From contig LUZC01000099.1 of the NCBI GenBank assembly GCA_001603505.1, forward strand, positions 1 through 37,275: a stretch of 37,275 nucleotides of DNA, given 5' to 3'. The DNA comes from Bacteroidales bacterium Bact_11 (lineage in GTDB: Bacteria; Bacteroidota; Bacteroidia; Bacteroidales; UBA932). The notes beneath the pieces were generated by a model. That model was not told the origin of the DNA and made no database searches. It saw only the letters and a program-made list of their open reading frames with translations. Within the stretch, counting starts at the first letter, position 1. Each line of letters opens with the position of its first letter. Below, one piece after another: positions 1-37,275 of this stretch. A program made the translations under genes and the position numbers.

Positions 1-41
1 GAATTGATTGCCGGTATCCATGTCCCAACCGTCTAGTCTAA

Positions 42-49
42 CAAAGATA
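42..49 (-). promoter_or_regulatory. possible -7 box reading off the left edge
   Basis: On the minus strand this reads TATCTTTG, a perfect match to the Bacteroidota -7 consensus TAnnTTTG. No TTTG -33 box is seen at the usual distance. It would drive a leftward gene outside the window. The rest of bases 1-69 shows nothing recognisable. Confidence 0.3.
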
Positions 50-69
50 CGAAATAAAACACGAAAAAC

Positions 70-753
70 CTAGCGTCTTGCTTCTTCCCGGTAGTAATCA
101 ATGGCCCGGTTCGTATAGTCGAGGAAAGGCTTGGTCGTTTTGAAGACGGCGGACAGGCGTTTCACCAGGTCTTTGCCGGTAACGAATCCGTCGTCCGGCC
201 GCCAGAGCAGGCAGAAGTTCTTCAGTTTGAAGAACTCCGCATCGGGCCCCTCTGTCGGAAATCCCGCCGGCGTTCTTTTGAGCGATTCGGAAAAGTCCAG
301 TTCCATCCGGGGATCGGCGGCGGACAGGGTCTTGCGAAAGTCGCCACCTCCGTAGAGGATGTCTTCGCGAAGGATCTTGACGACGGCCGGGACGCAGCAG
401 TAGCTGCCCGCGGCCAGCATGTGCCCGGAATCCGGGGCTCCCACCTGAAAGTAGTAGCCGTTGAAGCCCGATTTCTTGCCGCCCCTTGCCACGAAGACGC
501 CCATCTGGGTCTTGTAGGGCCGCTTGTCGCTTGAAAACCGGGTATCGCGGTATATCCGCCACGTGCAGTCATTGGGCGTCAGCGGGCCGATGGTATCGTC
601 GAAAGCCCTGATCGCCTCGGCGAGTTCGACCGCCAGCCGGTCTATGCATGCCTTAGCGGCCAGATACCTTTTCTTGTTGGCCTCGAACCAAGGCTTCTCA
701 TTATGTTCCGACAACTCCTGCAGAAATGCTATGACTTCGTTCATTTCGTCCAT
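70..753 (-). CDS. DUF2461 (TIGR02453) family protein
   Basis: A conserved protein of about 227 residues of the DUF2461/TIGR02453 family, whose biochemical role is unknown. Visible family hallmarks are the N-terminal NEKPWFEANKKRY segment, the central TWRIYRDTRFSSDKRPYKTQMG segment in which Arg, Asp, Lys and Tyr are usually conserved, and a later GYYFQVG stretch followed by a glycine-rich loop. No signal peptide or membrane segment is seen, so it is probably cytoplasmic. The frame extends upstream to a TTG at 774, but I chose the ATG at 753 (MDEMNEV) because it is the better initiation codon. A 9-bp inverted repeat (753-784) ends exactly on that ATG. It stands alone on this strand. Family assignment is confident; function is not known. 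Confidence 0.82.
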   Translation of the reverse strand: MDEMNEVIAFLQELSEHNEKPWFEANKKRYLAAKACIDRLAVELAEAIRAFDDTIGPLTPNDCTWRIYRDTRFSSDKRPYKTQMGVFVARGGKKSGFNGYYFQVGAPDSGHMLAAGSYCCVPAVVKILREDILYGGGDFRKTLSAADPRMELDFSESLKRTPAGFPTEGPDAEFFKLKNFCLLWRPDDGFVTGKDLVKRLSAVFKTTKPFLDYTNRAIDYYREEARR

Positions 754-784
754 TTTTGACACTTTTTCGCCCAACTGTCAAAAA
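753..784 (-). promoter_or_regulatory. inverted repeat at the DUF2461 start codon
   Basis: TTTTTGACA (753-761) and TGTCAAAAA (776-784) are perfect 9-bp inverted arms separated by 14 nt. Read on the minus strand, the 3' arm ends on the A of the chosen ATG. In RNA it would be a weak hairpin placing the start codon at its base; in DNA it could be an operator. Function is inferred only. Confidence 0.45.
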
Positions 785-825
785 TCGGCAAAAATTGAGA
801 GATATGCAAATATTGCATCGGTCTG

Positions 826-1011
826 TTGTGGTTTGGGCACTCTCGCGAGGGCGGGAGCGTGTTGCGCCTCATGCTTCGCGGCAGGGACGTCCTTCGCTTC
901 CGCCTTTTCCCTGCCGCTCAAAATCGTCGCACCCCCTCTCCCGTCTCCGCTACAGCGCCTGGCGGAATGCCCGGCCACAAGACTTTCGTCATGCCCGATC
1001 ATCAAGCATAA
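826..1011. repeat. non-coding repeat-like tract with long imperfect inverted repeat
   Basis: The 387-base gap between the DUF2461 gene and the PstS-like gene holds no convincing gene. GCGGCAGGGA (878-887) and TCCCTGCCGC (908-917) are perfect 10-bp inverted arms. They lie inside a looser inverted repeat of about 100 bp (roughly 851-950). At 991-1011 there is a decayed copy of the 21-bp palindrome found elsewhere: its left arm ATGCCCGA is intact and preceded by CGTC, but its right arm has degenerated. The GC-rich block is followed by an AT-rich stretch (1012-1128) that carries the promoter of the next gene. A dispersed repeat or remnant is the best reading. Confidence 0.5.
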
Positions 1012-1128
1012 CAGAAGAAAGAGTAGCAAATAGCCATTATTCATAGTAATACGCAACATTTCTCACATTTCAACATCTATTATAAAGAAAAAGCACATCA
1101 CATCATACCATTATTTGAAAAAACACCG

Positions 1129-1136
1129 TAACTTTG
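1129..1136 (+). promoter_or_regulatory. -7 box TAACTTTG abutting the PstS-like start
   Basis: Perfect TAnnTTTG match ending four bases before the ATG at 1141. No TTTG is found 19-21 nt upstream. If used, transcription would begin at or within a few bases of the start codon, giving a leaderless mRNA. Confidence 0.55.
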
Positions 1137-1140
1137 CCTT

Positions 1141-2154
1141 ATGAAGTGTTTTTTTTCTTTATTGCTTATCCTCTTCGTGGCGGGAGCCTGTGAGACGTTC
1201 GAGGTTCCGGAGCCGGAAGGGGTCGAAGACTTTGAAATCAAGGGGCTGACGCTCGACAATTTTCCTTTCATCGACTGCTCTACCAGCACATCGCCGCTCA
1301 GGGACATGGTGATGTACAGCCTGCTCGGAATCTCCTGGAAATGGGGCCTCGACGTCGTGTCGGGCTCCCAGTATGCCGTCTGGTTCGATCTTCCGAAAGG
1401 AATGGAGATCGGCAGTGACGAGCACAAAGCCTTCACAAATCGGATTCACGAGCTGGACGGCTACAGCGGTTCCCACGGCGCCTATGTGAACCTGATCGAT
1501 GGCGTCTGCGACGTGATCATCGACTCGCGCGACATCTCCCGCAACGAGAAAGAATATGCAATGGAGAAAAACGTCACGGTAGTAACGAAGCCGATCGCGT
1601 GGGATGCGCTGGTGTTCATCGTGCATCCCGACAATCCTGTCAAGACCTTGACGACAAAGCAGATCCGGCAGATTTATACGGGCGAAATCACGAATTGGAA
1701 GGAGTTGGGCGGCGAAGACCACGAAATCCATCCCTACACCCGGGATCCCGACTCCGGCAGCCAGGAAAAGATGGAGACACTGGTCATGGGCGGCCAGAAG
1801 ATGAAGGAATGGCCCGAAATGATGGGGAACACCATGTTGTCGCCCTACGTTTCCGTAGAGATGGATCCCTATGGTATCGCCTACACGCCTTTTTATTTCT
1901 GCGAAAGGATGGTGCGCGACCTGCGGAATGTGCGGGTACTGGCCATTGACGGCGTCTATCCCACGGCCGAGACCCTGCTCAACGAAGTGCGCGGCCAGAA
2001 GAACGGCTATCCCTTCTACTCGCACATCTATGCCGCCGTCCGCGATTCGCAGCGGAAGAATTCCCATCCGGGACAGATCTACACCTGGCTCTCCACGCCG
2101 AAGGCCAAGGACATCATCGACGAAAGCGGCTACATCGCTCTACGGAACCTTTAG
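1141..2154 (+). CDS. PstS-like phosphate-binding lipoprotein
   Basis: A 337-residue periplasmic binding protein of the PstS/PBP-like family. The N-terminus (MKCFFSLLLILFVAGAC) is a lipoprotein signal with the lipidated cysteine at about residue 17, so the protein should be membrane-anchored facing the periplasm. A segment around residues 150-185 (DALVFIVHPDNPV, then TTKQIRQIYTGEITNWKELGG) is characteristic of phosphate-binding PstS proteins, and R-x-x-x-SGSQ follows as the usual ligand-contact region. In PstS systems the protein delivers phosphate to the PstCAB permease; no pstC, pstA or pstB lies beside it here, so it is an orphan binding protein and its ligand is inferred. The next gene is 91 nt downstream and compositionally different. 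The start is well fixed by the signal peptide. Confidence 0.83.
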   Translation: MKCFFSLLLILFVAGACETFEVPEPEGVEDFEIKGLTLDNFPFIDCSTSTSPLRDMVMYSLLGISWKWGLDVVSGSQYAVWFDLPKGMEIGSDEHKAFTNRIHELDGYSGSHGAYVNLIDGVCDVIIDSRDISRNEKEYAMEKNVTVVTKPIAWDALVFIVHPDNPVKTLTTKQIRQIYTGEITNWKELGGEDHEIHPYTRDPDSGSQEKMETLVMGGQKMKEWPEMMGNTMLSPYVSVEMDPYGIAYTPFYFCERMVRDLRNVRVLAIDGVYPTAETLLNEVRGQKNGYPFYSHIYAAVRDSQRKNSHPGQIYTWLSTPKAKDIIDESGYIALRNL

Positions 2155-2245
2155 AGCCAGTCCTTTCGATGGTGAGGAGACGTGGCTTCTCTCTTGGTGT
2201 GCAAGACCTTGATCAGATTGGTGATCCAGTCAGAATGGAACCCAG

Positions 2246-2815
2246 ATGAAATTAACAAGAGATAGAATAGTCAAGTCACTAGGATGGATTTTTTTGATCT
2301 GTCCCTTCTTGCTGCTCATCTCTTGCCACAGACCCTCTCATCCGGGCAATTTGGCAGGCCGGAAGTATGAAGGATTATACCATCCCATAGAGAGGATTAG
2401 AATCCGCTTCGAAACGGATTCCACGTTTCATGCCGTCATCTCTTCCACTGAATTCGTCGGGCACTTTTCCGACGATCTCTCGGGGCTATACAGTGTCGAT
2501 TATCCAGCAGTCTATCTCGTTTGGAAAGATGTCGACAAGAGGAATGGCAAATACAAGGATTTTCCTCCAGCGATTGATTCTGCTGTCATTACCGCATCAA
2601 AGGATACTTTGCTCCTATACGAAAATGGGGAAGAATATGAGTTGACATCATCTCATCGGCTTGAGTTGTTCAAGACAGGTCATGACCATGAAGCCTTTGC
2701 TGACATTGTCTTTATCCTCGTTTTTTTGGTGACCCTCTTCATCCGTTTAGTTCTTCCTGTAGCCGCTATTATCGCAATCCTTTTCTTGTTCATCAGGTGG
2801 CTACGTAAACGATAG
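2246..2815 (+). CDS. hypothetical lipoprotein with C-terminal membrane helix
   Basis: A 189-residue protein that I do not recognise. The N-terminus has a hydrophobic signal ending in LLLISC (lipobox-like, cysteine near residue 27). A polar middle region of about 120 residues follows, rich in aromatic and acidic residues (LYHPIERIRIRFETDSTF, DSAVITASKDTLLLYENG), suggesting a small beta-rich domain. The C-terminus is a long hydrophobic segment (about residues 153-184) closed by RWLRKR, which should be a transmembrane helix with a cytoplasmic positive tail. The gene is visibly more AT-rich than its neighbours, hinting at a different origin. It stands between the PstS-like gene and a convergent operon, with no clear promoter box seen. 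Coding is supported by the signal, the helix and the open frame. Confidence 0.65.
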   Translation: MKLTRDRIVKSLGWIFLICPFLLLISCHRPSHPGNLAGRKYEGLYHPIERIRIRFETDSTFHAVISSTEFVGHFSDDLSGLYSVDYPAVYLVWKDVDKRNGKYKDFPPAIDSAVITASKDTLLLYENGEEYELTSSHRLELFKTGHDHEAFADIVFILVFLVTLFIRLVLPVAAIIAILFLFIRWLRKR

Positions 2816-2874
2816 TTTAAGAGGAAACTGAAGCCTGCGCAGCAATCGCCATCAAGCTATTCTCAAAATGAATT

Positions 2875-3735
2875 CTACGCCAGCACCTCGATCACGTAGG
2901 TGAAGACATACTTGTCGCCCGGGGCGATTCGATGGACATAAGTGCGGCCGGAAATGTCGCCGGTGTAGCCTTTCACGTCACAGATGCCGCACCAGGGTTC
3001 GAGGCAGAGGAACGGGCAGCCAGGTTTATGGGGTGCCCAGATGCCATAGGCTTCGGCCTGCGGGCAGTCCACACGCAACACGGGATTTCCCTGCTTGTCA
3101 CAGAGTTCCGCCGTCGTCACCTGGCCGTTTTCAAAGATCAGGGCGTCGCGGGCGAAGGTTTCGTCCTTCACGGGCGTTTCGGGGGCATAGCGCCTGGGGT
3201 CGGTCAGCGGAACGCGGTTGCCGTCTTCTAGGCCGGAGACTTCCACGGGACTCACAGGACGGCCGTCAGGGCCGTAATAGCGCACATAGCCGTGCACCGC
3301 GTCGGCCGGATCGTAATCGGGTAGCAGGAACGCGGGATGGGCGCCGATCTGGGCATACATGTCGCAGGTATCCTGGTTCTCGACGGTCCAGGTGATTTCC
3401 ACGCTGCTGCCTTTCAGCCTGTACTGCGCTTCAAGCGCGAAGCGATAGGGATAGTTCGCATGGGGCTCGTCTTTCATCCGAAACCTGCCCTCTCCCACCT
3501 CCACAAAGGCACAGTCGCGGGCAAAGCCGTGCTGCTTCATCGGATAGGCCTGGCCGCCGATGTGGATCTCGTTGTTAAAAGGTTTGCCGACAGCCGGAAA
3601 GAGGATCGGCGCGTGGCGGTTCCAGAAACGGGCATCCCCGCTCCAGAGATACTCCCGGCCTTCTTTGACCAGGCTGACCGGCTCAGCGCCATGCGCGGAG
3701 ACCGTCAATGTGAGGATATCGTTGAAAAGAATCAT
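2875..3735 (-). CDS. aldose 1-epimerase-like (LacX-type) protein
   Basis: About 286 residues of the galactose-mutarotase-like superfamily, closest in pattern to the LacX/YeaD type. Typical features are the early RFWNRHAPILFPAVG segment, the QHGFARD segment carrying the conserved histidine and arginine, a central IGAHPAFLLPD with the second conserved histidine, and a late LCLEPWCGICD with the catalytic-type glutamate. The expected role is interconversion of alpha and beta anomers of a sugar or sugar phosphate in the cytoplasm; the substrate is not predictable. It is the last gene of the valS-tatA-tatC-ABC-F run. I chose the ATG at 3735, 8 nt after the ABC-F stop; an upstream in-frame ATG at 3759 would overlap that gene. 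No signal peptide is evident. Confidence 0.82.
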   Translation of the reverse strand: MILFNDILTLTVSAHGAEPVSLVKEGREYLWSGDARFWNRHAPILFPAVGKPFNNEIHIGGQAYPMKQHGFARDCAFVEVGEGRFRMKDEPHANYPYRFALEAQYRLKGSSVEITWTVENQDTCDMYAQIGAHPAFLLPDYDPADAVHGYVRYYGPDGRPVSPVEVSGLEDGNRVPLTDPRRYAPETPVKDETFARDALIFENGQVTTAELCDKQGNPVLRVDCPQAEAYGIWAPHKPGCPFLCLEPWCGICDVKGYTGDISGRTYVHRIAPGDKYVFTYVIEVLA

Positions 3736-3743
3736 AGAAAAAA

Positions 3744-5722
<1,979 letters not shown>

Positions 5723-5726
<4 letters not shown>

Positions 5727-6520
5727 TCGGCTGCCTCCTCCTGTGCTTCTTCAGGCACTTCCGGCGCCCCTTTCTTGCAGACAAGGATACTGATACCGTA
5801 GAGCAGGAACAACGGGACGGAAGCGATCAGCATCGAGAAAGGATCGGCCGGCGTGATGATGGCAGCCAGCACGGCGATGACCAGCACCGCCCATTTCCAG
5901 CCGCCCAGCAGCGTCTGGCGCGTAATCAGGCCAAGTTGCGACAACACTGCCACCAGCGTGGGAATCTCGAACACGATGCCAAACAACAGCACCGTGGAAT
6001 TGACCGTCGAAATATAGGAATTCAGCGAAATGGTGTTGACCACCTCCTCGCTCACCTTGTAGCCGTCGAAGAAATTGACCATCAGCGGCAGGATGATGCA
6101 GTAGCCCACCGCAATGCCCAGATAGAAAAGGAACGACGCGAAGAAAAACGCCCGCCGCGTGGCCCGCTTCTCGCTCTGATAGAGCGCGGGCGCGATGAAA
6201 CGCCAGATCTCGAACAAGATATAGGGACAGCACACAATTATCGCGCACATCATCGTAACGCGCATGTGGACCATGAACTGCGTTGAAAGCTCGATATTGA
6301 CCAGCTGTAGGCCGGTATCCATCCCAAACCAGCGGTAGAAAAAGAAATCCGGCCGTGTTGGAGCCAGGATCAGCGTATCGAACAGGAAATCCTTGAAGAA
6401 AAACAACACGACAAAAGCCGCGACAAGGGCTATGACCACACGGAACAGCCCTTGCCGGAGCGCTTCCAGGTGCTCCCAGAAGCTCATGTCCTTGGATTCG
6501 TCGAGCTTTTCTTCAGCCAC
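5723..6520 (-). CDS. tatC: Sec-independent translocase subunit TatC
   Basis: 265 residues, the normal size for TatC, with six hydrophobic segments. TatC is the inner-membrane receptor of the Tat pathway that binds twin-arginine signal peptides and recruits TatA to export folded proteins. Diagnostic motifs are the N-terminal FWEHLEALR (family HLxELR), the second-loop FEIWRFIAPALYQSEKR with the conserved Phe-Glu and Pro, LLFGIVFEIP in the middle, and AAIITPADPFSM in the last third. It lies 6 nt downstream of tatA, and its stop overlaps the ABC-F start as ATGA, so the three genes are probably co-transcribed. The C-terminal tail is acidic (PEVPEEAQEEAAE). No TatB gene is present; Bacteroidota commonly manage with TatA and TatC. 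Confidence 0.96.
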
Positions 6521-6526
6521 GACCCG

Positions 6527-6793
6527 TTACTTCTCCTCCTTCTTGACTTCGTCTTTCTTGACCTCTTCCTTCTTGGGTTCGTCTTCCTTGACGATTTCGG
6601 CCTTGATCTCCTGAATGTCTTTCTCGGCATCCTTCATTCCGGCCTTGAAGCTCTTTACGCCCTTGCCCAGGCCGTGCATCAGTTCGGGAATCTTCTTGCC
6701 GCCGAACAGGAGCAGGATCACCAGGGCGATGATTACCCACTGCCAGGGTCCGATGACACCGAGGGGAAGCATGAATGCGAATGTACCAGCCAT
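6527..6793 (-). CDS. tatA: twin-arginine translocase TatA/E subunit
   Basis: 88 residues. A short N-terminal segment leads into one transmembrane helix (WQWVIIALVILLLFGGKKIPEL), with the hinge FGGKKIPEL and an amphipathic helix LGKGVKSFKAGMKDAE. The highly charged Lys/Glu tail is typical of TatA. TatA oligomers form the export path in the inner membrane after TatC binds a substrate. The family usually starts about eight residues before the helix, so MLPLGVIG is a possible shorter start, but the longer ATG at 6793 is acceptable. The gene sits 19 nt after the valS stop and 6 nt before tatC, which supports a valS-tatA-tatC transcript. The family assignment is secure. Confidence 0.93.
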   Translation of the reverse strand: MAGTFAFMLPLGVIGPWQWVIIALVILLLFGGKKIPELMHGLGKGVKSFKAGMKDAEKDIQEIKAEIVKEDEPKKEEVKKDEVKKEEK

Positions 6794-6812
6794 ATTCTCG
6801 TTTTTTTTGATG

Positions 6813-9524
6813 TTATTTCTTCATGGATGCCAGACGCGCCCGCAGATTCTCGATCTTGGTGGTCGCGTCGGCGAGTTTCTTGCGCTCGGTTTCAACCACT
6901 TGCGCAGGTGCATTGGCCACGAACTTCTCGTTGGAGAGTTTGGCGTTCACGCCGCGGAGGAAGCCTTCGTAGCGCTGGATCTCGGCTTCGATCTTGGCGA
7001 CTTCGGCCGTCACGTCGATCATGCCGTCGAGCGGCACGCTGAACTCCGTGGTGCCCACCATGAACACTTCGCCCGATCCGGCGAAGGCCTCGACCGACTC
7101 GATCTCCGACACAAACGCCACTTTCTGCACCACAGGTACCATCGACGCGGGGAATGCGCCCTTCACCTGAAGTTTCAACGGCACCTTCGGGCCGATGCCC
7201 CGTGCCTGCCGCAGCGCACGCACGTTCACCACCACATTGCAGGCCACCTCGAAATCGGCCACCAGCTGCACGTCGAACGCACCGCCGAGCGGCATCGGGC
7301 GGAACATGATGGTCTCGTTTTCCGCACGGTCTTCCAGAGCGTGCCACAGTTCTTCGGTAATGAACGGCATCACCGGATGCAGCATCCGGAGGAGTTCGTC
7401 GAAGAAGCCCAGCGTGGCGTTGTACGTCATCCGGTCGAGCGGCTGCTGCTCGTTGTCGATGAACGAAGGTTTTACGAGTTCCAGATACCACGCGCAGAAA
7501 TCGTCCCAGAAGCAACGGTAGGCGCCCATCACCGCGTCGTTGATGCGGAAATGCTCGTAATCCTTGTGCATCTGCGCGGCCACCTGGTCGAGTTTCTCCC
7601 GGAACCAGTCCACCGCCACACGGTTGACATCGCTCTGCGGCACGTCGGCCACCGTCCAGCCCTTCACGAGCCGGAACGCATTCCAGATCTTGTTGCTGAA
7701 ATTGCGGCCCTGCTCCACCTGCGTCTCGTCGAAAAGGATGTCGTTGCCGGCGGAGGTGCAGAGCAGGATGCCCAGGCGCACGCCGTCGGCGCCGTATTTC
7801 TCGATCAGCCCGATCGGGTCGGGCGAGTTGCCGAGCTGCTTGCTCATCTTGCGGCCGAGCTTGTCGCGCACGATGCCGGTAAAGTACACGTTGTGGTACG
7901 GCACGTCGTGCATGTATTCCTCACCGGCCATGATCATGCGGGCCACCCAGAAGAAGATGATGTCGGGCGCCGTGACCAGGTCGGAGGTCGGATAGTAGTA
8001 CTTGATTTCTTCGTTGCCGGGATGGCGGATGCCGTCGAACAGCGAGATGGGCCAGAGCCAGCTGCTGAACCAGGTGTCCAGCGCGTCCTCGTCGTGACGG
8101 AGGTCTTCGGCTTTTAGGTTCTCGTAACCGGCCAGCTTGTGCGCCTTTTCGAGGGCCTCTTCCACGGTCATCGCCACCACGAAGCGCTCTTCCTCCTCTT
8201 CCGCCGTGGGCAGGTAATAGGCAGGGATGCGGTGTCCCCACCACAGCTGGCGGCTGATACACCAGTCCTGGATGTTCTCAAGCCACTGACGGTACGAGCC
8301 CACGTACTTTTCGGGATGGAACTTGATTTCGCCCTCCAGCACCGGACGCAGGGCAATCTCGGCGAAATGCTTCATATTGAGGAACCACTGCTTGCAAAGG
8401 CGCGGCTCCACGGCGGTGTCGGCGTTGCGCTCCGAATAACCCACCTTGTTCACGTAATCCTCCACCTTCTCCATCAGGCCGGCGGCCGTGAGGTCCTTCG
8501 TGATCTGCTTGCGAACGTCCATACGGTCCATTCCCACATAGAGCGGCGACTGGTCGCTGATCGTACCGTCGGGATTGAAGATATCGACGGTCTCGAGGTT
8601 GTGCGTCTTTCCGAGATTGTAGTCGTTCACATCGTGGGCAGGGGTCACCTTAAGGCATCCGGTACCGAATTCGATGTCTACGTAGCGGTCTTCGATTACC
8701 GGAATCACACGGCCCACCAGCGGCACGATGACGCGGTGCCCGCGCAGCCACTGGTTCTTCGGGTCTTTCGGGTTGATGCACATCGCGGTATCGCCCATGA
8801 TGGTCTCGGGACGCGTCGTTGCGACAACAGCATAGTAGCGGCCCTGTTCGTCACGATGCAGCACCTCACCCTCCATGCCGGCAGGCTTGACGGGATTCGT
8901 CTCGGCATCCGCGACATAGTAGCGGAGATAATAGAGCTTCGACTGTTCTTCCCGGTAGATTACCTCTTCGGTCGAAAGCACGGTCTGTGCCTTGGGGTCC
9001 CAATTCACCATGCGAAGGCCCCGGTAGATATAGCCCTTGTCGTACAGGTCGCAAAATACGCGGAGAACGCTTTCGGAACGGATTTCGTCCATCGTAAAGG
9101 CGGTGCGGTCCCAGTCGCAGCTGGCGCCCAGGCGCCGGAGTTGCTTGAGAATGATGCCGCCATGTTCGTGGGTCCAGTCCCAGGCGTGCTTGAGGAACTC
9201 TTCACGCGTGAGGTCCCGCTTGCGAATGCCCTGGCTGGCGAGGCGACCCACCACCTTGGCTTCTGTGGCGATGGAAGCATGGTCGGTACCGGGCACCCAG
9301 AGGGCATTCTTGCCCAGCATCCGGGCACGGCGCACGAGCACGTCCTGCAGCGTGTTGTTCATCATGTGGCCCATGTGGAGCACGCCCGTCACGTTCGGCG
9401 GGGGTATCACGATCACATAGGGTTCCCGGCCGTCGGGCTCGGAATGGAAGAACTTATGCTCCAGCCACCAGGCGTACCATTTGTCTTCAGTCAGCGAAGG
9501 GTCGTATTTTGCGGAAATTTCCAT
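6813..9524 (-). CDS. valS: valine--tRNA ligase
   Basis: Valyl-tRNA synthetase, 903 residues from the chosen ATG; it charges tRNA-Val in the cytoplasm. The class I signatures are HMGH (residues 50-53, within [13 protein letters not shown]) and KMSKQ near residue 560 ([14 protein letters not shown]). In between is the CP1 editing domain, with [14 protein letters not shown] and the conserved [15 protein letters not shown]. After the anticodon-binding helical domain comes the C-terminal coiled coil specific to ValRS ([19 protein letters not shown]). The frame stays open for 33 nt upstream to an ATG at 9557, but those residues ([11 protein letters not shown]) are the translation of a dispersed palindrome; [11 protein letters not shown] at 9524 is the natural start. 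It heads the tat/ABC-F operon. A tRNA-Val gene also lies in this window, at 33173. Confidence 0.96.
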
Positions 9525-9536
9525 AGCGGTTTCATC

Positions 9537-9557
9537 GTGCCCGACAATACCGGGCAA
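9537..9557. repeat. 21-bp palindrome, copy in the valS leader
   Basis: GTGCCCGA, loop CAATA and CCGGGCAA form the same 8-5-8 layout as the other copies, with one weak terminal pair at each end. On the minus strand it lies between the predicted valS -7 box (9570-9577) and the ATG (9524), so it would be a hairpin in the 5' untranslated region. Confidence 0.65.
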
Positions 9558-9569
9558 CTATTAATCCTG

Positions 9570-9577
9570 CAAATTTA
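9570..9577 (-). promoter_or_regulatory. valS -7 box
   Basis: On the minus strand this reads TAAATTTG, matching TAnnTTTG, 45 nt upstream of the valS ATG. No clear -33 TTTG is seen. It is divergent from, and only 12 nt away from, the -7 box of the sugar-isomerase-like gene. Confidence 0.5.
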
Positions 9578-9589
9578 ATGAAATTATCG

Positions 9590-9597
9590 TATATTTG
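9590..9597 (+). promoter_or_regulatory. -7 box of sugar-isomerase-like gene
   Basis: TATATTTG matches TAnnTTTG, 43 nt upstream of the ATG at 9641. No -33 TTTG is seen. Its position argues against the earlier in-frame ATG at 9578, which lies upstream of the box. Confidence 0.5.
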
Positions 9598-9640
9598 CAT
9601 ACCGTTACACGTTTATAAACGTTTAGATACGGGTCAGGCC

Positions 9641-10978
9641 ATGCACAACAGAATCAACCTCGTCATCTTCGCCTCTGCACTCCACGACAACACCAGTGTC
9701 GTCCAGTCACGCCATGAGCTATTCGAAGGCATCCGCAAGTTTGCCGCACTCGACATCCTCTATCCTTCGATGCTGCCCACCAACCGACATCGGCTGGAAG
9801 GCCTCGTCGACGGCGTCGACGCCCGTGGTTGCGCCCTTCCCAACGACCGCCACTGCAAGACGGTCTGCTTCATCGCCACCGGCGGAACTGAGGAATTCTT
9901 CAAGAGTTACTACGAGGTGCTGCCACGGCCAGTCCTCCTGCTGAGCGACGGCCTCCATAACTCTCTGGCCGCCTCGTTCGAAATCAAAACGTTCCTCGCA
10001 CAGCACGACATTGCGAGCACCCTCTTCAACGCACCGCTCGACTATAGCCCGGATTTCTTCACCGCACTGGAAAACAGTCTCTTCGGAGACGCTGATATCC
10101 CCGATACCATCACACCTTCCGATCCGCTTCCCAAGTTCGCCAAAAGCACGGTAAAAGCGTTCGAGAGGCTCCGCATCGGCCTGATCGGCGGCGCCAGCGG
10201 CTGGCTCATCTCCTCGGATATCGACCGCAAGGCCATCGAGGAAACCTACGGAACATGTTTCCTCGACATCCCGCTTTCCGAGTTGGAAGCCGCTTTTGCT
10301 GCGGTCAGGTCCGACAATCCGGAAGTCGAAAAAGTGTGCTATCGCATGGAACGCTTCCTTTCGGGCGACCGCACCCGGGAAGACCTCAAGGAAGCAGCCC
10401 GGATGTATCTGGCAATCAAGGAGCTTCGCACCAAATACGGATTCGGTGCGCTCACGCTCAAATGTTTCGGGATTCTCGATACCTGCCGGACCACAGCCTG
10501 CCTGGCCCTGGCACTGCTCAACGACGAGGGCGTTGTTTCCGGTTGCGAAGGCGACATCCCGGCACTTTGGACCATGCTCTATGTCAAGTACGCGCTCGGC
10601 GAAACTGCCTTCATGGCCAATCCCGCCTCGTCGAACCGCAAGGAGTTGACGCTTGATTTCGCGCACTGCACGATTCCGCTCTCCATGGTACACGGTTACC
10701 GTCTTCCCTCACATTTCGAGTCACAGAGCGGCATCGGCATTGCGGGCAGCGTGCCGAGCGGACGTTACCGCATCATCAAGATCTCAGGTGAAAAGCTCGA
10801 CAATTACTACGAGACGGAAGGCGACATCATCATGAACACCAACATTCCGCAGCGCTGCCGCACGCAGATCCGGTTCCGGTTTGCTTCGGAAGAAGAGTTC
10901 GAACGGTTCTTCCGCGTCAGTAAAGGAAACCACATAATTCTGTGTAAAGCCGCTGGACAGGGAGGCCCATTACGTTGA
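9641..10978 (+). CDS. L-fucose/L-arabinose isomerase-fold protein
   Basis: About 445 residues resembling the fucose isomerase-like family. The N-terminal half has the alternating strand-helix pattern of this fold (INLVIFASALHD, VCFIATGGTEEFF, LLLSDGLHNSLAASFE). The mid-part has RIGLIGGASGWLISSDID. The C-terminal half has GFGALTLKCFGILDTCRTTACLALA followed by the typical CEGDIPALWTM, in which the glutamate is expected to bind the metal ion. Known members interconvert aldoses and ketoses, but many paralogues of this divergent type are uncharacterised, so no substrate is claimed. I start it at the ATG at 9641 (MHNRINLVIF). It is divergent from valS. Its last 62 nt overlap the 3' end of the convergent maf gene, so its C-terminal 15 or so residues are constrained by, or derived from, maf antisense. 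Confidence 0.72.
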   Translation: MHNRINLVIFASALHDNTSVVQSRHELFEGIRKFAALDILYPSMLPTNRHRLEGLVDGVDARGCALPNDRHCKTVCFIATGGTEEFFKSYYEVLPRPVLLLSDGLHNSLAASFEIKTFLAQHDIASTLFNAPLDYSPDFFTALENSLFGDADIPDTITPSDPLPKFAKSTVKAFERLRIGLIGGASGWLISSDIDRKAIEETYGTCFLDIPLSELEAAFAAVRSDNPEVEKVCYRMERFLSGDRTREDLKEAARMYLAIKELRTKYGFGALTLKCFGILDTCRTTACLALALLNDEGVVSGCEGDIPALWTMLYVKYALGETAFMANPASSNRKELTLDFAHCTIPLSMVHGYRLPSHFESQSGIGIAGSVPSGRYRIIKISGEKLDNYYETEGDIIMNTNIPQRCRTQIRFRFASEEEFERFFRVSKGNHIILCKAAGQGGPLR

Positions 10979-11495
10979 AATAGGATCCGCGGATCGCGGT
11001 GATGCCCGTAAAGCCGATCCATTCCTGGACGCCATACGCACCGGCCTTGTCGAAAGGCCGGTATTTTTCTATGTAGTAGTCGATTTCAGCGTCCGACAGG
11101 GGTTTGAAATCCACTTCCGTGGTGTCGCTGAAGATATGGATCCGGTCGCTGGTACGAAGGGCGACGCCTGTGGTGACGGTATGGGTGCGGCCGGAAAGGG
11201 CACGGAGCATCATGCGGGCTTCCCTGGCGTCGCGGGGCTTGCCCAGGATCTGTTCGTCGAGGAACACGAGAGTATCGGCTGTAATAAGGACTTCTCCCGG
11301 CTTTAAGTTGCGGTGGAAAGATTCGGATTTGTGGCGCGCAAGAAACTCGGGGATGGCATGATGCGGCAGATCGGCGCTGAAGGCTTCCTTTTCGTCTTTG
11401 CCGGGTTCGACGGTAAACTCGATGTCGAGGCCTTTGAGCAATTCGCGCCGGCGCGGCGACGCAGATGCCAATGTGAATGTATACGCTTCAAACAT
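10917..11495 (-). CDS. maf: Maf family nucleotide pyrophosphatase
   Basis: 192 residues, the usual Maf/YhdE size. Maf proteins hydrolyse dTTP, UTP or modified nucleoside triphosphates to monophosphates, limiting their incorporation. The signature LASASPRRRELL is at residues 10-21, followed by ITADTLVFLD with the catalytic aspartate and GKPRDAREA. SGRTHTVTTGVAL comes next, and the C-terminal YGVQEWIGFTGITAIRGSYFNVMGLPV is the conserved end of the family. The ATG overlaps the upstream kdsC stop as TAATG, so translation is probably coupled; kdsC-maf is a common Bacteroidales arrangement. Its 3' end overlaps the convergent isomerase-like gene by 62 nt. No own promoter is seen. Confidence 0.93.
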   Translation of the reverse strand: MFEAYTFTLASASPRRRELLKGLDIEFTVEPGKDEKEAFSADLPHHAIPEFLARHKSESFHRNLKPGEVLITADTLVFLDEQILGKPRDAREARMMLRALSGRTHTVTTGVALRTSDRIHIFSDTTEVDFKPLSDAEIDYYIEKYRPFDKAGAYGVQEWIGFTGITAIRGSYFNVMGLPVQRLYTELCGFLY

Positions 11496-12100
11496 TATGC
11501 TTCGTCATGCCCGACCTGATCGGGCATCTCCCTGTTTCTTCCGGTGAGTTTCGCGAATTTCGTAATGGAATCGGGGTGGCTGCCCTTCCAGGGATTCTTG
11601 GGATCGAAGAGCCATTTGTCCTGGGGTTTGAGCACACGTTCCACCAGGTCGCGGATACAGCCGCGGCCGCCGGCGAAGGTCGACACGAAATCGGCGGCTG
11701 AACGGACTTCCGCCACTGCATCGGACGGGCAGACGCCCAGGCCCGAAGCCAGCATGGCCGGGATATCGGGGATGTCGTCGCCAACGAAGGCCACCTGCGC
11801 AGGCTCCAGGCAGATGCTCCGGCAGAAATGCAGGAAATCGGATTCCTTGTCTTTGGAAAGCATGTAGAGATGCTTGTCGCGGATTCCCAGGGAACGGGCA
11901 CGGTGCAAAAGGCTTTGCGACACGCCGCCCGTGATGATAGCGCACGGAAAACCGTTGTCCACGGCGGTCCGAACGCCAAAACAATCTTTTGAATTGAACT
12001 GCCGCAGCAGGTCGCCGTCGGGCATCGCAAGTACCAATCCATCGGTAAACACTCCGTCTACGTCGAACGCAAACGCCTTGATATCTTCAAATCGAGTCAT
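11495..12100 (-). CDS. kdsC: KdsC-type HAD phosphatase
   Basis: 201 residues of the HAD subclass C0, like 3-deoxy-D-manno-octulosonate 8-phosphate phosphatase, which makes free KDO for lipopolysaccharide. Motif I is FAFDVDGVFTDG (residues 10-21) with nucleophile and acid/base aspartates. Motif II is IITGG, and motif III is FVGDDIPDIPAM after a conserved lysine region (SKDKES). A core ending near GGRGCIRDLVERVL is typical; the last 11 residues (EMPDQVGHDEA) are encoded by a dispersed 21-bp palindrome at 11507 and its flank, so the natural C-terminus has been replaced or extended. The gene is translationally coupled to maf. A -7 box lies 8 nt before the ATG. Other KdsC-like HAD phosphatases act on related sugar acids, so the substrate is probable rather than certain. 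Confidence 0.85.
   Translation of the reverse strand: MTRFEDIKAFAFDVDGVFTDGLVLAMPDGDLLRQFNSKDCFGVRTAVDNGFPCAIITGGVSQSLLHRARSLGIRDKHLYMLSKDKESDFLHFCRSICLEPAQVAFVGDDIPDIPAMLASGLGVCPSDAVAEVRSAADFVSTFAGGRGCIRDLVERVLKPQDKWLFDPKNPWKGSHPDSITKFAKLTGRNREMPDQVGHDEA
11507..11527. repeat. 21-bp palindrome, copy at the kdsC 3' end
   Basis: ATGCCCGA, loop CCTGA and TCGGGCAT form a perfect 8-5-8 palindrome flanked by CGTC and CTCC. It encodes the last residues of KdsC, immediately before the maf start. Confidence 0.8.
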
Positions 12101-12108
12101 ACGTACCG

Positions 12109-12116
12109 CAAAAATA
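12109..12116 (-). promoter_or_regulatory. -7 box just upstream of kdsC
   Basis: On the minus strand this reads TATTTTTG (TAnnTTTG), separated from the kdsC ATG by only 8 nt. No -33 TTTG is seen. Use of this box would give an mRNA with almost no leader. Confidence 0.5.
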
Positions 12117-12127
12117 CCACTTTTTCC

Positions 12128-13294
12128 TCAGATACGCAGCTTGAGATGCAACTTGGTGAAGACCCAAGTGATGCCGACAACCAGGAATGCGAAGACCAAG
12201 GCCTTCAAAATGCCGGGAAATCCATAACAGAGGATGGCTGGCCAGTGAAGGCCCAACAGTTGCTGGACCGCATTCCAGATAGACGGAATCATAAAGCAGG
12301 TCAGCGTAGCCGTACCGGCCGGAGCGATAACGCGAGCCCAGCGTGTATAACCCTTTTGATCACACAACAGGTGCAGGATGCCGAAAACGGCAACAAAAAT
12401 CGCCAGACAGAAGAAAGCCCAAGCGGGCGTGGCCAGGTTCTTCGAGATGATCCATACCCGATGGCTCAGCAAACCCAGCACCAGCATAGACCCGGCCATC
12501 GCCAGGAAGGACTTCATCCATATACGGGTCTGCCCATTGCACCGAACCAGATGCATGGTCGTCATCATGCCGGTGGCACATATCATCGGATGGGTCCATC
12601 CGCCCGGATAGAAACCGAGGATGATGGCCCGGCTCGACCATTCGGCTGGAATGGCCTGCACGGCATTGAGCACGCAGAGCAACTCAGTCAGCAGCCAGAA
12701 TCCCCACATCTTCCGGAAATCACCCCGCAGCGCGACAAAGGCCAGTGCACAGGGAAAATACGCCCAGCCAATCAGGCCCAGGATCCCCCACCAGCCGTGC
12801 CGAAAAGGCATCCCGTGCACGTCCTTGTAGATAACCAGACCGATGAGCAGTGCTACGCCAAGGACCTGCAGGATACGGGTCCAAACCGGATAACGGCCAT
12901 CCTTGCCACGAGGATACACGTTCCAAACCAGAAAATAGCCCGTAATAACCAGTAGCGTGAAGAGGGGGCGCGACAGGCCGCCTTCCACGCCCCGCATATT
13001 CATCGAGAAAAGCCCCATCACGACGAGCGCCAGGGTGCGGGCGCAAATATGCCCGAGCACCTGCAACGCGCTGTCGCCCTTGCGGTAACGCGCACAGATA
13101 GCAAAAGGAATCGACAGGCCTACACAAAAAAGGAAGGCCGGGAAGACCAGATCGGAGAAACCCAGCATATCTTCCTGTGTCGCCGCATGGCCCATCCAGT
13201 GCGGAATACCACCCATCCCAGCAAAATCGTTGACGAACACCATCGTCACCATCGTCAGGGCGCGAAGGATATCGATTGAAGCTACGCGTTTCAT
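12128..13294 (-). CDS. DUF5009/HGSNAT-like membrane acyltransferase
   Basis: 388 residues with about ten hydrophobic segments, related to the DUF5009/DUF1624 group that includes human heparan-alpha-glucosaminide N-acetyltransferase. The N-terminus MKRVASIDILRALTMVTMVFVND is the typical SIDILRALTM family start, followed by LVFPAFLFCVGLSIPFA. These proteins are thought to move an acetyl group across or at the membrane onto a sugar amine; the bacterial substrates are largely unknown. Its start overlaps the GH3 stop by 4 nt (ATGA), which implies coupled expression with a beta-N-acetylglucosaminidase-like enzyme. That pairing fits amino-sugar handling in the envelope. Family confident, substrate inferred. 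Confidence 0.85.
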   Translation of the reverse strand: MKRVASIDILRALTMVTMVFVNDFAGMGGIPHWMGHAATQEDMLGFSDLVFPAFLFCVGLSIPFAICARYRKGDSALQVLGHICARTLALVVMGLFSMNMRGVEGGLSRPLFTLLVITGYFLVWNVYPRGKDGRYPVWTRILQVLGVALLIGLVIYKDVHGMPFRHGWWGILGLIGWAYFPCALAFVALRGDFRKMWGFWLLTELLCVLNAVQAIPAEWSSRAIILGFYPGGWTHPMICATGMMTTMHLVRCNGQTRIWMKSFLAMAGSMLVLGLLSHRVWIISKNLATPAWAFFCLAIFVAVFGILHLLCDQKGYTRWARVIAPAGTATLTCFMIPSIWNAVQQLLGLHWPAILCYGFPGILKALVFAFLVVGITWVFTKLHLKLRI

Positions 13295-14997
13295 CGGATG
13301 AGATTGCTATGGTATCCGGCCGGAAGTCCCCCCGCGGCTACAGGAAGCACGCCTTGAGCGCTGCGATGCTCCATCAGGGCGCGCGCCCCGGCAATGTTGT
13401 TGAAATAAGTATCGGAATAGCCGATGATAAACGTTTTGAAACGGATATAATCGGGTAACCGGTTCAGATCGTACGGATTGCCGAAGTAGATGCCATACAG
13501 GCGATGATGACGGCTCCAGGATGCGATCCGTGCGAACTGTTCCGGATCGATGGTCGCGAATCGCTGAGGCCCTCCGCTACGGGGACGCGGCTGCCCCGAA
13601 TGGATGCCAACGATCACTTTCCGATACCCCTTGAGCAGGGCGCCCACACTGTCGATCTGCTGCAGCGTAGCATCGCCGGGCAGGTCGAAGCGGGTGATGC
13701 GTCCATGTCGTGTAACTTCTTTTTCAAACATTCCGCTTTCAGAAGAAACAGCATTGAAAGCCACATAGGCCACTTTCGGACGAGTGGTCATCGCCATGTA
13801 GCGGCGCAGGTTGATGGGGCGGCGGAGTTTCCCGCGCACCACCGTCATCGACCGGTCGCACAGTCGCTGGATCAGTGCCTCAATGTCGGGACGAACGGCC
13901 CTTGCTTCCAGTTCAGTCGTATCTACCTGCGGAGAATAATCCGAAGAAAGCATGCCGGCCTTTTGTTTGAGCAGCAGTACGCGCCGTACGCGCGCATCCA
14001 GGTCCGCCTCGTCAAGCTCGCCTTTCCGGAAGTCAGCTTCGAGTTCTTCGATGGTCTGCTGCGTGTCCTGCGGCATCAGCAGGATATCGGCACCCGCCTT
14101 GTAGGCCAGCGTCGCCGCATTGGCATTGCCATCTGCCACGCCCTGCATCCCCAGCGCATCAGTAATAATAATCCCTTTGAATCCCATCTCGTTGCGAAGC
14201 AAACCGGTGACGATGGGATGGGAAATGGAAGCGGGCGTTCCGGTACTGTCGAGCGACGGGATGCTCAGATGCCCCACCATCACCATCTCCACGCCTTCGG
14301 CGATCAGCCTGCGGAAAGGCACGAGCTCCAGCGTATCGAGACGCTCCCGTGAGAAGGTCAGCAACGGAAGCCCCTTGTGGGAATCCACATCGGTATCGCC
14401 ATGGCCTGGAAAATGCTTGGCAGAACCATATACGCCGGCCGAACGCATTCCCCGCATATAGGCCGCGCCGAACGCCGCTACCTTTCCGGGATTCTCCCCG
14501 AACGATCGGGTGTTGATCACCGGATTGCCGGGATTGTTGTTCACGTCCACGTCGGGCGCGTAGTTCACGAAGATCTTCAGGTCGTGCAGTTCCTCTCCTA
14601 TGGCATGGCCCGCCGCCACAACAAGCGAAGTATCGGTCAAGGCGCCCATTTGCATGGCCCGTGGAAAAGCGGCGTACTCGTAGTAGCGCATCGCGGCGCC
14701 CCACTCCCCGTCGATCGTCACCAGCATCGGAATGCGGGCATATTGCTGGAGTTCATTAACCAACTGGATATTCGGAACCAGCGTGTCGTCCATCACGATC
14801 AGGCCGCCAAGCCCTTCGCGGATCCAGCAAACCTGTTGCGACCGCACTTCGGGCGATTGCCGGGAATCGATTTCGACAATGATGATCTGCGCGATTTTTT
14901 CGCGGCGCGACATCGTTCCCAGCAGGGAATCTACGTCCTGTGCGAAAACCGTCAGCGCCTGCAGCGCCGCCAGCAGGATAAGAAACATCTTTTTCAT
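13291..14997 (-). CDS. glycoside hydrolase family 3, NagZ-like
   Basis: 568 residues from the chosen ATG, with a cleavable signal (MKKMFLILLAALQALTVFAQ) indicating a periplasmic enzyme. The catalytic domain carries NYAPDVDVNNNPGNPVI, then KHFPGHGDTDVDSH (around residues 195-210), the His-Asp general acid/base loop specific to NagZ-type beta-N-acetylglucosaminidases. ITDALGM (about 285) contains the nucleophile aspartate. A C-terminal alpha/beta domain of GH3_C type follows. Relatives in Bacteroidales often carry a further beta-lactamase domain and reach about 1000 residues; that part is absent here. The likely role is removal of GlcNAc from muropeptides or glycans. The upstream in-frame ATG at 15036 would place 13 residues before the signal and overlaps the promoter, so I reject it. 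Coupled to the downstream acyltransferase. Confidence 0.88.
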   Translation of the reverse strand: MKKMFLILLAALQALTVFAQDVDSLLGTMSRREKIAQIIIVEIDSRQSPEVRSQQVCWIREGLGGLIVMDDTLVPNIQLVNELQQYARIPMLVTIDGEWGAAMRYYEYAAFPRAMQMGALTDTSLVVAAGHAIGEELHDLKIFVNYAPDVDVNNNPGNPVINTRSFGENPGKVAAFGAAYMRGMRSAGVYGSAKHFPGHGDTDVDSHKGLPLLTFSRERLDTLELVPFRRLIAEGVEMVMVGHLSIPSLDSTGTPASISHPIVTGLLRNEMGFKGIIITDALGMQGVADGNANAATLAYKAGADILLMPQDTQQTIEELEADFRKGELDEADLDARVRRVLLLKQKAGMLSSDYSPQVDTTELEARAVRPDIEALIQRLCDRSMTVVRGKLRRPINLRRYMAMTTRPKVAYVAFNAVSSESGMFEKEVTRHGRITRFDLPGDATLQQIDSVGALLKGYRKVIVGIHSGQPRPRSGGPQRFATIDPEQFARIASWSRHHRLYGIYFGNPYDLNRLPDYIRFKTFIIGYSDTYFNNIAGARALMEHRSAQGVLPVAAGGLPAGYHSNLIR

Positions 14998-15017
14998 CAA
15001 TCCAACGTATGATTCTT

Positions 15018-15048
15018 CAAAATTACGCTTTTTCAATATCTTTGCAAA
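15018..15048 (-). promoter_or_regulatory. full -33/-7 promoter of the GH3 gene
   Basis: On the minus strand TTTG (15048-15045), a 19-nt spacer and TAATTTTG (15025-15018) match the Bacteroidota consensus TTTG-N19-21-TAnnTTTG exactly. The ATG is 20 nt further on. It overlaps the oppositely oriented RidA -7 box. Confidence 0.75.
15037..15044 (+). promoter_or_regulatory. -7 box of the RidA gene
   Basis: TATCTTTG matches TAnnTTTG, 28 nt upstream of the ATG at 15073. It lies inside the spacer of the divergent GH3 promoter, so RNA polymerase binding at the two promoters should be mutually exclusive. Confidence 0.55.
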
Positions 15049-15072
15049 CAGAAATCATCCTTTGCTTTTCTC

Positions 15073-15450
15073 ATGGAAAGAATCAACACTTCCAACGCAC
15101 CGGCAGCCATCGGACCGTACAGCCAGGCCATCAACAGCGGAGCCGGCCTCATCTTCGTTTCCGGTCAGCTTCCCATCAACCCCGCAACGGGCGCATTCCC
15201 CGAGGGCGGCATCCAGGCACAGACCCGCCAGTCGCTTATCAATGCGAAAGCCATCCTCGAAGCCGCAGGGCTTGGGATGGCTCACGTCGTAAAGACCACG
15301 GTTTTCCTCGCTGATATGGGCGACTTCGCTGCAATGAATGAAATCTACGCACAGTTCTTCAGCGAACCCTACCCCGCCCGCAGCGCCGTAGCCGTCAAGA
15401 CGCTCCCGAAAGGCGCACTCGTAGAGATTGAGTGTATCGCCGCGCTATAG
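15073..15450 (+). CDS. ridA: RidA/YjgF family enamine/imine deaminase
   Basis: 125 residues, the standard RidA length. RidA hydrolyses reactive 2-aminoacrylate and related enamine/imine intermediates released by PLP enzymes, and works as a cytoplasmic trimer. Conserved signatures are AIGPYSQAINSGAGLIFVSGQLPINPATG near the N-terminus, VVKTTVFLADMGDFAAMNEIYAQFF in the middle, and the C-terminal PARSAVAVKTLPKGALVEIECIA with the catalytic-site arginine and the final glutamate. The start is fixed by MERINTSNAPAAIGPYS. The gene is divergent from the GH3 gene and its stop overlaps the convergent porin gene by 6 nt. The family assignment is secure. Confidence 0.95.
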   Translation: MERINTSNAPAAIGPYSQAINSGAGLIFVSGQLPINPATGAFPEGGIQAQTRQSLINAKAILEAAGLGMAHVVKTTVFLADMGDFAAMNEIYAQFFSEPYPARSAVAVKTLPKGALVEIECIAAL

Positions 15451-16458
15451 GATAATCGAAGACATGAAATTGACCAGGTGCGTGACGCTCTGGTCGGCCT
15501 CCTGCTTGTACATGTAATTGAGCTGGAGACGGAGTCGTTTGAACGGATGCCAACTGGCACCTACCGTCACGTATTGCTGCGCCAATCCCGGGTTGCAGGC
15601 ATTCACAGCGAAATAATCGTACCGCGCACCGATATTGAAGGTCGGCGTCACCTTGTAGCCAGCCGTCACGTACGCACCCGCGGAACGCCGTCCGTCGGTA
15701 TGGCCGAGCATGTATTCCGTTCGGGCATACGCGAACTTGCTGTCGTATGCGATGCCCACGCCCAGACGGTCATAGGGGTCGTTGACAGCAGCCGCCTCAG
15801 CGCCATAGAGACGCTTCCAATACGACACGGCCACCGACAGGTCCTTCATCGGGTAAACCATCAGGCGGCCGATGAAATCCTTGCTCTTGTTGTCGTCGGT
15901 CTTGTTGATGCCGAGACCGTTGAAAAGGCCCGCCTCGTAACGGACCAGATAATGACCGTCGGCCATCGTCACGAAACGGCCGTATAACTGCACGCCCATC
16001 TCACGACCGGTCGCACTGACTCCCGACAGGTCGCTCGTGCTCATCCGCACGAAACGCTGCACCAGCAGGGAATAGTCGATCATTTCCAACTTGAGCGGAG
16101 CATATTCCGAGTTTTCGATGGAAAGCACGGTCTTGAACTGGCCGAACTGCACGCCGAAAGCCGGACGGACGGTGTATTTCACCCAATAGTCCACCAACTT
16201 GGGCGAGGTCGCCAACTCCGCCTGCACCTTGTACTCGAACTTGCCGTACTGGTCGCTCTTGAAAAGCTCACCCGAAAGAGCCACACGAGCCCGTTTGATA
16301 TAGAAGGTATTGTTGAAGTTGTTGTCTACACTGAATCCGGCCTGGTGATAACCCGAAAGGGTAATATATTGCAACCAGGGCCTTTCCTGGGCAGAAACCG
16401 TGCGGAAAAATGGAGCTGTAAAGGTCAACAGCAAAAGAGTAAGGAAGATTCTTTTCAT
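15445..16458 (-). CDS. outer-membrane porin (OprO/OprP-like)
   Basis: 337 residues with a signal peptide ending in VSAQ and a beta-barrel pattern of alternating hydrophobic strands. Features typical of phosphate-selective-porin-like proteins (porin O/P) are ITLSGYHQAGFSVDNNFNNTFYIKRARVALSGELF, the KLVDYWVKYTVRPAFGVQFGQFKTVLSIENS strand pair, GRLMVYPMKDLSVAVSYW, and the final strands with aromatic residues. It should form an outer-membrane channel; solute selectivity cannot be inferred. It lies 15 nt downstream of the M24 peptidase gene on the same strand and probably shares its transcript. Its 3' end overlaps that of convergent ridA by 6 nt, with no room for a dedicated terminator. Confidence 0.83.
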   Translation of the reverse strand: MKRIFLTLLLLTFTAPFFRTVSAQERPWLQYITLSGYHQAGFSVDNNFNNTFYIKRARVALSGELFKSDQYGKFEYKVQAELATSPKLVDYWVKYTVRPAFGVQFGQFKTVLSIENSEYAPLKLEMIDYSLLVQRFVRMSTSDLSGVSATGREMGVQLYGRFVTMADGHYLVRYEAGLFNGLGINKTDDNKSKDFIGRLMVYPMKDLSVAVSYWKRLYGAEAAAVNDPYDRLGVGIAYDSKFAYARTEYMLGHTDGRRSAGAYVTAGYKVTPTFNIGARYDYFAVNACNPGLAQQYVTVGASWHPFKRLRLQLNYMYKQEADQSVTHLVNFMSSIIL

Positions 16459-16473
16459 GGTTCAGTATTGTTA

Positions 16474-18261
16474 TCAGCGGCATTTCTTCTTGAGCCAACG
16501 GGCCACTTCCGGCGACAGACGGTTCTTCAGCATGCGGTACACCACGCGGTTGTAGGCACGCACCCACTCCAGTTCGCTCTTGTTCATGAGTTTCTTCACG
16601 AGGATCGACGTATCGATGTGGCAGCAGGTAAGGGTTTCGAAACTCAGGAACGTGCCGAATTCACTCTTGCCTTCCTCGCGGCAAAGCACCAGGTTTTCGT
16701 GGCGGATGCCGTGCTTTCCCTCCCGGTACAGGCCCGGTTCGTTGGAGGTGACCATACCCGGCAGCATCGGCTGCGGATTGAAGTTCTGGCGGATGGACTG
16801 CGGTCCTTCGTGAACGCCGAGATAGAAACCGATGCCATGGCCCGTGCCATGCCCGAAATTGCGACGGGTTACCCAAAGAGGACGGCGGGCCAGCGCGTCG
16901 ATCTGGCATCCGGCCGTCCCTTCCGGGAACACGGCCAGCGTCAGGTCGATCATGCATTTAAGCACCAGGGTGTAATCTTCCCGTTCCAGTCGGGAACAGC
17001 GACCCATCGGCACGGTGCGGGTAATATCGGTCGTGCCGAACAGATATTGTCCGCCCGAATCCACGAGATACAAGCCTTTGGGCTTGATTTCGGCCGATCC
17101 GTCGCGGGGCGTGCTGTAGTGCGGCAGCGCCGCATTGGCGCCGTAGGCGGAAATGGTCTCGAAACTGTTGCCACGGTAGCCGTTGATCTGTGCACGGAGC
17201 GAATTGAGGTGCACCGCAGCATCCCACTCCGTAATGTGTGCACCGCTCTTGACGGACGTCTCGAGCCAATACAGGAAATTTTCTACCGCGATGCCGTCTT
17301 CGATACAGGCGCGCCGGAAACCTTCCAGCTCCTTTTTGTTCTTGACCGCCTTGCGAAGGATGACGGGCGATTCGCCGAATTCGATCTGCGTATCGACGAA
17401 GTATTTGCAAAGTGTCTTGTAGGTGTGGTAATTGAGCGTGGAAGGATCCACGAAAAGGCGCCCGCACTCCTCATGGCGGTCTTCCAGTGCTTCCTCCAAC
17501 ACGGCGTAATCTGCATTGATCACGTCGCTGGCCTCCGGGACATCCGACACGTTGCGGACGAACCAGATCACGCTGCGCTGCGTCACCAGCAAGAAGGAAA
17601 TGACATACGGATTATAGTCGATGTCGGAGCCGCGTACATTGAGCAGCCACGCAATCTCGTCGAGCGACGTCAGGAACATCGCACCGCAGCCTTTCTTCTC
17701 CAGTTCCTTGCGAAGCCACGCAATCTTTTCACGGCGCGTTTCGCCCATGGTCTTTTCATCAAGCCACATGACGTCGGAGTGCGGCATGGCAGGGCGATCG
17801 AGCCAGAAGTCGTTCAAAAGGTCGGCCTTGTCGATCAGTTCGTAGCCGCCCAGGCCATAGGTTTCCCGAAGGGCTTTGTCGAGGGTTTTCACGGCGCCTA
17901 CGCTCTGGCAGAGTCCGTCGAAGGCCACCCGCACCGGTTTGGTCGGGAAACGGGAGGCAAGCCACAGCGGAATCGGGATTTCTTCCGGTACGCGGGTTTT
18001 GTGGAGTTCGATGCCCGTTCCGGCAAGCTGCTGGTTCGCCTGGATGAAATAACGGCTGTCGGTCCAGAGGCCGGCGTGGTCCTGCGTGACGACAAGGTCA
18101 CCCGCTTCACCTGTGAAACCGCTCACCCATTTCACCTGTTGCCAGCGGGGAGCGGGATATTCGCTGCTGTGGGGATCGGTACCGGAGATAATGACGGCGT
18201 CGTAGCCGAGCGAGCGGATCTGCGCAATCCGGCCTGCGTATAGATTGTTGTTGTCTGCCAT
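16474..18261 (-). CDS. aminopeptidase P family (M24B) metallopeptidase
   Basis: 595 residues, the long three-domain Xaa-Pro aminopeptidase form. Two N-terminal creatinase-like domains (MADNNNLYAGRIAQIRSLGYDAVIISGTDPHSSEY and the later LRKELEKKGCGAMFLTSLDEIAWLLNVRG) precede the catalytic pita-bread domain. There the metal ligands are visible as LVDSGGQYLFGTTDITRT (two Asp), GHGTGHGIGFYLGVHEG (His), TSNEPGLY (Glu) and HGIRHENLVL (Glu). It removes N-terminal residues before proline in the cytoplasm. The frame continues 45 codons upstream into the terminator and rluA, but MADNNN at 18261 is the sensible start and has a -7 box 4 nt before it. The porin gene follows 15 nt downstream. Confidence 0.94.
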   Translation of the reverse strand: MADNNNLYAGRIAQIRSLGYDAVIISGTDPHSSEYPAPRWQQVKWVSGFTGEAGDLVVTQDHAGLWTDSRYFIQANQQLAGTGIELHKTRVPEEIPIPLWLASRFPTKPVRVAFDGLCQSVGAVKTLDKALRETYGLGGYELIDKADLLNDFWLDRPAMPHSDVMWLDEKTMGETRREKIAWLRKELEKKGCGAMFLTSLDEIAWLLNVRGSDIDYNPYVISFLLVTQRSVIWFVRNVSDVPEASDVINADYAVLEEALEDRHEECGRLFVDPSTLNYHTYKTLCKYFVDTQIEFGESPVILRKAVKNKKELEGFRRACIEDGIAVENFLYWLETSVKSGAHITEWDAAVHLNSLRAQINGYRGNSFETISAYGANAALPHYSTPRDGSAEIKPKGLYLVDSGGQYLFGTTDITRTVPMGRCSRLEREDYTLVLKCMIDLTLAVFPEGTAGCQIDALARRPLWVTRRNFGHGTGHGIGFYLGVHEGPQSIRQNFNPQPMLPGMVTSNEPGLYREGKHGIRHENLVLCREEGKSEFGTFLSFETLTCCHIDTSILVKKLMNKSELEWVRAYNRVVYRMLKNRLSPEVARWLKKKCR

Positions 18262-18265
18262 ATTG

Positions 18266-18273
18266 CAAATATA
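18266..18273 (-). promoter_or_regulatory. -7 box abutting the M24 peptidase start
   Basis: On the minus strand this reads TATATTTG (TAnnTTTG), 4 nt before the ATG. It begins immediately after the U-tract of the upstream terminator. No -33 box is seen. It suggests a leaderless transcript. Confidence 0.55.
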
Positions 18274-18274
18274 A

Positions 18275-18312
18275 CAAAAAAAGAGATGCCGGGATAAGCC
18301 GGGCATCTCTTT
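18275..18312 (-). terminator. intrinsic terminator after the RluA gene
   Basis: On the minus strand the arms AAAGAGATGCC and GGCATCTCTTT (18312-18302 and 18290-18280) close over a short GC-rich middle. Read on through the last three T's of the arm, the strand has a run of seven T's. The 5' arm starts within the RluA stop codon. It is a textbook Rho-independent terminator built on a copy of the dispersed palindrome. Confidence 0.85.
18286..18306. repeat. 21-bp palindrome, copy used as terminator
   Basis: ATGCCGGG, loop ATAAG and CCGGGCAT keep the 8-5-8 layout, with one G/C exchange in the left arm. GAG and CTC flank it and lengthen the stem. Confidence 0.65.
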
Positions 18313-19009
18313 ACCGTAATTGAATCCAATCGACGGGGGCCTCGAAGGTGATTTCTTCTTTTCGGACGGGATGAAGGAAGGTAATGCGGCGGGCATGGAG
18401 GGAAATGCCGCCGTCGGGATTGGAGCGCGGAGCGCCGTACTTGAGGTCGCCCTTGATGGGACACCCTATGGTGGACAGCTGGCAGCGGATCTGGTGGTGG
18501 CGTCCGGTGAGGAGTTCCACCTCCACCAGATGATAGCGTTCCGTATCCTTCAACACGCGATAACGCAGACGCGCGAGTTTCGTACCGTTGCGCTCATGGT
18601 CGTACGCATAGCTCTTGTTCTGCTTCTCGTTTCGGTAGAGCCAGTGCTGGAGTTCCCCTTCCGCCGGGTCGGGCCTGGCGCAGGTGAGCGCCCAGTAGGT
18701 CTTGTGCACGTCGCCGTCGCGGAACATCGCGTTGAGCCGTTCCAGGCATTTCGACGTCTTGGCAAAAACGGCGATGCCGCTCACCGGGCGGTCGAGCCGG
18801 TGCGGCACTCCCATGAAAACATGACCGGGCTTGCCGTCCCGCTGCGCAATGAAAGCTTTCAGCGTTTCGCTCAGCGGCTCGTCGCCCGTCTTGTCGCCCT
18901 GGACAATCTCCCCCACCCGCTTGTTCAGGATCAGCAGGTGGTTGTCTTCAAAAAGAATCCGGCGAGCCAGGTCGCCGGATTCCTCTTCTGTCAATTCGCG
19001 GTACACCAT
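18311..19009 (-). CDS. RluA family pseudouridine synthase
   Basis: 232 residues comprising only the catalytic domain, without the N-terminal S4 domain of RluC/RluD. The active-site motif is PHRLDRPVSGIAVFAKTSK, in which the Asp of HRLDRP is catalytic. The earlier ILFEDNHLLILNKRVG and the later LLTGRHHQIRCQLSTIGCPIKGDLKYG (the family's GRxHQIR motif) are also diagnostic. It isomerises uridine to pseudouridine in rRNA or tRNA; the modified position cannot be told. The start ATG at 19009 follows a -7 box by 4 nt and the gene ends at its own terminator, so it looks like a single-gene unit between dnaK and the M24 peptidase. Confidence 0.94.
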   Translation of the reverse strand: MVYRELTEEESGDLARRILFEDNHLLILNKRVGEIVQGDKTGDEPLSETLKAFIAQRDGKPGHVFMGVPHRLDRPVSGIAVFAKTSKCLERLNAMFRDGDVHKTYWALTCARPDPAEGELQHWLYRNEKQNKSYAYDHERNGTKLARLRYRVLKDTERYHLVEVELLTGRHHQIRCQLSTIGCPIKGDLKYGAPRSNPDGGISLHARRITFLHPVRKEEITFEAPVDWIQLR

Positions 19010-19013
19010 ACCG

Positions 19014-19021
19014 CAAAGATA
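19014..19021 (-). promoter_or_regulatory. -7 box abutting the RluA start
   Basis: On the minus strand this reads TATCTTTG (TAnnTTTG), 4 nt before the ATG and just downstream of the dnaK stop. No -33 TTTG is seen. It would give a leaderless transcript. Confidence 0.55.
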
Positions 19022-19027
19022 CGTTTT

Positions 19028-20944
19028 TTATTTCACTTCTTCGTAGTCCACGTCTTCGGGGCCGTTGTTGTCGGAGCCTCCGTTCTGCGGGCCCTGCTGG
19101 CCGCCGAAGCCTGCACCCGGATCGGCCTGCGGACCTTGCTGCTGGGCAGCGCGGGCCATGTCTTCGCTGGCGGCATGCCAGGCGTTGTTCAGCGCCTCGG
19201 TGGCACGCTCGATGTCGGCGAGATTCTGGCTCTTGTGAGCCTCCTTTAGCTGGCCGAGGGCATTCTCGATGGCGCCCTTCTTGTCGGTCGGAATCTTGTC
19301 GCCATATTCCTTCAGGTTCTTCTCCGTCTGGAAGATCATGGCGTCGGCAGCGTTGATCTTGTCGATGCGCTCCTTCTCGGCCTTGTCGGCAGCCTCGTTG
19401 GCCTTCGCCTCGTCGCGCATCCGCTTGATCTCGTCTTCCGACAGGCCGGAAGAGGCCTCGATGCGGATCTTCTGCTCCTTGCCGGTGGCTTTGTCGCGGG
19501 CCGACACATTCAGGATGCCATTAGCATCGATGTCGAAGGACACTTCGATCTGCGGCACGCCACGAGGGGCCGGAGTGATGCCGTCGAGATTGAAGCGGCC
19601 GATGGTCTTGTTGTCTCGGGCCATCGAACGCTCGCCCTGCAGCACGTGGATCTCCACGCTCGGCTGATTGTCGGCAGCCGTCGAGAACACCTCGCTCTTG
19701 CGCGTAGGGATGGTGGTGTTGGCGTCGATGAGTTTCGTCATCACACCGCCGAGGGTTTCGATACCCAGCGAAAGCGGAGTGACGTCGAGCAGCAGCACGT
19801 CTTTCACGTCGCCGGCAAGGACACCGCCCTGGATGGCGGCACCGACTGCCACGACTTCGTCGGGGTTCACGCCCTTGTTGGGCGTCTTGCCAAAGAACTT
19901 CTCCACGATCTGCTGGACGGCGGGGATTCGGGTGGAACCGCCCACGAGCAGCACTTCGTCGATATCGGAGGTCTGCAGGCCGGCATCGCGCAGGGCCTTG
20001 CGGCACGGCTCGATAGTAGCCTGGATCAGGCTGTCGCAGAGCTGTTCGAACTTCGCGCGGGTCAGCGTCTTGACCAGGTGCTTCGGCACGCCGCCCACCG
20101 CCGTGATATACGGCAGGTTGATCTCGCTGGAACTCTGGTTGGAGAGCTCAATCTTCGCCTTTTCAGCGGCTTCCTTCAGGCGCTGGAGGGCCATCGGGTC
20201 CTGACGCAGGTCGATGCCGTTCTCGCTCTTGAATTCATCGGCCAGCCAGTCGATGATCTTGTGGTCGAAGTCGTCACCGCCCAGGTGCGTATCGCCGTTG
20301 GTGGACTTCACTTCGAAGACGCCGTCGCCGAGCTCCAGGATGGAGATATCGAACGTACCGCCACCGAGGTCGAACACGGCCACCTTCATGTCCTTGTTCT
20401 TCTTGTCGAGGCCGTAGGCCAGTGCGGCGGCCGTCGGCTCGTTGATGATTCGCTTCACGTTCAGGCCGGCGATTTCACCCGCCTCCTTGGTGGCCTGACG
20501 CTGCGAGTCGCTGAAGTAGGCCGGCACGGTGATGACGGCTTCCTTCACTTCCTGACCGAGGTAATCCTCGGCCGTCTTCTTCATTTTCTGCAGCACCATC
20601 GCGCTGATTTCCTGCGGGCTGTAGAGTTTGCCGTCGATATCCACGCGCGGGGTGTTGTTGTCGCCGCGAACCACCTTGTAGCTCACGCGCTCAGCTTCCT
20701 TCGTCACGCGGTCATAGGTCTCGCCCATGAAACGCTTGATCGAGAAGATGGTCTTCAGCGGGTTGGTGATGGCCTGACGCTTGGCCGGATCGCCGATCTT
20801 GCGCTCGCCGTTGTCGGCGAATGCCACGACGCTCGGCGTGGTGCGCTTGCCTTCGCTGTTGATGATGACGGTCGGCTCGTTGCCTTCCATGACCGCTACG
20901 CAAGAGTTCGTAGTTCCGAGGTCAATTCCAATAATTTTTGCCAT
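19028..20944 (-). CDS. dnaK: chaperone protein DnaK (Hsp70)
   Basis: 638 residues, a full-length Hsp70. It is the ATP-driven chaperone working with DnaJ and GrpE, neither of which is in this window. The ATPase domain shows [10 protein letters not shown] (residues 6-15), [31 protein letters not shown] and [10 protein letters not shown]. The interdomain linker is [15 protein letters not shown], followed by the substrate-binding beta domain with [14 protein letters not shown] and the helical lid. The C-terminus is Gly/Gln/Pro-rich and ends DVDYEEVK, as in Bacteroidales. The frame extends 17 codons upstream, but MAKIIG at 20944 is the family start and has a proper Shine-Dalgarno. Its leader carries a strong hairpin and a motif shared with htpG. 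Confidence 0.98.
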
Positions 20945-20951
20945 AATGTAT

Positions 20952-20958
20952 TCTCCTT
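20952..20958 (-). promoter_or_regulatory. Shine-Dalgarno of dnaK
   Basis: On the minus strand AAGGAGA lies 7 nt before the dnaK ATG. A strong Shine-Dalgarno is notable because most genes in this window have none. It fixes the start at 20944. Confidence 0.75.
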
Positions 20959-20983
20959 TTTTTGTTTTTTCGTATCCAATAAA

Positions 20984-21009
20984 GCGTCGGCGCATTGTCG
21001 CACCGACGC
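20984..21009 (-). promoter_or_regulatory. stable hairpin in the dnaK leader
   Basis: On the minus strand GCGTCGGTGC and GCGCCGACGC can form ten pairs (one G-U) over a 6-nt loop. It lies between the shared chaperone motif and the Shine-Dalgarno. It could be a leader structure affecting stability or translation. Only TTTATT follows, so a terminator is less likely. Confidence 0.55.
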
Positions 21010-21021
21010 CCTATCATTTTA

Positions 21022-21061
21022 CGAAGATTGTGCCAGCCGCCGTAAACTGACATTGTGGCAG
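21022..21061 (-). promoter_or_regulatory. two-part chaperone motif upstream of dnaK
   Basis: On the minus strand CTGCCACAATGTCAG (21061-21047), an 11-nt spacer and TGGCACAATCTTCG (21035-21022). The first part is an imperfect 6-3-6 inverted repeat. The same two parts with the same 11-nt spacer lie upstream of htpG at 29940-29979. It is not CIRCE. The second part resembles a -24/-12 element but lacks the GC at -12. Likely the regulated promoter or operator. Confidence 0.6.
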
Positions 21062-21067
21062 AAATCC

Positions 21068-21082
21068 GGGCGATACACGCCC
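21068..21082 (-). terminator. weak hairpin after the fimbrial operon
   Basis: GGGCG and CGCCC form a 5-bp stem with a 5-nt loop, 3 nt after the stop of the last fimbrial gene. Only GGATTTCTG follows, so U-tract support is poor. It may slow read-through into dnaK. Confidence 0.35.
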
Positions 21083-21085
21083 TCG

Positions 21086-24000
21086 TCAAATCCTTCGGAC
21101 CCAGAATTGGCAGGAAGCGGTCAGTGTCTGGAGTGTCCCGTAGCGGTACGAAGAATAGTAGATGGAGAGTGTGTATGGGCCGCCCGGTTCGAACTCACCC
21201 ATATCGATGTCGTCGCCGGCCACATAGGTACGCCCGATTTCACTGACCGTATAATAATCCAATCCGCCCGCCTGCTCCACAACCGAGGTGCCGTCATTGA
21301 AAGATACCTTTCCACGCGGCTTGACGTTCTCGCTTGGGGCGTATTCCGTACCAAAGATTACTTCCAACGCCACGGCATATTTCGGGTAAAGCATCAGCGA
21401 GACAACCACTTCTTCGCCGCCATACGTCACCCGGAAAGAACTATCAGTTCCTGTCTCCGGGATGCTTGCCGCCACGCATGTGTACGCGTTCGCGGAGTGA
21501 GAGGTACCCCAGGCATATCCCCATCCGGCATCCGCCGTCACATCTTCATCCTCCCCGTAATCGTATCGGGCAAGACAGACAAAGGAAATCGTCTCACCAT
21601 AGGCCAGCGCGTTGGAAGGAGCTCCGGCACTGGCATACGCATCGGGGACATAGATCGACTGTAGGACCTTGCCCCTGACCGTAAGCGTCGAAGAGGCCGA
21701 GAGTCCCTGCGCCGCCGCCGGACCCGTTCCCGCATATACTGCCGTAACAGAAGTACTGCCGGACGCCGTGCTGCCATTGCATCCCGTGACCAGTCCCGCA
21801 TCCACAGTCGCGAGGGAGGTGTTCCCACTCGTCCAGAGGAATTCTTCAGGCGAAGATGTCACCGCCTCCCAATCGCCGCCGCTTCCGCTCAGGCGGCGCA
21901 GCAGCGTCGCCGTAAGCACCAGGCTGCCTCCCGCAGAGAGGGAAGCCTCCGTTGGATCAATTGTCACTTGGTAATCATACGATACAACAGGATCGTTCAC
22001 GGTCAGTTCCACACAGTCATCCATGGAAGCCGTCACCGTTCCGAATTCTCCCGAATAGCTGCCACCAATGCGCGTCGTGCCCGTCGCTAGCCCGGTGGCC
22101 GTTCTTGTCGAAGGATCGACCGATGCCACGCCAGAATCGCCCGTCGAAATCGAGGAAAGCGTTACCGGCGAGTCGGAAGGATCACCGGAAGGAAGACCGC
22201 CGACAAAGGCCTGCGTATAGAGGATGCCCGTATACTCGCCGGTCGTGGCACCCACGTCCACCGACGTGTCTCCTTGAATGACCAATCGTACATAGGCGTA
22301 GGACGACTCGCCCGCTTCGACGGTAATGTCGAGATAGGCACTCATTCCTCCATAGGAAGCCGTCATGCGGGCGACACCGGCTGAGATGCCTGTTACCTGT
22401 TGGTTCAAAGAACTGTACTCGGCTATCGTTGCGATGTCCGGATTCGAACTCCACCATTCGACGTCACTATTGTATAATAGATCAGAATCTCCGTTGGTAT
22501 AGATTGCCCGGCAACGAATGCGGGTCGTCTCTCCCACCGGGATCGTGGTGCGGTCCACTCCAGGCAAAACGGGTTCCACCTCCAGGTGATCAAGAATCAA
22601 CGGTTCTTCCTCGACCGTCGAGATAAATGCGTCATCGCAATACTCCGCTGAGAGTACGACGCCTTCGTACACCGCCCGATATAGTCCCAGTCCCACTTCC
22701 GAACCAGCCAATGCCGTGTTTCCGGAGAAGACGACGACATCGTCTCCGTACACGAGTTCATATCCTACGGGAGAAGCATCGGACACCTCTTCCCAATCGG
22801 TTTCGCCGAAGGGGCGACGCCACAAGGAAGCAGACATTTCAGCCGTTCCGGTGCCGGTGTACAGGATTTCATAGGATTCCCCGTTTGCACGGGTGATGGC
22901 CCTGTACTCATGGGAAGGAACGATCCGGATGCGCAAATCATCGGTTTTCCGTCCGTCGAGGGTACTGATCGTGGCCAAGCCAGTTACGGTCTCAGATGCC
23001 GCTTCTGCCGTGAAATACAGTGTTTCGGTCGAAGAGTCGACCGCTATGGCCTCCGTCCCGGATGAAGGTGTGACCTCGACTGTTCTACCGGCGTCGGTAA
23101 AGACACGTACCCCTGCTTGCAACAACCGCTCATCCACCGACAAACTATACGCCATCCCGACCGGTTGTTTCACCACCGGACCGGCCACTGCCCCTCCCTG
23201 CCTCAAAGACAACGACCCATCGGCCCATGACAGCCGACGGGTATCGGCATACGATCCCGCTTCAATCTTCCACAATGCGGTCGGCGTTCCTTCATCGGCC
23301 AACTGCAAAGCGGATTCGATGGCCGATTCCGTCAAGACCAGCGTCACAGTATGCGCCACGTTGCGTTCCACGTCGAAATTGGTCGTAGCATCCTTGCCCA
23401 GATAGCATCGATACGTAATCGGCACAGCCAGTCCGCTGCCGTCGGTCAACCCAACGGTTCCAGCAATCTCCACAAAGGAAGGATGAGCCCCGGCAGCAGC
23501 AATCGAGGCGGGTTTCTTATTCCATGCGTCTGTATTGCCCGGGAGCAGATTGCCATTCATATTTTCTGCGGCAAAGAAAGTCACGGCGGACCCCCTGTTC
23601 AAAGCTTTCACATCACCCGTCGATGCGGCATCCGTGGCAGTGACTACCCCCACGGCATTGCTGCCGGCAAATGCCCGTACGCTGGTAGGACCTTTGATCG
23701 ACACGGACGTAGCAGTAAATGAAAAGCCCGCATCCGCCGTTCCGGGATAGAGCGCGCTCTTGTCCAGAACGATATCTACCTTTCCCACCAGCCGCTTCAT
23801 GCGCACCGGCAGTACGGAACCTCCATGAATCTGCGCTGCCGTAAACCCGATTTCCGCTCCATGCCAGGCCATCGGCACTGCCGACAATTCCGTCATATCG
23901 ATGCCTGTAACCCGCCAGGACTCCATATCGGCAACCGTCGTCACACCCACGGTAAACTGTCCGCGGACATCACCGACGTTTGCGACGGCATACCATTCGT

Positions 24001-24292
24001 AGGAGCATCCTGCGATAACAGCGATATCGGTCATATCCGCACCCGAAGGTTGATAGTACTTCGCCGTCAGGACACCGCCCTCGAATTGCAGCAGGCACCA
24101 GTCAGCGATTTCGGCGGGATCGCCGGTAAATGCACTCTTCGCCCCGACCGATGAAGAATCTACCAGCGGGACAATCGACAGCCGACTTCCGACGCATACG
24201 ACGCCGTGGGCCTGTTCTTCCGTACACGAAATCGACAGGAAGGCCGCCAGCAGGACGGCCCCTGTCCAGAACCAAAGAAATGTTTTCATCAA
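21086..24292 (-). CDS. large Ig-repeat fimbrial tip-like lipoprotein
   Basis: 1068 residues, the last gene of the fimbrial operon. A lipoprotein signal ends FLSISC (cysteine 23). Residues about 24-330 look like a fimbrillin-type domain: VKALNRGSAVTFFAAENMNGN resembles the DUF4906/Mfa-like tip proteins. The remainder contains about five tandem immunoglobulin-like modules of the Big_2 type (for example VEWWSSNPDIATI...VTGISAGVARMTASYGG, and LWTSGNTSLATVDAGLVTG). By analogy with type V pili, such a long modular protein would sit at the fimbrial tip and act as an adhesin; this is inference from position and domains. It starts 8 nt after the FimB/Mfa2 gene. The downstream neighbour is dnaK. A shorter start at the second Met is equally possible. 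Confidence 0.78.
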   Translation of the reverse strand: MMKTFLWFWTGAVLLAAFLSISCTEEQAHGVVCVGSRLSIVPLVDSSSVGAKSAFTGDPAEIADWCLLQFEGGVLTAKYYQPSGADMTDIAVIAGCSYEWYAVANVGDVRGQFTVGVTTVADMESWRVTGIDMTELSAVPMAWHGAEIGFTAAQIHGGSVLPVRMKRLVGKVDIVLDKSALYPGTADAGFSFTATSVSIKGPTSVRAFAGSNAVGVVTATDAASTGDVKALNRGSAVTFFAAENMNGNLLPGNTDAWNKKPASIAAAGAHPSFVEIAGTVGLTDGSGLAVPITYRCYLGKDATTNFDVERNVAHTVTLVLTESAIESALQLADEGTPTALWKIEAGSYADTRRLSWADGSLSLRQGGAVAGPVVKQPVGMAYSLSVDERLLQAGVRVFTDAGRTVEVTPSSGTEAIAVDSSTETLYFTAEAASETVTGLATISTLDGRKTDDLRIRIVPSHEYRAITRANGESYEILYTGTGTAEMSASLWRRPFGETDWEEVSDASPVGYELVYGDDVVVFSGNTALAGSEVGLGLYRAVYEGVVLSAEYCDDAFISTVEEEPLILDHLEVEPVLPGVDRTTIPVGETTRIRCRAIYTNGDSDLLYNSDVEWWSSNPDIATIAEYSSLNQQVTGISAGVARMTASYGGMSAYLDITVEAGESSYAYVRLVIQGDTSVDVGATTGEYTGILYTQAFVGGLPSGDPSDSPVTLSSISTGDSGVASVDPSTRTATGLATGTTRIGGSYSGEFGTVTASMDDCVELTVNDPVVSYDYQVTIDPTEASLSAGGSLVLTATLLRRLSGSGGDWEAVTSSPEEFLWTSGNTSLATVDAGLVTGCNGSTASGSTSVTAVYAGTGPAAAQGLSASSTLTVRGKVLQSIYVPDAYASAGAPSNALAYGETISFVCLARYDYGEDEDVTADAGWGYAWGTSHSANAYTCVAASIPETGTDSSFRVTYGGEEVVVSLMLYPKYAVALEVIFGTEYAPSENVKPRGKVSFNDGTSVVEQAGGLDYYTVSEIGRTYVAGDDIDMGEFEPGGPYTLSIYYSSYRYGTLQTLTASCQFWVRRI

Positions 24293-24300
24293 ATGATAGT

Positions 24301-25116
24301 TTATCGGAATATGGCGGTCATGCCCACCTCGGTCCAGTCGGCCAGGCGTACATACGCAAGCATCGACGCAAAATCCACCCGCACCTCATAATCCGGAAGC
24401 GGATCCGCCTTGGTCAGAACCGTCATCGTGCGGCCGATCGGTACCGTGTAGAGCCGGTGGTACAAGTCACGGTCATATATTTCGAGCACCAGGCGGTCGT
24501 CAATCTGTCGGGGAATCCGGACGCGGAACCATCCGGACGCATCCGCATCCTGCACCGTGTAGAGATACTCCCCCGCCACGGCCACCCCGTCGCGCACATC
24601 CAGCCCGCACGAAGAACCCCGGATTACCAGGTTCCAGTTCCGAAGCAAGGAGCCACCCTGATTATCGGTAATAAATAGTGTAGAAAACTGCTTGACAGGG
24701 GTCAGGAGGCAATATGCCTCTTCTCCCGAACAGTCCACCTCCGAAACGTGCAGATACAGCGAGTCGGCCTGATTCCCGGGCGCATATACGATCCGTGTCC
24801 CGTCGGAGGTCCAGGGCAGCGAGTCGGAAGGAGAAACCACGGCCACGACTTTTGTCTGGTTGCGCGAGACGCGGTACTCGGCCGTAGAGGGACATTCATC
24901 CAGGGATTGCTCTCCCGACAGTTCCAGGCCTGGAGAAAACAGTTCCACCCGAACGAACCCCGCAGGATCCGCACCATGACCGCCTTGAAGGATGTACCGG
25001 TAATCCACATCCAGGTAGCACGGGCACTCCTTCCGGTCTTCCAGCACCGAACAGGACGCCGGCAGGACCATCAGGGCCCCGATCACAAATAAATACGCAT
25101 ATGACAAACGGTTCAT
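24301..25116 (-). CDS. FimB/Mfa2 family fimbrial anchor
   Basis: 271 residues, the usual size of FimB/Mfa2 proteins, which terminate and anchor type V fimbriae in the outer membrane. A lipoprotein signal ends VLPASC, followed at once by SVLEDRKECPCYLDVDY, the diagnostic N-terminus of the family (acidic-basic pair, then Cys-Pro-Cys). Two beta-sandwich transthyretin-like halves are expected; KQFSTLFITDNQGG and the late LTKADPLPDYEVRVDFASM fit this. It lies 19 nt downstream of the fimbrillin gene and 8 nt upstream of the tip-like gene, in the order seen in fimbrial operons of this type. No independent promoter is seen. The family assignment is good; polymer-length control is known from Porphyromonas relatives, not shown here. 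Confidence 0.86.
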   Translation of the reverse strand: MNRLSYAYLFVIGALMVLPASCSVLEDRKECPCYLDVDYRYILQGGHGADPAGFVRVELFSPGLELSGEQSLDECPSTAEYRVSRNQTKVVAVVSPSDSLPWTSDGTRIVYAPGNQADSLYLHVSEVDCSGEEAYCLLTPVKQFSTLFITDNQGGSLLRNWNLVIRGSSCGLDVRDGVAVAGEYLYTVQDADASGWFRVRIPRQIDDRLVLEIYDRDLYHRLYTVPIGRTMTVLTKADPLPDYEVRVDFASMLAYVRLADWTEVGMTAIFR

Positions 25117-25135
25117 GGTGCGGAAATATCACCCG

Positions 25136-26185
25136 TCAGATGGTCTCGTTGTATGCATCTCCGCCCGTCCAGGGGGCCACGGTGATGGTAGCGGAGATAT
25201 TGCCCTTTTCAACCGGCGTGTTCGGGTCATCCGATCCGGGGCCGGTGATGGTCAGCGTCACGTCGTAGGTATTGTTGCGTGCTATGTCCGGAATCGTAAC
25301 GGGATAGTAGTACGACCGGCTGTCGAACGAAGCCTTTACCACCAGGCGGACCGGGCCTTCGGTTGCGGCAGGACCCGTCACTGTCGAAGAATTGTTGTTG
25401 GGAAAACTGTAGAACCGGTAGTTCAGCGACACGGCACCTGCGCCGCTGGCCACGGACTGGCCGCAGGAATGGAAAGTCAGGTCCGCACAGGTCGCATCGG
25501 AAGCGGAAGCAATCACGGAGCCGCTTTTCCGGCCAGCCAGATTTCCCCAGCCCGTAGGCGTTCCACTTCCGCCCATCGTCCAGGAAGTCAACACGTTGGT
25601 CAACATCACATAGTCGATGGTCAGGCTTCCGAGCGCAGCGGCCATGCCGTTTGTCACACTCACCAGCCGTACACGTGAAGTATAGCGCGACATCGCCACA
25701 GAGAGCGTTGCCGGACTGGAAGCAGTATGTGTCGACGTGACCGTCACGATACCGCTGCCGTACATCCGGAATCCGGTAGTCGCCGTGGTGCTGTTGTCGC
25801 CTAGGGCGGCCGCCGTCGACTGCAGGGCAGTGATTGTTGAAACGGAGCTCAGATCGGACACATTGGCCACCGCGACCACTGTGTAGGAGCCCGCATTGAC
25901 ATTCTGGAAAGTCTGGGAATCGCCGGAGGTCAAAGAAGAGGAGGTGGCGTACCGGTAAAGATGTCCATCAGCATCGAACACGAGAATCTGAACACTGTTG
26001 AGCGCCGTTTCACAGGGTTCCGCATCCGTGCCGGAAGTCGCTTTTGTAGCGGCGTCGCTTTGAATGGTTACAGTGATTGCACCCTCCGCCAGGGTTGCTT
26101 TCTCGGGTTCCGCATCATTGCAGGAAGCCGTCATCAGCACCGCGGTGAGTGCTGCGGCCAGAAAAAGGAAAGATTGTCTTTTCAT
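25136..26185 (-). CDS. fimbrillin (FimA/Mfa1-like major subunit)
   Basis: 349 residues from the chosen ATG (MKRQSFLFLAAAL). The lipoprotein signal ends MTASC, as in all type V pilins, which reach the outer membrane as lipoproteins and are then cut by an extracellular trypsin-like protease to permit strand-exchange polymerisation. The N-terminal domain has EGAITVTIQSD and SVQILVFDADGHLYRY...FQNVNAGSYTVVAVANVSDL, the typical FimA-like beta pattern. The C-terminus, ISATITVAPWTGGD, matches the donor-strand end of the family and is mirrored by the preceding gene. Low charge, high Ser/Thr and the position before FimB/Mfa2 make this the probable main shaft subunit. The ORF can be extended 10 codons to 26215, but the signal peptide fixes the start. 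Confidence 0.84.
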   Translation of the reverse strand: MKRQSFLFLAAALTAVLMTASCNDAEPEKATLAEGAITVTIQSDAATKATSGTDAEPCETALNSVQILVFDADGHLYRYATSSSLTSGDSQTFQNVNAGSYTVVAVANVSDLSSVSTITALQSTAAALGDNSTTATTGFRMYGSGIVTVTSTHTASSPATLSVAMSRYTSRVRLVSVTNGMAAALGSLTIDYVMLTNVLTSWTMGGSGTPTGWGNLAGRKSGSVIASASDATCADLTFHSCGQSVASGAGAVSLNYRFYSFPNNNSSTVTGPAATEGPVRLVVKASFDSRSYYYPVTIPDIARNNTYDVTLTITGPGSDDPNTPVEKGNISATITVAPWTGGDAYNETI

Positions 26186-26219
26186 GTTGTATGTTTTTAT
26201 GTGAATGGTTCTCATGTCA

Positions 26220-27221
26220 TCATATTTCTACTTGCAGGCCCGTCCCGGCCGTCCATGGCGTAACCGACACGGTCACAGAAGCGAAGCAATGGTCACAGGG
26301 TATGTCTTCCGGGTGTTCCGTACCCAGATTCCGGATCGTAATATCGATGTGATAATGCGTATTGGAGACGACTTCGGGAATCGTCACAGGATAGTAGGTC
26401 ACTGTGGAATCGGCCTGTGCCTCCACCACCAGCCGCGTACAGCGTGTCGTCCAGAAGGAACGGTCGTGGCCATCTTCGCTGTCATTCGGGTAGGCATAGA
26501 GGGTCATGTCCGGCGCAAGGCTGTCCCGCCGTTGCATCTCGTGGTCGAGAGTTCCCTGGATAAGGTCGCCGGGTCCGTCAGCGGTACATTCCATCCGGTG
26601 GAACCAGGGGCCTTCCGGCAGCAGGCGTCCGGCCAGGGTAGCGGAACCGACTACATTGGTCAAGTACGCCGCCCGTACCCGGAACCGCCGGATGGGAACC
26701 AGGTCGTCAAAATCGGTATGCAGCGCAAAGGTCACTTTCGCTACAACGCGCCGCACTTCCACCGTGATCTTTTCGTCTTCCCTGACAAGGTGGTCCGTCA
26801 GTCCGCCGGCCATCACGAAACAACCCGGCGCATTGTCGGAGAGCAGCGTCACGTCCGCAAGCAGTTCCTCCCGCGTGGCATAGACGGCATCCAGCTGCGG
26901 ACCGTTCACCACCGCGAAGAAATCGTACGTCCCTTCAGCCAGCCATAGGTCATACACCCCGCTGTCGGAAAGGCAGCTTGTCAAGGCTTCTCCGGTATCG
27001 GAATGGAAAACGTACAGGCGGCTGAAGGCTACGGCATTCTCATCTTCCGGCGAAACACCCGCCGCTTTTACCACGGCCGTCGCGCCGGCCAGTGCCACCG
27101 ACACCGCATGCAATTCCAGCTCATCACCGCAATGACAATCGACGGGTCGGCACGAAACAGCCAACAGCGCAAGCAGCCAGCATTCCGTCAACACCGTGTT
27201 CCTAATCCCCGGCATCCGCAT
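26220..27221 (-). CDS. FimA-like accessory fimbrial lipoprotein
   Basis: 333 residues. A lipoprotein signal ends LLALLAVSC, followed by an unusual cluster of cysteines (CRPVDCHCG). The body has FSRLYVFHSDTGE, EGTYDFFAVVNG and RRVVAKVTFAL, the standard FimA/Mfa N-terminal-domain features, and a C-terminal half with YYPVTIPEVVSNTHYHIDITI. The end, VTVSVTPWTAGTG, closely resembles the end of the fimbrillin encoded just downstream, so the two are probably diverged paralogues. It could be a minor shaft or adaptor subunit between shaft and tip. It starts within the last 20 nt of the OmpA/TPR gene (an alternative ATG lies at 27215). Same operon, no own promoter seen. Confidence 0.78.
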   Translation of the reverse strand: MRMPGIRNTVLTECWLLALLAVSCRPVDCHCGDELELHAVSVALAGATAVVKAAGVSPEDENAVAFSRLYVFHSDTGEALTSCLSDSGVYDLWLAEGTYDFFAVVNGPQLDAVYATREELLADVTLLSDNAPGCFVMAGGLTDHLVREDEKITVEVRRVVAKVTFALHTDFDDLVPIRRFRVRAAYLTNVVGSATLAGRLLPEGPWFHRMECTADGPGDLIQGTLDHEMQRRDSLAPDMTLYAYPNDSEDGHDRSFWTTRCTRLVVEAQADSTVTYYPVTIPEVVSNTHYHIDITIRNLGTEHPEDIPCDHCFASVTVSVTPWTAGTGLQVEI

Positions 27222-29217
27222 GCGTCAGTCCCCCTTCCGCCAGATGGTTCAAATCATATTTCCGGATCAATGCGCTCACTTCCGGATCGAGATTGCCCCG
27301 GTGCACGAAAGCGCCGTTTTGCACACACGCGTGGAGATAGCACTCCACCGCGCCCGGATCGTTTCCCGCGCGGGCATAGAGCAGCGCGAGCATGTAGTTT
27401 ACCTCGGCGCTTCGGTCCAACTTCTCGAGGATGGCCAAAGCACTGGCATTGTAATCGAGGCAACAAAAGGCAATCGCCGTATTGAAATCGGCATACGGGC
27501 GCAGCAAGGTCAGCGCCCGTTCGTATTCCCGGTCGCGGATAGCCTGTACGCCAGCCATATAGGTAGTATCGAGAATCGTAGTATGCAGGGTATCCTGCTC
27601 CATGTCCTTGCGATGCAAACGGAAATCGAAGGCAACTGTCCGCAGCCGGGGATACAGTTCCCTGCTGATATAAGCGTAGGACGCATCCTTCCGCATGGAT
27701 TGCTCCCGGGCATCCGGATTCTCCTCCTCCCGACGGAGCCGATACTGGTTTTTGGCAGCGGCATTGAGCACGGTATCCCGGTCCACCAGTGCATCAAGCC
27801 CTTCCCAATTCTCAGGAACGGCATAGTTGCACAGCCGGATCTCCGGACGGGACCGGCGTTCCGGCTCGGCGAGCGTTCCATCCAGCGTCAGAAGGATTCC
27901 GGAGGCATGGTCCAGCGAGTCAGCACATTGCTTCAAACAGGCTGAAACGAAACGGCTCACGCTCCGTCCCCGCCGGCGTGACAAATCTCCGTTGGACCGC
28001 CACGAGCCTTCCGGAGAGGCGTGGGCGGTGACCACGATACTGTCGATTTCGTATTCTTCATTTTCCAAAAGGGCCGCCAACATCCGCCGGATGCGGCTGA
28101 TTTCCACTGCGTTGTCGCCCAGGTCTTCGCGCACGGCATCAGCGCCCGGGTCAAAGAGCAGGTGGGCCTCTGTCCGGACATCGACGCGGCGGGAGATTAC
28201 CTGGTCGAGATACCGCGGCCGTTCGTCCACAAAAGCGCTCAGGGAAGAAACGTAAAAAGTCAACGGCTCGCTTTCCGGCACCCGGTAGACCGTCTTGTCC
28301 TGCTCGCAGATTTCACCGGAAAGAAGGATGTCTACCTTCCGCAGTTTAGGCCTCGTGGCTATGGTCTGCACATAATTATACACGAACTCTCCTGCCTCGT
28401 TGACAATCAGTGTATCGAGCCGTAACTGCTCTGTCTGGAACGGAGCGCGCACATATTTCTGAAACATCCGGTCTTTGTCGCGGATTTTCCGTTCGTTGCG
28501 ACGAACCAGCAGGCCGTAGGTATAATGATCGACCGCCTGACGTTCCGTCACGCCATAGATCGATGCGAACTGGGCATCCGTCACCTCGGAGCTGTCGCGG
28601 CGCAGCGCATACAGTTCCGGGATATTCCGCTCGACAAAGATTTCCAGTTGGGTGCGGTCGATAAAACGCGTGGAGTCGGTGATGATTGATTGAAGGAAGC
28701 GCTCGTATTGCTGGTAGCCGCGCAACTGCGCCCTCCGGTATTCTTTTCCGGTAATCAGGATGTCATCGAGGGAAAGGGTATCGCCCAGCAGCGCCATCTC
28801 CGGATGGAAACGCACCTGCCAGCGACTGTCCTGCAATGCGGCCGGCACGATGACCTGGAACTCCAGTTCCACCCGTCCGTGACGCTCAGCTACATTCCTG
28901 AAGCGGGCGGTAACACGGGCCGCTTCAAGGGTCTCCGTAGCGACCATTTCCCCGCTCTCTTCATCGCGCACCGCGTTCATGATAATCACTTCCCTGCCCT
29001 GGAAATCGTGTACGACCACGCTGTCACGGGCCACCTGCGGCAAATCGATTTCCCTGAAAGAACGACTGTAGCGTTCCGGCAGTGCAAGGCGCGCCGAGAG
29101 TTGCTGCTCCCGCAAAAGTTCCGCCTTCCGCCAAGTTACACAAGCCGTAGGCAACACGACAAGCGGCAGGCAGGCAGCCAACGCACACACAATCCGTTTC
29201 AATTCTTTAAAACACAT
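27202..29217 (-). CDS. OmpA-like TPR lipoprotein of fimbrial operon
   Basis: 671 residues, of a type often found second in Bacteroidales fimbrial operons. The N-terminus is a signal with a cysteine at about residue 26 (VVLPTAC; the proline makes the lipobox atypical). A beta-rich region with YVQTIATRPKLRKVDILLSG follows. Around residues 350-415 is an OmpA-like module: ISRIRRMLAALL, then VVTAHASPEGSW, N-x-DLSRRRGRSV, which in relatives binds peptidoglycan. Residues about 555-650 read as TPR-like helices (AIRDREYERALTLLRPYAD, NYMLALLYARAGNDPGAVECYLHACV). A periplasmic scaffold coupling fimbriae to the cell wall is a plausible role, by inference. It overlaps the upstream DUF3575 gene by 11 nt and the next gene by 20 nt, so expression is coupled. 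Confidence 0.76.
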   Translation of the reverse strand: MCFKELKRIVCALAACLPLVVLPTACVTWRKAELLREQQLSARLALPERYSRSFREIDLPQVARDSVVVHDFQGREVIIMNAVRDEESGEMVATETLEAARVTARFRNVAERHGRVELEFQVIVPAALQDSRWQVRFHPEMALLGDTLSLDDILITGKEYRRAQLRGYQQYERFLQSIITDSTRFIDRTQLEIFVERNIPELYALRRDSSEVTDAQFASIYGVTERQAVDHYTYGLLVRRNERKIRDKDRMFQKYVRAPFQTEQLRLDTLIVNEAGEFVYNYVQTIATRPKLRKVDILLSGEICEQDKTVYRVPESEPLTFYVSSLSAFVDERPRYLDQVISRRVDVRTEAHLLFDPGADAVREDLGDNAVEISRIRRMLAALLENEEYEIDSIVVTAHASPEGSWRSNGDLSRRRGRSVSRFVSACLKQCADSLDHASGILLTLDGTLAEPERRSRPEIRLCNYAVPENWEGLDALVDRDTVLNAAAKNQYRLRREEENPDAREQSMRKDASYAYISRELYPRLRTVAFDFRLHRKDMEQDTLHTTILDTTYMAGVQAIRDREYERALTLLRPYADFNTAIAFCCLDYNASALAILEKLDRSAEVNYMLALLYARAGNDPGAVECYLHACVQNGAFVHRGNLDPEVSALIRKYDLNHLAEGGLTHADAGD

Positions 29218-29788
29218 AGGTCAATCCGATCCGTACATCATTGGAAGGCCAGATGAAACCCTTCCAAGCATTTCTTATGGGCGTTCCATCGGCAAATGTC
29301 AGTGTCCTGCCGCAGCGGGGACAACAGTACTGCGTATACCGAGACGCTCCGGCCCAGAACCCGAATCCCACGTCGAAATTCCAGTGACCCGACAGCATCC
29401 GGCTGTATCCAGCGCCGAAACCCAATCCACCGGCTCGTCCCTCTTCCGTTTTCTCAGCGATCAATCCGCCGCGGCTGTATTCTTCGCACTGGAGATTCAA
29501 GCCGAACCACCACGAGGAATACACGTTCCACGACCAGAAGCGCGCCCCGACCGAAGCCGTACGGGCCTTGTTCTGGAAGACCCTGCCTTTTTCGGCAGAA
29601 CCGTATTGCCAGGGATTGTAACGGATGCCCGCGTGCAGCGTGAGGTGACGGCTGGCCGAAATGCCGGCCTGCAGGTTGACCGTCCCAAGGTTTGCCCAGT
29701 CCAGCAGATTGGTGGAAACCGAGAATTTTTGGGCGGAAAGTGGTAGGGCCGTCCACAGGCAACATATCCAAACCAGGCAATGTTTCAT
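29207..29788 (-). CDS. DUF3575 family outer-membrane protein
   Basis: 193 residues. A signal peptide ends LPLSAQ, then KFSVSTNLLDWANLGTVNLQAGISASRHLTLHAGIRYNPW, the typical DUF3575 opening with alternating barrel strands. The middle has ARFWSWNVYSSWWFG and a glycine-rich strand, and YTQYCCPRCGRTL carries the CPxCG pair common in this family. The C-terminus, IWPSNDVRIGLTYVF, ends in Phe as outer-membrane barrels do. DUF3575 proteins head many Bacteroidales fimbrial operons and may be outer-membrane partners; the exact function is unknown. This is the first gene of the six-gene operon and its promoter lies just upstream, divergent from htpG. Confidence 0.86.
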   Translation of the reverse strand: MKHCLVWICCLWTALPLSAQKFSVSTNLLDWANLGTVNLQAGISASRHLTLHAGIRYNPWQYGSAEKGRVFQNKARTASVGARFWSWNVYSSWWFGLNLQCEEYSRGGLIAEKTEEGRAGGLGFGAGYSRMLSGHWNFDVGFGFWAGASRYTQYCCPRCGRTLTFADGTPIRNAWKGFIWPSNDVRIGLTYVF

Positions 29789-29789
29789 A

Positions 29790-29833
29790 GCGCCGCTGCG
29801 AGTTATTCGGTCACAAAACTATAGCGGCGGCGC
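29790..29833 (-). promoter_or_regulatory. fimbrial operon promoter with flanking inverted repeat
   Basis: On the minus strand TAGTTTTG (29821-29814) matches the -7 consensus TAnnTTTG, 25 nt before the DUF3575 ATG. A TTTC-rich tract lies where -33 would be, without a clean TTTG. Arms GCGCCGCT (29790-29797) and AGCGGCgGCGC (29823-29833) bracket the -7 box, so the box lies largely in the loop. It might be an operator or leader hairpin. Confidence 0.5.
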
Positions 29834-29939
29834 CCCGAAAAAAAACTCGGAGCGAAAGTTTCCAGCATCCCGTAAAAACACGTAGAAATGCGAATTCCAC
29901 ACCCCTGAATGGAGGTCCTGTACACCCGTTTCACGAGAA

Positions 29940-29979
29940 CTGACAAATTGTCGGCTCATTTCCGGTGGTATCTTTTTTG
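29940..29979 (+). promoter_or_regulatory. two-part chaperone motif upstream of htpG
   Basis: CTGACAAATTGTCGG (29940-29954), an 11-nt spacer, then TGGTATCTTTTTTG (29966-29979), 44 nt before the htpG ATG. It matches the dnaK upstream element in both parts and in exact spacing. The first part contains GACAA-A-TTGTC, a perfect inverted repeat. Likely a shared chaperone control element. Confidence 0.6.
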
Positions 29980-30023
29980 ATTTTAAGGGCGGCAGAAACG
30001 AAAAATATTAAAAAACCATAACT

Positions 30024-31886
30024 ATGACGAAAGGAAAAATTGGAGTGACCACGGAAAACATCTTTCCGGTCATCAAAAAATTCTTGTATTCCGACCACGA
30101 CATCTTCATGCGTGAGCTCGTGGCCAACGCGGTCGATGCGACGCAGAAGCTGAAAGCCCTTGCCGGGACCGGCGATTTCAAGGGCGAACTCGGCGACCTG
30201 ACCATCCGCATCGATGTCGACGACAAAGCCAAGACCATCAAGATTACCGACCGTGGCATCGGCATGACCGCCGAGGAGGTCGATAAATACATCAACCAGA
30301 TCGCCTTCTCCTCCGCCGGCGAATTCCTGGAGAAATACAAGGATAAGGCGGGCAGCATCATCGGCCATTTCGGTCTGGGCTTCTATTCTGCTTTCATGGT
30401 ATCGCAGAAAGTGCGCATCGAGACGCTCTCCTGGCAGGAAGGCGCTAAAGCCGTACGCTGGGAGTGCCAGGGCGAGCCTGATTTCACGATGAAGGAGATC
30501 GAACGCACGGAGCGCGGCACCACCATCACCCTGTTTCTCGACGCGGACAGCGAGGAATTCGCCCAGGAAGCCAAAGTCGGCGCGCTGTTGAACAAATACT
30601 GCAAGTTCATGCCGGTTCCCATCAGCATGGGCAAGCAGAAAGAGTGGAAGGACGGCAAGTATGTCGACACTGACAAGGACAACATCATCAACGACACCGA
30701 GCCCCTGTGGACCCGCAAGCCCAGCGAACTGAAAGACGAGGATTACCTCACCTTCTACAACAAGCTCTATCCGATGCAGGAGGATCCTCTCTTCCACATC
30801 CATCTCAACGTGGACTACCCGTTCAACCTCACCGGCATCCTTTACTTCCCGAAGATCAAAGACCGTCTCGAGGTCACGCGCAACAAGATCCAGCTCTACT
30901 GCAACCAGATGTTCGTCACCGACTCCGTGGAGAACATCGTGCCCGAGTTCCTGACCCTGCTGCACGGCGTCATCGACTCGCCCGACATCCCGCTGAATGT
31001 GTCGCGCAGCTACCTGCAGGAAGACGCCAACGTAAAGAAGATCTCGACCTACATCACCAAGAAGGTGGCCGACCGGCTCGAGGAGATCGCCAAGAACAAG
31101 AAGGAAGAATTCGAGCAGAAGTGGGACAACCTGAAGCTGTTCATCGAGTACGGCATGATCACCGACGAGAAGTTCTGCGAACGCGCGCTGAAGTTCGCCC
31201 TGCTGAAGAACACGGAGGGCTCCTATTTTAAATACGACGACTATGCCGAAAAAATCAAGGAGGCGCAGACCGACAAGAACAAGAAGACGGTGTACCTCTA
31301 TTGCACCGACCCGGTGGCGCAGTATGCGCAGATCGAGGCGGCCAAGGCGAAGGGCTATGACGTGCTGGTGTTCGACGGCCCGATCGATGCGCACTTCGTG
31401 AACCTGCTGGAGATGAAGCTCAAGGAGGCCACGTTCAAGCGCGTGGACGCCGAGGCGATCGACCGGCTGGTGGAGAAGGAAGAACGCACGAAGTTCGAGA
31501 TTTCGGACGACGATGCGAAGTATGTGACGGGCGTGTTCGAGGAGCTGCTGCCAAAGGAGAACAAATACGACGTGAAGGTGGAGAATCTGGGCGAATCGGT
31601 TGCCCCGATCCTCATCACGCAGAGCGAGTTCATGCGGCGTTATCGTGAGATGGCGGCACTGGGCGGCGGCATGAATTTCTATGGGGAACTGCCCGACTCC
31701 TACAACATCGCTGTCAACGCGGAGAACCCTGTGATCAAGAAGATTATGGGCGAGACTGGCGTGAAGGCCCTCACGGCCGACAACACGCTGCTCCAGCAGG
31801 TGACCGACCTGGCCCTCCTGGCGAACGGCATGCTGAAGGGCAAGGCTCTCGCCGACTTCATCAAGCGGAGCGAAGAGCTACTATAA
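30024..31886 (+). CDS. htpG: chaperone protein HtpG (Hsp90)
   Basis: 620 residues, the bacterial Hsp90, an ATP-dependent dimeric cytoplasmic chaperone. The N-terminal GHKL ATPase site shows FMRELVANAVDATQK (catalytic Glu and Mg-binding Asn), ITDRGIGMT and GHFGLGFYSAFMV. The middle domain has EPLWTRKPSEL...YPMQEDPLFHIHLNVDYPFNLTGILYFP and the ATP-contact NVSRSYLQED. The C-terminal dimerisation domain is present. The sequence is slightly shorter than many Bacteroidota HtpG proteins but nothing obvious is missing. No Shine-Dalgarno is seen before the ATG (an A-rich leader instead). It is divergent from the fimbrial operon and shares the dnaK-type upstream motif. A cloverleaf-like inverted repeat follows its stop by 18 nt. 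Confidence 0.97.
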   Translation: MTKGKIGVTTENIFPVIKKFLYSDHDIFMRELVANAVDATQKLKALAGTGDFKGELGDLTIRIDVDDKAKTIKITDRGIGMTAEEVDKYINQIAFSSAGEFLEKYKDKAGSIIGHFGLGFYSAFMVSQKVRIETLSWQEGAKAVRWECQGEPDFTMKEIERTERGTTITLFLDADSEEFAQEAKVGALLNKYCKFMPVPISMGKQKEWKDGKYVDTDKDNIINDTEPLWTRKPSELKDEDYLTFYNKLYPMQEDPLFHIHLNVDYPFNLTGILYFPKIKDRLEVTRNKIQLYCNQMFVTDSVENIVPEFLTLLHGVIDSPDIPLNVSRSYLQEDANVKKISTYITKKVADRLEEIAKNKKEEFEQKWDNLKLFIEYGMITDEKFCERALKFALLKNTEGSYFKYDDYAEKIKEAQTDKNKKTVYLYCTDPVAQYAQIEAAKAKGYDVLVFDGPIDAHFVNLLEMKLKEATFKRVDAEAIDRLVEKEERTKFEISDDDAKYVTGVFEELLPKENKYDVKVENLGESVAPILITQSEFMRRYREMAALGGGMNFYGELPDSYNIAVNAENPVIKKIMGETGVKALTADNTLLQQVTDLALLANGMLKGKALADFIKRSEELL

Positions 31887-31904
31887 TTGCGCTATAGGCG
31901 CTCC

Positions 31905-32004
31905 GGGAATTGCTTCCAGGACCGACGCTTCGCGTCTCCCTCCCACTTCGTGGGCCCCTCCCGCTATCAAGCGCGGGTGCTTAGGGTCCTGGAAGCAATT
32001 TCCC
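31905..32004. repeat. 100-bp cloverleaf-like inverted repeat
   Basis: Outer arms GGGAATTGCTTCCAGGACC (31905-31923) and GGTCCTGGAAGCAATTTCCC (31985-32004) pair over 19 bp with a single bulged T. Inside are three hairpins: GACGC-TTC-GCGTC (31924-31936), CCCAC-TTC-GTGGG (31942-31954) and CCCGC...GCGGG (31960-31977). Further weak pairing extends outward. It fills the gap between convergent htpG and the serine hydrolase gene. It could act as a bidirectional terminator or be a mobile palindromic element of REP/BIME or MITE type; no coding potential is apparent. Confidence 0.8.
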
Positions 32005-32027
32005 GCCTGCGCCTTCACACAGCGATT

Positions 32028-33128
32028 TTAATTGCGGATCCAGTCGTTCAAGGGAAGCTTCTCTCCCGTAAGCTCTTCGAGGAAAGGATCGAGCAGGTCG
32101 TGGCCGGTGGCGCGGTCGGAGAAGTAGACGAAGCCTTCCTTTGTGGCGGGATGCAGCAGCCACAGCGCCTTGAAGTTGCCGTTGTCACCCCAATGCCAAT
32201 AGTAATCATCGTTCACGGCGCCAAAACCCAGGCACCAGAACACCGTGGAATCACAGTCGCGTGACTCATTCGCATAGCGCTGTGCATGCGTCTGGTGCGT
32301 GAACATCTCCTTGTGTGCGGATTCTGAGAGGCCCTTTCCTTCCAGCAAACCCCGCTTTAAGAAGCGGGCATATTCCGTGGCGTTGGTCCGCAGCGTATAG
32401 GCGCTGTTGGCTCTGGGATGGCGTCCCTGGCCGCGGTCTTCTCCGGCCCGGTTGAATCCGATCAGCGCTATTGAATCATACTCGGGCTGCCAGGCATAGG
32501 AGGTCGTGGGCATGTCGAAGGGCTCGAATACTTCGAGGCGGGCTATGTCGTCGAGCGGCTCACCCTGGATGGCTTCCACAGCCCGCTGCAGAAAAGCATA
32601 TCCCTCACCCGAATAGGCAAAGCAGGAATCCACCGGATACTTGAAGGTAATCGGGCTGGTTGGCCATTCATCAGAAGAAGGTCCCGCCGCCCAGTTCGGC
32701 AGGCCGGTTCGATGTGACAGCACGATGCGCGGAGTAAGTTGCCGGGCCATCTCCTTGTCTACGAAACGGTCTATGTCGGTGTAGTCGGCAATCGGCCGGT
32801 CGAGGTCAATCTCTCCCCGGTCCACCATCCGCATCACAATATAAGCGAACACAGGCTTGCTCAAGGACGCAGCTTGAAAAATGCTCCTCTCATTGATGGG
32901 TTGCGGGATATCGAACACCGTATCCCGGCAGCATACGACCCCCTTCTTGTCAAGTCCGGGGGAGAAATAATAATATTGCAGCACAGGTATCCCACAGGAA
33001 TCCACCAGGTCCTGCAGCGAGTCCATCGCCATCATCGCCCGTTCATTCATCGGTTTCCAGGGCGTATTGCAGCCCGCTGTCAGCATCAATGCGCCCGTCA
33101 GCGCCACAAGGAGTGATTTCCTCATCAT
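32028..33128 (-). CDS. class C beta-lactamase-like serine hydrolase
   Basis: 366 residues of the beta-lactamase/D-Ala-D-Ala-peptidase-like serine hydrolase family (PF00144). A lipoprotein signal ends LTAGC (cysteine 20), so it is anchored in the periplasm or at the surface. The catalytic SxxK is SLSK at residues 88-91 in IFQAASLSKPVFAYIVMRMVDRGE, and the following LDRPIADYTD is typical. The YxN position reads YSG in CFAYSGEGYAFLQRAVEAI, as in esterase-like members, and HWGDNGNFKA near the C-terminus replaces the KTG box. Possible roles are a peptidase or esterase acting on cell-wall or secreted substrates; antibiotic hydrolysis is not implied. It faces htpG across the inverted repeat and starts next to the tRNA-Val promoter. 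The start is fixed by the signal peptide. Confidence 0.88.
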   Translation of the reverse strand: MMRKSLLVALTGALMLTAGCNTPWKPMNERAMMAMDSLQDLVDSCGIPVLQYYYFSPGLDKKGVVCCRDTVFDIPQPINERSIFQAASLSKPVFAYIVMRMVDRGEIDLDRPIADYTDIDRFVDKEMARQLTPRIVLSHRTGLPNWAAGPSSDEWPTSPITFKYPVDSCFAYSGEGYAFLQRAVEAIQGEPLDDIARLEVFEPFDMPTTSYAWQPEYDSIALIGFNRAGEDRGQGRHPRANSAYTLRTNATEYARFLKRGLLEGKGLSESAHKEMFTHQTHAQRYANESRDCDSTVFWCLGFGAVNDDYYWHWGDNGNFKALWLLHPATKEGFVYFSDRATGHDLLDPFLEELTGEKLPLNDWIRN

Positions 33129-33130
33129 AT

Positions 33131-33161
33131 TTTGCGTTTTATCAAAAAGTTCCTATTTTTG
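33131..33161 (+). promoter_or_regulatory. full -33/-7 promoter of tRNA-Val
   Basis: TTTG (33131-33134), a 19-nt spacer and TATTTTTG (33154-33161) match the Bacteroidota consensus exactly. The tRNA starts 11 nt after the -7 box. Confidence 0.8.
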
Positions 33162-33172
33162 CACTCCCAAAA

Positions 33173-33247
33173 GGAAGCATAGCTCAGCTGGTTTAGAGCA
33201 CCTGCCTTACAAGCAGGGGGTCACTGGTTCGAATCCAGTTGTTTCCA
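33173..33247 (+). tRNA. tRNA-Val (anticodon TAC)
   Basis: A complete 75-nt cloverleaf. The acceptor GGAAGCA pairs with TGTTTCC (one G-U), the D arm is GCTC...GAGC, and the anticodon stem CCTGC/GCAGG encloses CTTACAA with anticodon TAC. The T arm is ACTGG-TTCGAAT-CCAGT and the discriminator is A. No CCA is encoded. Its own promoter lies directly upstream. The 3' half is overlapped on the opposite strand by the end of the esterase frame. Confidence 0.96.
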
Positions 33248-34166
33248 CAAGCAGAAACTCCAATGGCTCTACGAGGCGGTTCGACCAGCAAGTTTCATTG
33301 TGGTCGTCGCCTTCAAACACGAGGCTCCGGTAGTGGGCATCATCCCATCCTCTCCTCTCAAAAATATCATCGATCGCGGACTGATAGCGTCCATAAGCGG
33401 CATCGAACCCTTTCGTTCCGTGATCCATGTAGACCCGGCATGTGTTTGCCGCAGGAAGGTTGTCCTCAACATATGCGGCAAAGGCCTTTGCCATCCGTTC
33501 CGATCCATTTCCAAACGGAAGGAGAGCCATGGACAAATGTGATGATAGACAGCCCACACCGCCAAAAATATCGGGATACTCGCAAAGGGCATAAAGCGAG
33601 ATAAGGCCGCCCATACTCGATCCCATCATGAAGGTATGCTTCCGGTCCGTCAGCGGATGGTACTTCTCGTCAATGAAAGGCTTGAGTTCCTCAACGATGA
33701 ACCTCAGATATGCATCGCCCTGGAGTTTTGCCTTGCCGAAAGGTTTCTCTTTATCGGCGAGCATCTTGGCTTTTTCTGGGAAATACTCTTTGAGCCGGTT
33801 GTCCGTATTGTCGATGCCAACTACGATACACTGTGGAATCTGCCCTTCAGCAATCAGCTTCCCGGCCACTTCGTCAACGGCCCATTCCTGATGGTTCCAG
33901 GTCGCTTCCGCATCGAAAAGCATCTGGCCGTCGTGCATGTAGAGGACATCACAGGGCTGTCCCACTTCATACCCGTCTGGCAGCCATACGGAAACCGTAC
34001 GGGGAGAAACGAAGGCCGAAGGGAACTCCGGAAATCGCTCCAGCGTTCCAGTCCGGACCTGCGGCTCGCTATGTTCGGGACGTCTCAACTGCATGACGAT
34101 AAACATGGCCGCGGCAGTCAATAACAGCACCGCCGCAATGATCAGGAAGAGTCGTTTGGCTTTCAT
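33207..34166 (-). CDS. alpha/beta hydrolase, putative esterase
   Basis: About 319 residues of the esterase D/Fes-IroE-like family (PF00756). An N-terminal signal-anchor (MKAKRLFLIIAAVLLLTAAAMFIVM) points to periplasmic placement. Strand SVWLPDGYEVGQPCDVLYMHDGQMLFD, the nucleophile elbow FMMGSSMGGLISLYA (Ser in GSSMG) and a late GDDHNETCW with the catalytic histidine are visible. Relatives cleave carboxylic esters, including siderophore or xylan-linked acyl esters; the substrate is unknown here. The natural end is probably near EPLEFLL: the last residues, VETTGFEPVTPCL, are the antisense translation of the tRNA-Val gene, so the frame runs through the tRNA to a stop inside it. I chose the ATG at 34166; a GTG at 34175 is in frame. 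Confidence 0.85.
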   Translation of the reverse strand: MKAKRLFLIIAAVLLLTAAAMFIVMQLRRPEHSEPQVRTGTLERFPEFPSAFVSPRTVSVWLPDGYEVGQPCDVLYMHDGQMLFDAEATWNHQEWAVDEVAGKLIAEGQIPQCIVVGIDNTDNRLKEYFPEKAKMLADKEKPFGKAKLQGDAYLRFIVEELKPFIDEKYHPLTDRKHTFMMGSSMGGLISLYALCEYPDIFGGVGCLSSHLSMALLPFGNGSERMAKAFAAYVEDNLPAANTCRVYMDHGTKGFDAAYGRYQSAIDDIFERRGWDDAHYRSLVFEGDDHNETCWSNRLVEPLEFLLVETTGFEPVTPCL

Positions 34167-34179
34167 GGGTGACACTATA

Positions 34180-34187
34180 CAAAGTTA
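34180..34187 (-). promoter_or_regulatory. -7 box of the esterase gene
   Basis: On the minus strand this reads TAACTTTG (TAnnTTTG), 13 nt before the ATG. A TTG lies 22 nt upstream (34212-34210) as a possible -33. It interleaves with the divergent promoter of the AlkZ-related gene. Confidence 0.55.
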
Positions 34188-34193
34188 GCATTT

Positions 34194-34225
34194 TTTGCCC
34201 AACTCGTGTCAATGCATTATCTTTG
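34194..34225 (+). promoter_or_regulatory. full -33/-7 promoter of the AlkZ-related gene
   Basis: TTTG (34194-34197), a 20-nt spacer and TATCTTTG (34218-34225) match the Bacteroidota consensus. The ATG at 34248 is 22 nt downstream. Confidence 0.72.
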
Positions 34226-34247
34226 TATAACTACAGACTCATATTAA

Positions 34248-34976
34248 ATGCCTCACTCCTTGACCATCAACTCGCCGGAGAGCATGATTGCGGCGATCCG
34301 GCATTTCGGGATCCTGCCGTTTTTCCGGTGTGGGGTGCCGGGATGGTCGGTCGAGGACCTGACGGCGCCGGGGTGCTGGTTCAGCGACGATGAAGACACC
34401 TTCCTCGGACCCTGGGACTGGAAGATCTACGCCGTTCGCGAAGGCGATATCGCCTACGGCAAATTCCTCGGCGGAAAAGCAGCTTTCGCCACCGTAAAAT
34501 GGTATACTGAAATGATGAACTGGCGCCGCAGCCTATCGCGCTACAAGATGGCCGAAGGGGGACGCTACCGCGCGGTTGGCGAGCACGGCCGGATGCTGAA
34601 ACAAATGGCCCCCCTGGCCCTCAACGCCATCCGCGAGGCGGGCGCCCTCGAAGCGAGGGAACTGCGCCTGGTCTGCTCCACACAAGGCGGCAAACCCGTG
34701 AAAAAGAATGTAATGGACGGGATTGTACAATTTCTCCAGATGGGCACCTGGACCGTCATCGGCGACTTCGAGCGCGTATACCGCGGACCCGACCTCCACT
34801 ACGTGGGATGGCAGCGCGCCTCCAACACCACACCCGATGAACTCTTCTCCCTCCTGCCCGGCTTCACGCCGTCCATAATCACGCCTGCAGCATCCCTGAA
34901 GATGCTGCACGACCATGTCCGTACCTTCTTTCCGGAAGCGGAGGAAAAGGTGCTGGACAGAATGCTGAGAGGATAA
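34248..34976 (+). CDS. AlkZ-related conserved protein
   Basis: 242 residues. The pattern FGILPFFRCGVPGWSVEDLT, then WFSDDEDTFLGPWDWKIYAV, AYGKFLGGKAAFATVKWYTEMMNWRR and IVQFLQMGTWTVIGDF resembles a conserved Bacteroidota/Firmicutes family labelled AlkZ-related. That label relates it loosely to the winged-helix DNA glycosylase AlkZ, which excises alkylated or cross-linked bases. The similarity is from memory of family patterns and the catalytic glutamine motif of AlkZ is not evident, so enzymatic activity is not claimed. No signal or membrane segment is present, so it is cytoplasmic. It has a clean promoter of its own and its stop lies 6 nt from the convergent lipoprotein gene. Confidence 0.7.
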   Translation: MPHSLTINSPESMIAAIRHFGILPFFRCGVPGWSVEDLTAPGCWFSDDEDTFLGPWDWKIYAVREGDIAYGKFLGGKAAFATVKWYTEMMNWRRSLSRYKMAEGGRYRAVGEHGRMLKQMAPLALNAIREAGALEARELRLVCSTQGGKPVKKNVMDGIVQFLQMGTWTVIGDFERVYRGPDLHYVGWQRASNTTPDELFSLLPGFTPSIITPAASLKMLHDHVRTFFPEAEEKVLDRMLRG

Positions 34977-34982
34977 ATGGGC

Positions 34983-35561
34983 TTACTCCCCTTCTCCCGC
35001 TTCTTTCTCCTCCTTGAAACTGTCGAGAAGTTCCTGGTAACCCGGAATCACGAGGCCCGTGGCCTTGTGGAGGTCCTTGCGGTCGCCGGTAAAGGTAATC
35101 ACGCGGCAGTCGGGCGTGACGGTAGCGTAGGCCTGGCGTGCGGGAAGACGCTGATCGCCCACCTTACCGCTGTAAGTGTAGGAATAATCGTAATACGCCG
35201 TGTTGAGCGTGTCGGGCCCCATCAATTCCTTCATCACATTGAGTTCGTTGAAAATCTTGGTGTCACGCTGCAACTCGTAGAACATCTTGGTGGCGTTGTT
35301 TTTCTTACCTTCACGGACATACTTCTCGAAGCGCGAGGAATTCTGGTCAATCCGGATTTCATAGATGCCGATGCGGCGCTGGAACTCCGTGGCGAAGGTC
35401 GTGGAATCGAGTAGCTGCAGGTCGGAAATCTGAATGGAGCAAGGCTCCTGGATGTCCTTGGTCATCGCCGCGACAATGGCTTCGGCAACGGGATCGGAGG
35501 GTTTCTGCGAGCACGAGCCCATCGCCAGGACGACCCATGCCATCAAAAGAATGCGTTTCAT
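34983..35561 (-). CDS. hypothetical lipoprotein
   Basis: 192 residues that I cannot place in a named family. The N-terminus MKRILLMAWVVLAMGSCSQKP is a clear lipoprotein signal with the cysteine at residue 17. The rest is a soluble mixed alpha/beta region with many Asp, Glu, Lys and Tyr, including LQLLDSTTFATEFQRRIGIYEIRIDQNSSRFEKY and a late QAYATVTPDCRVITFTGDRKDL, and an acidic tail. A periplasmic role is likely. It starts 12 nt after the anmK stop and is probably co-transcribed with anmK and the M23 peptidase gene, which suggests, but does not show, a link to cell-wall metabolism. It converges with the AlkZ-related gene with 6 nt between the stops. Confidence 0.75.
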   Translation of the reverse strand: MKRILLMAWVVLAMGSCSQKPSDPVAEAIVAAMTKDIQEPCSIQISDLQLLDSTTFATEFQRRIGIYEIRIDQNSSRFEKYVREGKKNNATKMFYELQRDTKIFNELNVMKELMGPDTLNTAYYDYSYTYSGKVGDQRLPARQAYATVTPDCRVITFTGDRKDLHKATGLVIPGYQELLDSFKEEKEAGEGE

Positions 35562-35573
35562 ATCGTGTATCTT

Positions 35574-36644
35574 TTACTTTCTGTTTCCCTTGTAAAGGCA
35601 TCCACCGATATTGTCGTGTGCGGCACCTGTGACCGTGGCCAGGCAGTTTGGCCGGTCGGCCACATACAGCGCGCCCAGCAACGCAAAAATCAGCGCCTCC
35701 TTGAAATCGACCGTGAGTGGATCGGGCACGACAAACTTCGCCTGCGGTGATAGGGCCTGCATCCGTTCCACCAGATAGACGTTGCGGGCGCCTCCGCCGG
35801 TAGTCAGCACCCGACCACCCTTCACGTGACGGCCCACCTGCACGGCCACATGCTCGACGAACGTAGTCAGCACATCTTCTACCGCAATGGGATACGATGC
35901 GATAAGCGGATATACTTCCCGCTCCACCCATTCGCGTCCCAACGACTTGGGACCGTCCTGCGCATAGAACGGCAACGCGTTCAGATCGGCCAGCAGCTCC
36001 TTGCAGACGCGCCCGCTGCGGGCCACTGCGCCGTCACGGTCGAACGCCATCCCGATCTGACCGGCAAAATGATTCAGCACAAAATTCACCGGAGAGATGT
36101 CATACGCCAGCCGCTTGCCGCCCTCGGCAAAGGAAATGTTCGAGAACCCGCCCAGATTCAGGCAGTACTCATAGTCGCCGAACAGCACCGAATCGCCGAT
36201 CGGGACCAGCGGAGCACCCTGGCCGCCCAGCGCCACGTCGGTCGTGCGGAAATCGCACACCGTGTCGATGCCGCAGGTAGCCGCGATGCCTGCCCCAGAA
36301 CCAATCTGCGCCGTAAAGCGCACGCCGGGCTGGTGGAAAATCGTCTGGCCGTGGGATGCCACCAAATCCACTTTCAAGTGGTTACGCTCCACGAAATCCC
36401 GCACCTGCTCGCCCAAATAGAGACCGTAGTCGGAGTGAAAGCGCGCATAGTCCAGCGCCGTCATTGACTGCGCCGTGGCCAGTTTTTCACGCAGGTCGGC
36501 AGGATAATCTACACTCTCGGCCTTCACCATCCGATAGCGCCACGTGCCGTCGTAATCGAAGTGCACGCAGCAAAGGTCGAGGCCGTCGAGCGAAGTGCCC
36601 GACATCAGCCCCACCACATCAATAGACAAAGGATTTCGTTTCAT
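35574..36644 (-). CDS. anmK: anhydro-N-acetylmuramic acid kinase
   Basis: 356 residues from the chosen ATG (MKRNPLSIDVVGLMSGTSLDG), the standard AnmK size. AnmK opens the 1,6-anhydro ring of anhydroMurNAc and phosphorylates it to MurNAc-6-phosphate during peptidoglycan recycling. Signatures are GLMSGTSLDGLD (phosphate loop of the ASKHA fold), VASHGQTIFHQPG, a central CLNLGGFSNISF with the conserved Asn-Gly region, and LTTGGGARNVYLVERM near the C-terminus. The first 26 nt overlap the end of the M23 peptidase gene, and an unidentified lipoprotein follows 12 nt downstream. Longer in-frame starts at 36653 and 36674 exist but lie deeper in the upstream gene. It complements the NagZ-like GH3 at 13291. 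Confidence 0.95.
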   Translation of the reverse strand: MKRNPLSIDVVGLMSGTSLDGLDLCCVHFDYDGTWRYRMVKAESVDYPADLREKLATAQSMTALDYARFHSDYGLYLGEQVRDFVERNHLKVDLVASHGQTIFHQPGVRFTAQIGSGAGIAATCGIDTVCDFRTTDVALGGQGAPLVPIGDSVLFGDYEYCLNLGGFSNISFAEGGKRLAYDISPVNFVLNHFAGQIGMAFDRDGAVARSGRVCKELLADLNALPFYAQDGPKSLGREWVEREVYPLIASYPIAVEDVLTTFVEHVAVQVGRHVKGGRVLTTGGGARNVYLVERMQALSPQAKFVVPDPLTVDFKEALIFALLGALYVADRPNCLATVTGAAHDNIGGCLYKGNRK

Positions 36645-37275
36645 GGGTTTCATTGCCGCAACAATCTGTTGCATAGATGGTAATCGTATGTTTTCCGCGA
36701 TGGATACGGTCGTCTTTCAACTCCAGCGAGAGCGTGGATCCCTTCAGCATGGCCAGGTACCACTTGCCGTCGATCTCCACCCGGGCCGAATCCACGCCCG
36801 AAGCGTCGTCCCGGATCCGGGCGCGAATGGTTCTTCCGCTTACGATCTGGTCTTTGTGGCCCAGAAACTGGATGGTGGGCGGCACGGTATCGACCGCCAC
36901 GCAATAGGTTCCGAAGCGTACATGGACACCGGCATAGGCGAGTTGCGTGCCGAAGCGGGCCAAATAGGCCTTCTCTTCCAGCCCTTCCGGAATGTCGGCT
37001 GCGATCTCGATTTCGCCTGCCATCTGAAGCGGGATATCGGGCGAACCGATCTCCCACACGTCGGAACAGATGCCGCGCGACGGATCGGGCCCCTTCACTT
37101 TCCGGTAGGGCACATTCACGTTCCCGTACAAGGCCCCTGCCGGAAGCATATAGGTCATCGTACTGTCGCTCAATATGTTCTGCGTGTACCAGAGCCAGGG
37201 CGACCACCTATAGGAAGAATCACGCTCCGGAGCCTGAAGGCTTTCGTCGCGGCGCACGCGGTAGTGCACGGAAGC
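36619..37275 (-). CDS. M23 family metallopeptidase, C-terminal part
   Basis: The frame is open through the right window edge, leaving the C-terminal 218 residues. They resemble the C-terminal part of Bacteroidales M23 (LytM-type) peptidases: VHYRVRRDES at the edge, then YMLPAGALYGNVNVPY, ICSDVWEIGSPDIPLQ, and a beta-sandwich end with RARIRDDASGVDSARVEIDGKWYLAM and GKHTITIYATDCCGNETHETKSF. The catalytic zinc site would lie outside the window, so activity cannot be checked. Such enzymes cleave peptidoglycan cross-bridges in the periplasm. Its stop lies 26 nt inside the anmK start, pointing to one transcript for cell-wall turnover and recycling. A GTG at 37269 is not the true start. Confidence 0.78.
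   Translation of the reverse strand, partial: ASVHYRVRRDESLQAPERDSSYRWSPWLWYTQNILSDSTMTYMLPAGALYGNVNVPYRKVKGPDPSRGICSDVWEIGSPDIPLQMAGEIEIAADIPEGLEEKAYLARFGTQLAYAGVHVRFGTYCVAVDTVPPTIQFLGHKDQIVSGRTIRARIRDDASGVDSARVEIDGKWYLAMLKGSTLSLELKDDRIHRGKHTITIYATDCCGNETHETKSFVY

Follow-up and report, generated by a model that had tools for sequence, protein, structure and literature searches.

Why do dnaK and htpG, two chaperone genes on opposite strands of one contig of Bacteroidales bacterium Bact_11, share the same two-part arrangement upstream of their coding sequences, and which protein is likely to read it? In the window (the whole 37,275-nucleotide stretch of DNA that was analysed) each gene is preceded by a palindromic box, then 11 nt, then a −24 element. 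For dnaK (minus strand, 19028..20944, 638 aa, ATG at 20944) the box CTGCCACAATGTCAG occupies 21047..21061 of the minus strand, centred at about −45 from a predicted transcription start at ~21009, and the second element TGGCACAATCTTCG (21035-21022) falls in a predicted sigma-54 −24/−12 promoter, TGGCACAATCTTCGT, at 21021..21035 of the same strand. For htpG (plus strand, 30024..31886, 620 aa) the box CTGACAAATTGTCGG lies at 29940..29954 of the plus strand, again centred near −45, with the second element TGGTATCTTTTTTG at 29966-29979 in the predicted plus-strand promoter TGGTATCTTTTTTGA (29966..29980) and a predicted start at ~29992; both starts are placed 12 nt beyond the −12 element. A first-pass annotation had described this shared architecture, and both sequences were found exactly where it had placed them. 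The composite CTGNCA-N3-TGTCRG-N11-TGG matches the window twice and none of 400 first-order Markov windows; with up to two mismatches it has three window matches, compared with a shuffle mean of 0.56, and 3 of 100 shuffles reached three. Taken by itself, the palindrome has three perfect matches in the organism's draft genome (1.88 Mb, 81% complete), two of them the window sites upstream of dnaK and htpG.

The second element had been likened to half of a sigma-54 promoter from which the −12 GC was missing. The G is in fact present: within a TGGYAY-N6-YG frame both genes have GG at −25/−24 and, at the fixed distance from it, G at −13. Only the −12 C is absent, with T in its place in dnaK and A in htpG. 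The organism's own groES promoter, TGGCACTTAATTTGC, does have C at −12, and the E. coli pspA promoter is a known sigma-54 exception with T at this position. The pattern GGCAY-N6-YG is found in 29 of 30 dnaK loci and TGG[ACT]A[CT]-N6-TG in 63 of 79 htpG loci, and rpoN is present in 56 of 61 genomes (the organism's own and 60 relatives), including its own (G000 C12:33281-33757, E 1.1e-52). Judged from these sequence features, the window promoters fit the sigma-54 −24/−12 class, lacking only the −12 C, which supports the earlier proposal of a palindromic protein site coupled to an alternative promoter.

Could these instead be promoters for the housekeeping sigma factor (TTTG or TAnnTTTG), with the palindrome serving as the terminator hairpin of the preceding gene? 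The second element often ends in TTTG, and in some genomes the repeat forms a perfect hairpin followed by T-runs. By eye, however, GG-N10-G is conserved and a TA at −7 is not; the helical register between palindrome and −24 box, described below, is not expected of a terminator; and in Flavobacterium psychrophilum, according to the available text of PMC9723704, the mapped starts of these genes bear a sigma-54 motif. We consider this explanation extremely improbable.

The arrangement is not confined to one lineage, as the first-pass annotation had supposed, but precedes heat-shock genes in many families; its suggestion of a chaperone regulon held up, in both enrichment before other chaperone genes and conservation among relatives. 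In the organism's own genome and 60 relatives the pattern TGNCA-N3-TGTCRG-N11-TGG has 40 matches, compared with 7 for the reversed pattern, and 26 of the 30 matches examined precede htpG, dnaK, groES, grpE or clpB. Across 295 Bacteroidia genomes the composite has 95 sites, compared with 1 in the control. Downstream genes were traced for all 95, and htpG is the commonest target (59), followed by dnaK (10), lon (7), hsp20 (4), trxA (3), groES/EL, clpP and lemA (2 each) and others (6); two sites (L421, L428) are cut by contig ends and one (L431) lies inside a coding sequence. One of these class sites (L436) precedes a 106-aa ORF of unknown kind, and another (L417) stands before an ORF that is followed by a secA-like gene (Pfam score just under the cut-off). 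At two genus loci (L043, L058) secA has the box without a good −24/−12 box. Among 11 one-mismatch sites inspected in the organism's own genome, only that of hsp20 has a neighbouring box fitting the composite. A further observation concerns a one-mismatch site 6 nt before the start of lon (identified by Pfam), which has no convincing sigma-54 box in that direction.

The 11-nt spacing, taken at first to be fixed, does not hold generally; the distance between box and promoter shifts by whole helical turns. Forty-eight palindromes in 93 groES and dnaK promoters, drawn from 41 other families, keep a 10.5-bp helical phase relative to the −24 box (Rayleigh p ~4e-14). The register is strong for sites at 40 nt or less taken alone (groES, R 0.88, n=19; dnaK, R 0.85, n=18) and weak for groES sites beyond 40 nt (R 0.53, n=9). 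A box at 11-13 or 22-23 nt occurs in 13 of 45 groES promoters (shuffle mean 0.06) and 14 of 47 dnaK promoters (shuffle mean 0.05), and 44 of the 92 scored groES and dnaK promoters lack a box in the 62 nt scanned even when one mismatch is allowed. For htpG the 13 closest loci were set aside and 58 promoters scored; 46 of these carry the box at 11-13 or 22-23 nt (shuffle mean 0.09) and ten more carry it at 1 nt, giving 56 of 58. These sets leave out seven groES loci without a found start, two dnaK loci (L359, no start; L355, low sigma-54 score) and, of 80 htpG loci, one with no upstream DNA (L075); htpG loci below the sigma-54 score numbered 6 of 79 in one promoter set and 8 of 66 in the spacing set. 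In many genomes groES is preceded by hairpins that resemble terminators (TGTCAGNNTGTCA...CTGACATTTTTT); these were at first taken for the box and are probably a separate feature.

The palindrome thus lies upstream of the −24 element on a fixed helical face, as an enhancer should. Such a 10.5-bp register is expected if the bound protein touches the polymerase, and spacing that shifts in whole helical turns speaks more for an activator site than for a simple operator. Classical sigma-54 enhancers act from ~80-150 bp, a distance that allows looping; the window boxes, centred near −45, do not lie at that distance, and outside the window most boxes stand 1-55 nt before the −24 box (62-nt range scanned). 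A sigma-54 enhancer this near its promoter would have an unusual geometry, of structural interest.

This closeness is also what would be seen if the box were the operator of a repressor that blocks sigma-54 RNA polymerase, some other activator working from solution or from elsewhere, and in ten htpG promoters the box stands only 1 nt from the −24 box. Porphyromonas gingivalis offers a precedent in RprY, which, in the accessible part of PMC3646045, binds the promoters of groES, clpB and dnaK, apparently as a repressor. That same account finds the htpG promoter unbound, yet htpG is the commonest target here, and RprY is a less likely candidate; the text of PMC3646045 nowhere uses the terms motif, consensus or binding site. 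The phasing, moreover, fits a polymerase-touching activator better than a blocker. Nor is HrcA indicated, as the first-pass annotation had rightly judged: the CIRCE operator (TTAGCACTC-N9-GAGTGCTAA) has no match in the window with up to three mismatches, and its core is absent from 453 loci. A repressor's operator is quite unlikely in our estimation.

Which activator, then, might occupy the box? The likely reader, judging by domain content and genome distribution, is a protein that we call group B, a candidate heat-shock regulator. It is an AAA+ protein with HTH_8 and no receiver (Pfam; own, G057, G085 and G207 copies), and the organism's own copy (L179) has an AAA+ sigma-54 interaction domain with the loop GSFTGA, a Walker A motif and a Fis-type HTH. 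The loop reads GAFTGA or GSFTGA in 11 of 13 copies and GAFTSA or GSFTSA in the other two, those of G207 (L305, GAFTSA) and G085 (GSFTSA); Walker A is matched in 12 of 13, the G207 copy not being matched by the pattern used. The peptide SERTLYRKI is identical in all 12 aligned copies, though the HTH helix resembles those of other NtrC-family activators. Some genomes encode group B close to groESL, and in genome G057 the genes run EBP-lptE-TPR-secG-groES-groEL. Of 18 genomes, 8 have an activator 5 kb or less from groEL, and in the other 10 none was seen at that distance. In the reduced genome G085, the one genome that represents its family, TGGCAY-N6-TG occurs outside ORFs only ahead of dnaK and groES, and the exact composite, searched with the class scan pattern, is absent.

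Another possible reader of the box is group C (receiver-AAA-HTH), or else a mixed complex that includes group A, which has the receiver and AAA parts but no HTH. The organism's own genome has all three groups, with L178 as a receiver-AAA-HTH activator, and a further four, weaker matches to PF00158; in G057 group A lies just two genes away from dnaJ-grpE. Three genomes (G079, G190, G194), however, have just two activators each at E <= 1e-40, one of group A and one of group B, with an HTH on group B only, and they still have exact matches to the composite upstream of htpG or dnaK. The 490-kb genome G085 has rpoN and a single activator, of group B. We therefore think readers other than group B alone rather unlikely.

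We consider it probable, from the sequence comparisons, that each of these chaperone genes is controlled by a sigma-54 promoter and a phased palindromic box bound by group B. The promoter would be TGGYAY-N6-YG, and directly before it, in register with the −24 element on the helix, would stand CTGNCA-N3-TGNCAG as the enhancer. Group B, bound there near the holoenzyme and on one face of the helix, would contact sigma-54 directly, without a long loop, and open the promoter through ATP hydrolysis. Just as PspA holds PspF, an inhibitor may hold group B until heat or unfolded protein frees it; the chaperones themselves are candidate inhibitors.

What would this mean for the class? There is perhaps an even chance that heat shock in Bacteroidia is run by group B from a promoter-proximal, phased enhancer, not by distant looping, in the role of sigma-32 or HrcA, and that the retention of rpoN by several reduced Bacteroidota endosymbionts serves to keep chaperones switched on. 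One endosymbiont lacks rpoN, which weakens this reading. That some of these endosymbionts have just two sigma factors, RpoN being one, is called unusual in the available text of PMC3971599 and tied there to nitrogen; chaperone control offers another reason for its retention. Bacteroidia are a main group of gut bacteria, and in the literature searched, mostly open-access, we found no named heat-shock activator for them; the analysis now offers a DNA box, a class of promoter and a single protein as candidate.

The switch is not wholly unrecognised, as had been suggested, since its promoter class is already published; the phased palindrome and its activator appear in none of the reports found in that literature. 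Sigma-54 control of chaperones is known from F. psychrophilum, where the accessible part of PMC9723704 maps sigma-54 (SM4) starts at groESL, dnaK, grpE-dnaJ, htpG, clpB and lon, the same −24/−12 class and largely the same genes as here. That account, as far as available, names neither an upstream box nor an activator, noting three proteins with a sigma-54 interaction domain and co-expression clusters that might reflect distinct activators. aRpoNDB (PMC12316311, available in part) finds the GroEL, GroES, GrpE, DnaJ, DnaK, IbpA and HSP90 families enriched for predicted sigma-54 promoters in Bacteroidota; its regulons, in the text at hand, are promoter-level, without enhancer box or phasing, and its claim on B. 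thetaiotaomicron cites a Blattabacterium genome paper (reference 80). CIRCE/HrcA likewise places an inverted repeat before chaperone genes, but with another sequence and spacing. Group B has a sequence match to PspF over the AAA+ region, and it matches the phage-shock PspF family model well below the cut-off. Both are AAA+ proteins with an HTH and no receiver; PspF, however, has different targets, and its enhancers lie at a greater distance upstream.

Both composite sites that the first-pass annotation had placed upstream of dnaK (minus strand, 21061-21022; CTGCCACAATGTCAG, 11 nt, TGGCACAATCTTCGT) and htpG (plus strand, 29940-29979; CTGACAAATTGTCGG, 11 nt, TGGTATCTTTTTTGA) were found at those positions when the sequence was re-read. 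Each comprises a palindromic box (CTGNCA-N3-TGNCAG), a short spacer and a putative sigma-54 (RpoN) -24/-12 promoter starting TGG. Two copies of the strict composite are present in the window, compared with none in 400 Markov windows, and the window holds two of the three exact palindromes in the organism's draft genome, a 1.88-Mb assembly that is 81% complete. In the same genome a box is located 13 nt before TGGCACTTAATTTGC at groES (L245) and 12 nt before TGG...TTTGC at an hsp20-like gene (L291, contig C47), where a tandem pair of palindromic boxes lies upstream of the promoter (L291:1474-1530). The groEL gene of this genome (G000:C79:1784-3412, L245) is interrupted by an in-frame TAA, which is likely to be an assembly or sequencing error of the draft.

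A scan of this genome and 60 relatives for TGNCA-N3-TGTCRG-N11-TGG gave 40 matches, compared with 7 for the reversed pattern. The proposal that such sites would also precede other chaperone genes is borne out: 26 of the 30 matches examined lie upstream of htpG, dnaK, groES, grpE or clpB, the exceptions being L029, L035, L043 and L058. Genes were named through NCBIfam for grpE (L033) and a clpB fragment (L041), through AAA and lid domains for L046, and by eye for the remaining loci. The clpB frame in L041 (1677-2063) has an apparent start near position 151 of the ClpB model; that in L046 (317-1756) has the same start by eye, and Pfam finds no Clp_N domain. The genus may thus have a ClpB that lacks the N-terminal domain and whose gene is immediately preceded by the box. 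The box is also found near secA (L043, L058 and L417), in L043 and L058 without a clear -24/-12 box, representing either a different use or chance.

Across 295 Bacteroidia genomes, the pattern TGNCA-N3-TGNCA-N12-TGGNAY-N6-YG gave 95 matches in 89 genomes, compared with a single control match. Downstream are htpG (59), dnaK (10, including that of the window), lon (7), hsp20 (4), trxA (3), groES/EL (2), clpP (2), lemA (2) and a DnaJ-type gene (1); the others precede an ORF followed by secA (1) or an unknown gene (1), are cut by a contig end (2) or fall within coding sequence (1). Chaperones or the Lon and ClpP proteases thus account for 85 of the 95. These names were assigned by sequence motif or by eye, five dnaK genes by coordinates, with Pfam support for lon (2 of 7), hsp20 (1 of 4), trxA (1 of 3), clpP (1 of 2), lemA (1 of 2) and the DnaJ-type gene. 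In a phylum-wide sample of 118 genomes, with no control match, the pattern is present in 17 of 29 from the class and 2 of 89 others, in one of these two upstream of a gene for Hsp20 (L452) and in the other upstream of a ClpB-type gene (L453). The composites at thioredoxin (L368, L442, L443), LemA-like (L404, L409) and ClpP (L433, L434) genes of some families make these possible members of a wider regulon.

The box is phased relative to the promoter. In 43 groES and 29 dnaK promoters from outside the genus, TGNCA half-sites peak 12, 20, 22, 30-31 and 52 nt before TGG, and none occurs at 14-18 or 24-29 nt. Allowing at most one mismatch, the palindrome was found in 48 of 92 promoters scored (93 collected, 41 families), at offsets of 12-14, 20-23, 31-34, 43-45 and 52-55 nt, with one each at 48 and 61. 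Periodicity is strongest at 10.5 bp (R 0.795, 49 deduplicated offsets), a strength not equalled by any of 20,000 random offset sets; the Rayleigh p of ~4e-14 is a guide because genomes of the same family are related. The gaps between peaks are plain despite this kinship. Phasing holds for groES (R 0.77, n 28) and dnaK (R 0.86, n 27), both up to 40 nt (R 0.88, n 19 and R 0.85, n 18) and, for dnaK, beyond (R 0.89, n 9), where that of groES is weak (R 0.53, n 9). The main places, 11-13 and 22-23 nt, are occupied in 13 of 45 groES promoters (shuffle mean 0.06), 14 of 47 dnaK promoters (0.05) and, once the 13 closest loci are set aside, 46 of 58 htpG promoters, with 10 more htpG palindromes at 1 nt.

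Which protein reads the box? The own genome encodes at least three sigma-54 activators, plus four weaker PF00158 matches. Group A is a receiver-AAA protein with no helix-turn-helix (HTH), group B has AAA and a Fis-type HTH but no receiver, and group C is receiver-AAA-HTH. The group B protein is 45-65% identical to 11 others, and its SERTLYRKI helix is invariant in all 12. It is first in a G057 cluster, EBP-lptE-TPR-secG-groES-groEL (lptE and secG by Pfam), and lies in a similar cluster including groES in G079; miaB-like genes precede it in G190, G194, G207 and G085 (by eye, with matching Pfam domains in G085). Gene coordinates place an activator no more than 5 kb from groEL in 8 of 18 genomes (G076, G079, G100, G118, G155, G161, G183 and G194), and in the three inspected (G079, G194, G100) it is group B. 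Among the activators matched at E <= 1e-40, group B is the sole one with an HTH in G079, G190 and G194, and exact composites are kept before htpG in G079 and G194 and before dnaK in G190. We infer from these sequences that group B is the likely reader and would bind the box; an inhibitor of group B and a heat signal are conjectures modelled on PspF. Group A is itself conserved (L177:5804-7066, L180, L184, L188, L191, L195, L298, L301, L303), with no HTH by Pfam in L177, L298, L301 and L303 or by eye in the others; in G057 two genes lie between it and dnaJ-grpE.

G085, a reduced genome of 490 kb on one contig (93% complete; the activator locus has 23% GC), retains rpoN and a single activator, of group B. 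TGGCAY-N6-TG occurs there 12 times, compared with 2 in the control, and the only two sites outside ORFs are upstream of dnaK and groES. The other ten fall within ORFs of at least 150 aa, two of them in identical, partly masked stretches resembling rRNA. Boxes are not recognisable at the G085 promoters, and the activator loop reads GSFTSA. Of the four endosymbionts that PMC3971599 compares, only three possess rpoN; the one that lacks it is, by elimination, Sulcia, yet PMC5592932 describes high expression of groESL and dnaK in Sulcia; chaperones can thus stay on without RpoN. The unrecognisable boxes, the GSFTSA loop and Sulcia argue against the wider claim that chaperones explain rpoN retention in endosymbionts.

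The second element has the spacing of GG and G seen in sigma-54 -24/-12 promoters, the C at -12 being frequently absent, and rpoN was detected in 56 of 61 genomes, including the own genome. In 79 htpG loci from public contigs the best box is TGG[ACT]A[CT]-N6-TG in 63, and 73 exceed a looser score; examples are TGGAACATATTTTGA (L090, L106, L118, L131 and L135, contigs titled Candidatus Cryptobacteroides) and TGGTATGTATTTTG (L138, an Alistipes contig). For dnaK, the 30 best-scoring loci of 143 genomes with a match carry GGCAY-N6-YG in 29 cases, L325 having C for the first T; the exception is L329 (TGGTATAGTGATTGT). In PMC9723704, mapped starts in F. psychrophilum place sigma-54 motifs at groESL, lon, dnaK, grpE-dnaJ, htpG and clpB, and PMC12316311 predicts an enrichment of sigma-54 promoters for the GroEL, GroES, GrpE, DnaJ, DnaK, IbpA and HSP90 families in Bacteroidota. 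For a sigma-54 claim on B. thetaiotaomicron GrpE/GroES, section 19 of the latter cites reference 80, the paper on the genome of Blattabacterium; this citation may be a slip. The second element described here agrees with both the F. psychrophilum mapped starts and the Bacteroidota predictions.
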